Positions 1-64,000 of a stretch of DNA of 64,000 nucleotides are shown here, piece after piece (within the stretch, counting starts at the first letter, position 1; each line of letters starts with the position of its first letter). The notes under the pieces are model-generated. The model searched no databases, was not told the origin of the DNA, and saw only the letters and a list, made by a program, of their open reading frames with translations. Both the position numbers and the translations under genes were made by a program. Source of the stretch: Salinigranum rubrum (GTDB lineage: Archaea > Halobacteriota > Halobacteria > Halobacteriales > Haloferacaceae); the NCBI RefSeq assembly GCF_002906575.1, contig NZ_CP026309.1:3410001-3474000 (forward strand), written 5' to 3'.

Positions 1-386
1 GCGAGGTGACCCACGTCCAAGCCAACTTCGACTTCTACAACCACGGCTGGACCGAGATGATGGAGTTCCCCGCCGACGAACTCGAAGCGCACTACGAGCG
101 CTACGAGGACTTCTTCGGCGCGTACTCGATTACCATCGACGACCCCCTCGGCGACTTCCGGACGCGGACCATCCCGAGCGCGCCCTCGACCCCCGAAAAG
201 CTCGACGCGCCCGAACACCCCCACGCCGAGGGCGGCTTCGCCGACGACGTCTACGTCGAGGACGAGGAGGGGAACCTCCACGTCGGCGACGCCGTCACCC
301 CCGACGACGACGAGGTGGACGTCACCGCCGCGCCGGGAATGCAGGACGTGGAGTCCGAGGACGCCGACGACGCGAAAGCGGACTGA
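1..386 (+). CDS. Unrecognised haloarchaeal protein, C-terminal part (5' end outside window)
   Basis: The open frame runs from the left edge; the first in-frame GTG at position 6 lies inside what reads as continuous protein (Glu-Val-Thr-His...), so the true start is probably upstream of the window. About 127 residues are visible. The first 50 are aromatic-rich (NFDFYNHGW, YERYEDFFG) and look folded; the last 50 form an acidic, low-complexity tail ending DDAKAD, typical of haloarchaeal cytosolic proteins. No membrane segment or catalytic motif is seen. I do not recognise the family and assign no function. Confidence 0.7.
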   Translation, partial: EVTHVQANFDFYNHGWTEMMEFPADELEAHYERYEDFFGAYSITIDDPLGDFRTRTIPSAPSTPEKLDAPEHPHAEGGFADDVYVEDEEGNLHVGDAVTPDDDEVDVTAAPGMQDVESEDADDAKAD

Positions 387-454
387 GCCGGTTTTTCGAT
401 TGTCGAGACGGCCGCCCCTCGACTCACGACTCCGACCGGCGAGACGCCCGACCC

Positions 455-931
455 TTATCGGTCGGTGCTCGTGTCCCCGTCCGTTTCGTCGTCGTCCGGG
501 GCGTCCTCGACGGCGATCGACTGCGGCGACGTTCGGTGGACCTCGTCCGAACCGCCGCCTCTCGTCCGTCCGCGTCCCTCTCCCTGTCCGAGGCTGACCG
601 GGAGCTTCTGACGGACCTCGTCCGCGATGGACTCCACGCGACGACGGATGCTCTTGATCTCCTCTTCGAACTCCTCGACGCTCCGCTCGACGTAGTGGAC
701 GCGCGTGTGCGGCACTCGTCGTACCAGGTCGTTTCCGTCGTCGTCCGTCCCCGAGGTGAACGCCCAGTGGTCCTGGACGTAGACGATCTGTTCGTTCGCG
801 ACCGTCTCCTCGACCGTCCCCTCCTCGGGGTGGTCGTAGACGATGGTCGCCGCTCCGGTCTCCCGGTCGACTTCGAGGTCGGTGTCGTCCTGGCCGTTCG
901 ACTCCGTCCGGTCGTGTTCGTGATCGCTCAT
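455..931 (-). CDS. Hypothetical acidic protein, 158 aa
   Basis: Starts at ATG 931 with an Asp/Glu/His-rich leader (MSDHEHDRTESNG). A compact core of about residues 20-75 (ATIVYDHPEEG, VQDHWAFTSG) is followed by a predicted helical stretch (EEFEEEIKSIRRRVESIADEV, about 88-108) that could form a coiled coil, then a disordered Gly/Arg and acidic tail. No signal peptide or membrane segment. Codon use and acidity match its neighbours, which supports it being real. The family is not recognised. It faces the upstream plus-strand gene and ends 68 nt after it. Confidence 0.65.
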   Translation of the reverse strand: MSDHEHDRTESNGQDDTDLEVDRETGAATIVYDHPEEGTVEETVANEQIVYVQDHWAFTSGTDDDGNDLVRRVPHTRVHYVERSVEEFEEEIKSIRRRVESIADEVRQKLPVSLGQGEGRGRTRGGGSDEVHRTSPQSIAVEDAPDDDETDGDTSTDR

Positions 932-1039
932 GCAGCCCCCGGCTAACAGCCCGGGGCTTGTGTATTCTGTGACACCACAACCGGACTGTCAACGCCGCGT
1001 GACCGTCACCGCGAGGTGGTCGCCCCGGCGTCCCGGTGG

Positions 1040-2431
1040 CTACGTCTCCCCGCCGGTCACGACCCGGTCGCCCTCGCCCTCCCCAGCCACCTCGTCGACT
1101 GCGCGGCCGGACCGGTCCGCGTTCCCCTTCGTGTCGATGCGGTCGGCGCACTCGAAGCCGGCGACGATGCCGCCGTTCAACGAACGCTCGGGGTACTGCG
1201 CGCGCGAGGCCATCCCCGCGTAGTACAGCCCCTCGGCCACCTCGCTCAGGTCGTACGGGACGACCTTTTCGAGGTAGCCGCGCTCGTAGACGGGCGCGGC
1301 GCGGGGGTTGCGCGCGAGGCGGAACCGGGTCACCGAGTCGCGAGAGAAGTCGGGGAACATCTCTTCGAGGTGGGAGAGCCACTGCTCTTCGATTTCCTCG
1401 TCGGAGGCCTGCCACAGCGGTTCGTCGGACGACTGGATGTAGCTCGCGACGTAGAGGAGGTGCTGGCCGCCGTATCTGTCGGGAGACACGAAGTTGGTGT
1501 GCTCGATGAGCGCGCCGAACGGCGCGTCGTGAGCGATGTTCAGCCAGTAGGTGTCCGTCAGGGGAGCGTCCATCGTGACGACCGCACACACCGCCCCCTG
1601 AAAGTCGATGTCGCACTCGTAGCCGCAGAGCGCTTCGAGGACGTTCGGCATCGCCGCGACGACGACGCCCTCGGTGTCGTGCGTTTCGCTCGCGCCGCCG
1701 CGCTCGGCGGTCAGCGTGGAGACGGCCCCGTCGTCGAGCGCGAGGTCGGTGACGCGCGCGCCCGTCGTGATGTTCTCCCGGCCGACCGCGTCGACGAGGG
1801 CGTCGATGAACGGCGCGAACCCGCCGTCGAAGTAGCCCAGGATTTCGCCGCGGAGCAGGTCGCGCTCGCCGCGGAACTTGATCCGCCCTAGGAGCCAGGC
1901 CGCGCTCACCTCTTCCTTCCGCGAGCCGAACTTCGCGTCGAGCAGCGGCTCGAAGAAGTTCTCGTACACCCCCTCAGTCGTGTGGTCGACGACGAACTCG
2001 CGGATGGGGACGTCCTCGTACGCTTCGAGCGACTCGTAGGAGTCGAATCTGGGGGGAAGCTCCCGGAAGTCGGCTCCGAGCGTGAGCATTCCGAGCCTGA
2101 ATTTGTCGTACAGCGACAGGTGAGGGTACGCGAGGATTTCCCAGGGAGTGTCGAGCGGGTGGACGACGCCGTCGACGTAGTAGGCGTTCTTCCCCACGAG
2201 CCACTCGAGGCGGTCGTCGACGCCGAGTTCCGCGGCGAGGTCGACGATAGTCTCCTCGGACTTGGAGAGGTGGTGGTAGAACTGTTCGATTCGGTCACCA
2301 GCGGTTTCGTACGTCGCGGCGAGGCCCCCCAGATCGTGGGAGGCCTCGAAGACGTGGACGTCGTGACCCTGTCGTTGCAGGCGATAGGCGGCGGCGAGAC
2401 CGGCGATGCCCCCGCCGACGACGTGTTTCAT
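1040..2431 (-). CDS. NAD(P)/FAD-dependent oxidoreductase (amine oxidase / protoporphyrinogen-oxidase-like fold)
   Basis: The N terminus carries the FAD-binding Rossmann signature (GGGIAGLAAAYRL, residues 6-18) followed by the usual acidic residue about 30 residues in (HVFEASHDLGGLAATYE), typical of the flavin amine oxidase clan. The remaining region includes segments of the substrate domain and a C-terminal FAD-contact motif (ERSLNGGIVAGFECADRI). At 463 aa the length fits protoporphyrinogen-oxidase-like or UDP-galactopyranose-mutase-like members. The substrate cannot be read from the sequence; candidates include a carotenoid or polyprenyl desaturase-like enzyme or a sugar mutase. The last 30 residues are a hydrophilic extension. 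It is transcribed away from the homoserine kinase gene. Confidence 0.85.
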   Translation of the reverse strand: MKHVVGGGIAGLAAAYRLQRQGHDVHVFEASHDLGGLAATYETAGDRIEQFYHHLSKSEETIVDLAAELGVDDRLEWLVGKNAYYVDGVVHPLDTPWEILAYPHLSLYDKFRLGMLTLGADFRELPPRFDSYESLEAYEDVPIREFVVDHTTEGVYENFFEPLLDAKFGSRKEEVSAAWLLGRIKFRGERDLLRGEILGYFDGGFAPFIDALVDAVGRENITTGARVTDLALDDGAVSTLTAERGGASETHDTEGVVVAAMPNVLEALCGYECDIDFQGAVCAVVTMDAPLTDTYWLNIAHDAPFGALIEHTNFVSPDRYGGQHLLYVASYIQSSDEPLWQASDEEIEEQWLSHLEEMFPDFSRDSVTRFRLARNPRAAPVYERGYLEKVVPYDLSEVAEGLYYAGMASRAQYPERSLNGGIVAGFECADRIDTKGNADRSGRAVDEVAGEGEGDRVVTGGET

Positions 2432-2677
2432 TGCCCGGGCTTCGAGGTAGAGGTGTTAGGACTTTGTGGTTCCTACGGCCTGTTGTGCGTCGGTACCGAC
2501 TGTCGCCGCCCCCGGCGACGACCGGGACACGGGCACAACGGACCGTACCGCGGTTCGAGCCAAGCGCGCTCTGCCCGGCCGAGCGTCCGTGAGACGGCTC
2601 GAATCGACCGCCCACGCGCCTCTCGGTCGGACCCTCGCTTCGCTACCTTTTTACTCGCTGTTCGTAAAAGTCGGGGC

Positions 2678-3555
2678 ATGCTGTCGGTCAGGGCCCCCGC
2701 GACGAGCGCGAACCTCGGGAGTGGCTTCGACGTGTTCGGCGTCGCCCTCGACCGTCCCGCCGACGTCGTCCGCGTCGAGAAGGCCGACGAGACGGCCATC
2801 GAGGTGACCGGCGTCGGCGCGACGTACATCCCGACCGACCCCGACGGCAACACCGTCGGTGCCGTCGCCGAGGCGCTCGACGCCCCGGCGCACATTCACA
2901 TCAACAAGGGCGTCCGTCCCTCGTCGGGGCTGGGGTCGTCGGCGGCCTCGGCGGCGGCGGCCGCCCTCGCGCTGAACGAACTGTACGACAGGGGACTCAC
3001 GCGGGAGGAACTGGTCCCCGTCGCGGCCAAGGGCGAGGCGGTGGTCTCGGGCGAACCGCACGCCGACAACGTCGCGCCCTCGCTTCTGGGCGGGTTCACC
3101 ATCGCCTCGGGCGGCGGCATCACGTCCGTCGACGCCGACATCCCGCTGGTGGCCTGTCTGCCGGAAATCGCCGTCTCGACGCGCGACGCGCGGCGGTCGT
3201 CCCCTCGACGGCCGACATGACCGACCTCGTCGACACCGTCGGCCACGCCGCCACGCTCACCGTGGGGATGTGCCGGTCGGACCCCGACCTGGTCGGCGAG
3301 GGGATGACCGACGAAATCGTCACGCCCGCCCGGGCGGGACTCATCTCGGGGTACACCCAGGTCCGGACCGCCGCGTTCGACGCCGGTGCGACCGGCGTGA
3401 CCGTCTCGGGTGCCGGCCCCTCGGTCATCGCCGCCTGTCACGACGGGGACCGCCGGGCCGTGGCGGGGGCGATGGTCGACGCCTTCTCCGAGGTGGGCAT
3501 CGACGCCCGCGCGTACCAGACGCGCATCGGTCGCGGTGCCGAGGTGCTGGAGTAG
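2678..3555 (+). pseudogene. thrB: Homoserine kinase, interrupted by a one-base frameshift
   Basis: GHMP kinase that phosphorylates homoserine in threonine synthesis. ATG 2678 gives MLSVRAPATSANLGSGFDVFG and the ATP-binding Gly/Ser loop PSSGLGSSAASAAAA. The frame reads well to RDARR near 3196, then stops at TGA 3218. The continuation (VVPSTADMTDLVDTVGHAA... to the GHMP C-terminal motif VSGAGPSVIAA and AEVLE) lies in the next frame and ends at 3555. Adding one G to the run at 3195-3196 restores RRVVPSTADM and a 292-aa protein, the normal family size. Both halves keep haloarchaeal codon use and conserved motifs, so a lost base in the assembly is more likely than a dead gene. Confidence 0.9.
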
Positions 3556-3927
3556 GTGTGGGACCGGGTGGGAGCGACGTGTGCCGTGCGTGGCTGTGGG
3601 TCTCGTGTCGGAGCCACCGGTGTGTGTTCGACAGGAGCTTCGAGCGGCACCAAGACCGCGCGGTGCACGGGCGCGATGAGGCCACGTCCTCCCCAGACGA
3701 CTCGCTCACGCCGTTCGCTCGCCCCTCGCGCGCGGGTCGCGCCGACGAACCGGCGCGACGCCACGCGCCACCGCCCCGCTGTGTTGCGGTCGGCAGGTGA
3801 CCACCTGCGTGTTCCGTCGTCTCTAACGGCGAACTCCCAGCCAGCCACCGAGAAGCGCACGTCGCGTACCGAGTCCCAACCATTATTGCCGACAAACCAC
3901 AACCCCGAGGGTGCGGAGTGGCTCACG
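3556..3927. repeat. Gene-free stretch containing a copy of the intergenic GC-rich repeat family
   Basis: No convincing coding frame. Around 3651-3735 the sequence (CCGCGCGGT...GCCACGT-CCTCCCCAG-ACGACTCGCTC...GTTCGCTCG) resembles blocks found at 13,610-13,690, 10,345-10,480 and 38,586-38,690. The stretch also has several G/T-rich pentamers after the thrB stop and an AT-richer segment (ATTATTGCCGACAAAC, about 3881-3896) about 30 nt before the next ATG, which could be its promoter. Confidence 0.5.
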
Positions 3928-4062
3928 ATGCCCATCGCACCGCACTACCCGTCGGACGAACCCACAGAGGACGAGGAGAAGCCGGACTTCGGCGAGATCG
4001 TCGACCGCATCCTCAACGGCGGTGACGACCCGACCCCGGTCGTCTCCGCCCCAGGCGCATAG
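3928..4062 (+). CDS. Hypothetical acidic small protein, 44 aa
   Basis: Short frame from ATG 3928, starting MPIAPHYPSDEPTEDEEKP and ending VVSAPGA before TAG. A possible TATA element (ATTATT, about 3881-3886) lies 40 nt upstream. A run of six T at 4095-4100 follows 33 nt after the stop and could terminate it. Composition is haloarchaeal (Asp/Glu/Pro-rich), with a possible amphipathic helix FGEIVDRILNGG at residues 21-32. No family recognised; it could also be a chance frame, though its acidity argues for coding. Confidence 0.5.
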   Translation: MPIAPHYPSDEPTEDEEKPDFGEIVDRILNGGDDPTPVVSAPGA

Positions 4063-4094
4063 TCCGTCAACTGCGCCGGTCCGCCTCTCCGACG

Positions 4095-4100
4095 TTTTTT
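4095..4100 (+). terminator. Oligo-T terminator
   Basis: Six consecutive T residues on the plus strand, 33 nt downstream of the small acidic ORF and lying between it and the convergent membrane-protein gene. Archaeal RNA polymerase terminates at such T tracts without needing a hairpin. No stable stem is obvious before it. Confidence 0.45.
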
Positions 4101-4104
4101 CCCG

Positions 4105-4268
4105 TTACGGCCGGCCCCACTCGTAGAACCACCAGGCGATGCCGAGGAGCATGAGGCCGATTCCGAGGGTAGAGGTCGCCGGTTCGGGATGACGAAGAGG
4201 ACGAAACCGACGATGATGAGCGCGGCCGGTTCGAGTTCGTCCCAGTAGTTCGCGAACGAGAGTCCCAT
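4105..4268 (-). pseudogene. Small two-helix membrane protein, 54 aa when one lost base is restored
   Basis: From ATG 4268 the frame reads MGLSFANYWDELEPAALIIV followed by GFVLFVIP, then becomes nonsense. Restoring one G in the segment 4183-4188 (CCCGAACC to CCCGGAACC on the coding strand) gives a clean continuation, EPATSTLGIGLMLLGIAWWF ending YEWGRP and TAA at 4105. The span is 164 nt, exactly one short of 55 codons. Two hydrophobic helices (about residues 15-28 and 34-48) flank a Pro-rich turn, so it is probably an inner-membrane protein. I know of similar short haloarchaeal membrane proteins but no function. This is a second instance of a single-base loss in the window. Confidence 0.7.
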
Positions 4269-4417
4269 AGCCGGGATTCGCCGGCCCGGATTATGTGTCT
4301 TGTCACCGCGCGGAGAGGGACCGCCCGTCGTCGACGTGACGGACCTCGGCCGTGCGGGGGAATAGAGAGACGAAGAGAGCGGAGAGCGGAGAGAGACGAA
4401 GAGAGCGGAGAGCGGCA

Positions 4418-4933
4418 TCACACGTCGTCGAACGCGTCCTGCCAGTCGAGGACGGCCGAACCACCGACGTCCTCCTCGTCGAGCAGCGTGGCCGTCTCGC
4501 GGACGACCCGTTCGAAGAACGGTCTGTCGTCGTGTTCGACCGTCCGGACGCCGGTAACGATGCGCTCGAACAGGTCGTCGCCGGCCACGTCGAGCGCGTC
4601 CAGTTCGCGTCGACGGTGGTGAACCGCGAGCGCCGTGACCCGGGCGACGACGGCGACCTGTGCGTCGCGGTCGCCGAAGGGGGAGTCGACGGTTCGGACG
4701 GTGCGGGCGAGCGCGTCGCCGACGAGCCACGGGAGCCAGGCCGGGTCGCGGTCCGGGGCAGTCGTGATCGCCTCGGCGCACGCGAGATACCGAGCCACCG
4801 GGTCCACGTCGGCGTCGGAGAGCGTGTGTCCGAGCAGGCGCTCGGCGTGGGCGGCCCCCTCGGCAGGAGTCGTGGAGGCGACAGCCTCGCGGAGCAGAAC
4901 GGACACGTCGCAGTCGGCGTCGTCCTCGGACAA
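4418..4933 (-). CDS. Hypothetical protein, 171 aa
   Basis: Starts at ATG 4933 (MSEDDADCDVSVLLREAVAS) 12 nt downstream of the pdxS stop, so it probably shares its transcript. The protein is predicted all-helical, with repeated Ala/Leu/Glu/Arg helices, and no membrane segment or catalytic signature. It might be a small helical adaptor; no family is recognised and no link to vitamin B6 can be shown beyond the gene order. Confidence 0.7.
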   Translation of the reverse strand: MSEDDADCDVSVLLREAVASTTPAEGAAHAERLLGHTLSDADVDPVARYLACAEAITTAPDRDPAWLPWLVGDALARTVRTVDSPFGDRDAQVAVVARVTALAVHHRRRELDALDVAGDDLFERIVTGVRTVEHDDRPFFERVVRETATLLDEEDVGGSAVLDWQDAFDDV

Positions 4934-4945
4934 AACGAGACGCGA

Positions 4946-5854
4946 CTAGACGCCGCGGCCCTGTAGTTTCTCCTCGTCGGGCATGTCGACGTTCGATTCG
5001 CCCTTCATCCCCTTGCCGATGTTCGCGGATATCTCCGCGAGCGCCTCGGGGTCGTCCCAGTTGTTGACGGCCTCGACGACCGCTCGGCCCATCGCCTCGG
5101 GGTTCTCCGCGCCGAAGATGCCCGAACCGACGAAGATGCCGTCGCACTCGTGGTACATCATGAGCGCGGCGTCGGCGGGCGTCGCAATGCCGCCGGCGGC
5201 GAAGTTCACGACCGGGAGCCGTCCCATCTCGGACGTCTCGTGCACGAGGTCCGCGGGCGCCTCGTGCTCGCGGGCCCACTTCTCGCGCTCGTCGTGCTGC
5301 ATCCCGATGAGCGAGCGGATCTGGTGTTTGATGGTCCGCTGGTGGGTGACCGCCTGGTTCACGTCGCCGGTGCCGGCCTCGCCCTTCGTGCGGATCATCG
5401 CCGCGCCCTCGTCGATACGGCGGAGCGCCTCGGGAAGGTCGCGCGCACCGCAGACGAACGGCGCGGTGAAGTCGCGCTTGTCGATGTGGTACTCGTTGTC
5501 CGCCGGCGTCAGGACCTCGCTCTCGTCGACCATGTCGACCCCGAGCGCTTCGAGGATCTGCGCCTCGGTGTAGTGGCCGATTCGGGCCTTGCCCATCACA
5601 GGGATGGAGACGGCGTCGATGATCTCCGACACCTTCTCCGGGTCGGGCATGCGCGAGACGCCGCCGCGCTTGCGGATGTCGGCGGGGACGGCCTCCAGCG
5701 CCATGACCGCGACGGCACCGGCCTCCTCGGCGATGCGGGCCTGCTCGGCGTTCACCACGTCCATGATGACGCCCCCTTTCTGCATCTGGGCGAACCCGCG
5801 CTTGACCAGATCGGTCCCGCGTCGAAGCTCCGTCAGATCGGTCTCATCAGCCAT
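4946..5854 (-). CDS. pdxS: Pyridoxal 5'-phosphate synthase lyase subunit PdxS
   Basis: Synthase subunit of the deoxyxylulose-phosphate-independent vitamin B6 pathway: it joins ribose 5-phosphate, glyceraldehyde 3-phosphate and ammonia supplied by the glutaminase PdxT. The TIM-barrel family markers are all visible: [37 protein letters not shown], the lysine-bearing MGKARIGHY and [12 protein letters not shown], and the C-terminal phosphate loop [10 protein letters not shown] start at ATG 5854 ([13 protein letters not shown]), giving 302 aa, the usual length; an earlier in-frame ATG at 5878 would add eight non-conserved residues. No pdxT is present in the window. Confidence 0.97.
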
Positions 5855-6059
5855 ACCGGACGCTTGGACCGGACGCACTTAAGCCGTGCTTTCGGGGCTG
5901 TCGGTCGGGTGAGACGCCCGACGGCGGGAAACGACGCGGGGGAATCGCGACCGGACTCGACGCCGACTGGCGCGCCCCCTCGTCGTCTCGGGGTCACGGA
6001 GGGCACGACGACCGTATGGGACCGCCACCGCTTTGTCACCCCCCTCCTTTCGGTGGGTC

Positions 6060-6776
6060 ATGGCTACGGCTCGACGTCGCCTCGCCGAACTGTTCGACGG
6101 CGACGGCCTCCCCGCCCCCGCGGACCTCCCCCGATGGCTCGCTCCCCTCCCTCGGCGCGTGGAGAACCTCGGACTCAACCTCGTTCCGCTCGTCGTCCTC
6201 ACCAACCTCGTCGGGACGGCGTTCGGTTTCTGGTACTACCGCTACCAGTTCTCCATCGAACCGACGGTGATGTGGCCGTTCGTCCCCGACTCGCCCGTGG
6301 CGACGCTCTTCATCGCGCTCGCGTTCGGCTCGTGGTACCTCGGGCGGACGAACGAGTACCTCAACGCGCTGGCCTTCTTCGGCTGTCTCAAACTCGGCGC
6401 GTGGACGCCGTACGTCCTCCTCGTGTTCGCAGAGGACTTCTCGTACCTCCACCCGGCGATGTACAACTTCCTCTTCTGGAGCCACCTCGCCATGGTCGTC
6501 GAGGCGTTCGTCATCCACCGGTTCTCGGACTTCCCGATCAAGGCAGTCCTCGTCGCCGTCGTCTGGTACGGCTTCAACGACCTCGTCGACTACTTCGTTC
6601 CCCTGGTGGGGACCCCCCACCACACGCTCGTCCCGGCCGAACCCATCTCGAATCAGGTCGTCCAGCACGTCTCCCCGGCGCACGAACTCGCCGCCGCCGG
6701 TGCCGTGGTGCTGACGCTCGCGGCGACGTTCCTCGCGCTGTCGACGCGGGTGAAACTGCTCGAATCCGTGCGGTGA
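6060..6776 (+). CDS. DUF1405 domain membrane protein
   Basis: Start chosen at ATG 6060 (MATARRRLAELFDG); the 238-aa product has about six to seven hydrophobic segments from residue 45 to 232, with the DUF1405 hallmarks FGFWYYRYQF, GSWYLGR, CLKLGAWTPYVLL and NDLVDYFVPLVGTPHH. It is therefore an integral membrane protein of unknown function. Aromatic and charged residues within membrane segments (YNFLFWSHLAMVVEAFVIH) are conserved in this family in archaea and Bacillus. It stands alone between the divergently read pdxS and the enolase-like gene. Confidence 0.88.
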   Translation: MATARRRLAELFDGDGLPAPADLPRWLAPLPRRVENLGLNLVPLVVLTNLVGTAFGFWYYRYQFSIEPTVMWPFVPDSPVATLFIALAFGSWYLGRTNEYLNALAFFGCLKLGAWTPYVLLVFAEDFSYLHPAMYNFLFWSHLAMVVEAFVIHRFSDFPIKAVLVAVVWYGFNDLVDYFVPLVGTPHHTLVPAEPISNQVVQHVSPAHELAAAGAVVLTLAATFLALSTRVKLLESVR

Positions 6777-6859
6777 GCGTCCGAATCCGCGTAGTGAGCC
6801 TCGCTCTGGAGAGCCCACGTCGCTTCGATTCCGCGCAGTAACCCGACGGTTACCTGACG

Positions 6860-6866
6860 TTTTAAG
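6860..6866 (+). promoter_or_regulatory. TATA box for the enolase-like gene
   Basis: TTTTAAG centred about 27 nt before ATG 6890 in otherwise GC-rich sequence, the expected position for a leaderless haloarchaeal transcript. Confidence 0.5.
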
Positions 6867-6889
6867 CCCGCACCCGGGCTACGAGGGAC

Positions 6890-7939
6890 ATGGAGTTCTC
6901 ACGCGTCGCCGACCTCTCACTCACCGTCGAGTCGGTCGACTACAGCCAGCAGGAGCGCGACACCTCCAGCGGGTTCGTCCGGAAGTCGACGACGTTCCAC
7001 CTCTCGGGCGAGGGCGAGACGGGCCGCGGCGAGGACGTGACGTACGACACGGAGGACCACGACGCGCTCGCGGCGTCGTGGGAAGAGGGCGGATACGACC
7101 TCGCCGGCGAGTACACCTTCGAGTCGTTCTCCGACCGACTGGACGACGTCGACCTCTTCCCGACGAAAGAGCCCGAGCGCGACACGGCACACCACTACCG
7201 CCGGTGGGGGCTGGAATCCGCGGGACTCGACCTCGCGCTCAGACAGGCCGGCGAGAGCCTCGGCTCCCTCCTCGGCCGGAGCTACGACCCCGTTCGGTTC
7301 GTCGCCTCCACGCGCCTGGGCGAACCGCCGACGACCGACCGAGTCGACGCCGTCCTCGACCGCGTCCCCGACGCCGAGTTCAAACTCGACCCCACCTCCG
7401 AGTGGACGGCCGAACTCGTCGACGCGCTGGCCGCGACCGACGCGGTGCGAATCCTCGACATCAAGGGCCAGTACGAGGGGACAGAGGTCGACACCGAACC
7501 CGACGCCGACCTCTACCGACTCGTCTTCGAGGGGTTCCCCGACGCCGTCGTCGAGGACCCGGCGCTCGTTTCAGAGACCGAAGACATCGTCGAGTTGCAC
7601 AGGGACCGCCTCTCGTGGGACTACCCCATCACGGGCGTCGACTCCGTGGAGGCGCTGCCGTACCCGCCGAACTGGCTGAACATCAAGCCCTCGCGGTTCG
7701 GCACCGTCGAGTCGCTGTTCGAGACGCTGGCGTACGCCGAGGAGCACGGAATACAGCTGTACGGCGGGGGGCAGTTCGAACTCGACGTCGGTCGGTCGCA
7801 CATCCAGACGCTCGCGTCGCTGTGCTATCCGGGGGGACCGAACGACGTCGCCCCGGGCGTCTACAACGAACCTCAGATTCCGGACGACCTGCCGGCGAGT
7901 CCGCTCGAACCCGGCGACCCGGTCGGACTGGGCTTCTGA
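6890..7939 (+). CDS. Enolase-superfamily-like protein
   Basis: A 349-aa protein beginning at ATG 6890, with a likely TATA element TTTTAAG at 6860-6866 (about -27, leaderless). The first 100 residues match the capping-domain side of the enolase superfamily; the barrel half shows ARILDIKGQYEG-like (VRILDIKGQYEGTE, about 185-198), DLYRLVFEGFPDAVVEDP and INIKPSRFG-like (LNIKPSRFGTVE). Known haloarchaeal relatives are annotated as enolase-like domain proteins. The metal-binding acids are plausible (D and E at the ends of the cited strands) but the substrate is unknown; a dipeptide epimerase or muconate-cycloisomerase type reaction is possible only. Confidence 0.75.
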   Translation: MEFSRVADLSLTVESVDYSQQERDTSSGFVRKSTTFHLSGEGETGRGEDVTYDTEDHDALAASWEEGGYDLAGEYTFESFSDRLDDVDLFPTKEPERDTAHHYRRWGLESAGLDLALRQAGESLGSLLGRSYDPVRFVASTRLGEPPTTDRVDAVLDRVPDAEFKLDPTSEWTAELVDALAATDAVRILDIKGQYEGTEVDTEPDADLYRLVFEGFPDAVVEDPALVSETEDIVELHRDRLSWDYPITGVDSVEALPYPPNWLNIKPSRFGTVESLFETLAYAEEHGIQLYGGGQFELDVGRSHIQTLASLCYPGGPNDVAPGVYNEPQIPDDLPASPLEPGDPVGLGF

Positions 7940-7978
7940 GGAGCGGACGGGAGAGAGAGGCGAGGGACGAGCGGAGAA

Positions 7979-8929
7979 TCAGGCCCGGTCGGTGTGCGCG
8001 CGCACCCACAGTTCGCCGATGCGCGACAGTCGGGTTCGATAGGACTTCCCGTGTTCTTCCTGTTCGATGTAGCCCTTCCCGCCGGGACCGAGGCGGTCGA
8101 CGTTGTAGATGACTTTCGACCGGAAGGAGTCGGTGTACTCCTCGTTCAGTTCCTTCGCCAGCGCTTCGGCCAACTCGGAGACGGACTCGAAGACGCCGCG
8201 CTCGCCGAGTTTGAACAGGATGACCTCCTCGAACGGCTTGACGTTCGAAAAGGACGCGACCGGGAGTTCGACGATGTGGTTCTCCCCGATGCGCTTCGCG
8301 CCGATGGTCGTGCCGCGCTCGTCGAACTCCTCTAACAGGTTCGACGCGGCGTCGAGTCGGGCTTCGAGTCGCTCGCGGTCGGCGCTGACGTCGACGCTCG
8401 TGGTCCCGTCGGCGTCGCTCGCGGTCGACGCGTCGGCTTCCTCGGCCGCGTCGAGCAGTTCGGCGAGGAGGTCCCGCCCCGCGCGGAGTTCCTCGGCGAG
8501 TTCGGTTTCGAGGTACTTCTCGGGGGCCGTGTAGTAGGTGTGGATTCTGTCGCGGTCCTCTTGCCGTTCGACCATGATGGAGTGGGCGGCGGTGGCGAAG
8601 GCGAAGGAGACGGGACGAGGCATGGCGCTGACGTTCACCCACACCTCCGCGCCGGTGTCGAGTTCGGCGTTGATGAGGTCGTACGCCTGCTCGAACGCCG
8701 CGTCGTAGTCGTAGACGTCGTCGACGATCACTCGGCTGGTTTCAGCACCGAGGAGGTTCTTGAAATCCTTCTCCAGTTTCTTCGAGAGGTGACGCGAGTA
8801 CTCGACGTTCGCCTCGCTCCCGACGGCCCCTTCGAGGAGGACGACGCGGTCGACGTCGAACTGGTCCCGGATGAGCGGCGCGATGAGGCGGTCGTAGTCG
8901 AACCCCACCGGGACGATGTGCGTCTGCAT
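7979..8929 (-). CDS. HFX_2341-family transcriptional regulator (DUF6293; CARF-like N domain plus winged helix)
   Basis: Start at ATG 8929 (MQTHIVPVGFDYDRLIAPLI) rather than an earlier ATG at 9064, because the extra 45 residues are Arg-rich and non-conserved, and a TTAAGG element sits about 33 nt upstream of 8929. The 316-aa protein has an N-terminal Rossmann-like half (residues 1-140: VVLLEGAVGS, VWVNVSAMPRPVSFAFATAAH), an acidic helical linker (150-210) and a C-terminal DNA-binding half (about 225-316: FKLGERGVFESVSELAEAL, GPGGKGYIEQEEHGKSYRTR). The N half resembles the CARF-type ligand-binding domains of Csa3-like regulators, which is known for this family only by remote similarity. It is read divergently from the protease gene. 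Confidence 0.82.
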   Translation of the reverse strand: MQTHIVPVGFDYDRLIAPLIRDQFDVDRVVLLEGAVGSEANVEYSRHLSKKLEKDFKNLLGAETSRVIVDDVYDYDAAFEQAYDLINAELDTGAEVWVNVSAMPRPVSFAFATAAHSIMVERQEDRDRIHTYYTAPEKYLETELAEELRAGRDLLAELLDAAEEADASTASDADGTTSVDVSADRERLEARLDAASNLLEEFDERGTTIGAKRIGENHIVELPVASFSNVKPFEEVILFKLGERGVFESVSELAEALAKELNEEYTDSFRSKVIYNVDRLGPGGKGYIEQEEHGKSYRTRLSRIGELWVRAHTDRA

Positions 8930-9143
8930 GTGAGAGGAGTAGTTCCGAGGTGTCCTTAAGTGGCGTGCGTCGTTTCGGCGGGTTCGATACAGGAGGTGAA
9001 GAGTCGTGCGCTCGTCGGGGCAGAGAACCCTCATCGGACGTTCAGGCGTAGGCCGTGACCGCACACCGACCTCCGGTGTGAACGTATCATGTTATCTGAA
9101 CAACACTTATACCCGGGATAGTCGTGTTAACATTTGACATATA
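8930..9143. promoter_or_regulatory. Divergent promoter region between CARF-like regulator and serine protease
   Basis: A 214-nt intergenic region that becomes AT-rich towards the protease. CTTATA at 9106-9111 lies 33-38 nt before ATG 9144 and is the best TATA candidate for the protease; the leader would be about 10 nt. TTAAGG on the other strand (about 8957-8962) can serve the regulator. No clear palindromic operator was found. Confidence 0.5.
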
Positions 9144-10334
9144 ATGACCGACGATCACGACCACGACCACGACGACCACGGGGAGAAAGACGACGACCGA
9201 TACCGGCGGCCGCCACCGCGTACAGCCGAACCACCGCTCGACCAGAAGGAACTCCTCGACACGGTCGAGCCACGAGAGCCGCTGGTCGATCCCGATACGG
9301 TGTCTCTGGACCTGAGTGACCTGTTGTCCAGCATCGCCACACCACAGGTCGAAATCCGCGATGTGACAGCCCGACGGCTGGACGACGGCCGCCTCTCACC
9401 CGACAAGAAGGGTCGGTACGAGTTCGAGGTCGGACTTCGTCACGCTGGGTTGGGCGAGCACCGATTCGGACCGTCCCCCAAACTCGAGATGGTGGACTTC
9501 GAGCGCGAAGAACCGGTTCGCGGGTATCCCGGCTTCCTGCCGGACCACCGGCCGCTCCGTCTGGTTCCGAAGCGACTGCCGGAGAGACTCGAAGCGAAGC
9601 CACGGATTCACGTGCCGCTCGACGACCTCGACGAGGACGTCGCGGAACCGACGACCGTGTTCTCGCCCGAGGATCGGTACACGTTCAACGACACTGCCTT
9701 CCCGTGGTGTACCGTCGGGCGGATCGACACACCGGGAGGCTACGCGAGTGGGGTGATGATCGGGCCGCGACACGTCCTGACCGTCAGCCACGCGATCCAG
9801 TGGAACGCCGACGGAACCGCCGGATGGGTGAAGTTCACGCCCTCGTACTTCGACGGGAGCGAACCGTTCGGGGTCGCCTGGGGGACCTGGGTGTACTGGG
9901 AGGGCACGAAGGTGGACGGGAGCGACGGAATCTCTCACCCATCGGAGAGCAGACACGACTACGTCGTCGTCGTCCTCAACCAGCGGATGGGGAACCTGAC
10001 GGGGTGGATGGGGTCGCGTCGGTACTCGACGTCGTGGGACGACGAGCCCTACTGGCGGCACATCGGCTATCCGGGCGACCTCGCGTCGGGCGAGCGCCCG
10101 TCGTACGAGCGCGACATCGCGCTGGACGGCGACAGCGAGACACATATGCGGGCGTTGCACCGTGGAGACGTCTGGCCGGGACAGTCCGGAGGACCGTTCT
10201 TCGCGTGGTGGAGCGGCGAGGACTGGCCCCGGGTCGTGAGCGTCCAGAGCGCACAGACGACCAGCGACAACTGGGCGAGCGGCGGCGACCACATGGTCGA
10301 CCTCGTCGTCAGAGCACGGGACGACTTCCCGTAA
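9144..10334 (+). CDS. Trypsin-like serine protease, no signal peptide
   Basis: A 396-aa protein from ATG 9144. The first 25 residues are a striking His/Asp/Glu tract (DDHDHDHDDHGEKDDD), not a secretion signal, so the enzyme appears cytoplasmic or uses another export route. Residues 1-180 are an uncharacterised acidic region; the chymotrypsin-fold part (about 185-390) shows the triad: His216 in LTVSHAI, Asp272 in RHDYVVVVL and Ser348 in WPGQSGGPFF, the layout of V8/glutamyl-endopeptidase-like S1B proteases. The Gly-rich oxyanion loop is intact. Substrate unknown. The His/Asp tract could bind metal ions, which is inference only. Confidence 0.88.
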   Translation: MTDDHDHDHDDHGEKDDDRYRRPPPRTAEPPLDQKELLDTVEPREPLVDPDTVSLDLSDLLSSIATPQVEIRDVTARRLDDGRLSPDKKGRYEFEVGLRHAGLGEHRFGPSPKLEMVDFEREEPVRGYPGFLPDHRPLRLVPKRLPERLEAKPRIHVPLDDLDEDVAEPTTVFSPEDRYTFNDTAFPWCTVGRIDTPGGYASGVMIGPRHVLTVSHAIQWNADGTAGWVKFTPSYFDGSEPFGVAWGTWVYWEGTKVDGSDGISHPSESRHDYVVVVLNQRMGNLTGWMGSRRYSTSWDDEPYWRHIGYPGDLASGERPSYERDIALDGDSETHMRALHRGDVWPGQSGGPFFAWWSGEDWPRVVSVQSAQTTSDNWASGGDHMVDLVVRARDDFP

Positions 10335-10653
10335 CCGTGGCGACGCGGCGGTCGCCAGGGCGCTGAAGCCACGCCACCGAAGCGGCTCCGCCGCTTCGAG
10401 CCGTTCGTTCGCTCGCATGCTCGCTCACGGAGACCTCACCGGCCGATTCGCGCCTTCACTCGCTTCGCTCGTTCGGCCGCTCGTCCCTCGCACGAGTTCG
10501 AACTGGCGAGACCTGCGGTCTCGCGGCTTCCCGCTCGCGTGGCTCACGGGGACGCGACAGAAGTCGCACCAGCGCGCACCACCGCTTCGGCTATCGAGTC
10601 ACTCACCCGACGAAGCATTGACAACTGTTGGCAGAGTACTCGTACCGACCCCC
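10335..10653. repeat. GC-rich modular repeat region R2 upstream of the USP gene
   Basis: No gene. It contains the block GGTCGCCAGGGCGCTGAAGC (10,350-10,369), a perfect 9-bp stem CGAAGCGGC-TCC-GCCGCTTCG (10,378-10,398), and CCGATTCGCGCCTTCACTCG followed by CTTCGCTCGTTCGGCCGCT (about 10,442-10,480). The same three modules recur in a different order at 13,610-13,730. The last 60 nt before ATG 10,654 are less GC-rich (TTGACAACTGTTGGCAGAGT) and may hold the usp promoter. Confidence 0.7.
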
Positions 10654-11361
10654 ATGCCACCCATCGACGAGCTAACCGTCCTCGTACCGGTCGACATCTC
10701 GGGCACGGAGACGCCACCACTGGGCATCATCGACCTGCTCGGCCCGAGTCGGGTGGTACTCTTGGGGTACTTCCCGGTTCCCCGGCAGGCCGAACCGGCG
10801 CTCATCAGAGACGAGTACGAGGCCGACGCGGAGGCGAAGCTCCGAGACATCGCGGAGGGACGACCGGACCTGACGGAGGTGCTCGTCTTCACGCACGACC
10901 GCGAGGCGACCATCGACCGCGTCGCCGACCAGTACGACTGCGACGCGGTGCTTTCGGCCGAACGCGTCGACACCATCGAGCGGGTGCTCGTCCCGCTCCG
11001 GGGCGACGTGAACCTCGAACGCATCGTCTCGGTCGTCGCCGGCCTACTCGACGCGAGCGGTGCGACGGCGACGCTCTTTCACTCGGTGGCCGAGGGTGCG
11101 GACCCGAGCCAGGGGGAGTTCCTCCTCCAGGGCGCCGTCGACCGCCTCGTCGACTACGGTGTCGACGAGGAACGGGTGGACTGGCGACTGGGTGAGACGG
11201 GCGACCCGTCGACCGAAATCGTCGCACTCGGGGGCGAGTACGACCTCGTCGTTCTCGGCGAGACGGAGCCGTCGCTGGCCGAGCGCATCATCGGCGACGT
11301 GCTCTCTCGCATCGTCGACGACGTCGACCGGCCGGCGCTCATCGTGAGGGACGTCACGTGA
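10654..11361 (+). CDS. Universal stress protein family protein (two USP-like halves)
   Basis: Start chosen at ATG 10,654 ([17 protein letters not shown]). The 235-aa protein has two USP-like alpha/beta halves: residues 8-105 begin with a beta strand LTVLVPVDI, and 108-235 begin with [13 protein letters not shown]. The second half ends in [20 protein letters not shown], near the USP nucleotide-binding loop, but the classical G-2x-G-9x-G(S/T) signature is incomplete, so ATP binding is uncertain. It lies 35 nt upstream of the permease-USP fusion and very likely forms an operon with it, suggesting a regulatory or sensing role for that transporter. Confidence 0.85.
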
Positions 11362-11395
11362 GTCTCACTCCGCACGCCGACAGCGGGGCGACCCG

Positions 11396-13527
11396 ATGAG
11401 CGTCGACGGCGGTGAACTGGAGCGAACGCTGGGATTCCTCGAGGCGATGACCCTGGGAGGCGGAACGATGATCGGGGCGGGAATCTTCATCCTCCCCGGC
11501 ATCGCGGCGCAGAACGCCGGGCCGGCGAGCGCTATTTCCTACGCGCTCGCGGGGCTCGTCGCGCTGTTCGCGGCGCTCTCGCTGTCGGAACTGGCGACCG
11601 GGATGCCCATCGCCGGGGGAGCTACCACTACGTCAACCGCGCACTGGGGAGCCTCTTCGGGAGCGTCGTCGGCTGGGGGATGTGGACGGGACTGATGTTC
11701 GCGAGCGCCTTCTACATGATCGGCTTCGGGCAGTACATCGTCGAGCCGATTCCGTTCCTCGACGGGCGCGCCTTCGTCGTCGGCCTGGGACTGGTGGGGC
11801 TCACGCTGCTCGTCGGGGTCAACTACTACGGGACCGAGGAGTCCAGTTCGCTCCAGAACGTCATGATCGGGGCGGAGACCGCGGTCATCCTCGTTTTCGT
11901 CGCCGTCGGCGTCTTCTTCATCGACCCGGCGAACCTCGAGCCGTTCGCCCCCACGGGGGCGAGGGGTGTCGTCGCGACGACCGGCATCGTGTTCATCTCC
12001 TTTCTCGGCTTCGAGATCATCGCGACCGTCGCCGGCGAGATCAAAAACCCCAGTCGCATCATCCCGCTGTCGATGATCCTCTCGGTGGTGCTGGTGACGC
12101 TCCTCTACGTGCTCGTCATGCTCGTCAGCACCGGCGTGCTCGCGGTCGACGTCCTGGCCGCCTCGCCGATTCCGGTCGCCGACGTCATCACGGTGTACCT
12201 GGGTCCGATCGGTGCGGTCGCCATCGTGTTCGCCGCCATCGTCGCCGCTATTTCGAGCTCGAACTCCTCCGTGCTCGCCGCCTCGCGCGTCGTCTACGCC
12301 ATGGGACGCGACGGTATCGTGAGCGAGTGGCTGAACACGAGCCACCCGCGCTTTTTCACCCCCCACCGGGCGATTCTCGTCACCGGCGGGGTGATCGCGC
12401 TCCTCGTCTCGGTCGGCCTCGGCGTCGACGCCATCATCTCGTTGCTCGCCGAGGCGGCGAGCTTCAGCTTCCTCGTCGCCTACTCGCTCGTCCACGTCTC
12501 GCTCGTCGTGTTCCGCCGCGCCGACCCCGACGAGTACGACCCCTCCTTCACCCTCCCGCGCCCGCTGTACCCGCTGGTCCCCGTGCTGGGCGTCGTCTCG
12601 TCGCTCGTCGTCGTCTCGCAGATGGCGCCCGTCATCGTCCTCGTCGGGTCGGGCATCGTCCTCGTCGGGGTCGTCTGGTACGCCGTCTACGCCCGGAGCC
12701 GCGTCGTCGGTGAGGGCCTGCTCCGCGACGCGATTCGACCGAAGCCCGCGAACCCCTACCGGGTCGTCGTCCCCATCGCGAACCCCGAGACCCAGCGGGG
12801 GCTGATTCGACTCGCCGCGGCCAGCGCACGGGCGAACGCCGACGCCGGCGAACCCGAACTCGTCGCGGTCAACGTCGTCCACGTCGAACACCCCTCTCCC
12901 CTGCAGAACGTCGAGGCCGACCGACTGGACCACCAGCGCGACCTGCTCGCCGCGGCCCGGGAGATAGCCGAGGAGGTGGGCGTCCGACTCCGGACCCGCG
13001 CCGTCGTCGCGCCCGACACCGGAGCGGCCCTCCTGAATGCCCTCGACGAGGAGGCGGCCGCAGAGGTCGTGCTGGGGTGGAGCGGGGAGTTCGACGGCAC
13101 GGGACCGGTTCTCGGCCCGACCATCGAGTCCGTGGTCGAGTCGGCGCCGTGCGACGTCGTCCTCGTCGCACTCAGGGAGGACGTCGGAACGCCGGTGGGA
13201 CTCGCCGGGTCCGACTCGCAGGCCGTGGCGGTCGCACGTCGCGTCGCCGAGTTCGCGGCGGTCGACGGGACCACGCCGACGCTGCTGACCGTCAGGTCGA
13301 CCGACGGCGGGGAGGCGAGAGTCGACGCGGCGGCCGTCACCGAACTCGTGGCCGCTGCTGGTGTCGACACCGACGACTTCGAGGTCACGGCGGTGTCGGC
13401 CGACGCGCTTCCGGAGACGCTGGCGCGGTACGGGACCGTCTGCGTCGCCCTGGACGACGGCGCGCTCGTCGAGGTGCTCAGGGACGTGTCGGGGAACGTC
13501 GCACTCGTGGCGGGGAGCGACCGCTGA
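11396..13527 (+). pseudogene. APC-family amino-acid permease with C-terminal USP domain, frameshifted
   Basis: From ATG 11,396 the protein reads [20 protein letters not shown], the APC helix-1 signature, through GMPIAGG, then loses frame at the five-G run 11,615-11,619. With a sixth G it continues [20 protein letters not shown] and on in the next frame to TGA 13,527. The repaired protein is 710 aa: about 12 membrane helices (residues 15-435) typical of APC transporters for amino acids or amines, then a soluble tail of about 260 residues with two USP-like folds (RVVVPIANPETQRGLIRLAA; GWSGEFDGTGPVLGPTIESV). Substrate is unknown. All downstream motifs are intact, so the missing G looks like a base-calling loss. 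Confidence 0.9.
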
Positions 13528-13816
13528 CGACGTCTGTTCGTCTGTTCGCTCGAAGCCGAGGCGCGCGTGATCCGACGGGTGGAGACGACCGACAGACCGG
13601 GCGGGGAGCACAGCGCCGCGCGGTCGCCGGGGCGCTGACGCCACGAGCCTCCCCAGCCGATTCGCGCCCTCGCTCGCTTCGCTCGTTCGGCCGCTTCATC
13701 CACCGAAGCGACTCCGTCGCTTCGAGCCTTCGCTCGTTTCACTCGCGAAGACCTCGCGTGTGCTCGCGGACGGAGCCGCGAGCGTCACGCCAACCGCTCC
13801 GGCTATCGCTGAGTCC
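13528..13816. repeat. GC-rich modular repeat region R3 downstream of the permease
   Basis: No gene. It carries CCGCGCGGTCGCCGGGGCGC (about 13,616-13,635), CCTCCCCAGCCGATTCGCGC, CTCGCTTCGCTCGTTCGGCC (about 13,672-13,692) and a perfect 9-bp stem CGAAGCGAC-TCC-GTCGCTTCG (13,704-13,724). These are the modules of R2 (10,335-10,653) rearranged, in the same orientation, so the USP-permease pair is bracketed by related direct repeats. A transcription-termination or nucleoid role is possible but not shown. Confidence 0.7.
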
Positions 13817-14386
13817 TCACGTCTCACCGAGCGCCGCCAGCACCTCCTCGGTGGTCACCACGTCCGCGAACTCCCCCGACAGGTGCGCCAGCGCCGTCCT
13901 GTGCACCGTCTCGGCGTCGAACACCTCGTCCCCGAGTGTGCGGTCGTGCGTCGCCGTCGCGTCCGAGACGACGAGGGGAGAGAAACCCAGGTTCTCGGCC
14001 ATCCGGGTCGTCGTCGACACGCAGTGGTCGGTGGTGAGGCCGACGACGACCACCGTCTCGTACTCGTGCTCGCGGAGCCACGCCTCCAGCCCGGTTCCGA
14101 TGAAGGCGCTGTTGACGTTCTTGACGTACGCCTGCTCGCCTTCGCGGGGTTCGAACTCGGGCATCCACGCGAAGCCCGGGGCGTCACCTCTGAGGGGGGA
14201 GTCGGGTTCGGTGGAGTCGTGGCGGACGTGCGCGACGGGGAGGCCCTGCGAGCGCCACGCCGCTAAGAGTCGCGCGGCGTTTTCTTCCGCCAGGGGGTTG
14301 TTCCGCTCGCCCCACCCGGGTTCGTCGAAGCCCGTCTGGAGGTCGACGAGGAGCAGGACGGGATTGGAGGGAAGGTCGGGCGACAT
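13817..14386 (-). CDS. Isochorismatase-like cysteine hydrolase
   Basis: A 189-aa alpha/beta hydrolase-like protein of the isochorismatase/nicotinamidase superfamily. The catalytic triad can be placed: Asp15 in [10 protein letters not shown], a lysine around residue 89 in [10 protein letters not shown], and the nucleophilic Cys in [11 protein letters not shown] (about residue 122), preceded by the cis-peptide region VVVGLTTD. The substrate is not evident; nicotinamide, isochorismate and N-carbamoyl amines are all used by relatives. ATG 14,386 is 3 nt after the stop of the YqcI/YcgG gene, so the two are probably cotranscribed. Confidence 0.9.
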
Positions 14387-14389
14387 GGC

Positions 14390-15205
14390 TCAGTCCGCCG
14401 CCGTCTTCGGCCCCGAGTCGAGCGGCGTCGAGACGGCCTTCGGGTGCTCGCGGGAGACCGTCAGCGGGCACTCGTCGGGGAACTGCGACTCGTCTTCGGA
14501 GAGCATGTACTGGACCCACTCGCGGTCGCCCTCGACGCCCCAGTCGCCGAGGTCGGCGTGGGGGCAGACGCCGTCGTAGTCGGAGAGACGGCCCTGAATG
14601 ACGTCTCTCGCTCGTGCACCGGCGTCGGTGTCGTGGGTGATGCCGTCGAACAGTCGACGGGGCTGGAACGTGATTTCGAGACCGACGGGACAGTACCGGC
14701 TCTTTCGTCGCTCGTAGAAGGGCGCGCGGCAGGTCGGGAACATCGGCTCGCCGCCGAAACAGAACTCCCAGTGGGGGTCTTCGGGTTCTACCGGCAGGTC
14801 GGCGGGCCACGGTTCGGGGTCGTGGACGTGGAGGAACTGCAGGACGTGCCAGAGGCGCTCGTGGTACTCCGCTTCCGACTCGGCCCCGTCGGGCTTGAAG
14901 AAGACGACGAACGACGCGCTGGGCGCGTGGTCGTCGTACGTGGACAGGTACTCCAGGAGGGTGTCGCGGAAGGTGAGAAGCGCGTCCTTGTCGGTGACCG
15001 ACTCCACGGTCGAGTAGAGCGGCCACCCCCTCTCGACCGACTCGACGCCGAAGAAGCAGGGGAACGGCGACCCGTTCCGCTCCCCCAGAAGGCCGTCGCG
15101 GAACGAGGTCCAGTGGGCGGCGACCCAGTCGGGCGCGTCGCCGCCGTCGACGCGCGCCGCGAGCGTCTCTTGGTCGAGCAGGCCCGAGAAGCCCGATTCG
15201 TTCAT
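14390..15205 (-). CDS. YqcI/YcgG family protein (GntA-like)
   Basis: A 271-aa protein with family hallmarks SPFPCFFGVESVERGWPLYS (about 46-65), SFVVFFKPDG, LWHVLQFLHVHDPEPWP and HWEFCFGGEPMFPTCRAPFY. Some members of this family (GntA) are haem-dependent N-hydroxylases acting on guanidino or amine substrates; conserved His and Cys residues here are compatible with that, but activity cannot be inferred for this protein. The downstream isochorismatase-like gene is 3 nt away, so the pair may modify and hydrolyse the same small nitrogen compound. This pairing is inference. Confidence 0.85.
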   Translation of the reverse strand: MNESGFSGLLDQETLAARVDGGDAPDWVAAHWTSFRDGLLGERNGSPFPCFFGVESVERGWPLYSTVESVTDKDALLTFRDTLLEYLSTYDDHAPSASFVVFFKPDGAESEAEYHERLWHVLQFLHVHDPEPWPADLPVEPEDPHWEFCFGGEPMFPTCRAPFYERRKSRYCPVGLEITFQPRRLFDGITHDTDAGARARDVIQGRLSDYDGVCPHADLGDWGVEGDREWVQYMLSEDESQFPDECPLTVSREHPKAVSTPLDSGPKTAAD

Positions 15206-15331
15206 ATTCGATAGTTCGGCGCGAGCGACAAAGGCACTTCGAACCGAACCGCCGAAACGACCGACAGACGTTGTGTTCTGAGCGCTAAAACGACGGAGTT
15301 GGAAGCGCCACGGCCGGTGGTGACCGTACGG

Positions 15332-15730
15332 TCACGGTCCGCTGAAGACGCGCTTCGGGGCGATTCTGAGGATGACCCGCTCGGACTGGATGGGGTTCGG
15401 ATACTCGTCTTCGCCCATGTACCGCTGGGCGAGGACGTCGATGTGCTCGCGGGCGCCCTCGGTCGTGATATCGTCGACGTCGCCGAAGACGGAGAGGAAC
15501 CGATAGGGATTGTCGGGGTCGACCATGCTCGCGCCCACCTTCGGGTTACCCTCGACGTTCTTCGTCTTGCGCCGCTCGCGCTCGGTGTTGACCATGAGGT
15601 GGCCCGTCTCGTCGTCGTAGTCGACCCAGACGGGCGTGACGTGCGGATAGCCCGTCGGCGTCATCGTCGCGAAGTGCGCGAAGGTGGCTTTCTCGAACAG
15701 GTCGTGGACGTCCTCGGGAATCGACTCCAT
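15332..15730 (-). CDS. Pyridoxamine-phosphate-oxidase-like flavin split-barrel protein (PPOX class, possibly F420-dependent)
   Basis: A 132-aa split beta-barrel protein. The opening TFAHFATMTPTGYPHVTPVW (about residues 16-35) is the family cofactor-facing strand pair, followed by LMVNTERERRKTKNVEGNPK, whose basic residues bind the phosphate of FMN or F420. The single-domain size and the NTERERRKTKN motif fit the PPOX class TIGR03618/F420-dependent type, which reduces or oxidises undetermined small molecules. It is not a true PdxH, being too short. Monocistronic, facing the YqcI/YcgG gene's promoter. Confidence 0.88.
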   Translation of the reverse strand: MESIPEDVHDLFEKATFAHFATMTPTGYPHVTPVWVDYDDETGHLMVNTERERRKTKNVEGNPKVGASMVDPDNPYRFLSVFGDVDDITTEGAREHIDVLAQRYMGEDEYPNPIQSERVILRIAPKRVFSGP

Positions 15731-15800
15731 GGGGAAACCACTCTCGGTGACGGCATTTAGTTACCGGCCGAGGACGAGCGGAGCGGCGAGGGGAGAGCGG

Positions 15801-17297
15801 TCAGTCCGCCCGAAGCGCGTCGCTGTCGGTGAAGCGCGTCGCGTTCTCCTCGGGTGCGGCCGTCGTCACGAGCGAGACGCCCACCGTGAGGAGCAGGGAG
15901 AGGACCATCCCGTAGAGAGCGAAGTCCCACCCGAGGTAGGTGGTCGGGAGCGACACGAAGACGTGTGCGAGGTAGAACACCTGTCCGCCGAGGACGCCGG
16001 CGATCATCCCCAACCGGGTGGTCCGCGCCCAGTAGAGCGCGACCATGACGGGCAGGGCGAGTTGAGCGTAGCCGCCGAAGGCGGTGTCTCCGATGCTGAC
16101 GAGGAGGTCGAATCCGCCGCCACCACCGCCGGCGACGAAGAGCGACGCGACGAACGATACGAGGGCGAAGGCGACGACGCCGAGGCGGGCGACCCAGCCC
16201 TCCCTCGTCTCCGAGGCCGTGGGGTTCACCAGCGGGCGGTAGAGGTCCCTGGTGAGGTACGACGACCCCGAGAGGAGCATCGAATCCGAAGAGGACATCA
16301 TCGCGGCCATCGCGCCGGCGATGACGAGCGCCGCGAACCACGCGGGCGTGTACTCGTTCAGGAGCGCGGGGATGACGTTTCCTCCCTCCGGTACCGTCAC
16401 GCCGAGGCCGGCGGCCCACGACCCCAGGAGGAAGGCGGGGACGAAGAGGAGAAGCACCAGAACGGGCCACAGCGCGAACGAACGCTTCAGCACGCGGTCG
16501 TCCTTCGCGACGAAGAAGCGCTGGTTGATCTGCGGGAACATCGTGACCCCGAACGCGATGGTGACGGCGCTCGAAATCATCCACTGCGCCGAGTACAGCC
16601 CACCGCCCAGAGCGATGAACTCGGGTCTCTCGGTCGCCAGTTGCGCGCCGACCGCCGAGAGGCCGCCGACGCTCGTGACGACCCACGCCGCGGCGACCCA
16701 GACGATGCCGAGCATGAACACGCCCTGAAGCGTGTCGGTCCACGCCACGCCCCGGAGGCCGGCGACGACGACGTAGACGATCATGAAGGCCGTGATGAGC
16801 GCCGCGCCGGCCCAGTAGGGGACCGCCCCGTCGGTGAGACCGACGAGCGCCTGCCCGCCACCGACCTGCTGGAGCATCACGTACGGGAAGAGCCAGAACA
16901 GCGAGACGCCCGCGACCAGCGCTCTGAGACTCGTGGACCCGAAGCGGTCGCCGAGCATCTCGCCGAGCGTGACGTAGCCGAACGCCTTGCCGACGAGCCA
17001 CTGCTTGTAGCCGACGACGTACCACAGGATGGCGAAGAGGACGCCGTCCATGAGGCCCATCACGAGAATCCACTCGGGACCGGCCCCGTACGCCAGGTTC
17101 GGCCCGCCGAAGAAAGTGAAGGCCGAGAGGAGCGTCGCGAACGTCGTAAAGAGGAGGACGACGGTCCCCATCGAGCGCGAGGCGAGGTAGTAGTCCTCGG
17201 CCTCGTTGCCCGTCAGTCGGTACGCGAGCAGGCCGACGGCCAGCGCGAGGACGAGGTACGCCCCGACGATGCCGAGCGAGAGACCGAGGTCAGCCAT
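15801..17297 (-). CDS. Sodium:solute symporter (SSS family)
   Basis: Start at ATG 17,297 (MADLGLSLGIVGAYLVLALA), overlapping the DUF3311 stop by 8 nt; the in-frame upstream ATG is inside the partner gene. The 498-aa protein has about 13 hydrophobic helices. SSS landmarks are ASRSMGTVVLLFTTFATLLS (helix 2 region), GYVTLGEMLGDRFGS, and AGAMAAMMSSSDSMLLSGSS, the serine-rich sodium-site helix. Its acidic C terminus is haloarchaeal. Solute unknown: relatives carry pantothenate, proline, acetate or sugars; pairing with a DUF3311 protein is typical of the pantothenate/monocarboxylate-like group. Confidence 0.93.
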   Translation of the reverse strand: MADLGLSLGIVGAYLVLALAVGLLAYRLTGNEAEDYYLASRSMGTVVLLFTTFATLLSAFTFFGGPNLAYGAGPEWILVMGLMDGVLFAILWYVVGYKQWLVGKAFGYVTLGEMLGDRFGSTSLRALVAGVSLFWLFPYVMLQQVGGGQALVGLTDGAVPYWAGAALITAFMIVYVVVAGLRGVAWTDTLQGVFMLGIVWVAAAWVVTSVGGLSAVGAQLATERPEFIALGGGLYSAQWMISSAVTIAFGVTMFPQINQRFFVAKDDRVLKRSFALWPVLVLLLFVPAFLLGSWAAGLGVTVPEGGNVIPALLNEYTPAWFAALVIAGAMAAMMSSSDSMLLSGSSYLTRDLYRPLVNPTASETREGWVARLGVVAFALVSFVASLFVAGGGGGGFDLLVSIGDTAFGGYAQLALPVMVALYWARTTRLGMIAGVLGGQVFYLAHVFVSLPTTYLGWDFALYGMVLSLLLTVGVSLVTTAAPEENATRFTDSDALRAD

Positions 17298-17505
17298 GTC
17301 GCACCCCCATCCCGCGGTCCCACGCACCGCGGGTGAACAGCGCGAAGGCGCACGCGGCGAGCACCATCCAGCCGATGTGCCACCACAGCCACAGCGGGAG
17401 TCCGGCGACGACTGTCGCGTCGCCCCACAGGAACCACGGAATCGCCCCGACGACGAGCAGGGCGAAGACGGGTATCCAGAGGTAATCCGTTCTGGTTCGG
17501 CTCAT
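17290..17505 (-). CDS. DUF3311 small membrane protein, symporter partner
   Basis: A 71-aa protein with two hydrophobic helices (about 8-28 and 36-58; PWFLWGD, LWLWWHIGWMVLAACAF). DUF3311/YhdT-type proteins regularly precede SSS symporters and are thought to be accessory membrane subunits. Its stop overlaps the symporter start by 8 nt, implying translational coupling. Upstream, the palindrome AACCT-AA-AGGTT (17,530-17,541) coincides with the TATA position (about -30) and might be an operator. Confidence 0.88.
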   Translation of the reverse strand: MSRTRTDYLWIPVFALLVVGAIPWFLWGDATVVAGLPLWLWWHIGWMVLAACAFALFTRGAWDRGMGVRHG

Positions 17506-17708
17506 ACAGGGGAAGATAGCCGACAGTCGAACCTAAAGGTTGCTATTTGTGATTCGTAGTCGCATATCGAAGAGAAATTTCCTTCATAGTCCTCGTTTGG
17601 GTGGCGTGAATAGTTCATCGTGAGCGACGCCGGTCCGCCGGCGGTCGAGCGGGACGGCAGACCGGGCCGATGGCGACGCTTTTTGTCCCCCGTGGACGAC
17701 CGGCGCGT

Positions 17709-18410
17709 ATGCAGTACGCGACACAGCTGTACACCCTCCGGTCGCTCTCCCCGGTGGATCGGTGCCGGCCAGTCGTCGACGCGGGCTTCGACGGCGTCGA
17801 ACTCGTCGGCGTGGACCCCCCGGACGGATTCGCCGACCTCGGTCTCGACGTCGCGGCGGCCCACGTGGACGTCGAGACGCTCGAAGCGGACGCGAGTACG
17901 GTGCTCGACCGGGTCCGTGGGGTCGGGACCGACACCCTCGTCGTCCCCATCGTCGAGGAGGAAGCGTTCGCACCGGCACGCGTCGGCGAGACCGCGGCGC
18001 GACTCGACGCGCTCGCCGCCCGGGTCGCGGACGCGGGCGGTCGACTGCTGTATCACAACCACGAGTTCGAGTTCGAGGCGGGGACGTTCGAGCGATGCGT
18101 CGGCGCGACCACGACACTCGGATTCGAACTGGACGTCGGCTGGGCGACGGCCGCCGGAGCCGACCCGGTCTCGCTCGTCGACCGGTTCGGCGAGCGGATG
18201 CCCGTCGTCCATCTGAAGGACGTCCGCGTCGACGACTCGGCTCCGCGGGGTGGCGTTCCCGTCGACCTCGGCGCCGGCGACGTCGACCTGGCGGGCGTCC
18301 TCGCGGCCGCCCGGAAGGCTGACGTCGAGTGGGTCGTCTTCGAGCACGACGACCCGAGGGACCCCGACCGAACGGTGCGTGCGGCGGGCGACTGGCTCGG
18401 GCTCTCGTAA
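17709..18410 (+). CDS. Sugar phosphate isomerase/epimerase (xylose-isomerase-like TIM barrel)
   Basis: Start at ATG 17,709 (MQYATQLYTLRSL), giving 233 aa and the family's usual opening YATQLYTLR. The TIM-barrel metal site is recognisable: Glu/His in YHNHEFEFE (about 108-116), Asp in ELDVGWATAAG, His in PVVHLKDV and Glu in WVVFEHDD. Members isomerise or epimerise sugars, inosose or similar polyols; which one cannot be told. It is read divergently from the DUF3311-symporter pair across a 203-nt AT-richer region, so a common inducer for uptake and metabolism is possible (inference). Confidence 0.88.
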   Translation: MQYATQLYTLRSLSPVDRCRPVVDAGFDGVELVGVDPPDGFADLGLDVAAAHVDVETLEADASTVLDRVRGVGTDTLVVPIVEEEAFAPARVGETAARLDALAARVADAGGRLLYHNHEFEFEAGTFERCVGATTTLGFELDVGWATAAGADPVSLVDRFGERMPVVHLKDVRVDDSAPRGGVPVDLGAGDVDLAGVLAAARKADVEWVVFEHDDPRDPDRTVRAAGDWLGLS

Positions 18411-18551
18411 CCCGCGCTCGGGGCGTCGTCGGGACCACGATAGGTATTTCCACGCCGAGCGGCTAGTGGGAACTCAGTCGCGGAGACGCCCGCGACCTCA
18501 TCACCATCATCGCCCTCACGCGGAGGGCACCTTCACCACGCGACAGTATCC

Positions 18552-20036
18552 ATGGACGACACATCCAAATATCTCATTCACGCGGCCATCACGGCGGACG
18601 GTATCGTCGAGCGGAGCGACGTCGTCGGGGCCATCTTCGGACAGACGGAGGGCTTACTCGGCGACGAGTTGGACCTCAGAGACCTCCAGCAGGCGTCGAA
18701 GGTCGGCCGGATCGACGTCGAAATCGACAGCGAGGGCGGGCAGTCGTTCGGCCACATCACCATCGCGACGAGCCTCGACCGCGTCGAGACATCCATCCTC
18801 GCCGCCTCGCTCGAAACCATCACGAGGGTGGGCCCCTGTCGGTCGGAGGTCCGCGTCACCGACATCGAGGACGTCCGCGAGGCCAAACGGCGGGAGGTCG
18901 TCGAGCGGGCGAAAGAGCTCCTCGCGGAGTCGTTCAGCGAGTCGATCATGACCTCGACGGAAATTCTCGACGAGGTACGCGAGAGCGTCCGCGTCGAGGA
19001 CATCACCGAGTACGAGGGGCTGCCCGCCGGTCCCAACGTCGTCGACTCCGACGCCATCGTCGTCGTCGAGGGGCGGTCGGACGTCATCACCCTCCTCAAG
19101 TACGGTATCAAGAACGCCATCGCCGTCGAGGGGACGAACGTCCCCGACGCCGTTGCGGACCTCACCCAGCGCCGCACCGTGACGGCCTTCCTCGACGGGG
19201 ACCGCGGCGGCGAACTCATCCTGCGCGAACTCGTGCAGGTGGGCAACGTCGACTACGTCGCGTTCGCCCCGGAGTCGACGTCGGTCGAAGACCTCGACCG
19301 CGGGGCGGTGATGTCGGCGCTCCGCGACAAGGTCCCCTACGAGACTTTCGCGGCGGGAGGCGACGACGTGGCCGACGCGGTCGTCGACACCGCCGCGGAC
19401 GACTCCACGACCGAGCAGACGGACGGTCAGGGGACGGAACCGTCCGGAGACGGAGAGGGAGAGGAAGACACCGAAACGCGAACCGGGACGGACACCGACT
19501 CCGACGACGGGTCGACGACGGCCGTCGCCGAGACCGACGGGGCCGGGACGGTCATGAGGTCGAACCCGGAGGAGCCGACAGCGTCGTCCGCCACTCCCGA
19601 ACCGGTCGAGCCCGGATCGGACGACGAGGCGAGCGCCACGGACGACGAGCGGGCGTCGACCGCGGAAGACGACGCCGAGAGCGACGACGAGACGGCCGCG
19701 GAGGGAGCCGACGACGGCGACATCGGTACCCTCCGGGGCGTCGCGCGCGACGTCATCGCGGCCGAGAGCGGCCGGGTCTGCCTGACCGACGACGCGTTCC
19801 GGGATGTCGCGTCGGGGCCGGCGGCGGAGGCGTTCGACCTCCTGAAGGACGCCGAGGAGCCGCCTTACGCCGTCTTCGTCGACGGCGAGGTGACACAGCG
19901 CCTCCTCGACGTGGCCGCCCAGCGCGGGACGGAGCACGTCATCGGGCGCTCGCTCGGCGAGTTCGTCAAGCGCCCGGTGAGTGTCCGCATCCGGACCGCC
20001 GAGCAGCTACTCGGACCGCGACCGGCGAACGAGTAA
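18552..20036 (+). CDS. dnaG: Archaeal DnaG-type primase
   Basis: Starts at ATG 18,552 ([20 protein letters not shown]). The TOPRIM domain at about residues 165-245 has its catalytic Glu173 in VVVEGRSDV and the DxD pair Asp215/Asp217 in FLDGDRGG. The N-terminal domain (1-160) and the C-terminal block (about 392-494, [20 protein letters not shown]) match archaeal DnaG, which primes RNA synthesis and also associates with the exosome. Between TOPRIM and C terminus is an acidic, low-complexity insert of about 110 residues (280-390), much longer than in non-halophiles. The 3' end overlaps the convergent acetyltransferase gene by 30 nt. Confidence 0.96.
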
Positions 20037-20539
20037 GAGGCCGGGGCCGTCGTCGAAGAAGTCCGGAAGTTCTCTGGACACCTCGAACCCGAACCGCTCG
20101 TAGAGCGCCCGCGCCGCGTCGTTGTCCGGGGCGACGGTGAGCGTCACGGTCGCCCCGGGGTGCCGGGAGAGGAGCGTCGCGAGGAGCGCCGAGGCGTGAC
20201 CCTGCCGGCGGGCGTCGGGCGCGACGACGAGTTCGGAGACGTGAACCGTGGGGGCGTCGCCGTCGAGCGTGTCGTCGGGGGCGACGCCGGAGGGAGGGAC
20301 GCCGCCGTCGCCGGCGGCGGCGAGCAGGTATCCGACCGCCCGATCCGAAGTCGAGTTCGAATCGGCGTCCGAATCCGAGTCGTCGACGGCGACGAGACAC
20401 TCCCCGAAGGTCCCCGAAATCGCCGCGTCGAGGAGCGTCGGGGCGCCCTCGTCGAGGTGGCTCTGCAGGTCGTGGAGACGGGACTCGTCGTCGGGCAGGG
20501 CGTGTCGAACCGCCGGAGATGAGGGTGGGGGGCGGACAT
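20007..20539 (-). CDS. GNAT-family N-acetyltransferase (start probably broken by a lost base)
   Basis: The GNAT acetyl-CoA site is clear: [20 protein letters not shown] (pyrophosphate loop) followed by [20 protein letters not shown]. The N-terminal opening is problematic. The open frame can only start at 20,582, inside the upstream DUF92 gene. ATG 20,539, in a sensible place 14 nt after the DUF92 stop, is in another frame and is brought into frame by one extra base in the six-G run 20,527-20,532, giving [20 protein letters not shown] and about 177 aa. I prefer 20,539. The linker contains a Ser/Asp repeat ([11 protein letters not shown]). Substrate unknown. Confidence 0.8.
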
Positions 20540-20553
20540 CGGTTATCGAAGGG

Positions 20554-21900
20554 TCAGACGAGCAGGGCGAGCGCGGCGCCACCGCTGACGAGCGCGCCGG
20601 CGAGCGTCGCGAGGAGGTTGACGGCCTCGTTGCCGATGCGGTCGCCTTCGAGCGTCGCGCCGAGGAGGCTGTCGACGGTCATGCCCGCGACCCCGCCGGC
20701 GACGACCGTCGCGGTGACGAGCATCGCCGGGCCCGGAAGCGGCATGAGGAGGAGCGCGAGGCCGGCGACGAGCGCCGCACCGACGACGCCGGCGACCTCC
20801 CCCTGCCAGGTGACGCCGCCGTCGGTCCCGGGCGCGACCGGTTCGAGGGTCGTGATGAGCCGCGGGCGGTCGTAGAGGCCGCCGATCTCCGAGGAGAGGG
20901 TGTCGCTCATCGCGGCCGCGAGCGAGCCGGCGAAGGCGAAGCCGAACGCGGCGCTCACGGCGGTTCCGAGCGAGAACCGCGAGGCGGCGGCGAAGCCGAC
21001 GACGGCGGCGAACGCGACGGCGGCGTTGCCGAGCACGTTCGACGAGCCGCGGGCACCGTCGTTGTCCTCGGCGACGCCGCGGTCGAGTTTCTCCTCGTAG
21101 CGGAACTTCGTCGAGAGACCGCCGACCGAGAAGAACGCGATGAGAACGACGAACCAGCCGAAACTGCCGAGAACGACGGTGAGCAACCCGAGGATGACAC
21201 CCGTGAGCATCCCGGTCACCGAGGCGGTCCCGAGCGCGTAGGAGGCGTAGCCGAGCGCGACGGTGACGGCGAGCGCGAGCGCGATTTCGACGGCACCCAC
21301 GCTCGGGACGAGCGCGCCGAAGACCCACGCGAGGATGCCCGTCGACAGGAGCACGACTGGGTCGTCGCGTTCGTACAGCGCCGAGCGGACGAGCGCCGCG
21401 ACGAGCGTGACCACGGCGGCGACGAAGACGAAGTCGGGAGCGGCGTCGGCGAGTGCAGAGGGATCGGCCGCGTCAGCCACGACGGCGACGACGGCCTGTC
21501 CGGCGACGGCCGCGGGGAACCCGAGGGCGGCGAAGCCGGCGACGGTGACGAACGGACCCTCCCGTCGGGCGGTGACGAGTTGGCCGCCGAGGTTACCGTA
21601 GGTGACGCCCACGACGGTCGCGACGAAGACGGTGAGCGGCATCGGCTCGCGGGGGACGGTCGCGAGGAGCGCGAGGCCGGTCACGGCGAGAGAGACGCTC
21701 GCGAGCCCGTTGAGGCGTCCGTCCTCGCGGTCGCCGGGCCGGGCGAAGAGCTCGAACAGCGGCCCGTCGGTGATGACGAAGGCGGCGAGGAGCGCGATGG
21801 CCGCGAACGGGGCGGCCGCCGCCACGCCGAGGGCGGGTGCTGCGAGCGAGAGCGTGCCCACGGCGGCGAAGCCGCCTGCCCGCCGGAGCGTCGATGTCAC
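20554..21900 (-). CDS. DUF92 membrane protein (phytol-phosphate-kinase / TMEM19-like)
   Basis: GTG 21,900 is chosen because GTTAAGTG lies at 21,923-21,930, about 26 nt upstream (leaderless); the longer frame adds an Arg-rich leader. The 448-aa product has about 10-12 hydrophobic helices. DUF92 family features: GVTYGNLGGQLVTARREGPF, GGLSTKFRYEEK, AASRFSLGTAVSAAFGFAFA, SLAAAMSDTLSSEIGGLY and DGGVTWQGEVAGVVGA, the last two forming the conserved kinase-like loops of CDP-archaeol/phytyl-phosphate kinases (VTE6). It might phosphorylate an isoprenoid phosphate. The divergent neighbour is a UPP-synthase paralogue, supporting an isoprenoid role. Confidence 0.88.
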   Translation of the reverse strand: MTSTLRRAGGFAAVGTLSLAAPALGVAAAAPFAAIALLAAFVITDGPLFELFARPGDREDGRLNGLASVSLAVTGLALLATVPREPMPLTVFVATVVGVTYGNLGGQLVTARREGPFVTVAGFAALGFPAAVAGQAVVAVVADAADPSALADAAPDFVFVAAVVTLVAALVRSALYERDDPVVLLSTGILAWVFGALVPSVGAVEIALALAVTVALGYASYALGTASVTGMLTGVILGLLTVVLGSFGWFVVLIAFFSVGGLSTKFRYEEKLDRGVAEDNDGARGSSNVLGNAAVAFAAVVGFAAASRFSLGTAVSAAFGFAFAGSLAAAMSDTLSSEIGGLYDRPRLITTLEPVAPGTDGGVTWQGEVAGVVGAALVAGLALLLMPLPGPAMLVTATVVAGGVAGMTVDSLLGATLEGDRIGNEAVNLLATLAGALVSGGAALALLV

Positions 21901-21922
21901 ACCGCTTGCTTCCCCGGACGCA

Positions 21923-21930
21923 CACTTAAC
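21923..21930 (-). promoter_or_regulatory. TATA box of the DUF92 gene
   Basis: GTTAAGTG on the minus strand, 23-30 nt before the GTG start at 21,900; it decided the start choice. Confidence 0.5.
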
Positions 21931-22166
21931 GGTCCCGACGTGGATTCGACGGACTGAACCGCAGCGAGAGAGCGGCAGCCGTGCGAGTCGAGCGCGTGTT
22001 GACCCCACGGAACGGCCCGACCGAATTTGCACGAACGGACCGGGGCGTGTGAGCGCCGCGACGGGCGGCCGACGGAGCCGTGAGTCAGCGAACGGGACGT
22101 CGTCGGGGGAGCGAGCGAAGCGAACGGACCCGACGGGATTTAGTTCCCGGATAGAGACACCCAGTC

Positions 22167-22784
22167 GTGGGCCTGTACGACCGGTATCTCGCCGTCCGCC
22201 ACCGCCTCCACCCCGAGGACCCGCCGGCACACGTCGCGGTCATCATCACCGAGCGGGACCTGCTCGAACAGGGGGCGTACACGACCTTAGAGGAGTTCCT
22301 CTCGTGGGCGTTCGAGTACGGCGCCGAGCGCGTCACCATCTCGGTGAGCGTCCTCGACGAGGCCGTGGTGCCGACGCTCGAACGGGAACTCCTGGAGGTC
22401 GACGCCCCGCGCCCGCTCGCGGTGCGACAGCCCGGCGACACCGAGCCGGCGACCGAGCCCATCCAGGTGAGCGTCGGCCTCGGCGGGAAACACGAGTTCG
22501 CCGAGGCGGTCCGGGCGCTCGCGGAGGCGGTCGAGAGCCACGACGTCGACCCGGCGCTGATCGACGAGATAGACGAGACGGACATCGAGGACCGGCTGGT
22601 GTTCCGCGACGAACCCGACCTCGTCATCAAAACGGGGGCTGAGCGGCTCTCGGACTTCATGATCTGGCAGTCCGTCTACGCCGAACTGTACTTCACCGAC
22701 GTCAACTGGCGCGACTTCCGGAGGAGGGACTACCTCCGGGCCGTGCTGGACTACCAGAACCGAAACAGGCGGTTCGGGCGCTGA
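22167..22784 (+). CDS. Undecaprenyl-diphosphate-synthase-family paralogue lacking the catalytic Asp
   Basis: GTG start at 22,167 ([20 protein letters not shown]). At 205 aa it is shorter than UPP synthases. The fold matches cis-prenyltransferase: [14 protein letters not shown] (about 22-35) occupies the position of the catalytic HVAIIMDGNGRWA block, but the Asp-Gly-Asn is absent; later segments ([35 protein letters not shown] ending QSVYAELYF) parallel the RTGGERRLSNFLLWQ..Y.E block. The substrate loop is therefore preserved in part while the first catalytic acid is not. It might be a non-catalytic partner, like eukaryotic Nogo-B receptor, of the full synthase at 24,148. Inference. Confidence 0.85.
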
Positions 22785-22900
22785 GCGCCAGCGAAGCGCG
22801 GGAACGTTGGAAGACGAGCGTGAGCGAGTCTTCCGGAAGTTTGGCCGGTAGGCCGAAGCACGTCGGGCTGTGCCCGACGGAGGTTCGGGCGCTGAGCGCC
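22771..22900. repeat. 19-bp direct repeat flanking a block of three hairpins
   Basis: GGTTCGGGCGCTGAGCGCC occurs at 22,771-22,789 (covering the stop codon of the preceding gene) and again, identical, at 22,882-22,900. Between them are three inverted repeats: GGAAGAC...GTCTTCC (22,809-22,834, perfect 7 bp), TTGGCC..GGCCGAA (22,841-22,857, one mismatch) and CGTCGGGC-TGT-GCCCGACG (22,861-22,879, perfect 8 bp). The 111-nt unit looks like an insertion that duplicated its target, or a tandem duplication end. No ORF is present. Confidence 0.75.
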
Positions 22901-22985
22901 GAGTGACCCGAGTGCGGATTTGCAAGCAGAGGTTCCTCACACTCGAAGCCGGAAGTGCCCGGCGAAGACCACTCCGACGACATCC

Positions 22986-24092
22986 ATGTCACCATCAGAG
23001 AACTTTCACAATCGGCTCGAGAGGGTATCGAACGCGGAGGCCGACGGACAGCATCTCGTCTCGCTGACCGTCCCGCCAGAAACGCCGCTCGAAGACGCAC
23101 TGGGACGAATCGAGGAGGTACACACCGACGCCGAGCAACTCGAACGCGACGAGGCCACCGTACACACCAGGGAGGCGCTCGAGGAGACCAGACGAGTCCT
23201 CAACGACTACGACGAAACACCGGAGAACGGGCTCGCGGTCTACGCGGGCGTCGTCGACGGCGACAGCGACGTACACACGTTCGACGACCTCTCCGAACCC
23301 GTGTCGACGTTCACGTTCGAGCGCGACAACGAGTTCGAGACCGAACCGCTCGAGGTCCCTCGCGACACCGCGACGTACGGCCTCCTGATCGTCGAGCACG
23401 GGGAGGCAGTCCTCGGTCGGACCTCGGGCGAGGGGACCGAGACCGTGACCACCGTACAGAGCGACACCGTCGAGGACAACCCGACGAGCGGTGAACTCGG
23501 CGACCGAGAAGCGGTGCAGCGGGACTTCTTCGAGGAGGTCGCCGAGCGGGCCGGCGTCGTCTTTCTGGACGAGGACCCCGACGAGGACTACCGCGAGGAC
23601 GCCAACCCGGGCCGAGCCGACATCGATCCCGTCGAGGGGCTGTTCGTCGGCGGCTCCAGCGTCACCGCGACGGAGTTCCTCGAACAGGGATACCTCGACC
23701 ACCGTCTGCAGAACCGCGTGCTGGCCGACGCCTTCTCGATAGCCGAGCCCTCCGACGGGGGCCTCGAACAACTCGCGGAGAAGGCCAGAGACCACCTCCA
23801 ATCGGCCGAGCGAGAGGAACTCGAGAGCCGACTGGGCCGACTCTTCTCCGAACTCGAGTCGGGCGAGGAAGCCGTCGTCGGGCGGGATGCGACGGACGAG
23901 GCGCTCGAGTACGAGGCCGTCGAAACCCTGCTCGCCTCCGAGTCGCTGGCCGCGGAGACGCTCCGTGCGTTGGAGCGACGGACGGTCGAGCAAGGTGGCG
24001 AGTTCGTCGTCGTGCCGACGGACGTCGACTCGCATCAGCGTCTCGAAGAGGAGGGCGCTGTCGGGGCAATCCTCCGGTTCGCGATAGAGTAG
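22986..24092 (+). CDS. Vms1/Ankzf1-like (aRF1-related) peptidyl-tRNA hydrolase family protein without GGQ
   Basis: Start at ATG 22,986 (MSPSENFHNRLERVSNAEAD); 368 aa. The middle domain follows the archaeal release-factor-like pattern (VSLTVPPETPLEDALGRIEE...LAVYAGVVDG), and the C-terminal domain ends with AVETLLASESLAAETLRALE and a Pro/Gly-rich tail (VVPTDVDSHQRLEEEGAVGA), like aRF1/Pelota domain 3. Family members release nascent chains from stalled 60S/50S subunits using a GGQ (or GSQ) loop. Here the equivalent segment (about 163-188) reads SGELGDREAVQRDFFEEVAE and I see no GGQ, so hydrolysis is doubtful. It precedes the UPP synthase gene convergently. Confidence 0.8.
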   Translation: MSPSENFHNRLERVSNAEADGQHLVSLTVPPETPLEDALGRIEEVHTDAEQLERDEATVHTREALEETRRVLNDYDETPENGLAVYAGVVDGDSDVHTFDDLSEPVSTFTFERDNEFETEPLEVPRDTATYGLLIVEHGEAVLGRTSGEGTETVTTVQSDTVEDNPTSGELGDREAVQRDFFEEVAERAGVVFLDEDPDEDYREDANPGRADIDPVEGLFVGGSSVTATEFLEQGYLDHRLQNRVLADAFSIAEPSDGGLEQLAEKARDHLQSAEREELESRLGRLFSELESGEEAVVGRDATDEALEYEAVETLLASESLAAETLRALERRTVEQGGEFVVVPTDVDSHQRLEEEGAVGAILRFAIE

Positions 24093-24147
24093 CGGGCTCG
24101 TCTCGGACTCGGAGAGACAGACGAGAACGCGCGCGGCGAACGAACGC

Positions 24148-25083
24148 TCAGTCCGCGGAGGCCGGTTCGTCGCGCTGGCGTTCGAGTTCGGCGTTGAGTT
24201 CGCGGGCCGCGGTCGAAGAGAGCTGTTCGCGCAGTCGGGCGGAGACGGTCCGCGCTTCGACCAACTCCGTCTCGGCGACTGCCCGCACGAGGGCCACCGC
24301 ACGCTCCGTCCGGGTGTGCCGCCACGACTCCTCGCGGGACTCGTACGTCCGAATCGCGCGGAGGAAGTCGGGTTTCGAGAACTCCGGCCAGTACGGCGCG
24401 CAGAAGAACACCGCCGCCTCGTTGCCGTTGGCGTGCCACGGCAGGAAGTTCGAGGTGCGCTCGTCGCCGCCGGTTCGAATAATGAGGTCGACGTCCCGCA
24501 CGGGCTGGCCCGCGAGGCGCGCGTCGATGGCGTCGACGTTCACGTCGCTCGCCGAGAGGTCGCCGTCGGCGACCGACCGGAGGACGTCGCGGGCGGCCCC
24601 GAGGAGTTCGGCCCGTCCGCCGTAGGCGAGCGCGACGTTCAGGTTGAACGAGTCGTACTCCTTCGTGCGCGCCTCGGCGTAGTCGACGGCCTCGCGGAGC
24701 CGGTCGGGGAGCCGGTCGATCTCGCCGACGGCGCGGATTCGCATCCCGTTGTCGTGGACGCGGTCGGCGTCGGCCAACTCGTACAGTTTCGCCTCGATGA
24801 GATCGAACAGGGGCTCGCGCTCCGCGGGCGGGCGCGAGAAGTTCTCGGTCGAGAAGGCGTAGATGGTGAGCTCCTCGATACCGAGTTCCTGACACCAGTT
24901 GAGCACCTGCTCCGTGGTCTCGGCGCCGGCGCGGTGACCGTCGGGCGCGTCGCCGCCCTGTTGCCGCGCGTAGCGTCGGTTCCCGTCCTGAATGATGGCG
25001 ACGTGGGTGGGTCCGTCCTCGATGGCCCGGTCGAGGTGGCGGACGTACGCCTGCTGTATCTGCCTCCGGACCCATCGCAACAT
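24148..25083 (-). CDS. uppS: Polyprenyl (undecaprenyl-type) diphosphate synthase
   Basis: Cis-prenyltransferase that elongates farnesyl or geranylgeranyl diphosphate with isopentenyl diphosphate to give the lipid carrier for glycosylation. ATG 25,083 gives MLRWVRRQIQQAYVRHLDRA and 311 aa. The catalytic Asp33 lies in HVAIIQDGNRRYARQQG, with the family blocks TIYAFSTENFSRP, NVALAYGGRAEL, DVDLIIRTGGDERTSNFLPW and AVFFCAPYWPEFSKPDFLRA all present. It is divergent from DUF5778 across about 105 nt. Contrast with the paralogue at 22,167, which lacks the catalytic Asp. Confidence 0.95.
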   Translation of the reverse strand: MLRWVRRQIQQAYVRHLDRAIEDGPTHVAIIQDGNRRYARQQGGDAPDGHRAGAETTEQVLNWCQELGIEELTIYAFSTENFSRPPAEREPLFDLIEAKLYELADADRVHDNGMRIRAVGEIDRLPDRLREAVDYAEARTKEYDSFNLNVALAYGGRAELLGAARDVLRSVADGDLSASDVNVDAIDARLAGQPVRDVDLIIRTGGDERTSNFLPWHANGNEAAVFFCAPYWPEFSKPDFLRAIRTYESREESWRHTRTERAVALVRAVAETELVEARTVSARLREQLSSTAARELNAELERQRDEPASAD

Positions 25084-25188
25084 TGGTCGCCCTTCTTTCC
25101 GCCGTCGATATGTGTCTTGTGTTCCAGAACGAACACGACGCGGGGCGGTATCGTCACCAGTAAATGCCCGTCTCACCGAGTCGAGCGT

Positions 25189-25596
25189 ATGGCAGACGTC
25201 TACGACGAGGACCTCTATCGGCGGACGAGGGCGCTCATCGAACCCGGCGACATCGAACTCGTCGGGCTCATCGTCCACACGGCCCTGGGGGGAGACGAAG
25301 ACCTCGAGATGCACGAACTCACCGTCGAACTCAACGAGATCATCGCCGACCACGCCGGCAAGGGCGAGTCGTACATCTACGCGGGCAACGACACCACGGA
25401 GTTCGCGTCGAACCAGTTCCAGGGCCTCACGCTCGAGGACGACGCGTTCGTCTGGGAGTGTCAGCAACTCCTTCGAGAGGGGACGTTCGACCTCGTCTTC
25501 TACTACGAGGCCGACATCGACCAGGCGGCGGTCGTCGACGCGGTCGAGACGCTCGAACACGTCGACCGGGCGACGACCGTCCGCGACGACGAGTGA
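25189..25596 (+). CDS. DUF5778 family protein
   Basis: ATG 25,189 (MADVYDEDLYRRTRALIEPG) gives 135 aa. A haloarchaea-restricted acidic alpha/beta protein with strands around LVGLIVHTALGGDED, GESYIYAGNDTTEF and FDLVFYYEADID. No active-site signature is seen and function is unknown. It faces the haem operon, whose first ATG lies 74 nt downstream, so it may also be read into that operon. Confidence 0.85.
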   Translation: MADVYDEDLYRRTRALIEPGDIELVGLIVHTALGGDEDLEMHELTVELNEIIADHAGKGESYIYAGNDTTEFASNQFQGLTLEDDAFVWECQQLLREGTFDLVFYYEADIDQAAVVDAVETLEHVDRATTVRDDE

Positions 25597-25670
25597 GCGA
25601 GAGGGACCGGTTTCCGATCGGTGAGAATCGGGACGAGACGCTTAACTGCCCCTCGCCCTGAAGGTCGCAC

Positions 25671-26780
25671 ATGAAGACGGTGGACGCGGAGTTGACCCCG
25701 CTCGACCGCGCGATCGTGAACGCTTTTCAGGGGGGGTTCCCCGTGGCCGAGCGGCCGTTCGAACCGGCCGCCCTGGCGCTCCGCGAGCGCGGCGTCGAGG
25801 TCGACGCCGACGGACTGGTCGAGCGCGTCCGCCACCTCGACGAGACGGGCGTCTTGTCTAGATTCGGCCCGCTCGTCAACGCCGAAGCCATCGGCGGCAC
25901 CGCGACGCTCGTCGCGATGCACGCGCCGCCCGAGCGCTTCGACGAGGTGGCAGAACAGGTGAACGGCCATCGAGAGGTCGCGCACAACTACGAGCGCGAG
26001 CACCCGCACCTGAACATGTGGTTCGTGGTGAGCGTCGCCGAGCAGGGGAACGTCGAGGAGGTGCTCGCCGCCATCGAGGAGGAGACGGGTCAGCCGACGT
26101 ACAACCTGCCCAAGGAGAGAGAGTTCCGCGTCGAGGCGAAGTTCCTCGTCGACGGGCCGGTCCCTGAAGGTGATATCGACCTCTCTCACCTCGGACCGGC
26201 GGTCGAACCGGAGCACAGAGCGACGCTCACGCCGGCCGAGCGCGACCTCGTCCTCGAAGTCCAGGGCGGCCTCCCCGTCACCGCGACGCCCTATCGCGAC
26301 ATCGCCGAGGCGCTCGGCGTCGAGGTCGACTGGGTGCTCGCCACGCTGAAGCGGTTCGTCCTCGAAGGCAAGATCCGACGGGTCGGCGTCGTCCCGAACC
26401 ACTACGCGCTCGGGTACACCGAGAACGGCATGACCGTCTGGAACGTCCCGGACGAGTTAGTCGACGAGGTGGGGCCGGCGGTCGCCTCGCTGGAGTTCGT
26501 CACCCACTGTTACCAGCGACCGCGCCACGAGGGCGTCTGGCCGTACAACTTCTTCGCGATGACGCACGGTCGGTCGGAGGAGGAGTCGGCGAAGCGGGTC
26601 GAACAGGTGCGCGAGCGGATGGCGGAGTACTGGGACGTCGGAGAGGCGGACTGGGACACGCTCTTTTCGACGCGCATCCTGAAGAAGACGGGTATCCGCC
26701 TCGACGAGCGCGCCGACGCGAACACGAGCGAGTCGGGCACCGGAGCCGAAGAGACCGAGTCGGCGACCGACACCGCCTGA
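25671..26780 (+). CDS. Siroheme decarboxylase, fused AhbA-AhbB halves
   Basis: Enzyme of the archaeal alternative haem pathway: it decarboxylates siroheme to didecarboxysiroheme. The 369-aa protein contains two Lrp/AsnC-type halves, each with a winged helix followed by a sensor-like fold. Half one (1-175) has LTPLDRAIVNAFQGGFPV and EHPHLNMWFVVSV; half two (about 180-345) has LTPAERDLVLEVQGGLPVTA, CYQRPRHEGVWPYNFFAMTH and RILKKTGIRL. The histidines after the second motif are in the region implicated in catalysis. In Desulfovibrio and methanogens AhbA and AhbB are separate genes; here they are a single fusion. Next genes complete the siroheme route. Confidence 0.92.
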   Translation: MKTVDAELTPLDRAIVNAFQGGFPVAERPFEPAALALRERGVEVDADGLVERVRHLDETGVLSRFGPLVNAEAIGGTATLVAMHAPPERFDEVAEQVNGHREVAHNYEREHPHLNMWFVVSVAEQGNVEEVLAAIEEETGQPTYNLPKEREFRVEAKFLVDGPVPEGDIDLSHLGPAVEPEHRATLTPAERDLVLEVQGGLPVTATPYRDIAEALGVEVDWVLATLKRFVLEGKIRRVGVVPNHYALGYTENGMTVWNVPDELVDEVGPAVASLEFVTHCYQRPRHEGVWPYNFFAMTHGRSEEESAKRVEQVRERMAEYWDVGEADWDTLFSTRILKKTGIRLDERADANTSESGTGAEETESATDTA

Positions 26781-26812
26781 GCCACGAACGCACCCATGAC
26801 CGAGCACACGAC

Positions 26813-27538
26813 ATGATCCCACTCGTTCACGACTTCACCGACCAGACCGTCCTCGTCTTCGGGGGCGGCCGGGTCGGCGAGCGGAAGGCGCGGCGGTTCG
26901 CAAGGGAGGCACGCGTCGTGGTGGTGAGCCCCGACTTCACCGACGCGCTCGCCGGCGAGCGGACGGTCCGGGAGGCGACGGCCGAGACGTGGCAGCCGCG
27001 GTCCGCGGCAGCGGGTATCGAACTCGTTCGCGACGCGCCGACGGCCGAGGCCGTCCCCGAATGGATCGACAGCGTCGACCCGGCGCTGGTGGTCGCCGCG
27101 ACGAACCGAGAGGAAGTGAACGCGGCGGCGGCCGAAGCGGCGCGGGCACGGAACGTCCTCGTCAACCGCACCGACCGGGCGGGCGAGCGCGACGTGGGAA
27201 GCGTCGTCGTCCCCGCGACGGTCGACGACGGGTCGGTCTCGGTCGCCATCACGACGGGCGGGGCCAGTCCGGCGCTGTCGAGGCACCTGCGCGAACGACT
27301 CGAAGCGGAACTGGACGGCGCGGGCGCGATGGCGGACCTGACGCGCGAACTACGCGCGGAACTGAAGGCGCGCGACGTCGCCCCCGCGGAGCGACGGGAG
27401 GCGATGCGTCGTGTGGTCCGGTCGTCGCGCGTTTGGAAGGCTTTACGTACGGGCACGACGAACGCCCGAAAAGTAGCAGAGGACGTGATTGGAATCGACT
27501 CTACCACCCTCGCAGAACAGGAGCCCGAGAGCCAATGA
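26813..27538 (+). CDS. Precorrin-2 dehydrogenase / sirohydrochlorin ferrochelatase (Met8/CysG-N type)
   Basis: 241 aa; NAD-dependent oxidation of precorrin-2 to sirohydrochlorin, possibly followed by iron insertion, giving the siroheme used by the upstream decarboxylase. The NAD Rossmann motif is VLVFGGGRVGERKARRFARE (about 14-33) and the family block SVAITTGGASPALSRHLRER (about 142-161) follows. It sits 32 nt after the siroheme decarboxylase and its stop overlaps the hemA start (ATGA), indicating translational coupling. A C-terminal region of about 60 residues is helical. Confidence 0.93.
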   Translation: MIPLVHDFTDQTVLVFGGGRVGERKARRFAREARVVVVSPDFTDALAGERTVREATAETWQPRSAAAGIELVRDAPTAEAVPEWIDSVDPALVVAATNREEVNAAAAEAARARNVLVNRTDRAGERDVGSVVVPATVDDGSVSVAITTGGASPALSRHLRERLEAELDGAGAMADLTRELRAELKARDVAPAERREAMRRVVRSSRVWKALRTGTTNARKVAEDVIGIDSTTLAEQEPESQ

Positions 27539-28878
27539 GCGGGAACCGGAACGTTATCGCCGGCGTGAGCGTCTCGCACGTCAACGCGAGCGTCGACGAG
27601 ATCGAGCGCGTCGGCGGCGACTCCGTGCGCGAGACGGTGAGAGACCTCCTCGCGCGCGAAGGCGTCGACGAGGCGTTCGCGCTGCGGACGTGCAACCGCG
27701 CCGAGGCGTACGTCGTCACCGACGACGCGGCGACCGGACGGCGTGCGCTGGATGATTTCGCCCCCGACGTCCGCGCCGGGGCAGTCGTCGACCTCGACCA
27801 CGAGGAGGCCATCCGCCACCTGATGCGGGTCGCCGCCGGACTGGAGTCGCTCGTCGTCGGCGAGGACCAGATCATCGGCCAGTTCCGGACCGCCTTAGAG
27901 GAAGCACGCTCGGTCGGCGGCGTCGGACCGACGCTCGACGAGGCGCTGACGAAGGCGCTGCGCGTCGGCGAGCGGGCCCGCTCGGAGACGGCCATCAACG
28001 AGGGCGTCGTCTCGCTCGGCTCGGCGGCGGTCCGTCTCGCGGAGCGACACCTCGACCTCACCGAGGCGACGGCGCTCGTCGTCGGCGCGGGCGAGATGGG
28101 GCTGTTGACCGCCCGCGCGCTGGACGCCGCCGGCGTCTCGCGCATCCTCGTCGCGAACCGGACGGTGCCGCACGCCGAACACGTCGCCCGGGACGTGACG
28201 TGTTCGGCGAGCGCGGTCGGTCTCGACGCCCTGCCTGCCGCGGTTTCGGCGGTAGACCTCGTCGTGAGCGCCACCGCCAGTCCCGACTACGTCATCGACG
28301 ACGCGACGCTCGTCGACGCGGCCGAGACGCTCCTCATCGACATCGCCCAGCCGCGCGACATCGACCCGGTGACGACGACTATCGAAGGAGTGATCGTCCA
28401 CGACATCGACGCGCTGGAGGCCGTGACCGATGAGACACACGAGAAGCGTCAGGCGGCCGCAGAACGCGTCGAGGAGATGATCGACGCGGAGTTCGCCCAC
28501 CTGATGGAGCGGTTCAAGCGCAACCGTGCGGACGAGGCCATCGGCGCGATGTACGAGAGCGCCGAGCGGATGAAACAGTCCGAGGTCGAGACGGCGCTTC
28601 GGAAACTGGAGTCACAGGGTGAACTCACCGAAGAACAGCGCGAGACGGTGGGCGCGCTGGCGGACACCATCGTCAACCAGTTGCTCGCCGCGCCGACGAA
28701 GAGCCTCCGCGAGGCCGCCGCCGAGGACGACTGGAGCACCATCCAGACCGCGATGCAACTGTTCGACCCCGACTTCGGCGGCGAACCGCCGGCGCTTCCC
28801 GGAAGCGAGACACCCGATTCGATCCCCGAAGACGCCGACGTCCCACAGCACGTCGTCGACCGCCTGACGGACGACTAG
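27535..28878 (+). CDS. hemA: Glutamyl-tRNA reductase
   Basis: First enzyme of the C5 pathway; reduces glutamyl-tRNA to glutamate-1-semialdehyde with NADPH. The 447-aa protein starts with ATG overlapping the previous stop. The catalytic Cys53 lies in ALRTCNRAEAY; the tRNA/glutamate site signature VVGEDQIIGQFRTALEEA and the NADPH Rossmann motif ALVVGAGEMGLLTARAL are present, followed by the long dimerisation helix (THEKRQAAAERVEEMIDAEF). A C-terminal acidic tail ends VDRLTDD. Together with the two upstream genes it couples tetrapyrrole entry to siroheme and haem. Confidence 0.97.
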   Translation: MSGNRNVIAGVSVSHVNASVDEIERVGGDSVRETVRDLLAREGVDEAFALRTCNRAEAYVVTDDAATGRRALDDFAPDVRAGAVVDLDHEEAIRHLMRVAAGLESLVVGEDQIIGQFRTALEEARSVGGVGPTLDEALTKALRVGERARSETAINEGVVSLGSAAVRLAERHLDLTEATALVVGAGEMGLLTARALDAAGVSRILVANRTVPHAEHVARDVTCSASAVGLDALPAAVSAVDLVVSATASPDYVIDDATLVDAAETLLIDIAQPRDIDPVTTTIEGVIVHDIDALEAVTDETHEKRQAAAERVEEMIDAEFAHLMERFKRNRADEAIGAMYESAERMKQSEVETALRKLESQGELTEEQRETVGALADTIVNQLLAAPTKSLREAAAEDDWSTIQTAMQLFDPDFGGEPPALPGSETPDSIPEDADVPQHVVDRLTDD

Positions 28879-28925
28879 GGGAGGGGAGTCCGAACAGTTA
28901 ACCCATGCGACGACGACCCACGGGT

Positions 28926-29201
28926 ATGGCCGACCTGCTCTCCGAAGACGAGGTCGAAGAGCGACTTCCAGACGGCTGGGAGCGTGACGGCGACGAGATC
29001 GCCCGGACGTACGAGTTCGACGACTACCTCAACGGCGTCACGTTCGCGACACACGTCGGCGAGGTCGCGGAGGAGGAGTTCCACCATCCCGAGATCATCA
29101 TCGGGTACCAGACCGTCGAGGTCCGCCTCACCAGCCACGAGGAAGGCGGCATCACGGACAAGGACATCCGGCTAGCGAACCTGTTCAACGACGAGCGGTA
29201 G
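28926..29201 (+). CDS. Pterin-4a-carbinolamine dehydratase (PCD/DCoH)
   Basis: 91 aa from ATG 28,926; a 21-nt longer frame is less likely. The PCD signature is EFHHPEIIIGYQTVEVRLTS (about 49-68), containing the catalytic-site histidine pair, followed by GGITDKDIRLANLFND. It dehydrates 4a-hydroxytetrahydropterin; in archaea with no aromatic hydroxylase it may act in molybdopterin or methanopterin-type metabolism. It begins 47 nt after hemA, so weak coupling to that operon is possible. Confidence 0.93.
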   Translation: MADLLSEDEVEERLPDGWERDGDEIARTYEFDDYLNGVTFATHVGEVAEEEFHHPEIIIGYQTVEVRLTSHEEGGITDKDIRLANLFNDER

Positions 29202-29217
29202 CCCGAGCGGAGGAAGT

Positions 29218-29643
29218 GTGAGCGAGGAACGTCGCGGTCACGGTCGAAATCGAGCGCGAGGGCGAGCGGACCCGGAGGCGTACTACGTGTTCCGCGTCCG
29301 GTTTCGGCTAGACGCGCCGGCGGTCGAGACCGACCCGGAGACGTTCGAGACGGTCGTCCGACACCCCGCCGCCGAACCGGGCGACGAGGAGGGTCGGTGG
29401 CGCTTCTTCGAGGAGTGGCTCTGGCGCGGCGAACTGACGGACGCACGCCGGTTCAGCGAGGTGATGGAGGGGTGGCTCTCCGTCCCGGTCGACCACGTCA
29501 CGTTCAGCGAGTGTGTGATGAGCGAGCGGTACCGGGAAGCGTGGGAGGAGGCCGTCGCCGCCGAACTCGACCGGTACAACGCCGACTCGGTGCGGGAGGT
29601 GCGGCACAACCACCTCGGGTCGTCGATTCGGGTGCTGAGCTAG
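29218..29643 (+). CDS. LWR-salt protein
   Basis: GTG start at 29,218, 16 nt after the PCD gene. The 141-aa protein carries the motif that gives the family its name, EEWLWRGELTD (about 68-78), preceded by YYVFRVRFRLDAP. This family is widespread in haloarchaea and has no assigned function. The C-terminal half (VDHVTFSECVMSERYREAWE) is helical. No membrane segment. Confidence 0.82.
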   Translation: MSEERRGHGRNRARGRADPEAYYVFRVRFRLDAPAVETDPETFETVVRHPAAEPGDEEGRWRFFEEWLWRGELTDARRFSEVMEGWLSVPVDHVTFSECVMSERYREAWEEAVAAELDRYNADSVREVRHNHLGSSIRVLS

Positions 29644-29706
29644 CCGTTCTCACGCGCGAGAGCCGGGACGCAAACGACTTACCACTTCGTCACCTCTCTC
29701 CCGGTA

Positions 29707-30354
29707 ATGGTCGTCGGCGAGTACGACGTCTGGTTGTTCGATCTCGACGGGACGATCGTCGACGCCGAGTGGGCGTACACGCGCGAGGTGTTCGAGCGCG
29801 TCGGCGCCCGACTGGGTAGAGAGTTTTCCGACCAGGAGGCCGAGATCATCTGGCACGGCCTCAACGGCGCGCGCGACCCCCAACTCCGCGCCTGGGGCAT
29901 CGACCCCGTCGAGTTCTGGCCCGTCTTCCACGACGAGGAGGACCCTCTCGCCCGTGCAGAGGCGACCTACCTCCACGACGACGCGGCCGCGCTCGTCCGC
30001 GACGTCCAGCGGGCGGGCCACCCAATCGGCCTCGTGACCCACTGTCAGCAGTTCCTCGCGGAACCCGTTCTCGATCACCTCGACATCGGCGACTGGTTCG
30101 ACGCGGTGCTCTGCTGTACGTCGGAGGTCGGCTGGAAGCCCGATCCGGCACCGATCGAGTACACGCTGTCGCAACTCGACATCGAAGCGGGTGCACGCGG
30201 CGTCCTCGCCGGAGACGGCGCGAGCGACATCGGGGCGGCGTGGAACGCCGGCCTCGACGGGATTCACGTCGAGCGACACCCTCCCGAGCGGCGCGGACAC
30301 TGCGTGCTCGCGGACTACCGTGTCTCCTCGTTCGACGAACTCGGGCGGACCTGA
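29707..30354 (+). CDS. HAD-superfamily hydrolase
   Basis: 215 aa from ATG 29,707. Motif I is LFDLDGTIVD (Asp12 nucleophile, Asp14 acid/base); motif II is the Thr of GLVTHCQQF; motif III lysine in GWKPDPAPIEY; motif IV in VLAGDGASDIGAA. The cap (residues 20-90) is helical, C1 type, so it is a phosphoglycolate-phosphatase or beta-phosphoglucomutase-like enzyme of unknown substrate. Confidence 0.92.
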   Translation: MVVGEYDVWLFDLDGTIVDAEWAYTREVFERVGARLGREFSDQEAEIIWHGLNGARDPQLRAWGIDPVEFWPVFHDEEDPLARAEATYLHDDAAALVRDVQRAGHPIGLVTHCQQFLAEPVLDHLDIGDWFDAVLCCTSEVGWKPDPAPIEYTLSQLDIEAGARGVLAGDGASDIGAAWNAGLDGIHVERHPPERRGHCVLADYRVSSFDELGRT

Positions 30355-30379
30355 GCCGAAGTCCCGATGGACCGACGGG

Positions 30380-31108
30380 CTACGCAGAAGTGAGCGGACG
30401 GCTGGCGACGACGCCGTCGGCGGTGACGGCGACCTCGTGTGTGTCGAGACGGAGACGGACCTGGATGGTGACGTCGTCGGAGGGGGAGTCGAACACCCGC
30501 GCGAGCGCTTCGGCGTCGAACAGTTCGACCAGCGGACGCTCGTCGGCCCGGTCGCCGAGGACGTCGACGAGCGTCACGACCAGGTCGTCGACCGACGTCG
30601 GGTCACAACGGGCGAGTTCGGTCCACTCGGCCTCGGCGTCCGCCGCGTCGGGCGTGTCGACGGGGTCGGCCGAACCGGCGTCGCGGCCCGGAGGCGTGTA
30701 CCGGAAGCGGTCGGCAGACGAGAGCGACCCGTCCCCGTCGACGAGCCGTTCGACGCGGCCGACGAGGTCACGCACCGCGGAGTCCGCGCGCTTCTGGACG
30801 TACTCCGTGACCCCTGCCCGCGTGATGACGGGGGCGGCGTCGGTGAACTCGCGCCCGGTGTAGAGAACGATCGGGAGGTCCGGATACGTGTTCCGAGCGG
30901 CCTCCACGAACGGCGTGCCGTCCGTCAGTTCGATCGAGTCCGAGACGACGGCGTCGACGGATTCGACGGCGAGCGTCGCGAGCGCCTCGTCCGCGTCGGT
31001 CCGCGTCACGACGTCCACGTTCGGGAGTGCCCCCTGAAGCGACGAGCGCGACAACTCGAGACAGCTCTCGTCGTCGTCGACGTGGAGGATTACGGTCGAT
31101 TCGTTCAT
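30380..31108 (-). CDS. Response regulator: receiver domain plus HalOD1 output domain
   Basis: 242 aa. Receiver domain (about 1-130) with acidic pocket HVDDDES (residues 9-15), phosphoacceptor Asp57 in VVSDS, Thr/Lys region VQKRAD. A Pro/Asp/Ala linker (about 131-155) joins a HalOD1 output domain (about 158-242; ELARCDPTSVDDLVVTLVDV, LVELFDAEALARVFDSP), found only in haloarchaea and of unknown ligand. No histidine kinase is nearby, so it is an orphan regulator. A TATA-type GTTTTATCG (31,132-31,140) is 24-32 nt before ATG 31,108. Confidence 0.9.
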   Translation of the reverse strand: MNESTVILHVDDDESCLELSRSSLQGALPNVDVVTRTDADEALATLAVESVDAVVSDSIELTDGTPFVEAARNTYPDLPIVLYTGREFTDAAPVITRAGVTEYVQKRADSAVRDLVGRVERLVDGDGSLSSADRFRYTPPGRDAGSADPVDTPDAADAEAEWTELARCDPTSVDDLVVTLVDVLGDRADERPLVELFDAEALARVFDSPSDDVTIQVRLRLDTHEVAVTADGVVASRPLTSA

Positions 31109-31290
31109 GGCATTATGTTCGAGGCCGGATTCGATAAAACATCAATTTCCTTGACTTTCCTTTGATACGTGAAAGATCGATCTCAGCGCTCGTGGGGGGT
31201 ACAATTCGCAACGTTATAAAACCATACTGACACCATTTTGTCATTCCCCGGGTGTGCAACCGAGCGCCTGCAGCGCAGTCGGCCGATATC
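31109..31290 (-). promoter_or_regulatory. AT-rich promoter region of the first HalOD1 regulator gene
   Basis: 182 nt of clearly AT-richer DNA. GTTTTATCG at 31,132-31,140 is the proximal TATA-like element; TTTTATAACG at about 31,212-31,221 is a second one and may define a longer transcript. The stretch also carries several T/A-rich runs (TTCCTTGACTTTCC). No gene found. Confidence 0.55.
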
Positions 31291-31953
31291 TCAGTTCGCG
31301 GCCGAGACGAGCGCGATGCTCCCGTCGCCGGTGACGGCCAGGTCGAGTCCGTGGTAGGTGAAGCGGACCTCGATCTGGTTCGCGTGGGAGGTGCCGCTGA
31401 CGGGACCGAAGACCGCCTCGAGCGCGTCGGGGTCGACGACGTCGTACAGCGGATCGAACGCGTCGAGGTCCTCGTCGACGGCCGCCTCGACGGCGTGGAC
31501 GATGGAGACGCCGAGTTCGGTGGGCGAGGAGAAGTCGTGGCGGCCGATGAGACGCCGGTTCGACGACGTCAGTGCATCGGGCTTGTCGGTGAGTCTGAGG
31601 ACGTGCTTGAGGACCGCCTTGTAGTCCGAGACGTCGGCCTTGCGAACGTACTCGGCGACGTCAGCCGCGACGGCGTCGGGGGCGACCTCCTGCCACTCCT
31701 TCGCCGTGAAGAGGACGATGGGCGCGTCGGTCACGTGGCTCGCGGCCTCGACGAACGACTGGCCGTCGGGCATCCGGACGGAGTCGGAGACGACGCAGTC
31801 GACGTCGTGGGCCGCGAGCACGTCCATCCCTTCCGAACCGCTCCCGGCCGTGACGACCGACACGCGCGAGTCTCGGCGCTCGAACAGTTTCGTCGAGAGA
31901 TCCAAGACATCGGGTTCGTCGTCGACGTGCAGGACGGAGATGGTTGCGGGCAT
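31291..31953 (-). CDS. Response regulator: receiver domain plus HalOD1 output domain
   Basis: 220 aa. Receiver with HVDDEPD (9-15), phosphoacceptor Asp57 in VVSDS, Thr in LFTAKEW and Lys in YVRKAD. HalOD1 domain about 133-220 (LIGRHDFSSPTELGVSIVHA, FDPLYDVVDPDALEAVF, QIEVRFTYHGLDLAVTGDGS). It is a paralogue of the regulator at 30,380, same strand, 180 nt apart with its own promoter (GTTTATGTA, 31,976-31,984), so the pair arose by local duplication and may sense or integrate different kinases. Confidence 0.9.
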   Translation of the reverse strand: MPATISVLHVDDEPDVLDLSTKLFERRDSRVSVVTAGSGSEGMDVLAAHDVDCVVSDSVRMPDGQSFVEAASHVTDAPIVLFTAKEWQEVAPDAVAADVAEYVRKADVSDYKAVLKHVLRLTDKPDALTSSNRRLIGRHDFSSPTELGVSIVHAVEAAVDEDLDAFDPLYDVVDPDALEAVFGPVSGTSHANQIEVRFTYHGLDLAVTGDGSIALVSAAN

Positions 31954-31975
31954 ACCAGAGTGATTGCGGACCGCC

Positions 31976-31984
31976 TACATAAAC
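31976..31984 (-). promoter_or_regulatory. TATA box of the second HalOD1 regulator
   Basis: GTTTATGTA on the minus strand, 23-31 nt before ATG 31,953; a good match to the haloarchaeal TATA consensus. Confidence 0.55.
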
Positions 31985-32055
31985 GAGTGGGTCAAAGTAT
32001 CAAATATGATTTCTAGAGGAGGCTCTCGCGAGCGACAGCCACGTTCGAGGGCCGG

Positions 32056-33966
32056 TCAGGGCACGTCGTATCCCGGGAGCGCCGTCAGTTCGTCGGCGCT
32101 GTCGGCGAGCGCGTCGACGAGTTCGGAGACGGCCGGTTTGTCGCTTCGGTCGGGCGCCGCGTGGACGACGACCCGCTCGTGGCCGAGCGAGACGAAGTCG
32201 AGACCGAGCGACTCCGCCGTCGCCCGGAGTCCGAGACCGGCGTCGGCCTTCCCCGCGAGGACTGCGCGTGCGGGACTCTCGTGGGCCTTCACGGTCAGGT
32301 CGTAGCCGTCGATCCGGTCGGCGAGCGCCGCACGCGACTCGCCGCGTTCGGTCGCGAGTTCGTCGAGCGCCGCGTCGAACGTCGAACGGAGTCCGGCGGC
32401 GCGGTCGCGGTTCACGAACCGGACGTCGTCGTCGACGAGGGAGTCGAGACCGTCGAGCGGGTCGGAGACGACGAGCCCCCACTCGCGGGTCCACGCCCCG
32501 AGTTGCTCGGTCTCGACCTCGCGGCCGGTCGGTCCCGACACGACCGCCACGTCCGGAACCCCGTCGCGGAGTCGGCGGAGTCCCTCGCGGCTCCCCACGG
32601 GGAGGTACCGCGGGGCGTCGACGCGGTCGAGAAGCCGCGAGAGCAGCGGGTCGTCCTCGCCGACGCCGAGCAGGCGAGGGACGCGGACGTCGGGCGAGAA
32701 CAGCGTGACCTCGACCCTCTCGCCGGCGGCGATGTACTCCGTGTCCGGATGGACCTCGACGACGCCGTCGGCCTCGACGAGACTCGTGGTCGCCCCGCTC
32801 CCCTTGTCGACGGGGTACACCAGCGGGAGGTCCGCGTCCTCGCGTTCGAGCACGCCGACCGGCATCAGCCGCAACCGACCCTCGCTGTACCGCTCCCGCA
32901 CCGCGAACTCGCCCGTGAGCGTCGCCGTGCGTGGTTCGGGCAGCCCCGCGGCACGGCGGATAGCGGGCGCGACGAACGTCCGGAAGATGGTGAGCGCCGA
33001 CACCGGGTAGCCGGGGAGGCCGACGTACGCCGACTGCCCCGTCCCCGTCGCGGCGCTGGAATCGAGCCGTCCGACGAGCATCGGCTTGCCCGGCTTCACC
33101 GCGACGCCGTGTAAGAGGAGGTCGCCGCGCTCCTCGATGACGCGGTAGATGACGTCCACGGCGGAGGCGGAGGTCGACCCCGAAGAGAGGACGAGGTCGC
33201 ACTCGTCGGCCGCCTCCCGGAGGAGGCGCTCCATCTCCTCGTAGTCGTCGCCGGCGTGGGGGTACAGCACGGGTTCGCCGCCGGCCTCGGCGACGCCGGC
33301 GGCGATGGTCTGTGAGTTGACGTCGTAGATTTCGCCGCGCGAGGGGTCGAGGTCGTCGCCGGGACGGACGAGTTCGTCGCCGGTCGAGACGATTCCCACC
33401 GTCGGGGTGCCGCAGACGGGGACCTCGTCGACGCCGAGCGCCGAGAGGAGGCCGATTTCGCGGGGGGTGAGCCGCGTACCGGGACCGAGCGCACGCGACC
33501 CGGCGGCGATGTCCGCCCCCGCGAGCATCACGCTGTCGCCGGGTGCGACCGCCTTGCGGATCGCGATCTCCCCACCCAGGTCGTCGGTCCGTTCGACCAT
33601 GACGACGGCGTCGGCACCGGGCGGGAGCACCGCCCCGGTCGATATCTCCGCGCAGGTGCCCGGTTCGACCTCGACGTCGGGGTCTTCGCCGGCGTGGACC
33701 GTGCCGACGAGGGTCAGGACTTCGGGGTCGGCCTCGTCGGCGCCGAAGGTGTCCCGCGCTCGGACGGCGTACCCGTCCATGCTCGCGCGGTCGAAGCCGG
33801 GGACGTCGATGGTCGCGTCGACCCGTTCGGCGAGGACTCTCCCTCGCGCGTCGTCGAGCGGGACCGACTCCGGCGGCGGGGTGAGCGAGAGAGAGGCGAT
33901 GGCCTCGTGGGCCTCCTCGGGGGGTGCGAGGTCGCGGAACTCCTTGCGCTCGGTCACGCTGACCAC
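32056..33966 (-). CDS. MoeA-type molybdopterin molybdotransferase fused to a periplasmic-binding-like domain
   Basis: 636 aa from GTG 33,966, overlapping the next moeA by 13 nt. MoeA part (1-415): MDGYAVRARDTF, ISTGAVLPPGADAVVMVERT, IVSTGDELVRPG and SSGSTSASAVDVIYRVI. The GSTSASA loop replaces the catalytic GGxSxG-type loop Asp-rich region, as in MoeA paralogues of archaea. The C-terminal 200 residues (about 436-636; VRVPRLLGVGEDDPLLSRLL, GLGLRATAESLGLDFVSLGH) belong to the PBP-like domain of ModE/LysR-type proteins, probably a molybdate/tungstate or Moco ligand sensor. This architecture is known in haloarchaea; function is inferred. Confidence 0.88.
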   Translation of the reverse strand: MVSVTERKEFRDLAPPEEAHEAIASLSLTPPPESVPLDDARGRVLAERVDATIDVPGFDRASMDGYAVRARDTFGADEADPEVLTLVGTVHAGEDPDVEVEPGTCAEISTGAVLPPGADAVVMVERTDDLGGEIAIRKAVAPGDSVMLAGADIAAGSRALGPGTRLTPREIGLLSALGVDEVPVCGTPTVGIVSTGDELVRPGDDLDPSRGEIYDVNSQTIAAGVAEAGGEPVLYPHAGDDYEEMERLLREAADECDLVLSSGSTSASAVDVIYRVIEERGDLLLHGVAVKPGKPMLVGRLDSSAATGTGQSAYVGLPGYPVSALTIFRTFVAPAIRRAAGLPEPRTATLTGEFAVRERYSEGRLRLMPVGVLEREDADLPLVYPVDKGSGATTSLVEADGVVEVHPDTEYIAAGERVEVTLFSPDVRVPRLLGVGEDDPLLSRLLDRVDAPRYLPVGSREGLRRLRDGVPDVAVVSGPTGREVETEQLGAWTREWGLVVSDPLDGLDSLVDDDVRFVNRDRAAGLRSTFDAALDELATERGESRAALADRIDGYDLTVKAHESPARAVLAGKADAGLGLRATAESLGLDFVSLGHERVVVHAAPDRSDKPAVSELVDALADSADELTALPGYDVP

Positions 33967-35183
33967 TCCCAGTCCTCGACGGCGACCTGTTCACCTTCGG
34001 GGATCCCCTCACGGGACTCGGGGACGACCACCCAGCCGTCCGCGAGCGCCACCGACGAGAGGATGCCCGACCCCGAGGTGCGCGTGGGAAGGGCGATTCG
34101 CTCGCCTTCTTCTTCCTGGACCTCGACCCGGGCGAACGTCCGAGTACCGGGTTCGCTCGAAACCTTCCGGGCGAGGCGCGCCTCCTGTGTCGGGAGCGGC
34201 GGGCAGTCCGTTCCACCGACGTGCTTGAGGAGCGGTCGAAGGAACTGGACGGCGTTGACGATGCAGGCGACGGGGTATCCCGGGAGGGAGACGACGGGCG
34301 TCTCCTCGACGACGCCGAGCGCGACCGGATGGCCCGGCTTGAGCGCGACCCCGTGTACGAGAACCTCGCCGAGTTCGTCGATGACCTCGGGGAGGAGGTC
34401 GCGCTCGCCGACCGACGAGCCACCCGTGGTGACGACGACGTCCTTCGTGAGGTCGCGCTGGATGGCCGCCCGGAGCGCCTCGAAGTCGTCGGTGACGACG
34501 TCGCGGTAGGTCGCCACGCCGCCCCACCGGGAGACGAGCGACGAGACGGTGAGTCCGTTCGTCTCGATCACCTCCCCGGGCTGGGGGTCGAACTGGACGA
34601 GTTCCTCGCCCGTCGGAACCACGCCGACGGTCGGCTGTTCGAACACGGGGACGCGAGCGAGTCCCACCGACTTGAGGAGGCCGAGGTCCGACGGACGGAG
34701 GCGGTGACCGGCCTCGAACAGCGTCTGTCCGGCCGCGACGTCCTCGTCGGCGTCGCCGACGTTCTCCCGCTCGGTGACGGCGTCGAACACTTCGAGTTCG
34801 TCACCGACCTGCTCGGTCTCCTCGATCATGACGACGGCGTCCGCGCCCTCGGGGAGGGCGCTCCCCGTGTGGACCCGGACGGCGTCGCTCGGCCCCACGG
34901 GGTCGTCGTTCTCGGCCTCGCCGGCGACTCGGAGGACGGCGGGCGAGCGGGCGGAGGCTCCGAACGTGTCCGCCGCGCGGACCGCCCAGCCGTCCATCGC
35001 GGCGCGGTCGTACCCCGGGACGGGGTTCGGGGCCGTGACGCGCTCGGCGAGGGTTCTCGCGTCGGCCTGTGCGAGGTCGACGCGGGCGGTTCGCCCGTGG
35101 GGAGCCGCCGCCCCGAGGAGGCGCTCCCGGGCGTCGTCGACTCGGGTTCGCGTCTTGAACCCCGAGCGTTTCCGGTCGTGCAT
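33954..35183 (-). CDS. moeA: Molybdopterin molybdotransferase MoeA
   Basis: 409 aa from ATG 35,183. Inserts molybdate into adenylylated molybdopterin. Motifs: YDRAAMDGWAVRAADTF (about 53-69), HTGSALPEGADAVVMIEETE, VVPTGEELVQFD and VVVTTGGSSVGERDLLPEVI with the Moco-binding catalytic loop, then VVSLPGYPVACIVN. A TATA-like GGTTTTTACCG (minus strand, about 35,205-35,215) lies 22-32 nt before the start. The two moeA genes are translationally coupled; one perhaps serves molybdenum and the other tungsten (inference from other archaea). Confidence 0.95.
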   Translation of the reverse strand: MHDRKRSGFKTRTRVDDARERLLGAAAPHGRTARVDLAQADARTLAERVTAPNPVPGYDRAAMDGWAVRAADTFGASARSPAVLRVAGEAENDDPVGPSDAVRVHTGSALPEGADAVVMIEETEQVGDELEVFDAVTERENVGDADEDVAAGQTLFEAGHRLRPSDLGLLKSVGLARVPVFEQPTVGVVPTGEELVQFDPQPGEVIETNGLTVSSLVSRWGGVATYRDVVTDDFEALRAAIQRDLTKDVVVTTGGSSVGERDLLPEVIDELGEVLVHGVALKPGHPVALGVVEETPVVSLPGYPVACIVNAVQFLRPLLKHVGGTDCPPLPTQEARLARKVSSEPGTRTFARVEVQEEEGERIALPTRTSGSGILSSVALADGWVVVPESREGIPEGEQVAVEDWEWSA

Positions 35184-35316
35184 ACCGTTAGCTCGGAGAC
35201 GACGCGGTAAAAACCGTCGGCGAGCGTCGGCGACGATGGCGGGACGAGGCCGAGGGCCGACTTCGGGCACGACCGGTACCGCGGGCTTCTTACACCCCGA
35301 CTCCTTATAGCCGTCC

Positions 35317-35679
35317 ATGTCAGCACTGCGCGACGCGCTGCGTGAACTCCCCGAAGCAGTGTTCGCGGACCTCCTCGAATCGGAGGACCAGTATCTCCTC
35401 GTGCTCGACCTCCCGGGTGTCACCGCCGACACGGTCGACATCGCCGTCGAGAAGGGTCGACTCGTCGTCGAGGCACGCCGCGAGAAGAGCCTCCCGCCGG
35501 AGTTCCGTTACGTCCGCGAGAACCGCTCGCTCTTTCTCGACGCCGAACTCCCGCTGCCGCCGGACGCGACCGGTGCGGGCGCGGAGGCGACCGTCGACCG
35601 CGGCGTTCTCGAACTCCGCCTGCCGAAGCGCGATTCGGCCCCCCAACGAAGCATCCCGATCTCGGACAAGGACACGTAG
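35317..35679 (+). CDS. Hsp20 / alpha-crystallin family small heat shock protein
   Basis: 120 aa. A short alpha-crystallin fold: YLLVLDLPGVTADTVDIAVE (about 26-45), the conserved LVVEAR strand, VRENRSLFLDAELPLP and GVLELRLPKR, the last being the signature C-terminal strand. The usual long N-terminal arm is reduced to about 20 residues and there is no obvious IXI tail motif other than SIPIS. It binds non-native proteins. It lies 9 nt before the ABC1 kinase gene, probably one transcript. The divergent gene is moeA. Confidence 0.88.
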   Translation: MSALRDALRELPEAVFADLLESEDQYLLVLDLPGVTADTVDIAVEKGRLVVEARREKSLPPEFRYVRENRSLFLDAELPLPPDATGAGAEATVDRGVLELRLPKRDSAPQRSIPISDKDT

Positions 35680-35688
35680 TCGGGTGGG

Positions 35689-37359
35689 GTGGTCACGCTG
35701 GTCAATCTCCGCGCCTACTGGCGCTTCTTCGTCGTCCTCTACCAGTTCTTCCCGCTCATCGTCGCGTACGCCCGCGACAAACGGCGGTTCCTGCTGTTCG
35801 GCGGGTCGCGGCAGGTCGACACCGACACGCAGGTCCGCCGGGCGAACGTCCTCCTCGACTCGCTGCTCAAACTCGGACCGACGTTCATCAAGCTCGGACA
35901 GCTGTTGTCGACCCGGCCGGACGTCCTCCCGCCGGCGTACGTCGACGTGCTCTCGCGCCTCCAAGACGACGTCCCGCCCGCCGACTGGGAATCGGCCGAG
36001 GCGGTGCTCGAATCGGAGGTCGGTCCCGTCGACGAGGTGTACGGCGACTTCGACCGCGACCCCATCAGCGGCGCGTCCCTCGGGCAGGTGTACACCGCCA
36101 CCTACGAGGGCGAAGAGGTCGCGGTCAAGGTCCGTCGACCGGGTATCGAGGAACTCGTCGAAGCCGACCTGCGGGTAATCCGCTGGTCGCTCCCGCTCGT
36201 CCAGCGGTTCATCGGCGAGGGACGGGCCTTCTCGCTGGAGAACCTCGCCGACGAGTTCGCGAAGACGATCCGTCAGGAGATGGACTACACCCGCGAGGGA
36301 CGGGTGCTCTCGACCATTCGTGAGAACTTCGCCGGCGACGACGACATCAAGATCCCCGAACTCGTCGACGAGGTCTCCGGGCCGCGCGTGCTCACCATGG
36401 AGTACCTGCCGGGTGTGAAAATAAACGACCTGAGCACGCTCGACGAGCGGGGGGTCGACCGCACGAAACTCGCCGAGCGTCTCCAACGCATCTATCTCCA
36501 GATGATCATCGACGACGGCGACTTCCACGCCGACCCCCACCCGGGAAACCTCGCTGTCGACGACGACGGCGCCATCATCTTCTACGACTTCGGCATGAGC
36601 GGACAGGTCGACCCGTTCATCCAGGAGAAGATCGTGGACTTCTACATCGCGGTGGCGAACCAGGACATCGACGGCATCCTGGATACGCTCATCGAGATGG
36701 GGACGCTCTCGCCCGAGGCGGATAGGCAGGTGATGGGCGACGTGATGGAACTCGCCATCGCCGACGCCCGCGGCGAGGACATCGAGCAGTACCGCGTCCA
36801 GCAGATCATCGAGCAGGTCGAGTCGACCATCTACGAGTTCCCGCTTCGCCTCCCGCGCAACCTCGCCCTGGTGCTTCGGGTCGCGACCGTCGTCGAGGGC
36901 GTCTGCGTCACGCTCGACCCCGATTTCGACTTCATCGCCGTCGCGACCGACTACCTCACGGAGCAGGGGTACCGAGAGGAGACGCTCAAGCGCCTCGCAA
37001 CCGAGGCGGGAGAGCAGGTCCAAGAGACGACGCGGTCGCTCTTTCGGGTGCCGCCGAAACTCGAACGCGTCCTCGACCAGGTCGAGCGCGACGATCTCAC
37101 CGTGAACGTCCGCATCGAGGACAGGAACGACGTCCTCTCGAAGCTCGCCCGGCGCATCGTCTACGGCGTCCTCCTGGCGGTTGGCGTGCTCTCGACGGCG
37201 ATCCTCTACGCCTTCGACGGCTTCGAACCCGCAATCGTCGCCGCCGCCGTCACGCTCCCCATCGTCTTCTTGCTCTACCGGTCGTTCAAGCGGAAGAAGG
37301 GGCTGAAAGCCCGCCCGCAGTTCACCCGACAGAACCTCCGACAGCGGCGAGGCGACTGA
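35689..37359 (+). CDS. ABC1/UbiB-family atypical kinase
   Basis: 556 aa from GTG 35,689. UbiB/ADCK family, linked to isoprenoid-quinone and lipid metabolism. Conserved elements: LGPTFIKLGQLLSTRPDVLP (KxGQ motif, about 62-81), GASLGQVYTATYEGEEVAVK (Ala-rich nucleotide loop), catalytic DGDFHADPHPGNLAV and YDFGMSGQVD. Two C-terminal hydrophobic helices (about 486-505 and 508-527) anchor it in the membrane. It follows hsp20 closely. Substrate unknown. Confidence 0.94.
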   Translation: MVTLVNLRAYWRFFVVLYQFFPLIVAYARDKRRFLLFGGSRQVDTDTQVRRANVLLDSLLKLGPTFIKLGQLLSTRPDVLPPAYVDVLSRLQDDVPPADWESAEAVLESEVGPVDEVYGDFDRDPISGASLGQVYTATYEGEEVAVKVRRPGIEELVEADLRVIRWSLPLVQRFIGEGRAFSLENLADEFAKTIRQEMDYTREGRVLSTIRENFAGDDDIKIPELVDEVSGPRVLTMEYLPGVKINDLSTLDERGVDRTKLAERLQRIYLQMIIDDGDFHADPHPGNLAVDDDGAIIFYDFGMSGQVDPFIQEKIVDFYIAVANQDIDGILDTLIEMGTLSPEADRQVMGDVMELAIADARGEDIEQYRVQQIIEQVESTIYEFPLRLPRNLALVLRVATVVEGVCVTLDPDFDFIAVATDYLTEQGYREETLKRLATEAGEQVQETTRSLFRVPPKLERVLDQVERDDLTVNVRIEDRNDVLSKLARRIVYGVLLAVGVLSTAILYAFDGFEPAIVAAAVTLPIVFLLYRSFKRKKGLKARPQFTRQNLRQRRGD

Positions 37360-37411
37360 TTGTCGGAGAGGAGCCGATTCGCTTTTGCCCACCGGCGTCG
37401 ACTCTCTCTCG

Positions 37412-37819
37412 ATGAGACTCTCCGCCCTCGGCTACGCGTTCGACCTCGACGAGACGCTCGTCGACGCCACGCCCCAGGAACTCCGCGACGCAATCGCGGC
37501 GTACGAGCACGGGGACAGCCGCGAACTCGCGCTCTCGGTCGCGTATCCGGACGACTTCACCGGCGAGGTGATGCGGGCGATGGCGGCGATCCCGTACGGG
37601 GAGACGCGGACCTACGGCGACCTCGCGGCGGAACTCGACACGAGCGCGGTCGCTGTCGGCGGCGCCTGTGGGCGCAACCCGCTCCCGCTCGTGGTCCCGT
37701 GTCACCGAGTGGTCGGCGCGTCGTCGCTCGGCGGCTTCTCCGCACACGGCGGCGTCGAAGCGAAACGCGCGCTTCTCGCCCACGAACGGGGCGAGCCGAT
37801 TCAGCGGACGCTCGGCTGA
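37412..37819 (+). CDS. ogt: Methylated-DNA-protein-cysteine methyltransferase (Ogt/AdaB-like)
   Basis: 135 aa from ATG 37,412. Catalytic Cys97 lies in the signature VPCHRVVGASSLGGF (95-109); the preceding helix-turn-helix region MRAMAAIPYGETRTYGDLAA contacts DNA. It removes methyl groups from O6-methylguanine in a suicide reaction. The N-terminal RNase-H-like part is short (about 45 residues), as in other haloarchaeal Ogt. Confidence 0.94.
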   Translation: MRLSALGYAFDLDETLVDATPQELRDAIAAYEHGDSRELALSVAYPDDFTGEVMRAMAAIPYGETRTYGDLAAELDTSAVAVGGACGRNPLPLVVPCHRVVGASSLGGFSAHGGVEAKRALLAHERGEPIQRTLG

Positions 37820-37889
37820 GGCGCTCGAATATCAGTTCCGATACCTTCGGCAGCGAGTATTATGTACTCACGGGTGCGTACGTGAGCTA

Positions 37890-38297
37890 ATGGCTCGCTG
37901 GCACGCGGTCATCGCCGGCCTCCTCGTCGCGTTCACGATGGAGGCGATCATCTGGGTCATCTCCGGTCGGCTGTCGCTCATCGGTGGACTCGTCGGGAGC
38001 GGCGTCGCCGGCTACGTCGCCAGCGAGGAGGTGACCGACGGCGCGTGGCACGGGCTCTTGACCGCACTCTCGTGGGGCATCGTGTTGATCCCCGTCGGCG
38101 TGCTCGTGACGCTCACACGGAGCAGTGGCCTGCCGTTCCCCCTGGAGTTCGTGCTCCCGTACACGCGGACGCCCGGCGACGTGACGACGGCCGTCTTACT
38201 CCTGGTGACGCTCCCGAACGTTCTCACCGGTGCCCTCGGGAGTCTCGTCCGGATCAGTCACGGGCGCGCGGCGTGGATGCCCGAGGACTGGGCGTGA
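37890..38297 (+). CDS. DUF5518 membrane protein
   Basis: 135 aa from ATG 37,890; the TATA candidate TATTATG (37,858-37,864) is 26-32 nt upstream. Four hydrophobic segments: 5-26, 28-46, 53-75, 91-118. The Gly-rich loop GGLVGSGVAGYVASEEVTDG is the DUF5518 mark. Function unknown; the glycine zipper suggests helix packing or oligomerisation. Confidence 0.85.
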   Translation: MARWHAVIAGLLVAFTMEAIIWVISGRLSLIGGLVGSGVAGYVASEEVTDGAWHGLLTALSWGIVLIPVGVLVTLTRSSGLPFPLEFVLPYTRTPGDVTTAVLLLVTLPNVLTGALGSLVRISHGRAAWMPEDWA

Positions 38298-38826
38298 GAG
38301 AGAAACGCGAGAAAGGGCGGACAGGTGGTGCCTTCGAGCGCGGACGAAGCGTTCACACAGGGCGGCGGCACCACACACCCGCGAGGCGCCCTGCGGCGAT
38401 TCTCAGTGCACATCCGCGGTGGGCCGCGGCTTCGTACAAGAAGGCTCGGGACGGGTCGAGCACTCAGGACGGGTCGAGTGCCCAGGACGGGGAGTACACG
38501 TAGCGATGAGTGTCCGCGGTGACGATGTCAGCACGGTCAGGACGCACAGGACGACGCGTGGGACACGGACGCGGACACGGTGAACCGCACCCTCACACCT
38601 CCCCAGCCGGCGGCTCGCGCACGGAGCGCGAGCCGGCCCTCGCGCGCTCACTCGCTCACGCCCGTTCGCTCGCTCGTCGCGCGCCGACCGCGTTAAGACA
38701 GGTACACCTGACGCGGAACGGGGCGAACTCGGGTCCGCGCTCGGGTGTTGTGCGTCTTTCGCGCTCTTCCGGTCCGCCATTGACACGGAACCAACAGTTT
38801 TCCACCCCCCGCGCGACTCCGCGAGC
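38298..38826. repeat. 529-nt gene-free stretch with a GC-rich repeat copy R4
   Basis: No supported ORF. Tandem short repeats GACGGGTCGAG/GGACGGGTCGAGTG and GGACAG-type iterations lie at about 38,450-38,500. A CCTCCCCAGCCGGCGGCTCG block with a 9-bp stem GGCTCGCGC-ACGGA-GCGCGAGCC (38,612-38,634) followed by CTCGCTCACGCCCGTTCGCT recalls R1-R3. Immediately before the aminotransferase there is a T/A-richer segment (ACGGAACCAACAGTTTTCCA, about 38,784-38,803) where its promoter probably is. Confidence 0.6.
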
Positions 38827-39897
38827 ATGGACATCGCCCCGTTCGCGCTCGAACGCTGGTTCGCCGAGGTCGAACACGACGCCGACATCATGCTCGCGGA
38901 GTCGGGCATCCGCTCGTTGTCCGCCGACCGCTTCGACACCGACCCCGGGGAACTGGGATACGTCGTCCCGACGAACGGCGACCCCGACCTCCGGGCGAAC
39001 GTCGCTGGGCGGTACGACCGCGCGCCCGACGAGGTGCTCTGTACCTGCGGCGCACAGGAGGCGAACTTCCTCGCGTTCGTCTCGCTCATGGACGCCGACG
39101 CCCACGCGGTCTGTGTCACCCCGACGTACCAGTCGCTCCACGAGTTACCGCGGGCGTTCGGGTCGGTCACGACCGTCGACCTGACGCCGCCGCGGTGGAC
39201 GCTCGACGTCGACGCCGTCGCCGACGCCATCCAGCCGAACACCCGCCTCGTCGTCCTCAACAACCCGAACAACCCGACCGGGCGGTACCACGCCGAGGAG
39301 ACCGTCCAGGCGCTGTACGACCTCGCGGCGGACGCCGACGCGTACCTGCTCTGTGACGAGGTGTACCGCCAACTCGCCGAAGAGCGCCTCCCGCCGGTCG
39401 CGTCGATGGGACCGCACGGCCTGTCGACGACGTCGGTCACGAAGGCGTACGGACTCGCCGGGGCGCGGTTCGGCTGGCTCGTCGGGGAGAGAGGAGTCAT
39501 CGAGCACGCCTGGCGGTGGAAGGACTACACGACCATCTCGCCGTCGAAGTTCGGACAGCACGTCGCCCGGCAGGCGCTCGGGCGGCGCGAGCAGACCATC
39601 CTGAAGGAGAACCGCGAACTCGTCCGTGACCACCACGCGCTCGTCGCCGACTGGGTCGAGGACAACGGGCTGTCGTGGCACGACCCCGTCGGCGTGAACG
39701 GCTTCGTCACCGTCCCCGCGGGGTTCCACGACGGCGAGGCGTTCTGCCGCGCCGTCGTGGAGCGCGAGTCGGTCGTGCTCGCGCCGGGGAACGCGTTCGG
39801 CTTCCCCGACTACTTCCGTATCGGCTTCGGCCTCCCCACGACGGAACTAGAGGAGGGGTTGCGCCGTATCGACCGGGTTCTCGGTGCCGCTCGATAG
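38827..39897 (+). CDS. PLP-dependent class I/II aminotransferase
   Basis: 356 aa from ATG 38,827. PLP lysine Lys206 in TTSVTKAYGLAG; the PLP-pocket motifs NNPNNPTG (145-152), CDEVYR (Asp177) and the C-terminal substrate-carboxylate arginine in FRIGFGLPT. It is a soluble fold-type I enzyme; the substrate is uncertain, being close in form to capreomycidine-synthase/aspartate-type aminotransferases. Free-standing. Confidence 0.92.
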   Translation: MDIAPFALERWFAEVEHDADIMLAESGIRSLSADRFDTDPGELGYVVPTNGDPDLRANVAGRYDRAPDEVLCTCGAQEANFLAFVSLMDADAHAVCVTPTYQSLHELPRAFGSVTTVDLTPPRWTLDVDAVADAIQPNTRLVVLNNPNNPTGRYHAEETVQALYDLAADADAYLLCDEVYRQLAEERLPPVASMGPHGLSTTSVTKAYGLAGARFGWLVGERGVIEHAWRWKDYTTISPSKFGQHVARQALGRREQTILKENRELVRDHHALVADWVEDNGLSWHDPVGVNGFVTVPAGFHDGEAFCRAVVERESVVLAPGNAFGFPDYFRIGFGLPTTELEEGLRRIDRVLGAAR

Positions 39898-40168
39898 CGA
39901 GGAAGGGGAAACAAGGTGAACGACGGGAGGAACGCGGCGTGCATCCTCCGGTCCCATGACAGACAGTCGGAGGCACAAGCGCATCGTGCCCGGGAGCACT
40001 GCCGACAGCGCGGTGGGGGGTACGGAAAGGGAATGCCATACGACACCGCGTCGGCGCGGGACACGCATGCGCACTAGACACGACGACTCACTCGGGCATA
40101 GTTATAGACAACTTATACCCCAGACGGGGCGGGTATCGACCGTCGAGAAGTGTGAGCCGTCCAGCGCG
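39898..40168. other. Gap between convergent genes with an AT-rich double TATA element
   Basis: No gene identified in 271 nt between the aminotransferase (plus) and the membrane gene (minus). At 40,101-40,118 the sequence GTTATAGACAACTTATAC holds a TATA-like hexamer on each strand, in an otherwise GC-rich area and in the middle of two converging genes, which would be an unusual place for protein promoters. A short RNA or small ORF could start here; none is convincing. Confidence 0.4.
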
Positions 40169-41038
40169 TCACGCGAGGTCGCCCAGAAGTTCGCTCGTCG
40201 CTTGGATCCGCCGCACGAGGGGAGACGGGAGCACCGAGAGGAGCCATCCGGCCGCGTCGTCCCACGCGACGAACAGCGAGAGGAAGACGGGCTGGTCGAG
40301 GAAGAACGGACCCATGACGACGACGATGCCGACGTGCATCCCGAACAGGCCGAAGACGAACGGCCAGACGGGGAGGCGTCCCACGTCGGCGACGAGGAGT
40401 CCCAGTTCGAGGGCGATAGTCGCGACCGCAATCGCGGCGAGGACGAGCGGCGCGCCGAGCAACAGCGCGCGGAGCGGTGCGGTGAGCGGGTGGGCGGGCC
40501 TGAACGCGACGTCGGCGAGCAGGAGGTACGACCCGAGGCTCCGCGGTGCGACCCACGCGAGGAGCGGACCGTGAACGGCCTTGTCGACACCGGCACCGAA
40601 GTAGAGAATCGCGACGACGACGAGGGCGAACCGGAGCGCGTGCATCGGGACCGGCGTCGGTTCGAGAGACGACAAGCCATCGTCGTCCCCCGCTGCGTGG
40701 CCGAACCGCGCTCGTCTGTCGACGGGACCGGGTCGTGCCCGTTCGCCGGCGTAGAGGCCGAAGCCGACCAGCAGGACCGACGCGACGAACAGCGATTTGA
40801 CCCCGCCGTTGGGTGAGAGCGAGAACAGCACCAGCCCGAGGTGTGCGACGAGGAGCGGTTCCACCGCCGTCCAGTGCGTGGACCGATGCCGTATCGGCCA
40901 CGCCGAGACGACGACCCAGGGGAACGAGAGGAGCGTCCAGACCAGATAGCCACCCAGGAGGAACCGGGCGACGGTGAGGTTGAACGACGACGCCCTCGTG
41001 GGGTGACGGACGTAGTTGACGGCGGGGCTCATCGTCAT
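40169..41038 (-). CDS. HTTM-like multi-pass membrane protein
   Basis: 289 aa from ATG 41,038, overlapping the stop of the upstream gene (ATGA), so translationally coupled. About seven hydrophobic segments; the pattern FNLTVARFLLGGYLVWTLLS at the N terminus, AILYFGAGVDKAVHGPLLAW and PVWPFVFGLFGMHVGIVVVM matches the HTTM/vitamin-K-carboxylase-like membrane family. Family members have a lumen-facing catalytic His/Lys; here the HGPLLAW and KAVHG residues are candidates. The actual activity is unknown. Confidence 0.75.
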   Translation of the reverse strand: MTMSPAVNYVRHPTRASSFNLTVARFLLGGYLVWTLLSFPWVVVSAWPIRHRSTHWTAVEPLLVAHLGLVLFSLSPNGGVKSLFVASVLLVGFGLYAGERARPGPVDRRARFGHAAGDDDGLSSLEPTPVPMHALRFALVVVAILYFGAGVDKAVHGPLLAWVAPRSLGSYLLLADVAFRPAHPLTAPLRALLLGAPLVLAAIAVATIALELGLLVADVGRLPVWPFVFGLFGMHVGIVVVMGPFFLDQPVFLSLFVAWDDAAGWLLSVLPSPLVRRIQATSELLGDLA

Positions 41039-41304
41039 CGAACGCCCTGTAGACGGGACGTCGCGTCGGGCGTGGCGGGCCGGCGTTCCACGGCACCGTG
41101 GCGTCGGAGCGGGGGAGCGTCGACCAGAAACACGACGCCCGTGACGACCAAGAAGTCCACGAAGCACGAGAGAAGGAGGGCGTGCCGGAGCGGAGCGGCG
41201 AAGAGCGACCCCGAGAGAACCGCGAGCAACCCCACCACCGCCAGGGCGAGAGAGACACCGAGGAGCCGCGACGGCACGAGACGCATCCCCCGTCGTGACG
41301 CCAA
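41035..41304 (-). CDS. Small membrane protein preceding the HTTM-like gene
   Basis: 89 aa (a second ATG at 41,286 would give 83). Two hydrophobic helices (about 12-36 and 41-62: LLAVLSGSLFAAPLRHALLL; CFVDFLVVTGVVFLVDAPPL) and a basic C-terminal tail. Coupled to the next gene by overlapping stop/start. Not recognised; perhaps an accessory subunit of that membrane protein. Confidence 0.7.
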   Translation of the reverse strand: MASRRGMRLVPSRLLGVSLALAVVGLLAVLSGSLFAAPLRHALLLSCFVDFLVVTGVVFLVDAPPLRRHGAVERRPATPDATSRLQGVR

Positions 41305-41567
41305 CGGGAGCCGTTAGTTATCGCGTGGGTAGCGGACGGTCAGTCGAGCGTTAAGCCGCCGTCTCGCCGGGGGTTCGAACGGCACGCGAGGGGTCACGAG
41401 TGGGCCGACAACGAGCAACGACGGCGTCGGTGCGACGTCCGAAGCCCGACGAGACGGACACCGTGACCGGGGTCGGCTACCCGCACGTCAGGGGCGTCGC
41501 GCGAACGTTAACACCAGCTTATCCGAGCCAGCGAGCACCCTTCTCTCGCCACCGACGTTCCAAACGG
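41305..41567. other. Gene-free region upstream of aIF5A
   Basis: 263 nt without a credible ORF between the small membrane gene and the aIF5A TATA box. One weak AT-rich element (CGTTAACACCAGCTTATCCG, about 41,508-41,527) is visible. Confidence 0.5.
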
Positions 41568-41573
41568 TTTATA
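41568..41573 (+). promoter_or_regulatory. TATA box of the aIF5A gene
   Basis: TTTATA 25-30 nt before ATG 41,598, the classical haloarchaeal spacing for a leaderless mRNA of a highly expressed gene. Confidence 0.75.
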
Positions 41574-41597
41574 CTGCCCTCGAAAGAACGCACACCT

Positions 41598-41978
41598 ATG
41601 GCGAAAGAGCAGAAGCAGGTCCGGGAACTCCAAGAGGGTAGCTACGTCATGATGGAGGACTCACCCTGCAAGATCAACGCGTACTCGACCGCCAAGCCGG
41701 GTAAGCACGGAAGCGCCAAGGCGCGCATCGAAGGGAAGGGCGTCTTCGACAACAAGAAGCGCTCGCTCTCTCAGCCCGTCGACGCGAAGGTCTGGGTGCC
41801 GATCATCGAGCGCAAAGGCGGACAGGTCCTCTCCGTCTCGGACGGCGAGATGCAGGTCATGGACCTCGACTCCTACGAGACGTTCACCATGCGCATCCCC
41901 GACGGTATCAGTGCGAGTTCCGACGACGAGATCGAATTCCTCGAGTACGAGGGACAGCGTAAGATCGTCCGGTCCTAG
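41598..41978 (+). CDS. eif5A: Translation initiation factor IF-5A
   Basis: 126 aa from ATG 41,598. The deoxyhypusine/hypusine site is Lys36 in [13 protein letters not shown]; the rest includes the SH3-like first domain and an OB-fold second domain ([20 protein letters not shown]). It relieves ribosome stalling at polyproline and other hard peptide bonds after Lys36 is modified. It is followed 12 nt later by the agmatinase-like gene and further on by deoxyhypusine synthase, forming a locus for its own modification. Confidence 0.97.
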
Positions 41979-41990
41979 CGGTCGAGCCGC

Positions 41991-42842
41991 ATGTTCCCCG
42001 GGACGACCGCCGAGCGCGACGCCGCCGACTACGTCGTCGTGGGCGCGCCGCTCGACGTCTCGACGACGTTCCAGCCGGGAACGCGGTTCGGACCCGACGA
42101 GATTCGGAAGTTCGCCGAGCCGTACGACGACTACGACCACCGAACGGACCAGTTCTTCACCGAACTCGGCGTCGCCGACGCTGGCGACGTCCGCGCGTGG
42201 GACGACGCCGAGGCGTACCTCACCTTTCTCTCGGGGACCCTCCGCGACGTCGTCTGGGACGACGCGGTCCCGCTTCTCCTCGGCGGGGAGCACACGGTGA
42301 GCTACGCCGGCGTCGAGGCGACCGACCCGAAGACGTTCGTCTGTCTCGACGCTCACCTCGACCTTCGAACCGAGTACGACGGCAACGAGTGGAGCCACGC
42401 CTGCGTCACCCGGCGCGTTCTCGACGTCGTCGACGAGGCCGTCGTCGTCGGGGCGCGGACGGGGTCCCCCGAAGAGTGGGAGCGAGCGGAGGAGGAGGAC
42501 GTGACCGTCGTGCCGCCCGAGTCGGTGCGCGAGTGGCTGGCGGGGTTCGACAGCGACGGGCCGGTGTACCTCAGCGTCGACATCGACGGCGCGGACCCGA
42601 GCGTCGCTCCCGGGACGGGGACGATGGAGCCGTTCGGCCTCTCGTCTACCCAGATGCGCGACGCCGTCCGGGCGGTGGCCCCCGCCTGTGTCGGCTTCGA
42701 CGTGGTCGAGGTGAACGACCGCGACGACGGCCAGGCCGCCGCGCTCGGGGGAAAGCTCCTCCGCGAGTTCGTCTACGCCCACGCCGCGAGCAGCGGGTCG
42801 GCCCCCGACGACGGCGGGCGCGCGGACCGACCGGGTGACTGA
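41991..42842 (+). CDS. speB: Agmatinase-like ureohydrolase
   Basis: 283 aa. The dinuclear manganese site is intact: GGEHT (His101), DAHLD (Asp120, His122, Asp124) and DIDGADPS (Asp197, Asp199). Compared with typical SpeB the specificity loop reads RTEYDGNEWSHACVTRR, so the substrate may differ from free agmatine. In Haloferax volcanii a gene of this type next to the IF5A gene has been proposed to act in deoxyhypusine formation with agmatine as donor; I apply that by position and similarity. The stop is followed by 104 nt and a small membrane gene. Confidence 0.93.
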   Translation: MFPGTTAERDAADYVVVGAPLDVSTTFQPGTRFGPDEIRKFAEPYDDYDHRTDQFFTELGVADAGDVRAWDDAEAYLTFLSGTLRDVVWDDAVPLLLGGEHTVSYAGVEATDPKTFVCLDAHLDLRTEYDGNEWSHACVTRRVLDVVDEAVVVGARTGSPEEWERAEEEDVTVVPPESVREWLAGFDSDGPVYLSVDIDGADPSVAPGTGTMEPFGLSSTQMRDAVRAVAPACVGFDVVEVNDRDDGQAAALGGKLLREFVYAHAASSGSAPDDGGRADRPGD

Positions 42843-42946
42843 TGGCGAATCGTTGGCACGCGCGCTACGCGTCGCCGGGTGAGCATTGCTCGTGAGGTGA
42901 CTCCCGCGCCGAACGGCCACGAACCGCAAGCAGAAGGTCTACCCCA

Positions 42947-43093
42947 ATGGCGACGCTGTCTTCACCCGTGCGAACATCCACGCTAGTCCTCGCGCTCGGC
43001 GTACTGCTCTTCGCCCTCCCGCTCCCCGGGACGTTCATCGGCGGCGGACTCGTCCTGCTCGCCGGCGGACTCGCCCGCTGGCTCGGGGTCTGA
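42947..43093 (+). CDS. 48-aa single-pass or hairpin membrane protein
   Basis: ATG 42,947 (MATLSSPVRTSTLVLALGVL) to TGA 43,093. Strongly hydrophobic: TLVLALGVLLFALPLPGTFI (12-31) and GGGLVLLAGGLARWLGV with Gly-rich turn. Codons favour G/C at third positions like true genes and the product contains almost no charged residues, unusual for random frames here. It lies between the agmatinase-like and nif3-like genes. Function unknown. Confidence 0.68.
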   Translation: MATLSSPVRTSTLVLALGVLLFALPLPGTFIGGGLVLLAGGLARWLGV

Positions 43094-43152
43094 GGGGTTC
43101 GAAACCAGCCGAGACGTACAGATACAAACGCCCTGAACCCGAGGGTCGACGC

Positions 43153-43917
43153 ATGGAACTCGCCGAACTGGTCGACCGCTACGACGAGAAGCTCAGGACC
43201 GACGCGTACGCCGACATCGACGCGAGTGCGAACGGCCTGCAGGTCGGATCCGGAGGGAGAGAAGTCGAGCACGTCGCCGTCGCCGTCGACGCCGCGACGG
43301 CGACCATCGACGAGGCGACGGAGGCGGGCGCGGACGTCCTCGTCACCCACCACGGACTCTCGTGGGGCGGCATCGAACGGGTGACCGGCCGGGCGTACGA
43401 CCGCATCGCCCGTCTGGTCGACGCCGAGACGGCGCTGTACGTCTCACACCTCCCGCTCGACGGTCACCAACAGCTAGGAAACGCCGCCGGTGTCGCGGAG
43501 TTCCTCGGTCTCACGGAGCGAGCGCCGTTCGCGACGCTGGGCGGCGAGCCCATCGGCCAGCGGGGGCAACTGTCGACGCCGCGGTCGCCGCGGTCGCTCA
43601 AGGAGGAACTCGACGAACTCCCACAGGGGGGCGAGGAGACCCGGCTGTTGTCGTTCGGCCCCGAGGAAGTCGAGGAGGTCGGAATCGTGACCGGGAGCGG
43701 CGCCGACTTCCTCGACGACGCCGTCGCGGCAGGCGTCGACACGCTCGTCACGGGCGAGGGAAAACAGCAGGTGTACCACCAGGCGCGGGAGTCGGGAGTG
43801 AACGTCCTCCTCGCGGGCCACTACGCGACGGAGACGTTCGGGGTGCGCGCGCTCGCGTCGCTCGCCGCGGACTGGGGGCTGGAGACGACGTACGTCGAGC
43901 ACCCGACCGGGCTGTGA
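43153..43917 (+). CDS. Nif3-like dinuclear metal centre protein
   Basis: 254 aa. NIF3/YbgI family toroid with metal ligands in VLVTHHGLSWGG (about 60-71), LYVSHLPLDGH, and TGEGKQQVYHQARESGVNVL followed by LAGHYATETFGV, supplying the His and Glu ligands. The family is universal and has been linked to GTP cyclohydrolase-like or metal-trafficking activity, but no reaction is firmly established. Its position within the IF5A cluster may be fortuitous. Confidence 0.92.
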   Translation: MELAELVDRYDEKLRTDAYADIDASANGLQVGSGGREVEHVAVAVDAATATIDEATEAGADVLVTHHGLSWGGIERVTGRAYDRIARLVDAETALYVSHLPLDGHQQLGNAAGVAEFLGLTERAPFATLGGEPIGQRGQLSTPRSPRSLKEELDELPQGGEETRLLSFGPEEVEEVGIVTGSGADFLDDAVAAGVDTLVTGEGKQQVYHQARESGVNVLLAGHYATETFGVRALASLAADWGLETTYVEHPTGL

Positions 43918-43987
43918 GCGCCGAAAGCGTCGTGGTCGACTGAACAGGACCGGGACGTTCAAACGCCGGCCCGCCACATCCCCACTC

Positions 43988-45067
43988 ATGAGCGACCACG
44001 ACGCCCCAGAAGCCGACGAGGAGGGCACAGGAGAACACGAGGGCGACGGAGTCGGACAGAGAGAGACGTTCCAGGAGAACCCCATCGGCCACACGCGGGT
44101 CCGCGCGGGGATGACGGTCGGCGAACTCGTCGACGAGTACGGGAAGGCGGGCATCGGCGCCGCGGGCGTCGAGCGGGCGGTCGACATCTACGCCGAGATG
44201 CTCGACGACGACGTGACGAACTTCTTCGGCCTCGCGGGCGCGATGGTGCCGACCGGGATGCGCCAGGTCGTGGTCGACCTCATCCGCGACGGCCACGTCG
44301 ACGCGCTGGTGACGACTGGTGCGAACCTCACCCACGACGCCATCGAAGCCGTGGGCGGCAAGCACCACCACGGGAGCGTCGGGCCGCACGACCACCGCGT
44401 GGAGGAGCGGACTGACGCGCCGAGCGAGCGCGACCACGACGAGCGCCTCCGCGACGAGGGCGTCGACCGCATCTACAACGTCTACCTCCCCCAGGAACAC
44501 TTCACGCTGTTCGAGAAACACCTCCGTGCGAACGTCTTTCCGAACGTCGAGCGGACCGTGACGATTCAGGAGTTCACCGAGGAACTGGGTCGGGCGAACC
44601 TTCAACAGAACCGCGAGCGCGACGTCGACGAGGACGCCGGCATCGCTGCGGCGGCGTACGACTGTGACGTTCCCATCTACGTGCCCGCCGTCCAGGACTC
44701 CGTGCTGGGTATCCAGGCGTGGATCTACGGCCAGACCTCCGACTTCGCGCTCGACGCCCTCGGCGACATGTCGCACCTCTCAGACCTGGCGTTCGCTGCC
44801 GACTCCGCGGGCGCGATGGTCGTCGGCGGGGGCGTTCCCAAGAACTACGTCCTCCAGACGATGTTGACCGTCCCCGACGCGTACGACTACGCGGTGCAGT
44901 TGACGATGGATTCGAGCGACACCGGGGGGCTGTCGGGCGCGACGCTCGACGAGGCGCGGTCGTGGGGGAAGTTGGAGAAAGACGCGCGGAACGTCACCGT
45001 CGTCGCCGACGCGACCATCACCCTCCCGCTGGTGGTGGCCGCCGCACGCGAGCGAGCGGGCGAGTGA
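43988..45067 (+). CDS. dys: Deoxyhypusine synthase
   Basis: 359 aa. Transfers an aminobutyl (or agmatine-derived) group to Lys36 of aIF5A. Active-site Lys328 is in RSWGKLEKDARN; the NAD-site elements DALVTTGANLTHDAIEA (about 105-121), VPAVQDSVLG and FAADSAGAMVVGGGVPKNYV are all present. An acidic N-terminal extension of about 25 residues and a His-rich insert (GGKHHHGSVGPHDHR, about 123-137) are features not in typical bacterial or eukaryotic enzymes. Three genes downstream of aIF5A. Confidence 0.96.
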   Translation: MSDHDAPEADEEGTGEHEGDGVGQRETFQENPIGHTRVRAGMTVGELVDEYGKAGIGAAGVERAVDIYAEMLDDDVTNFFGLAGAMVPTGMRQVVVDLIRDGHVDALVTTGANLTHDAIEAVGGKHHHGSVGPHDHRVEERTDAPSERDHDERLRDEGVDRIYNVYLPQEHFTLFEKHLRANVFPNVERTVTIQEFTEELGRANLQQNRERDVDEDAGIAAAAYDCDVPIYVPAVQDSVLGIQAWIYGQTSDFALDALGDMSHLSDLAFAADSAGAMVVGGGVPKNYVLQTMLTVPDAYDYAVQLTMDSSDTGGLSGATLDEARSWGKLEKDARNVTVVADATITLPLVVAAARERAGE

Positions 45068-46021
45068 TCAGAGGGAGTCGCCGACGCGTTCGAGCGCGTC
45101 GAACCCCTGCGACTCGCCGTCGAGTTCGGGGACCCGCCGGACGGGGTGGTCGAAGCGGTCGTCTATCTCGTCGAGGCGTGCCGCGTGCCGTTCGGCGTCG
45201 CGCCGACACCGGGCGCAGGAACAGCCATCGGGATTCTCGAAGACGCGGTTCACCACCAGGGAGTCGACGGCGATGTCGGCCTCCGAGAGTCGTGCGATCA
45301 GCCGCTCGGCCTCCGCGATGGCCATCCGCTCGGGCGTGAGGACGACGCGGAACCGTGTGCGGGAGGGGTCGCGCAGGAGCGTGCCCACGTCGGCGACGCG
45401 CTCTTGGAGCGACGCCACCTCGTCGCTCGTTCCCCCCGACCCCCAGTACGCCGCCGGACCCATCACCATGCTCTTGGCCGCCCGTCCTGCTCGTCTGACC
45501 CGACGCTGGACGTCGCCGGCGACGCCGAGCGTCTCCGCGAGGACGTCGGGCAAGTCCAGAAGGCGAAGGGTGTGCCCGGTCGGGGCCGTATCGAGGACGA
45601 CGTGGTCGTAGTCGCTCTGAGCGTAGCGAGCGACGTACTCCAGCGCCGCGACTTCGTCGCCGCCGGGGACGAGGCCGGCCTCGAACAGGCGTTCGAGGTC
45701 CTCGTCGGAGAGTCTGAGCCCCGCGTCCCTGAACTCGCCGGCGAGCGCCTCCACGACGCGGCGGTACGCCTCCTGTCCGGTCTCGGGGTCGACCTCGACG
45801 GCGAAGAGGCCGGGAGAGACTTCGACGGGGTCGCCGCCGAGGTCACGCTCGAAGACGTCGCCGAGCGAGTGCGCCGGGTCGGTCGAGACGACGAGCGTGC
45901 TGTCCGCCCGGGCCAGCGCGAGGGCGTGCGCGGCCGCACAGGTCGTCTTTCCGACCCCTCCTTTCCCGCCGTACAGCACGACGTCGCTCGCAGTCGCGGT
46001 CGCTGCCGGGTCAGTCATCAC
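45068..46021 (-). CDS. ArsA/Get3-type anion-pump-like ATPase
   Basis: 317 aa. Deviant Walker A/P-loop LYGGKGGVGKTTCAAAHALA (about 16-35), switch-I DPAHSLGDVF and switch-II DYDHVVLDTAPTGHTLRLLD. Cytoplasmic ATPase of the TRC40/Get3/ArsA class, which chaperones tail-anchored proteins or drives arsenite export; single-domain size (not the 580-aa duplicated ArsA) favours the Get3 side. A Cys cluster near the C terminus (DGCSCARCRRD) is consistent with metalloid or zinc binding and dimerisation. Convergent with deoxyhypusine synthase by only 1 nt gap. Confidence 0.92.
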   Translation of the reverse strand: MMTDPAATATASDVVLYGGKGGVGKTTCAAAHALALARADSTLVVSTDPAHSLGDVFERDLGGDPVEVSPGLFAVEVDPETGQEAYRRVVEALAGEFRDAGLRLSDEDLERLFEAGLVPGGDEVAALEYVARYAQSDYDHVVLDTAPTGHTLRLLDLPDVLAETLGVAGDVQRRVRRAGRAAKSMVMGPAAYWGSGGTSDEVASLQERVADVGTLLRDPSRTRFRVVLTPERMAIAEAERLIARLSEADIAVDSLVVNRVFENPDGCSCARCRRDAERHAARLDEIDDRFDHPVRRVPELDGESQGFDALERVGDSL

Positions 46022-46102
46022 CGTCCATTCACACCGACGGACTACAAATCAGGGGGTCGGTGTCGGGTCTCGTCGCAGAAGCCGTGTCAGGTCGCGCCAC
46101 GG

Positions 46103-46519
46103 CTACTCGTCGGGCGCGCGGTAGCCCTCTGCCGCCGGGCTGTAGTCGACGACTTCGACGGCGCCGAGCGTGAGCGCCTCGGGGTGGTACTGCCCGTCGG
46201 GCGAGTGGTAGCCGGCGGCCTCCAAGAGCGCGGAGACGACCGCCTGGTCGTCGGCCTCGACGCCGACCGCGTCAGCGACCCGGTCGACGCCGTGGTCGGG
46301 ACAGTAGAGGTCCTGAATCTCCCAGGTGAACCCCTCGTACTCGCGGAGGGCGACACAGACCTCGTCTCCGACGGTGCGGTCGGCGGGGTCGCCGGCGGCG
46401 GCACAGACCGCACAGCGGACGCTTCGGTGAGAGAGGTCCTGACGGACGGCGAGGCTCTCGACGACCAGCCCGGTGAGTTCGCGTCTGAGGTCCGCCTCGG
46501 TCCGCGGCGGGAGCGCCAT
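46103..46519 (-). CDS. Hypothetical protein with a CxxC...CxxH metal-binding pattern
   Basis: 138 aa from ATG 46,519 (MALPPRTEADLRRELTGLVV); the longer upstream frame runs into the divergent USP promoter and is basic. Cysteines in VRCAVCAAAGD and LYCPDHG give a likely zinc knuckle around residues 38-73. Haloarchaeal composition. Not recognised. Confidence 0.7.
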   Translation of the reverse strand: MALPPRTEADLRRELTGLVVESLAVRQDLSHRSVRCAVCAAAGDPADRTVGDEVCVALREYEGFTWEIQDLYCPDHGVDRVADAVGVEADDQAVVSALLEAAGYHSPDGQYHPEALTLGAVEVVDYSPAAEGYRAPDE

Positions 46520-46643
46520 CGAGAGAGGGAGGGGCGCGGGCGGGAAAGAGCCTATCGGCCGACCTCGACAGAGGTGGTTCCCGGTCGCCGAGAACGGATG
46601 ACAGCGTTCTTCCCGTCCGACCCCCTCTCCCCGAACGAGACTG

Positions 46644-47087
46644 ATGTACGACGACATCCTGCTGCCGACGGACGGGACGGAGTCGATGGACGACGTCTAC
46701 CGGCACACGCTCGACCTCGCGCGGCGACACGACGCGACCGTCCACGTGCTCTACGTGGTCGACGACCGCGCCTTTCTGACGCTCGCGCCCGACCTCGTCG
46801 ACGACGTGGTCGACGAACTCGAAGGCGAGGGGAGCGAGGCGACCGCCGCCGCGCGAGCGGAACTGGAAGACGAAGTCGAGACGAAGGCGGTGCTCCGACG
46901 CGGCGACCCCGCCGAGGAGATACTCGCGTACATCGACGAGGCCGGCATCGACGTCGTCACGATGGGCACCCACGGCGCGAACTACCGGCAGAACATGGTC
47001 GGCAGCGTCTCCGCTCGCGTCGTCGCCAACGCCCCCGTCCCCGTGCTGACGGTCAACGTCAACGGCGACGGCAGCGACGAGGGGTGA
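46644..47087 (+). CDS. Universal stress protein A family (UspA), ATP-binding type
   Basis: 147 aa from ATG 46,644 (MYDDILLPTDGTESMDDVYR). The classical nucleotide motif is complete: MGTHGANYRQNMVGSVSARV (G-2x-G-9x-G-S). A helical acidic insertion (ELEGEGSEATAAARAELEDE) lies between strands 2 and 3. Homodimeric cytosolic stress sensor; function unspecified. Promoter probably shared divergently with the gene at 46,103. Confidence 0.93.
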   Translation: MYDDILLPTDGTESMDDVYRHTLDLARRHDATVHVLYVVDDRAFLTLAPDLVDDVVDELEGEGSEATAAARAELEDEVETKAVLRRGDPAEEILAYIDEAGIDVVTMGTHGANYRQNMVGSVSARVVANAPVPVLTVNVNGDGSDEG

Positions 47088-47222
47088 CGGCTCGGGCACG
47101 ACGGCCCGAACGAGATGAGACCCCGGAAGCGGGACAGAACGGAACGGAACGAGGGCGAATAGGCTCCGAGACACACACGGGCGAGAGCGTTATCCGTGCT
47201 CTTGTCGTCCTTTCGAGATGAA

Positions 47223-47975
47223 ATGGCGACGAATCCGGGGGTGAGCGTCGTCGGTGCGAGCGTACCGAGCGGTGCCGAGTCGGACGGACAGCCCACGACC
47301 GAGGCGCTCTGTTCTGTCGACGGCTTCGAACTCTGCCGAACGCGCCTGTCGCCGGGGGCGTCCTCGGGATGGCACCACCACGGGGAACACACCGTCTACG
47401 GCGTCGTCCTCGACGGTCGGGCACGACTGGAGTTCGGGCCAGGGGACGCCGACGGGTTCGAGGTGGGACCGGGGGATTTCTTCCGGATTCCCGCCACCGT
47501 CGTCCACCGGGAAGTGAGCGACGAGGAGGCACAGGTCGCGCTCGTCGGCTTCGCCGGCGCGGGACCGCTCGTCGTCGACGCCGATTCGCCGGAGGGACCG
47601 CCGGCGGCGCATCCGAGAGTCGCCGGCGACGCCGACCTCGTTCCGACGGGGATGCTGAAGGGCCTCACCCGACTGACCCCCTTCCCCGACGCGGCCGTCC
47701 AGCAGGTGCGCGGGCACGCCGCGGGGGCCGTCGAGTCGAACTGGCACCACCACGGCGACAACCACGTCTTCGGCTACGTCGTCGAGGGTGAGGGGTACAT
47801 GGAGTGGGGGACCGGCCCGGACGACCGGGCGCTCGTCCGGGCGGGCGAGTGCTTCCACCTCTCTCCCGAGGTGGTCCACCGCGACGTCAATCCCAGAGAC
47901 GCCGACCAGCGTTACCTGCTGTGGCTCACGGGGTCGGAGCCGCGGACCGTGCCGGCCGCGGTGCCGGAGGGATAG
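47223..47975 (+). CDS. Bicupin protein
   Basis: 250 aa from ATG 47,223 (MATNPGVSVVGASVPSGAES); an in-frame start at 47,196 is less likely. Two cupin barrels: first motif HHHGEHTVYGVVLDGRA with His51-53 and His56, second SNWHHHGDNHVFGYVVEGEG (about 165-184). Each has metal ligands HxH...E...H style; FHLSPEVVHRDVNPRDADQR is the second cupin's motif 2. Possible enzymatic oxidase/dioxygenase or metal-sensing role; substrate unknown. Confidence 0.9.
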   Translation: MATNPGVSVVGASVPSGAESDGQPTTEALCSVDGFELCRTRLSPGASSGWHHHGEHTVYGVVLDGRARLEFGPGDADGFEVGPGDFFRIPATVVHREVSDEEAQVALVGFAGAGPLVVDADSPEGPPAAHPRVAGDADLVPTGMLKGLTRLTPFPDAAVQQVRGHAAGAVESNWHHHGDNHVFGYVVEGEGYMEWGTGPDDRALVRAGECFHLSPEVVHRDVNPRDADQRYLLWLTGSEPRTVPAAVPEG

Positions 47976-48038
47976 TCCCGTCCTCGACTCTGCCCCGAGA
48001 GCGAACCCGTTTTGTGGATAGCCTCGACACGTGAGAGT

Positions 48039-48254
48039 ATGGACCGGACGTGTCCCGTCTGCGGAGGCGACGTCGTCGCGTTCGTCGACCTCCCGGACGA
48101 TGTGCGCGAGCGACTCGAAGCCGACCCCGACAGACAGCGACAGTCCGTCTCCCACCGACGGAAGAAACACACCGCGTGCCCCGATTGTGAGCTAGAGGTT
48201 CACGGCTGCGGACAGCCGTATGCGGTGCCCGAGCAGGTGCAGGGAAGGCAGTGA
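48039..48254 (+). CDS. Small zinc-ribbon protein with CPxCG motifs
   Basis: 71 aa from ATG 48,039 (MDRTCPVCGGDVVAFVDLPD). Four cysteines in CPVCGG (5-8) and CPDCELEVHGC (about 49-59) form a zinc ribbon; between them is a helical basic stretch SVSHRRKKHTA. Such CPxCG proteins are abundant in haloarchaea and act as small adaptors or DNA/RNA/protein binders. Confidence 0.8.
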   Translation: MDRTCPVCGGDVVAFVDLPDDVRERLEADPDRQRQSVSHRRKKHTACPDCELEVHGCGQPYAVPEQVQGRQ

Positions 48255-48461
48255 AAGGGACGCGGGCGGACGGAGCAGAAAGTGGTTTGTTTCGGGCGGG
48301 TCGAGAGTCGACCGGCCGATGACGAACGTCCGCTCCGAACCGGGGTGGCACCCGGTCGTGACGAGCCCTATGAGTGCCGAGGCCACCCCGTCACACTCGC
48401 GAGAACGTGAAAACCGGTCGAGGACCGCGGTCGACACCTGCTGAAAGACTCACTGCCGACG
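48255..48461. other. Gene-free 207-nt gap
   Basis: No frame here has haloarchaeal codon bias over more than about 40 codons. A short candidate (48,320-48,444, plus) has too many Ser/Arg/Pro residues and lacks acidity. Nothing else seen. Confidence 0.5.
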
Positions 48462-49190
48462 CTACGACGGCGTCGTGTCGTCGACAGCGGTCTCCAGAAG
48501 GTCCAGAAACCCGCTCTCGTACCGCTCGCCGACGTGGTTCACGTTCCAGAGTCCAGCGTCCCGAATCTCACGACTCCGGCTGTACCGACCGAGCCACCCG
48601 TCCCCTCGTGAGTCGATCGACCGCTTCTCGAAGTTGCTGAGAAGGGCGATAGCGTTCCGTTCGAGGTACGCCCGGTCGCTGTCGGCACTCGGTTCGTCGT
48701 CGAGGTTCACCCAGAGGAACGGCTGCTCCCGGACGTAGGTACTCACACGCCGTTCGAGGATGTACTCCTCGTCGCGGACCACGGACCGCTCGCGCCCGAT
48801 GCTCGACCAGCGCTCGTCCCAGTCCGGATAGTCGTCGGTCAGGTCGTGTTTCTCGATAATCGCCTCGCCGACGCGCTTGCGATACACGGAACCGCGGTGG
48901 TTGCCCCCGTGAGGGTGGTCGGAACTTCCGCTGCCCGTACCGTAGTGTTGTTTCAGTCTATCCCAGAGCGACGTGCTGCTCCCTTCGGACACGCCGTGTG
49001 TCCCGACGCGGGTGACACGCAACTGGCCCGTCGAGTCGCGTGTTTCGCCCGGTTCGAGGAAGAAGTAGACGCCGCGGTCGGGCCAGTCCATGTACCCGGT
49101 GCTGTTCTTGAGTTTCCGTGTACCGCCGACTCGATGCGCGAGGTCGTCGAGCAAGTCGTAGAAGCGGTCGAGGTCGTTTCGGCGGGCCAT
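48462..49190 (-). CDS. Possible GIY-YIG-like nuclease-fold protein
   Basis: 242 aa from ATG 49,190 (MARRNDLDRFYDLLDDLAHR). Residues about 37-75 show a pattern resembling the GIY-YIG core: RGVYFFLEPGETR (G-V-Y like GIY), RVTRVGTHGVS (for the second strand, Y-I-G like), LWDRLKQHYG with an Arg on the helix, and HRGSVYRKRVGEAI. A catalytic Glu/Asn cannot be fixed. Charged, acidic C terminus (LLETAVDDTTPS). I recall related hypothetical proteins in scattered bacteria and archaea, consistent with lateral transfer, but the family assignment is a recognition by pattern only. Confidence 0.6.
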   Translation of the reverse strand: MARRNDLDRFYDLLDDLAHRVGGTRKLKNSTGYMDWPDRGVYFFLEPGETRDSTGQLRVTRVGTHGVSEGSSTSLWDRLKQHYGTGSGSSDHPHGGNHRGSVYRKRVGEAIIEKHDLTDDYPDWDERWSSIGRERSVVRDEEYILERRVSTYVREQPFLWVNLDDEPSADSDRAYLERNAIALLSNFEKRSIDSRGDGWLGRYSRSREIRDAGLWNVNHVGERYESGFLDLLETAVDDTTPS

Positions 49191-49402
49191 CTCTACTGGG
49201 GCCGTCTCAGTCGGGCATAAAGAGCTTCACCACTCGGTGTGGGTCACGTCGCGGGGGACGAGGCGCGAGAGCGCAAACAGGTGGTATCGGTACGAGAGGG
49301 AACCAACAGAACGAGGTGCCGTTGACAGCAGAGACCGGACTCTCCCCGTGCGACGCGAAACGGCCACAAAGAGTGAGCGGCGAAACGGGTGGGTCCGACG
49401 GG

Positions 49403-49504
49403 TCAGCGCCGTCGGAGGAGGCGGCGTCCCTTGCGAACGATACGTCGTCGGACGCGGCGCGGAAGCCGTCGCCACGTCCGCATCGCCTTGGAGAGTTTTC
49501 CCAT
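49403..49504 (-). CDS. Candidate Arg-rich micropeptide, 33 aa
   Basis: ATG 49,504, TGA 49,403. Sequence begins MGKLSKAMRTWRRLPRRV and ends RLLRRR; about 14 Arg and 3 Lys with no acidic residue. GGAGGTG lies 7 nt before the ATG, matching the anti-Shine-Dalgarno of haloarchaeal 16S rRNA, whereas most genes in the window are leaderless or lack such a site. A TTAAG promoter element about 70 nt upstream (49,573-49,580, minus) would give a short leader. Alternating Arg/hydrophobic residues suggest an amphipathic helix. Could be a real nucleic-acid or membrane-binding peptide, or coincidence. Confidence 0.45.
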   Translation of the reverse strand: MGKLSKAMRTWRRLPRRVRRRIVRKGRRLLRRR

Positions 49505-49614
49505 CGAGTGGCACCTCCATCCGCGACCCGCATCGACTCTCGCTCGACACGGGCCCCCGCAGCTACCTCGCGGGGTGTCTTAACGCTGCGGCCTGCAAGC
49601 GTCGCTCGCCAGAC

Positions 49615-50616
49615 TCACCCGCTGTCGGACCGTTCCTCGGGCGGGACGAACGGCCCGACCGAGACGGTGTGGCGGGCGATGGTGGCCGCCCGGAACACGT
49701 AGGCGATGAACACGGCGAGCGGCGCCACGATGACGCCGACGCCGAGACTGAAGACGAGCGGGAGCCACTCCACCGGGATGGTGACGGAGTCGGGACGGTA
49801 GATGAGCGCCATCGCGATGCTGGCGGCGAGGGAGACGAGGCCGCTGTAGGCGACCACGCGGGAGAGTCGGGCGAAGTCCTGCTGCAGCGAGAGCGTCTTG
49901 AAGAACTGGCGCGTGACGGCGATGGACTCCAGGAGGTCCTCGATGGCATCGAGTTCCGCTTCGGCCGCGTCCGAGAGACGGTCGCCGTACGCGTTCCGGA
50001 GGTGTTCCGTCGCGGTCATGTTCCGGGCGTATTCGGTCCCCAGAATGACCTCAAGCACGTTCACGATGGCCGTCTGGCTCTCGATCTGTTCGGCGATGCT
50101 CTCGCCGTAGGCGGCGATTCCCGACGCGTACTCTTCGACCGCCCGTGGCTGGTCGTGGTCGGCGTCTTCGAACGCCGAACCGAGGCGGGTCGCGCGCTCG
50201 GTGAGCGTCTCCGCCACGAGGTTGAGAAACTCCGCCGGGTCGTTCGGCACGGCCGGTTCTCCGGCGTGTTCGCGGATGCGACGGCGGAGGTCACGCGTGC
50301 CGCTCAGCTGGTCGAACAGCTCGTTCGGGGAGCCGAACACGCGGGAGAGGATGAGCTGATTGATCGACAGCGCGATGGTCACGAGCGTCACCGTCCCGGA
50401 GATGAGCCCGCTCGCGAAGGCCGACGCGGCGGCGCTCCCGGGTCCGATAGCCAGCACCCCGGCTCTGGTCAGCGTGAAGAAGAAGGCCACGACGGCCGCA
50501 ACGAGAATCGCCGCGACGGCGATGCGGTTCCCCACGAGAACGAACCAGTGCGCCGCTCGGTCCCCGATACCGTCGATGTTCTGGACGGAACTCGCGGTCG
50601 TCACGTCGTCACTCAT
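49615..50616 (-). CDS. Four-helix membrane protein with cytoplasmic helical domain
   Basis: 333 aa from ATG 50,616. Two N-terminal hydrophobic helices (about 24-48 and 66-87: VGNRIAVAAILVAAVVAFFF; GLISGTVTLVTIALSINQLI), a central hydrophilic all-helical domain of about 150 residues, and two C-terminal helices (about 250-272 and 285-310). The pattern resembles haloarchaeal integral proteins of unknown function. The sequence SINQLILSRVFGSPNELFDQ is a conserved-looking loop. No enzymatic motif. Confidence 0.8.
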   Translation of the reverse strand: MSDDVTTASSVQNIDGIGDRAAHWFVLVGNRIAVAAILVAAVVAFFFTLTRAGVLAIGPGSAAASAFASGLISGTVTLVTIALSINQLILSRVFGSPNELFDQLSGTRDLRRRIREHAGEPAVPNDPAEFLNLVAETLTERATRLGSAFEDADHDQPRAVEEYASGIAAYGESIAEQIESQTAIVNVLEVILGTEYARNMTATEHLRNAYGDRLSDAAEAELDAIEDLLESIAVTRQFFKTLSLQQDFARLSRVVAYSGLVSLAASIAMALIYRPDSVTIPVEWLPLVFSLGVGVIVAPLAVFIAYVFRAATIARHTVSVGPFVPPEERSDSG

Positions 50617-51003
50617 AGCGCTCTTGAGTGGAACCGCTCACCGTTGAAGAGACGGTCGGTCGAAACACGTGATCGTTCCCTCGAGACGTGGCCGCATAGA
50701 CGTACCCCCTGCAGTCGCCGAGGGCGTGAGGTGGCCAGAGGCGTGTTCAGGGAGCGGGCCACACCGCTCACACGGCCATCGCGTTCGGCTCAGCGCGTCA
50801 GCGCGTGCGCCACGCTCCGCATCGCGCCCCGCACCTTGCCGATGAAGGCACTACGCGTATTCGACGACCGCGAGAACTGCCCAAGAGATGAGTAGCAGCT
50901 GTCGAGCGGTGCGACGTACGCGTATCGGCCGAGACTCCGGACGGCGACGGAGCGCAGAGACAACTGTCCCGCGGACGCCCGAGACGACGGGAGTGAGGGA
51001 CCG
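50617..51003. other. 387-nt gene-free region
   Basis: No credible coding frame of useful length. A GC-rich inverted stretch GCGCGTCAGCGCGTGCGC occurs around 50,796-50,813. A minus-strand frame ending GKVRGAMRSVAHALTR (TGA about 50,790) could be the tail of a decayed gene but has no start. The SDR gene begins at 51,004 with no recognised promoter in the GC-rich upstream 40 nt. Confidence 0.45.
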
Positions 51004-52011
51004 ATGAGCGCGCTCGACGACAGTTCCGCGGAGGTCGTCGTGGTCACGGGCGCGACGTCGGGTGTCGGACGGGCGGTCGCCCAGACGTTCGCGGGCCACG
51101 GCGCGAAGGTCGGACTGCTCGCTCGCGGACGGGACGGCCTCGACGCCGCCGTCGAGGACGTCGAAGCCGCCGGCGGGGAGGCGCTCGCCGTCGAGACCGA
51201 CGTGACCGACTTCGACCAGGTCGAGGCGGCGGCCGACCGGGTCGAAGCCGAGTTCGGCCCGATCAACGTGTGGGTGAACAACGCGATGACGACCGTCTTC
51301 TCGCCGTTCGGCGACGTCGAGCCCGACGAGTACAGCCGGGTGACGGACGTCAACTACCACGGCACCGTCTACGGGACGCGGGTCGCCCTCGACCGGATGC
51401 GACCGCGGAACGCCGGCTCCATCGTCCAGGTCGGGTCGGCGCTCGCGTACCGCGGCATCCCGCTCCAGTCGGCGTACTGCGGGTCGAAACACGCCGTCCA
51501 GGGGTTCACCGAGTCCATCCGGACGGAGTTGCTCCACGACGAGTCGGCCGTCGACCTCACGATGGTCCAGCTCCCGGCGGTGAACACGCCGCAGTTCGAG
51601 CACAGCCGGTCACACGTCGACAAGCACCCCCAGCCGGTTCCCCCCATCTACCAGCCGGAGGTCGCCGCCGACGCCGTCCACTGGGCGGCCCACAACGACC
51701 GCCGGGAGGTGTACGTCGGCTACCCCGCGGTGAAGACCATCTGGGGGAACAAACTGCTCCCGTCGTTCGCCAACCACGTCCTGGCGAAGACCGGGTTCGA
51801 CTCGCAGTTCACCGACCTGCCGTACGATCCGGACCGGCCCGACAACCTGTTCGATCCGGTTCCGGGCGACCCCGGTGCACACGGCCCGTTCGACGACAGG
51901 GCGGCCGACGACAGCCTCCAGTTGAAGCTCACGAAACGCCGTGACGAACTCGGTGCGGGGGTCGTCCTCGCGCTGGTCGCGGCCGCTATCGCGTGGGTGG
52001 CCCGCGAATGA
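51004..52011 (+). CDS. Short-chain dehydrogenase/reductase with C-terminal membrane anchor
   Basis: 335 aa. NAD(P) motif VVVTGATSGVGRAV (11-25), NNAM (92-95) and the catalytic triad Ser145, Tyr158, Lys162 (AYCGSKHA). The C-terminal 20 residues (AGVVLALVAAAIAWVARE) form a hydrophobic helix, so the enzyme may sit at the membrane. Stop overlaps the next ATG (ATGA). The substrate is unknown. Confidence 0.93.
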   Translation: MSALDDSSAEVVVVTGATSGVGRAVAQTFAGHGAKVGLLARGRDGLDAAVEDVEAAGGEALAVETDVTDFDQVEAAADRVEAEFGPINVWVNNAMTTVFSPFGDVEPDEYSRVTDVNYHGTVYGTRVALDRMRPRNAGSIVQVGSALAYRGIPLQSAYCGSKHAVQGFTESIRTELLHDESAVDLTMVQLPAVNTPQFEHSRSHVDKHPQPVPPIYQPEVAADAVHWAAHNDRREVYVGYPAVKTIWGNKLLPSFANHVLAKTGFDSQFTDLPYDPDRPDNLFDPVPGDPGAHGPFDDRAADDSLQLKLTKRRDELGAGVVLALVAAAIAWVARE

Positions 52012-52577
52012 CGGACGAGGACCACACGCCGCCCGGGTGGGATCAGAACCCCTCGGCGTGGTCGGAGCGACTCCCGCTCGTCGCGCTCGCGCTCGTCGGC
52101 GTCGCCATCTCCGTGTACCTCTCGCTGTTCCAGTTCGGAATCACGAACAGCGTCTGGGAGCCGTTCTTCGGCGACGGGAGCCGGACCATCCTGACGTCGA
52201 AGACCTCCCACGTGCTGCCGATTCCCGACGCCGCCCTCGGTGCGCTGAGCTACCTCCTCGACGCCGTCACGGGCGTCATCGGCGGCACGGAGCGGTGGCG
52301 GACGCGCCCGTGGGTCGTCATCATCTTCGGGATGGCCGTCGGTCCACTCGGTGGGGTGAGCGTCCTCCTCGTCATCCTCCAGCCGGTCATGTACGACGCG
52401 TGGTGTACGCTGTGTCTGCTGTCGGCGCTCGTCTCGCTCGCGATGATCAGCCCGGCGCTGGACGAGATGCTGGCGAGCCTCCAGTATCTCCGTGCCGTCT
52501 ACGAGAACGACGGCTCGCTCTGGGCGGCGCTCTGGAAGGGGACGCGCCGCGAGTCCACGACCGGAGGGAGCGCCTGA
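52008..52577 (+). CDS. Vitamin K epoxide reductase (VKOR) family protein with only one Cys pair
   Basis: 189 aa from ATG 52,008. Four membrane helices and the C-terminal CxxC catalytic motif WCTLCLLSALVSLA (about 132-145) match the VKOR fold, which transfers electrons to quinones to make disulphides. The usual loop cysteines before the Ser/Tyr/Pro stretch are missing: the segment reads ILTSKTSHVLPIPDAALGAL. It is therefore probably a truncated-function variant or acts with a partner. Translationally coupled to the SDR and followed 3 nt later by the SPW gene. Confidence 0.88.
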   Translation: MTDEDHTPPGWDQNPSAWSERLPLVALALVGVAISVYLSLFQFGITNSVWEPFFGDGSRTILTSKTSHVLPIPDAALGALSYLLDAVTGVIGGTERWRTRPWVVIIFGMAVGPLGGVSVLLVILQPVMYDAWCTLCLLSALVSLAMISPALDEMLASLQYLRAVYENDGSLWAALWKGTRRESTTGGSA

Positions 52578-52579
52578 GG

Positions 52580-52981
52580 ATGCTCGACACCCTCCGAAAC
52601 GCGTGGGCGCAGGTGCTGAGCATGTTCCTCGGATTCTGGCTGATGGCCGCACCGGCGGTCCTCGCGTACGGCCCGCCGGCGGCCGACGTTCACCGCATTC
52701 TCGGCCCCATCGCGGCGGCGTTCAGCCTCATGGCCATCTGGGGGCACATGCGCCCGCTCCGCTGGACGAACGTCCTCTTCGGCGGCGCGCTCGTCGTCGT
52801 CCCGTTCGTCTTGGGCTTCCCGACGGTGGCGACCGCCAACAGCGTGTCCGTCGGCCTCATCGTCGCCGGTCTCGCGTTCGTCCGTGGCACGGTCACCGAG
52901 GAGTACGGCGGCGGCTGGTCGTCGCTCTGGACCGGGGACATCGCCGGTGGGAGGGACGCGTGGCTCGACCGGTCGCGATGA
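52580..52981 (+). CDS. SPW-repeat membrane protein
   Basis: 133 aa from ATG 52,580. Four hydrophobic stretches of the SPW type: FLGFWLMAAPAVLAYG, HRILGPIAAAFSLMAIWGHM and NVLFGGALVVVPFVLGFP, characteristic of a tandem helix pair family of unknown function. It directly follows the VKOR gene by 3 nt (TGA-GG-ATG), completing a three-gene operon SDR-VKOR-SPW. Confidence 0.87.
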   Translation: MLDTLRNAWAQVLSMFLGFWLMAAPAVLAYGPPAADVHRILGPIAAAFSLMAIWGHMRPLRWTNVLFGGALVVVPFVLGFPTVATANSVSVGLIVAGLAFVRGTVTEEYGGGWSSLWTGDIAGGRDAWLDRSR

Positions 52982-53038
52982 CCGTCGGCCGGTGACCGCT
53001 GACGACCCGTCGGGGCCGCGAGCCGAGCGCCCGAAGGG

Positions 53039-54994
53039 TCAGTCTGACCGCTCTTCTTGGACGAGCGTCGGCGTCCCCAGCGGCCCGACCGTCGCCCAGT
53101 CGTACTCGGCCTCGTAGAGGTAGAGCGCGCTGTTGAGCAGGCCGAGGTGGCTGAACCCCTGCGGGAAGTTCCCCAGGAACTCGCCCGTCTCGGGGTCTAT
53201 CTCCTCGGCGAACAGGCCGAGCGGACTCGCGTACTCCAGCAGGTTCTCGAAGAGGTCCCACGCCTCGTCGGTCCGTCCCGTGATCGTGAGCGCGTCGACC
53301 AGCCAGAACGAACAGAGGACGAACGCGCCCTCCTCGCCGGGGAGGTCGTCGTCCTCGTACCGGTAGACGAGTCCGTCGTCGGTCATGAGATGCTCCATCA
53401 CGGCGTCTATCGTCCCCTCGATACGGGGGTCGTCCACCGGGAGGAACCCCATAACGGGGATCAACAGCGCCGTCGCGTCCATCGTCGACCCGTCGAACGC
53501 GCGCGTGAAGCTGTTCAACTCCTCGTCGAACCCGTGTTCGAGGACGGCCTCCTTGATCGCCGTCCGACAGTCGCGCCATTCGTCGAGCGGTGCCTCGCAG
53601 TCCTCACGCTCGGCTAACTTTATCGCGCGGTCGACCGCAGCCCAGCACATCAGCTTCGAGTGGACGAGGTGTCTCGGCTCCCCGCGGAGTTCCCAGATGC
53701 CGACGCCCGGGTCGTCCCAGTGGTCGCAGACGTACTCGGCGACCCCCCACATCGCCTCCCAGTCCTCGTCCGGCAGTTCGTCGAGCGACCAGAGCCGCTG
53801 GTAGATGCTGATGGCGAGTTCGCCGTACACGTCGAGTTGCTGCTGCTCGGCCGCCTCGTTACCGACCCGGACCGGCCGGGAGTCGCGGTAGCCGCGGAGG
53901 TGGTCGAGTTCCTCCTCTTCGAGGTCGGTGTCGCCCTCGACGCCGTACAGCGGCTGGACCGCCGCCGTGTCTCCCTCCAGGGTGCGTTCGAGGAAGCGGT
54001 GGATGTAATCTTCCGCCTCGGAGACGTGTTCGAGGTTGGTCAGCGCGCGGACGACCCACGCCCCGTCGCGGAGCCAGGTGAACCGGTAGTCCCAGTTCCG
54101 AACGCCGCCGACGTCCTCGGGGAGCGAGGTCGTCGGGGCGGCGACGATGCCGCCCGTCTCGCGGTACGTGAGCAGTTTGAGGAGGAGTTCGGAGCGAACC
54201 ACCAGGTCGTGGGCCGGGCCGCCGAAGAGACACTCCGACTCCTCACAGGAGTGCACCCAGTCGCGCCAGTAGTCGACGGTCGTCTCCAGCAGGTCCTGAC
54301 AGTCGTCGGGCTCCGACGGCGCGCGCATGCTGTACCGCAGGACGAACCAGCGCTCCTCGCCTTCGGAGAGGTCGAACTCGGCGTGCGCGGTGGCTCCGTT
54401 TCCGACCTCGGCCTCCGTCTCCGTCTCCGTCTCCCTCTCCGTCTCTGCCCCCCGATTCGTCGCGGTCGACCCGTCGGCCTCGCGCTGGCCGTCGGCGGTC
54501 ACGTCGAGTTCGACGGGCGAGACGAGCGTCGCCTGTCTGCGGTCGTTCGTGGCCACGGCGCCCGCTTCGATCTCGTCCACGGCCGTCTCCGAGCGCGCGT
54601 AGTCGTACCGGGGTTCGAACGCCACGCCGAGTTCGACCGAGCCCTCGGTGCAGGCGACCTTGCGGTACAGTCCGCGCAACTGTGGCTCCTCGACGCGGTC
54701 GGCCTCGACGACGGGCATGAAGTCGGTCACCGTCGCGGTTCCCGACTCGGTCTCGAACGTCGTCTCCAGGACGTTCGTCCGGTCGAGGTACGCCTGGTCG
54801 GTCTCGAACGCGCCCGTCGGCGTGATGGCGAACCGCCCCCCGCGCTCGGGGTCGAGGATGCGCGCGAAGACGCTCGGCGAGTCGACGTACGGGAGACAGC
54901 ACCAGTCGATGGAGCCCTCCCGGTTCACTAGCGCGCACGTTTCGAGGTTCCCGATGACGCCGTACTCCCGCAGGGGCGTGAACGCGTCGTCCAT
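53039..54994 (-). CDS. Glycoside hydrolase family 15 (glucoamylase/trehalase-type)
   Basis: 651 aa from ATG 54,994. GH15 signatures: LETCALVNREGSIDWCCLPY (N-terminal beta-sandwich domain), PTTSLPEDVGGVRNWDYRFT, WLRDGAWVVRALTNL (catalytic-cleft loop), AEQQQLDVYGELAIS and GNFPQGFSHLGLLNSALYLY near the C terminus, which holds the catalytic acid/base region. It cleaves alpha-linked glucosides such as trehalose or maltodextrins. An acidic, Glu-Thr repeat (ETERETETETEAEV, about 185-198) is a low-complexity insert from a GAGACG tandem. No signal peptide, so cytoplasmic. Confidence 0.95.
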   Translation of the reverse strand: MDDAFTPLREYGVIGNLETCALVNREGSIDWCCLPYVDSPSVFARILDPERGGRFAITPTGAFETDQAYLDRTNVLETTFETESGTATVTDFMPVVEADRVEEPQLRGLYRKVACTEGSVELGVAFEPRYDYARSETAVDEIEAGAVATNDRRQATLVSPVELDVTADGQREADGSTATNRGAETERETETETEAEVGNGATAHAEFDLSEGEERWFVLRYSMRAPSEPDDCQDLLETTVDYWRDWVHSCEESECLFGGPAHDLVVRSELLLKLLTYRETGGIVAAPTTSLPEDVGGVRNWDYRFTWLRDGAWVVRALTNLEHVSEAEDYIHRFLERTLEGDTAAVQPLYGVEGDTDLEEEELDHLRGYRDSRPVRVGNEAAEQQQLDVYGELAISIYQRLWSLDELPDEDWEAMWGVAEYVCDHWDDPGVGIWELRGEPRHLVHSKLMCWAAVDRAIKLAEREDCEAPLDEWRDCRTAIKEAVLEHGFDEELNSFTRAFDGSTMDATALLIPVMGFLPVDDPRIEGTIDAVMEHLMTDDGLVYRYEDDDLPGEEGAFVLCSFWLVDALTITGRTDEAWDLFENLLEYASPLGLFAEEIDPETGEFLGNFPQGFSHLGLLNSALYLYEAEYDWATVGPLGTPTLVQEERSD

Positions 54995-55205
54995 TCGTTC
55001 CTACCGAAGACGCCGGTATCGAAAGTAACCCATCCTTGCATGCTGTGCGGCCCCGACCGGGTCGGCCCGCCCCGCGCCGTCGTAGTCGTCCCGAGCCCCG
55101 ACGGATTCAGTTCCGACGACGGAGACGCGACGCGACGAGTTCGAGCGGGGTCGGCAGCGGCCGGCGAGAACGGCGTCGCCGAACCGTTCACGACGCCGTT
55201 AAGTG

Positions 55206-55240
55206 ACTGTCGTCCGACAGTTTAGCCGATGTCCGACAGT
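55206..55240 (+). promoter_or_regulatory. Palindrome and direct repeat at the promoter of the 103-aa gene
   Basis: ACTGTCG-TC-CGACAGT (55,206-55,221) is a perfect 7-bp inverted repeat with a 2-nt gap. Its right half extended, GTCCGACAGT (55,212-55,221), recurs exactly at 55,231-55,240 inside the coding start. GTTAAG (55,197-55,202) is the TATA box, so the palindrome lies between TATA and ATG 55,229, where a repressor would block initiation. Confidence 0.6.
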
Positions 55241-55540
55241 CCGAACGAATCCGACGGCGTCGAACGGACGACCGATCACACGCTGCTCCGGAGCGTCATC
55301 GAAGAGCACGGCGGCTATCCCGCTCACGCTCCCCACTCCGAGGGAGAGGGCGACCGGGGGCTCCTCCGCATCGGCTTCCGCGACGACGACGAGGACCTCA
55401 AACAGCTCTCGTGGGAGGAGTTCTTCGACGAGTTCGACGAGAAGGACCTCGTCGGCGTCTACTCGACGGACGGTTCCGGCGTCGAGGGCGACCGACCGGT
55501 CGTGCTGCGCGAGCGGGACCACGTCGACGCCGAGATGTGA
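55229..55540 (+). CDS. Hypothetical acidic 103-aa protein
   Basis: ATG 55,229. Acidic protein with an N-terminal disordered leader and a core (about 38-90) LLRIGFRDDDEDLKQLSWEE and DLVGVYSTDGSGVEG. I do not recognise the family with certainty; small haloarchaeal proteins of this form are common. Leaderless transcript controlled by the palindromic site just upstream. It may be co-regulated with a stress response, since the next gene encodes a DUF892 ferritin-like protein, but this is inference. Confidence 0.75.
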   Translation: MSDSPNESDGVERTTDHTLLRSVIEEHGGYPAHAPHSEGEGDRGLLRIGFRDDDEDLKQLSWEEFFDEFDEKDLVGVYSTDGSGVEGDRPVVLRERDHVDAEM

Positions 55541-55738
55541 GTGTGACGGGACTCGTATGCGCACGCAGGGCGGGGGGAGACGACGGCAACGCGGAGTCTC
55601 GGCCACGACACACCGCACGAGACGGGCGCACTGGGGTCGAGTGACGGGCGGAAAGCGAGGGAGGACCCTCGCTTCGTCTCTGCGCGCGCAGGCGTGCCGT
55701 ACAGGGGATTCGGGCTCCGAACACCAGGCGGTCGCACC

Positions 55739-56227
55739 ATGACCGACGCAACCAAGCAGCTCCTCGTCGAAGGGGTACAGGAACTCTACTACACCGAACA
55801 GCAGCTCGTCGACGCGCTCGAGACGCTCGCCGAGCAGACGTCCGACGAGAAGGCCCGTGAGGCGTTCTCCGAGCACCGGGACGAGACACAGCAGCAGGTC
55901 GAGCGACTGGAGCAGGTGTTCGAGGCCATCGGTGAAGAGCCACAGACGAAGACCGAGCGGGTCGTCGACGCGCTGATCGACGAGCACGAGGACTTCACCG
56001 AGGCAGACCACGACGACGACGTCCGAGACCGGTACCACATCGCCATCGGTCAGAAGACCGAGCACTACGAAATCGCCGCCTACGGCAACGTCACGTCCCT
56101 GGCCGGCAAGCTCGGCTACGACGAGGCCGCCGAACTCCTCGAGGAGACGCTTCGCGAGGAGGAGGAGGCGCTCGACGAACTCTCACAGATCGGCGAGCAG
56201 TTCGACCAGCGAGTCGTCGCCGAGTAA
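55739..56227 (+). CDS. DUF892 ferritin-like protein (YciE/YciF family)
   Basis: 162 aa from ATG 55,739 (MTDATKQLLVEGVQELYYTE). DUF892 four-helix bundle with the two metal-binding Glu/His-rich helices: QELYYTEQQLVDAL (about 13-26), EHRDETQQQVERLEQVFEAI, and the second half QKTEHYEIAAYGNVTSLAGK. Related to ferritin-like stress proteins induced by osmotic or oxidative stress in bacteria. An eight-T terminator follows at 56,260-56,267. Confidence 0.93.
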   Translation: MTDATKQLLVEGVQELYYTEQQLVDALETLAEQTSDEKAREAFSEHRDETQQQVERLEQVFEAIGEEPQTKTERVVDALIDEHEDFTEADHDDDVRDRYHIAIGQKTEHYEIAAYGNVTSLAGKLGYDEAAELLEETLREEEEALDELSQIGEQFDQRVVAE

Positions 56228-56259
56228 CGACGCGTTCTCACCGTCTCACGCGATCACCG

Positions 56260-56267
56260 TTTTTTTT
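56260..56267 (+). terminator. Oligo-T terminator after the DUF892 gene
   Basis: Eight T residues in a row, 33 nt after the DUF892 stop, the longest T run noticed in the window; strong archaeal factor-independent termination signal. Confidence 0.7.
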
Positions 56268-56367
56268 CGTTCGACCGAGGGAGTCGCGCATGTCGGCGGC
56301 GTACGGACGTGCCCGCTCTGCAAGGGCAAGCAGTAGAGATACCCCTCTCACTGAGAGAAGAGAACCC

Positions 56368-56874
56368 ATGCAATCCCCAGGACATCTCGGGGTCGCGCTG
56401 CTGCTCGCAGCACCCGCCTGGCTCCTGTTCAGCCAGTTCAAGGCGGGGCTGGCCTTCTCGGCCCTCGCTGCGCTCACGGCGATGTTCCCCGACATCGACC
56501 TGTACGTGATGCGGTACGTCTTCATCGAACACCACGGGCTGTTCCACAGCCTCGTGTTTCTCGTTCCGGCGGCGCTCGTCTTGGGCGCCGTCGTGGCCGG
56601 CGGGTATCTCCTCGTCAGCGACGACGGCCATCCCGCCCTCTCCGTCTACGCGTTCGTGACGGTGGCGCTGTTCACGGGGATGTTGGCCCACCTGGTCGGC
56701 GACGTGCTGACGAGTCCCGACGTCGCCCCGCCGATCAAACCGCTCTACCCAGTCGTCGAGCAGCGGTTCGTCCTCGACGCGGCCTTCGTCAAGGCGAACC
56801 TGTGGAACCTCGGGCCGCTCGCGCTCGGGCTCGTGACGCAGGCGGGACTCGGAATCAGGAGGTACCTCCAGTGA
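56368..56874 (+). CDS. YdjM-like membrane-bound metal-dependent hydrolase
   Basis: 168 aa from ATG 56,368 (MQSPGHLGVALLLAAPAWLL). Four membrane helices; conserved motif residues SPGHLGVALL (His6), MFPDIDL (Asp pair), HHGLFHSLVF (HxxxHxxxx) and HLVGDVLTSP follow the YdjM/LexA-regulated hydrolase family. The Asp/His set suggests metal-dependent catalysis but no substrate is established. Its TGA overlaps the next ATG by 1 nt. Confidence 0.88.
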   Translation: MQSPGHLGVALLLAAPAWLLFSQFKAGLAFSALAALTAMFPDIDLYVMRYVFIEHHGLFHSLVFLVPAALVLGAVVAGGYLLVSDDGHPALSVYAFVTVALFTGMLAHLVGDVLTSPDVAPPIKPLYPVVEQRFVLDAAFVKANLWNLGPLALGLVTQAGLGIRRYLQ

Positions 56875-57449
56875 TGGACCGACGGACGTTCCTCACGACG
56901 GCGGCGCTGGCGACGGCCGGCCTCGCCGGCTGTTCCTCCTCGACGCCGTCGGGAGACAGCGGCGACAACAAGCCGGGCGGGCAGCCGACGAAGACGCTCA
57001 CCGACCAGCCCGTGCCGGGCGAACAGCTCGCCTACGGCGAGACGCTCGACCTCCCGCGGGTGAGCGTCACGATGTCGAACCCGCGGACGATGAGTCGCTA
57101 CCAGTGGCACCACGTGGACGAACCACAGCGGACGGAAGTCGCGGAGGCGGGCGAGGGGAAACAGTGGCTCAAGGTCGACCTCCGCGCCGAGAACACGGTC
57201 GACCGGGTGGTCCGCCTCCCGCTCACGCTCGACTTCAAAGGGGTCGTCGGGGAGACGGTCTACCACCCCGGGCGGAACAAGAGCCCGCAGGCGAAGTACA
57301 TCGGCGGGAAGGTGCCGTCGGGAACCGTCCGCGAGGGCGCGATGACGTTCCTCGTACCGGAGCGGGTGACCACCGACCAGTTCCGCGTCCACTACAGCGA
57401 ACACCGACCGAGCGGGAAGAAACAGGCGTGGTGGTCACAGCAGTCGTAA
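56874..57449 (+). CDS. Tat-type lipoprotein, unknown function
   Basis: 191 aa from ATG 56,874, coupled to the YdjM-like gene by TGATG. Signal peptide MDRRTFLTTAALATAGLAGC with twin Arg and lipobox LAGC (Cys20), typical for haloarchaeal Tat-secreted lipoproteins. The mature region starts with a Ser/Gly/Pro tether, then a beta-rich domain (LDLPRVSVTMSNPRTMSRYQ; WLKVDLRAEN; LDFKGVVGETVYHPG). It is probably displayed on the outside of the membrane. No family recognised. Confidence 0.85.
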   Translation: MDRRTFLTTAALATAGLAGCSSSTPSGDSGDNKPGGQPTKTLTDQPVPGEQLAYGETLDLPRVSVTMSNPRTMSRYQWHHVDEPQRTEVAEAGEGKQWLKVDLRAENTVDRVVRLPLTLDFKGVVGETVYHPGRNKSPQAKYIGGKVPSGTVREGAMTFLVPERVTTDQFRVHYSEHRPSGKKQAWWSQQS

Positions 57450-57600
57450 CGCGCTCGGACTGACGTCGGTCTCACGGGGGAGTCCGAACTGGGAACGCGC
57501 GCCACGCAGGGGAGTGCTGCAGGGGCCGCCCGAGCGAGTAGCGAGCCGTTAGCCCGGATAGCCACACCCTACCTTTCCGGGCGGGCGACGAGGGGGAACC

Positions 57601-58830
57601 ATGCGTTCACACCGCTTGCGGCGTCTCCGGCGACGACCCGGCACCCGCCCGAGGGTCGAGGCGGCCGTCGTCGGAACCGGCCCGAGCCCCCGGGACCCGT
57701 CCGTGTCGGGACGGGCGATGGGGTATCACCACGCCGCGGGCTATCGTCGACTGCGGGGCGTCGACCTCGTCGCGTGCGCGGACCTCGTGCCGGCGCACGC
57801 GCGCCGGTTCGCCGCGAACGTCGGCATCCCCCCGTCGGGCGTCTTCACCTCGACGGCCGAGATGCTCGCTCGGACCGAACCGGACGTGGTGAGCGTCTGC
57901 GTTCCGCCCGCGGCCCACGCGGACCTCGTGGTCCAGTGTGCGCGCGCAGCCTCGGTCCGAGCCGTCCACTGCGAGAAGCCGATGGCGACGACGTGGCGCG
58001 ACTGCGTCCGGATGGTCGAGGTGTGCGAGGCAGAGGGCGTCCGGTTGACGTTCAACCACCAGCGGCGGTTCTCCGTGGTCACAGAGCGGGCGAAGCACCT
58101 GCTCGACGAGGGAGCCATCGGCCGACTCGTCCGGGTCGAGATGGGGGGCAGGAACCTCTTCGACTACGGCACCCACCTGTTCGACCTCTGTCGACTGTTC
58201 ACCGACGGGGAGCCCGTCGAGCGGGTACACGCGAACGTCGACTACGCCCGGGAGAATCAGAGATACGGGGCACCGCAGGAGACGTGGGCGCTGGCGCAGT
58301 GGCGGTACCGCAACGGCGTGGTCGGCCTCGCGTCGACCGGAGACGGATCGCTCCTGAACTGTCAGCTCCGGCTGGTCGGCCGCGAGGGGACGCTGGAGGT
58401 CGGCCGCGACGGCGGACCGCCGCTGCGACACAGACGGCGCGACGAGGAGGAGTGGACCGTCGTCGACACGCGTCCGGACGCGGTCAACGGTCCCGTGAGC
58501 GGGTGGGGGCTCGTGACCGAAGTCGCCCGTCGGACCGGGGTGCTGCAGCCGGGAACGCCGACGCCGCGGTGGCTTCCGGGGACGCTCGTCGAGCGCGCCA
58601 TCGCCGACGTCGTCGCGTCGGTCGACGACGGAGAGCCCTCGCCGCTGTCGGGAGCGAGCGCGCTCGCGTCGACGGAACTCGTCTTCGCGTGCTGGGAGTC
58701 GGCCCGTCGGGGGAAGGCGGTCACACTCCCGCTCGACATCGAAGAGAACCCGCTCGAAGCGATGATCGCTGCGGGACGGTTCGCGCTCGACGGAGCAGAC
58801 GGAACCGACGGGGCGACCGGAGCGGGCTGA
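57601..58830 (+). CDS. Gfo/Idh/MocA-family oxidoreductase with a non-standard nucleotide loop
   Basis: 409 aa from ATG 57,601. The Arg-rich first 18 residues may be non-native or an extension. The Rossmann opening reads VEAAVVGTGPSPRDPSVSGR then AMGYHHAAGYRRL; the usual GxGxxG is stretched by an insertion. The catalytic EKP motif (CEKPMATTW) and RLTFNHQRRF follow, with NAD-linked C-terminal sugar domain from about 145. Sugar or inositol dehydrogenase type; substrate unknown. There is a TATA-like CCCTACCTTT about 30 nt upstream. Confidence 0.85.
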   Translation: MRSHRLRRLRRRPGTRPRVEAAVVGTGPSPRDPSVSGRAMGYHHAAGYRRLRGVDLVACADLVPAHARRFAANVGIPPSGVFTSTAEMLARTEPDVVSVCVPPAAHADLVVQCARAASVRAVHCEKPMATTWRDCVRMVEVCEAEGVRLTFNHQRRFSVVTERAKHLLDEGAIGRLVRVEMGGRNLFDYGTHLFDLCRLFTDGEPVERVHANVDYARENQRYGAPQETWALAQWRYRNGVVGLASTGDGSLLNCQLRLVGREGTLEVGRDGGPPLRHRRRDEEEWTVVDTRPDAVNGPVSGWGLVTEVARRTGVLQPGTPTPRWLPGTLVERAIADVVASVDDGEPSPLSGASALASTELVFACWESARRGKAVTLPLDIEENPLEAMIAAGRFALDGADGTDGATGAG

Positions 58831-58907
58831 CCGGGTGCGCGAACACGCAGGTGAAAGCAGTGGCGACAACGACCGGCGTGTCGACTAGGCGAATAGTACA
58901 CCAATCG

Positions 58908-59476
58908 ATGGACAACGCAGACTCCGGTCGCGCCGACGCGACGTCGTCCTCGGGAGCACCGTCGACGACGTCACGAATCAGGTCGACGCCGACGTGTTCG
59001 TCGATGAAGGTCGGCGGCACGGACGGCGATGCCGACGGCGCGTCGGTTCCATCCTCCTCCCGTGGGTCGACAGCGCCCACGCCGAACTCGCTGCGGAGAC
59101 GGCTGCAGCGGTCGCCCGAACGACGGGCGGGGGGACCGATGTGGTCCGCGTCGTCGACGAAAACGACGACCGGGAGGCGGCACGGGTGTCGCTCGCCGAT
59201 GCCGAGTCGATGCTGGCCGAACAGGACACGGCGTTCGAGGGTACCGACCTCGACGTTCGGATCCGACTGGTCGAGGGCGACGACGTCGAGGAGACGCTGG
59301 TCGCCGAGGTGGCCGACCACGACGTGACGACCATCGGCGCGTCGCGCGAGGGCGTCCTCCAGCGGCTCGTCTTCGGGGTGATTCCCCAGGGGGTCGCCGA
59401 CCGCATCGACCACACCGCCATCATGTGCCGACGGAACGTCGGCGTCCCGTCGCGGCTCAAGCGGTTGTTCGGCTGA
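58908..59476 (+). pseudogene. Universal stress protein-like gene, several frame breaks
   Basis: The C-terminal part in one frame (about 59,042-59,476) is clearly a USP domain: VGSILLPWVDSAHAELAAET ... VEETLVAEVADHDVTTIGAS then REGVLQRLVFGVIPQGVADR. Upstream pieces of USP-like sequence appear in other frames: MDNADSGRADA from ATG 58,908 (frame 0) then DVVLGSTVDDVTNQVDADVF (frame 2), which join if one C is added around 58,937-58,939. Between them (59,004-59,041) a Gly/Asp-rich tract (MKVGGTDGDADGASV) is again in frame 0. At least two to three indels are needed to restore it. Either a decayed gene or an error-prone region; a TATA-like TAGTACACC precedes. Confidence 0.65.
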
Positions 59477-59567
59477 ATCGACGGGGTTCTCGGGTGACCG
59501 AGCGCCCGTCCGACCACCGCGCAGGGGCGCACCGAACGTTCAAACGTCCTCACGACCGTTACCGAAC

Positions 59568-60352
59568 GTGTCCATCTCCGTCGATCTGCACGCACACACA
59601 CGGTTCTTCCACGGCTTCGACCCCCTCGCCCGCGTCTACGACCCGCTCGGGGCGCGGATGCTGGCGCGGGTCGCCCGGCGCCGCGGGCTGGACGCCGTCG
59701 CGACGACCAACCACGACTACTACCGCGACCTGAGCGGCGGGGCGGACAGCACATCGCTCCTCCCGGGGAACGAGGTGTCGACGTCGCACGGTCACGTCCT
59801 GGTCGTCGGACCGTCGCCGCCGAAACTGACCGAGGAGGGGGAACTCTCCCCGAGCAGGTCGTCGACATCGCCCACGCCCGCGGGTGTGCGGCGATCATCG
59901 CGCACCCGTTCCGGAACAGCACCGTCCGGGAGACGGACGCCGCGTTCGACGCCGTCGAAATCAACGGCAAGGGGACGGAGTCGCCCTCCCGCGTCCGTCG
60001 CTTCGCCGAGGAGCGCGGCCTGCCGCTCGTCGGGGGGAGCGACGCACACCTCCCCATCGAGGTCGGCCGCGCGTACACCGAGGTGTACGACGCCGAACCC
60101 ACGGCCGAGGGAATCGTCGACGCCATCCGCGACGGGCGGGTGGAAGCGCGCGTCGAACACAGCCCGTCACAGCGGTTGCTCCGGGCGATGTACCGCGTCC
60201 TCCACAGCCAGAAGGGCTGGCTCGACGACGAGGGGGAACGACCGCCCGGCGTCGGCGAACCGCCGGGCGAACGGGAGAACCGTGGCGGGTCGCTCCCGGC
60301 CGACGGGGAGCGGGGGGGACACGCCGACACGACGTCGTCCGGGTCGTTCTGA
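59568..60352 (+). pseudogene. PHP-domain metal-dependent phosphoesterase-like protein, frameshifted
   Basis: From 59,568 (a GTG) the frame gives MSISVDLHAHTRFFHGFDPL with the metal motif DLHAH, and TTNHDYYRDL. At the four-C run 59,848-59,851 it loses frame; with a fifth C it continues LSPEQVVDIAHARGCAAIIA and HPFRNSTVRETDAAFDAVEI (HPFR), GGSDAHLP motif IV and ends near VEHSPSQ to TGA 60,352. The repaired length is 261 aa. The family includes phosphatases and 3',5'-nucleoside phosphodiesterases. One-base loss is consistent with the other cases in the window. Confidence 0.88.
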
Positions 60353-60429
60353 CGGGCGGTTCCGGTTCGGAGCCGTGACGGTCGGGCGACTGGCCGTGAC
60401 GACGGCCGACGCAGCGGACTCGGCGGTCG

Positions 60430-60435
60430 AAAAAA
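60430..60435 (-). terminator. Oligo-T terminator (minus strand)
   Basis: Six A on the plus strand equals T6 on the minus strand, 23-28 nt after the stop of the small membrane gene that ends at 60,458. Confidence 0.55.
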
Positions 60436-60457
60436 GCGGTAGCGGTTCGGCGGCGCT

Positions 60458-60694
60458 TCAGTCGTTCTGAAGGTAGTTGGCGAACGCGAGCAGCGTCGGG
60501 GCCCACAGGCCGGTGAACAGGCCGTACGCCTCGTTCTCTTGGACGTAGAAGTGGTACCACGAGTACAGCACCGACCCGATGGCGGCTAGCACGATGGGTT
60601 GGGCAGCCACGTCTCCGGACCCCGAGTCGACCGGAGTGCTCGTCTCGACGCTTCCGTCGGCAGACTGTGGCGTCTGGTCTTGGTTGGAGAACAT
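60458..60694 (-). CDS. Small two-helix membrane protein, 78 aa
   Basis: ATG 60,694 (MFSNQDQTPQSADGSVETST); a longer frame to 60,811 is basic and non-haloarchaeal-like. A Ser/Thr/Gly N-terminal tail of about 30 residues precedes two hydrophobic helices (PIVLAAIGSVLYSWYHFYVQ at about 33-52, and GLFTGLWAPTLLAFANYLQN). Followed by a T6 terminator. Function unknown. Confidence 0.72.
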   Translation of the reverse strand: MFSNQDQTPQSADGSVETSTPVDSGSGDVAAQPIVLAAIGSVLYSWYHFYVQENEAYGLFTGLWAPTLLAFANYLQND

Positions 60695-60910
60695 CCGTGT
60701 CGTCCGTAGGAACCGACAGGACTGAACCCGTTGCTTTCGTGTGCCGGCTGACGCCTCCTCGGGACGAACCGCCGGGTACTGGGTGGAGGGAGGCGCCCGC
60801 CAGCCAGCCATCTCCCCGGGCGCGAGCGCTCTCGTCGGCGTCCCAGCCGGGGGCGCGCGTGTACAAGCACCGTGCCAAAGAGCGCTACCTGCGTCTCTCC
60901 TCCCGTAGTC

Positions 60911-61543
60911 ATGAGCGACAAATCAGAGACGGACCGCGACGTGTTCGTCGACCCGAACGCGATCAAGATGTGGAGCGCGGAACGGGGAGTGATCCCTGTC
61001 TACTACGAGAAGGAGGACCGCTACGAACTGGTCCCCGAGGGGGAGGTGACGAGAGAGCGCCACGCGTGGGACGAGTTCTCCGACCGGTTCGCCGACCGCA
61101 ACGAGGCGCTCGTCCACCGCAAGGGCAACGACGGTGCCGGGTCGGCGGAGTTCGTCGACCGCGGGCGTATCGACCCGAACGCGGCCGTCGCCGGCACGGG
61201 CGACCCGCACACGGACGGCACGGCGACGACCGACCCGGGGGGACGTCCAGCCGCCGACGCCGACAACCGGGCCGAACGCGACGAACTGACCGAAGGCGAC
61301 GACGCCGCAGCGGTCGACGCGAGCGACGAGGGCAACCCGGTCTTCGACCGGGACGGGAACGAGATCGGTATCGTCGAGGCCGTCGACGAGGACGGGACGC
61401 TCTACGTCGACCCCGACCCCGGGGTGCTGGACGAGGTCAAGGCCGAACTCGGCTGGGGGAGCGAGGACGCGGACAACTACGTGATCAGCCCCGACCAGGT
61501 CGCCAGCCGCGAGGGGCACCAGATCGTCGTCCGCGGCGCCTGA
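60911..61543 (+). CDS. PRC-barrel-like acidic protein
   Basis: ATG 60,911; 210 aa. An N-terminal conserved stretch (DRDVFVDPNAIKMWSAERGV; YYEKEDRYELVPEGEVTRER), a disordered Asp/Thr/Ala linker (about 90-140) and a C-terminal PRC-barrel-like part with NPVFDRDGNEIGIVEAVDED and LYVDPDPGVLDEVKAELGWG. PRC-barrel proteins bind RNA or act in photosynthetic/ribosomal assemblies; in haloarchaea their role is unknown. Upstream 216 nt hold no other gene. Confidence 0.75.
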   Translation: MSDKSETDRDVFVDPNAIKMWSAERGVIPVYYEKEDRYELVPEGEVTRERHAWDEFSDRFADRNEALVHRKGNDGAGSAEFVDRGRIDPNAAVAGTGDPHTDGTATTDPGGRPAADADNRAERDELTEGDDAAAVDASDEGNPVFDRDGNEIGIVEAVDEDGTLYVDPDPGVLDEVKAELGWGSEDADNYVISPDQVASREGHQIVVRGA

Positions 61544-61676
61544 GCGCCGGAGTCACGGGCGAATCCGGGTCGACCGCACGAGCGACGGCCGCGTCGCTCG
61601 ACGGCGGGCGCTGTCGGGTCGGGACGAAACGAGAGAACGTGCGGGGCGCAGGGCGGACCGAACGAACGTCAGGTGT

Positions 61677-61961
61677 TCAGTCGATGTGGCCTTCGCGGCG
61701 GAGCTGGTCGGCGTCCTGGCCGGAGTAGCGCCACTCGATGTTGGCCTTCTCGTCCTGCCAGTCCCAGGGTTCGACGAGGACGACGTCGCCCTCGTTGATC
61801 CAGGTGCGGTACTTCATGCGGCCGGGAATGCGGCCCATGCGGTTCTTGCCGTCTTCGCAGCGGACGCGGACGTGGTTTCCGCCGTTGTGTTCTGTGACGA
61901 CCGCGAACAGCTCGCTGCCGTTCGGCATTCGGAGGTTCTTCCGTTCGACTTCTTCACTCAT
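61677..61961 (-). CDS. eif1A: Translation initiation factor aIF-1A
   Basis: 94 aa from ATG 61,961. OB-fold signature [40 protein letters not shown] and [17 protein letters not shown]. Equivalent of bacterial IF1; it occupies the ribosomal A site. A TATA-like CTTATCG (minus) sits 11-17 nt upstream; the GTTAAGTC-like ACTTAACCGT region (about 61,984-61,994) is a better TATA at about -27. Confidence 0.96.
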
Positions 61962-62074
61962 TGTTATCGATAAGAGTCCCCGACGGTTAAGTCATTGGAG
62001 ACGCGCGATAGCGTGTGACACGACCCCACGACGCGGTCCGGAACGCTTAGTCGGCCGTACCCGGTAGGGAGGGT

Positions 62075-62920
62075 ATGGACGGCGGGCGAGGCCACGGCGC
62101 GACCCGAACCTACCGCGACACGGTCCGTTTTTACCTCATCGACCATCGGACGACGGTCGGGAAGGGGCTCGACATCGCGCTGCTCGGGTTGAACCTCCTG
62201 TTCATCGCGCTGTTCGTCGCCGACACCTACCCGCTCGCTCCGGCGCAGCAGGCGGCCCTCTGGGCCGCGGAAGTCGCCATCGCCACCGTGTTTCTCGTCG
62301 AGTATCTGCTTCGCGTGTACGGTGCGCGGAGCCGACTCGCCGAGGTCACGAACCCGTACACGGTCGTCGACCTGCTCGCGATTCTCCCGACGTTCGCCGT
62401 TCTCGCGGGGGCGACGCTGCTGACGGGGGCGGCCGGGCTGGGCGTCCTCCGGTTGCTCCGCGTCGTCCGCGTCCTCCGGTTCTTTCGGTTCACCCGCGAC
62501 GAGGAGTTCTTCTTCGGGAGCGTCTCGGTCGAGACGCTCCGGGTGATGAAGCTCCTCATGACCGTGGTCGCCATCTTCTTCGTCGCCGCGGGGCTGTTCT
62601 ACGAGTTCGAATACGGCGTCAACGAGCGTGTGAGCACGTTCGGCGACGCGTTCTACTTCACCGTCGTCACGCTCACGACGGTCGGTTTCGGCGACATCAC
62701 CCCGACGACGCGGGCCGGTCGGCTCGTGACCATCGCGGCCATCCTCGCGGGCGTCATCCTCATCCCGTGGCAGGCGTCGAAAATCGTCCGCGAGTGGGCC
62801 CACCGCGACATGCGGAACGTCACCTGTCCGGAGTGCGGGCTGGAGTACCACGACGCCGACGCCTCCCACTGCAAGGCCTGCGGGCACGTCATCTACCAGC
62901 GACACGACTCCCGGGAGTGA
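62075..62920 (+). CDS. Voltage-gated potassium channel with a C-terminal zinc ribbon
   Basis: 281 aa. Six transmembrane segments: S1 about 32-50, S2 63-82, S3 96-116, S4 with regular Arg every third position (Arg126, 129, 132, 135, 138), S5 160-182, S6 218-234. The pore signature TVGFGD (202-207) makes it K+-selective. The C-terminal 40 residues are a zinc ribbon with Cys251, Cys254 (CPECG) and Cys266, Cys269 (CKACG), a cytoplasmic domain unusual for Kv-type channels; it could sense metal or redox state or tether partners. GTG/ATG choice is 62,075 (ATG). Confidence 0.92.
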   Translation: MDGGRGHGATRTYRDTVRFYLIDHRTTVGKGLDIALLGLNLLFIALFVADTYPLAPAQQAALWAAEVAIATVFLVEYLLRVYGARSRLAEVTNPYTVVDLLAILPTFAVLAGATLLTGAAGLGVLRLLRVVRVLRFFRFTRDEEFFFGSVSVETLRVMKLLMTVVAIFFVAAGLFYEFEYGVNERVSTFGDAFYFTVVTLTTVGFGDITPTTRAGRLVTIAAILAGVILIPWQASKIVREWAHRDMRNVTCPECGLEYHDADASHCKACGHVIYQRHDSRE

Positions 62921-62928
62921 ACGGCCCG

Positions 62929-63162
62929 TCACTCGAAGACGACGTCGGCGACGACGAAGACGAGGGTGCCGACGACGACGCTCACGAGGGAGGTAGCGAC
63001 AGGGAGGCCGACCGGTCGGGAGGCGACGAGGAACGCGCCGACGACACAGGCGACGAGGAAGACGGCGGTCGCGACCGTACAGAGCGACCAGACGGCGGTC
63101 TCGACGCGACGGAGCGTCTCGGTGAGCGAGCGACCGGCGGGTATCGGAATCGAGGATGCCAT
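62929..63162 (-). CDS. Small two-helix membrane protein, 77 aa
   Basis: ATG 63,162 (MASSIPIPAGRSLTETLRRV). Two hydrophobic helices (AVWSLCTVATAVFLVACVVG, about 24-43, and PVATSLVSVVVGTLVFVVAD, about 55-74). No recognised family. It is convergent with the K+ channel gene by 8 nt and divergent from aIF2-beta. Confidence 0.7.
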   Translation of the reverse strand: MASSIPIPAGRSLTETLRRVETAVWSLCTVATAVFLVACVVGAFLVASRPVGLPVATSLVSVVVGTLVFVVADVVFE

Positions 63163-63317
63163 ACCACTCGCTCGCCCGTGGGACACATCGTCCTGTCGGT
63201 GGTTGGCGAAGGGGGTTCGGCCGTGAACCCGGAACGAGCGCAACAGGCGATGTGTGAGCGAGTGTGAGTGAGTCCCCGATTGCCAACGCCTATTTGTCTC
63301 CGGCGTCTCCTCACCCC

Positions 63318-63932
63318 ATGGACTACGAATCTTCTCTCGACCGTGCGATCGACTCGCTCCCGGAGCGAACGACGGGCGAGGACAGCCGTCTTCGCGTTCC
63401 CGACCCCGCCGGGGAGACCGACGGCGCGTTCACACGGCTGACGAACCTCGGCGCCATCGCCGACGCGCTCTCGCGCGACCCCGAACACGTCCACCGGGCC
63501 ATCCAGCGCGAACTGGGGACCGCGGGACAGTTCGACGGCGACCGCGCCCGCTACAACGGCTCCTTCAGCGTCGCCGACTTCGACACGGCCATCGAGAGCT
63601 ACATCGAGGAGTTCGTCCTCTGTAGCGAGTGCGGCCTGCCGGACACGCGGCTCACCACCGAGGACGGCGTCGACATGCTCCGCTGTACGGCGTGTGGGGC
63701 GTTCCGTCCCGTCCAGAAGCAGAAGCGACAGACCAGCACACAGACCGCACCCAACGCCCTCGAAGAGGGCAAGACCTACGAGGTCGAGATCACCGGCACC
63801 GGTCGGAAGGGCGACGGCGTCGCCGAGCGCGGCAAGTACACCATCTTCGTCCCCGGCGCCCGCGAGGGCGAGACCGTCACCGCGAAGATCGAGAACATCA
63901 GCGGCTCCCTGGCGTTCGCGCGGAAGGTGTAG
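63318..63932 (+). CDS. Translation initiation factor aIF2 subunit beta with C-terminal TRAM domain
   Basis: 204 aa from ATG 63,318. aIF2-beta core: LTNLGAIADALSRDPEHVHR, AIQRELGTAG, then the zinc ribbon Cys102/Cys105 (CSECG) and Cys123/Cys126 (CTACG). The C terminus (about 148-204, EEGKTYEVEITGTGRKGDGV ... GETVTAKIENIS) is a TRAM beta-barrel, an RNA-binding addition characteristic of haloarchaeal aIF2-beta paralogues. Works with aIF2-alpha/gamma to bring initiator tRNA to the ribosome. Full-length in window. Confidence 0.94.
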   Translation: MDYESSLDRAIDSLPERTTGEDSRLRVPDPAGETDGAFTRLTNLGAIADALSRDPEHVHRAIQRELGTAGQFDGDRARYNGSFSVADFDTAIESYIEEFVLCSECGLPDTRLTTEDGVDMLRCTACGAFRPVQKQKRQTSTQTAPNALEEGKTYEVEITGTGRKGDGVAERGKYTIFVPGAREGETVTAKIENISGSLAFARKV

Positions 63933-64000
63933 GCGACCCCGCGGGAATGTACGCTTCCGTTGTTCCCCCATCCGACGAGCGGAGTGGACATCATCGCAGC

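Follow-up and report, generated by a model that had tools for sequence, protein, structure and literature searches.

The analysed window, a stretch of 64,000 nt from Salinigranum rubrum, contains a 33-codon open reading frame (ORF) encoding the peptide MGKLSKAMRTWRRLPRRVRRRIVRKGRRLLRRR, with 14 Arg, 3 Lys, no Asp or Glu, and a computed pI of 12. The Arg-rich frame devoid of acidic residues had been described in an earlier note that named no strand, and is confirmed here on the minus strand (Table 1). The GGAGGTG box reported 7 nt before the ATG is present as well, and pairs with the 3' end of the organism's own 16S rRNA, where its complement TGCGGCTGGATCACCTCCT is found in two occurrences in the same genome.

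Table 1. Features of the window considered in this work (SD, Shine–Dalgarno sequence; aa, amino acids)
Feature	Position	Strand	Basis
aIF5A gene	41604..41978	+	IF5A-like_N
Agmatinase-like gene (Arginase family)	41991..42842	+	family match
Gap where relatives hold the peptide gene	42843..43152	.	no copy here, read by eye
48-aa ORF inside this gap	42947-43093	+	hydrophobic membrane-like stretch
NIF3/DUF34 gene	43153..43917	+	family match
Deoxyhypusine synthase gene	43988..45067	+	family match
C/D box RNA sR-tMet	48314-48384	+	RF02163, 74.7 bits
242-aa protein gene	48462-49190	-	
Putative panhandle 3' arm, imperfect in this copy	49372..49390	-	suggestive only
Arg-rich ORF, 33 aa, ATG to TGA	49403..49504	-	ORF reading, homologues, coding test
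SD GGAGGTG, 7-nt spacer to ATG	49518-49512	-	complementary 16S end
Putative panhandle 5' arm, imperfect in this copy	49526..49544	-	suggestive only
Promoter-like TTAAGACA	49576..49583	-	motif GTTAAGA or TTATGAAG of many relatives; common to L116

Both the composition of the product and its start signal are rare in the window. Out of 188 ATG starts opening frames of 25–60 aa, just two yield products with at least 40% Arg plus Lys and no acidic residue, both of them in the peptide frame, and six of the eight nucleotides of GGAGGTGA are found within 18 nt upstream of only ten out of 846 ATG starts. Most genes of haloarchaea are described as leaderless. In many loci a TATA-like GTTAAGA or TTATGAAG is observed approximately 64–81 nt 5' of the peptide ATG and, as the coding frame and SD are conserved and accompanied by this motif, the gene is in all likelihood leadered and translated.

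Distribution and conservation of the peptide gene

With the single sequence as query, 37 out of 170 genomes from the same family gave matches at E 0.1; 20 of these carry full-length homologues (E up to 1.9e-5), and the weak or partial matches in the 17 others (E 0.0015–0.098) were judged to be chance and left out. A profile search of the order identified 54 out of 392 genomes at E 0.01, and a profile built from a larger alignment, 51 genomes at E 0.001, of which 49 have strong, full-length matches (G387 and G450, with partial matches at E 7e-4 and 6e-4, were left out). The gene is present in these 49 Halobacteriales genomes from 17 genera and six families, with one copy per genome, except for G433 with two. 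The second copy of G433 is on C2, and its C3 copy (L122) has neither a recognisable SD nor the usual neighbours. In a phylum-wide draw of 294 genomes four matched, all from the same order, and the three other genomes of the genus all lack the gene. Scanning named genomes with a pattern yielded 21 stretches, with five MAGs among the sources; the named carriers are Halogeometricum, Halegenticoccus, Halogranum, Haloprofundus, Halobium, Haladaptatus, Halomarina, Halalkalicoccus, and Haloarcula amylovorans, and Haloferax is not represented among the stretches. Further comparisons used 40 loci, from the 20 genomes of the first search and 20 chosen from 39 further strongly matching genomes.

The members are 30–42 aa long, and in the alignment of 37 sequences (A2) the first 30 columns are gap-free, with M1, K3, A7, W11, P15, and I22 invariant and Arg or Lys at many conserved positions. 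Differences among 39 loci fall on the first, second, and third codon positions in 29, 16, and 54% of cases, and the synonymous share of single-step codon differences is 75%, compared to 27.5% expected; this coding test excluded L120, which is 30 aa long, and any pair with more than 35 differing sites. A match to GGAGGTGA of at least four nucleotides is observed in 38 of the 40 loci, of at least five in 30, and of at least six in 24, while random 18-mers contain such matches of five and six nucleotides in 8% and 1.7% of cases, respectively. Hence the homologue search proposed in the earlier note found both the frame and the SD to be conserved.

Spurious Arg-rich frames are numerous in GC-rich genomes, as seen among the ORFs of the window, and a chance frame of this kind had to be considered; given the conservation, the SD, the synonymous excess, the occurrence in 49 of 392 genomes, and the window ORF counts, we regard this explanation as refuted, with a barely perceptible probability. 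As the frame, the SD, and the genomic place are kept in many genera, the pattern goes beyond chance, and comparative sequence evidence makes the ORF almost certainly a real gene.

The family is new and unnamed: a literature search covering titles and the openings of abstracts found no paper describing it, and in annotation the gene may bear the label "hypothetical protein." No family in Pfam, NCBIfam, PDB sequences, or Rfam fits the peptide, and hits with E of 0.05 or above, such as those to Aldedh, Vpu, PRANC, PRODH, and mL78, were taken as chance. Tiny, Arg/Lys-rich, helical proteins are known among ribosomal components, e.g., eL41 and bTHX. The peptide is of the same small basic kind, but it has no sequence match in Pfam or PDB, the eL41 family included, and its distribution is patchy; its absence from 343 out of 392 genomes points against an essential ribosomal part. 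Zinc micro-proteins with C(P)XCG motifs, shorter than 70 aa, have been described in haloarchaea (PMC10716476); they share the size class and the haloarchaeal hosts with the peptide, which lacks the two motifs, Cys being absent from all 37 sequences.

Genomic neighbourhood

We surveyed ±4 kb around the peptide gene in the 40 loci. In 29 loci a divergent NIF3 gene has its start no more than 250 nt from the peptide gene, and in 33 a convergent agmatinase-like gene has its end no more than 800 nt away; both adjoin the peptide gene in 26 loci, and at least one of them, in 36. The aIF5A gene follows past the agmatinase-like gene and deoxyhypusine synthase past NIF3; within this deoxyhypusine/aIF5A cluster, the peptide gene usually occupies the gap that separates nif3 from the agmatinase-like gene. 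As these neighbours are on the opposite strand, they have no operon in common with the peptide gene. The agmatinase-like gene itself is present in 389 out of 392 genomes of the order, and the peptide is therefore an optional companion.

The same aIF5A modification cluster is HVO_2297-2300 of Haloferax volcanii, where the agmatinase-like gene is essential and the cluster neighbours serve a translation factor, according to the available part of the study of Prunetti and colleagues (PMC5178350); that part does not mention the small gene. Judged from its position, HVO_2298 is probably NIF3.

The data show that the peptide gene truly codes for a protein; it belongs to an unnamed family of haloarchaeal microproteins, and has a conserved SD and a usual site in the aIF5A cluster. 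An operon leader or attenuator, including one that senses arginine, was also considered; the gene orientation, with the agmatinase-like gene convergent in 33 and NIF3 divergent in 29 of the 40 loci, led us to reject this explanation. The attenuator trait, where codons matter and the peptide does not, was not observed either, the peptide being conserved, though its codon use is unusual.

The window contains the whole cluster (41604–45067), and the peptide gene, in a single copy in the genome, is located elsewhere, 4.3 kb beyond deoxyhypusine synthase and approximately 6.3 kb from the usual gap. The closest DNA relatives of this copy, with 77% identity including promoter and leader, are those of G423 (232 columns) and Haloarcula amylovorans (221 columns), and the usual neighbours were not seen near the peptide gene in either of them. 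Relocation or transfer of the window copy is likely. A mobile origin was considered and set aside, as searches of plasmids, phages, and viral contigs yielded no match to the peptide gene.

Several other elements are found nearby. ARAGORN reports no tRNA in the window, and a conserved 72-bp element that might be taken for a neighbouring tRNA is the C/D RNA sR-tMet, which is absent from both the ARAGORN and the ORF lists. It is located within 4 kb of the peptide gene in 9 out of 39 other loci. The distance is 1.1 kb in L116 but 4.6 kb in L065 of Haloarcula amylovorans. The 242-aa protein, encoded just 3' of the peptide gene, has no match in Pfam or NCBIfam; by eye, we take it to recall GIY-YIG nucleases. 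A relative of its gene is found near deoxyhypusine synthase in L087 (70.6% DNA identity over 667 columns).

Codon usage and folding of the mRNA

The GC content at third codon positions is 0.65 in the peptide gene and 0.87 in neighbour genes, and the codons CGA, GCA, CTA, and CCA are enriched. Among the loci counted (L083–L122), the third base is A or T in 89% at codon 12, in 86% at codon 26, and in 3% at codon 29; the third-base preferences at codons 12, 13, 26, and 29 are not fully explained by either the peptide or the panhandle described below.

The fold of the mRNA region between –30 and +30 is more stable than when the ORF is replaced by its synonymous shuffles (z averaging –1.66 over 40 loci, compared to –0.22 in 120 control windows inside neighbour genes), the difference being small, z –0.34, against codons drawn from neighbour-gene usage. 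With the flanks of a foreign genus the score is –0.61, and with own flanks, –1.47 (17 genera, Wilcoxon p 0.015). Moreover, arms approximately 18–40 nt before the ATG and 7–31 nt after the stop codon pair better within genera than between them (p 0.0014); they differ in sequence at similar places, e.g., GAACG/CGTTC in Halogeometricum and CGAGCGG/CCGCTCG in Haladaptatus. An initial score, the duplex energy over 60 nt, gave p 0.095, and two later scores were significant. A control placed far upstream showed no effect (p 0.50), but pairing of the 5' arm with far-downstream sequence did (p 0.015), and hence we consider the panhandle around the ORF only suggestive. The window copy is weak in both respects, with z –0.8 and imperfect arms. 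A common RNA structure of the ORF was not found across genera, and genus-wise folds show few covarying pairs. These comparisons indicate that selection likely acts on the folded peptide mRNA.

The functional product might then be the RNA itself, either a folded regulatory RNA that contains the frame only incidentally, or an mRNA that controls the neighbours through being translated. The folding score, the advantage of own flanks, the complementary arms, and the odd position-specific codons agree with this, but the peptide is conserved under free synonymous change, no structure is shared across genera, no Rfam family fits, the far-downstream control scored too, and the window copy is weak; altogether we consider a functional RNA improbable.

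Predicted fold, RelE-type hairpins, and proposed function

The ColabFold model of the peptide is all-helical, with no beta-sheet, the predicted helices 3–13 and 16–32 being joined at Leu14-Pro15 (mean pLDDT 90.9, pTM 0.43). Foldseek against PDB, along with a VIA second look, yielded no match to this model, which is not surprising for a predicted structure of two helices only.

In a PHROGs scan, six out of 37 members match phrog_1213, a RelE-like toxin; the best E-value, 0.0024, is uncorrected for the search of whole libraries with 37 members, and the tests described below partly depend on this lead. The single match with coordinates listed spans residues 6–28. For comparison of profiles we used 18 out of 25 haloarchaeal ParE/RelE matches, those with stops or at contig ends being dropped. 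Here hhalign aligns the N-terminal hairpin over 26 gapless columns (score 19.0, P 0.0013, probability 18%); none of 200 column shuffles reaches this score (mean 7.0, maximum 13.7), the reversed alignment scores 6.75, and nine unrelated families from the neighbourhood, 6.2 to 14.1. When aligned with the RelE hairpin of E. coli, all 40 peptides share a single register, Trp included, with a genus-mean z of 4.6, compared to 1.4 for the reversed reference. Other references are weaker: 2khe ("toxin-like protein") gives a z of 2.5, and the four haloarchaeal RelE hairpins give 2.1, 1.9, 0.8, and 0.8. The Pfam ParE/RelE model matches none of the 37 members at E 1, and PF05016 gave no match among six candidates in G000.

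The likeness to RelE/ParE (PF05016, phrog_1213) is in the basic N-terminal helical hairpin, and is a resemblance rather than proof of descent. The full RelE/ParE domain comprises about 85–95 aa with an antiparallel beta-sheet, whereas the peptide, of 30–42 aa, has neither the sheet nor the catalytic part, and no antitoxin was recognised among the listed genes next to its own, the recognised neighbours being NIF3 and/or the agmatinase-like gene in 36 out of 40 loci. As everything else of RelE is missing, we do not assign the peptide to this family. In RelE toxins, according to a review (PMC7180214), basic helix residues contact 16S rRNA, and in YoeB the basic residues on helix alpha2 are turned toward the 30S head, some reaching h31 (PMC3814384).

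Based on these data, we suggest that the product would be a basic helical hairpin with helices at about 3–13 and 16–32 and a narrow hydrophobic stripe (F/L4, A7, W11, L14, I22, L/V29), Arg and Lys being elsewhere. Its ligand would be RNA, most plausibly rRNA, bound in the manner of the RelE N-terminal hairpin; the RelE-like register and the aIF5A neighbourhood make the ribosome the likeliest RNA partner. To this reading as a whole, a basic RNA-binding hairpin that plausibly docks to the ribosome, we assign a probability of approximately 0.5, and from the alignments and the model the odds that the product binds RNA or the ribosome at all appear about even. Since the catalytic beta-sheet is missing, the peptide would occupy or stabilise a ribosomal site and leave mRNA uncut. 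Made from a short, leadered, folded mRNA, it might also bind this mRNA and so limit translation, which is speculative. A stand-alone RelE-type rRNA-docking hairpin acting as a non-cleaving A-site modulator or competitor of translation factors, autoregulated through its folded mRNA, is a doubtful extension, both A-site docking and autoregulation being speculative.

Binding to nucleic acid or to membranes had been guessed in the earlier note. The nucleic acid part fares better, with the conserved Arg and Lys, the two-helix model, and the likeness to the RelE hairpin in its favour. Arg-rich helices bind any nucleic acid, and with a net charge of +11 to +17 across 40 members the product could be a small DNA- or nucleoid-binding, protamine-like peptide, where Arg neutralises phosphate with no specificity to the ribosome; the fixed W11, P15, and I22 and the hydrophobic stripe call, however, for a shaped partner, and the neighbourhood is translational, which leaves this function possible, if unlikely. 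The membrane part, conceivable for a basic amphipathic helix, gained no support of its own. The amphipathicity noted earlier does hold, the hydrophobic moment of residues 1–31 averaging 3.4 SD above shuffles in 40 members, and a cationic, amphipathic product could be membrane-active, halocin-like or a type I toxin; but there is no secretion leader, no immunity gene was recognised among the neighbours, and the locus is old and fixed, with no plasmid, phage, or viral-contig match, so we consider membrane activity very improbable.

If the hairpin does dock to the ribosome, the peptide would represent a translation micro-factor of haloarchaea, linked to the aIF5A locus, with a toxin-like fold cut down to its ribosome-binding half. 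A hand-picked frame of 33 codons has led to a testable protein family missed by the HMM libraries searched here. The gene also clearly exemplifies a strong and conserved SD in a group described as mostly leaderless, and a short ORF whose synonymous sites seem bound to RNA structure.
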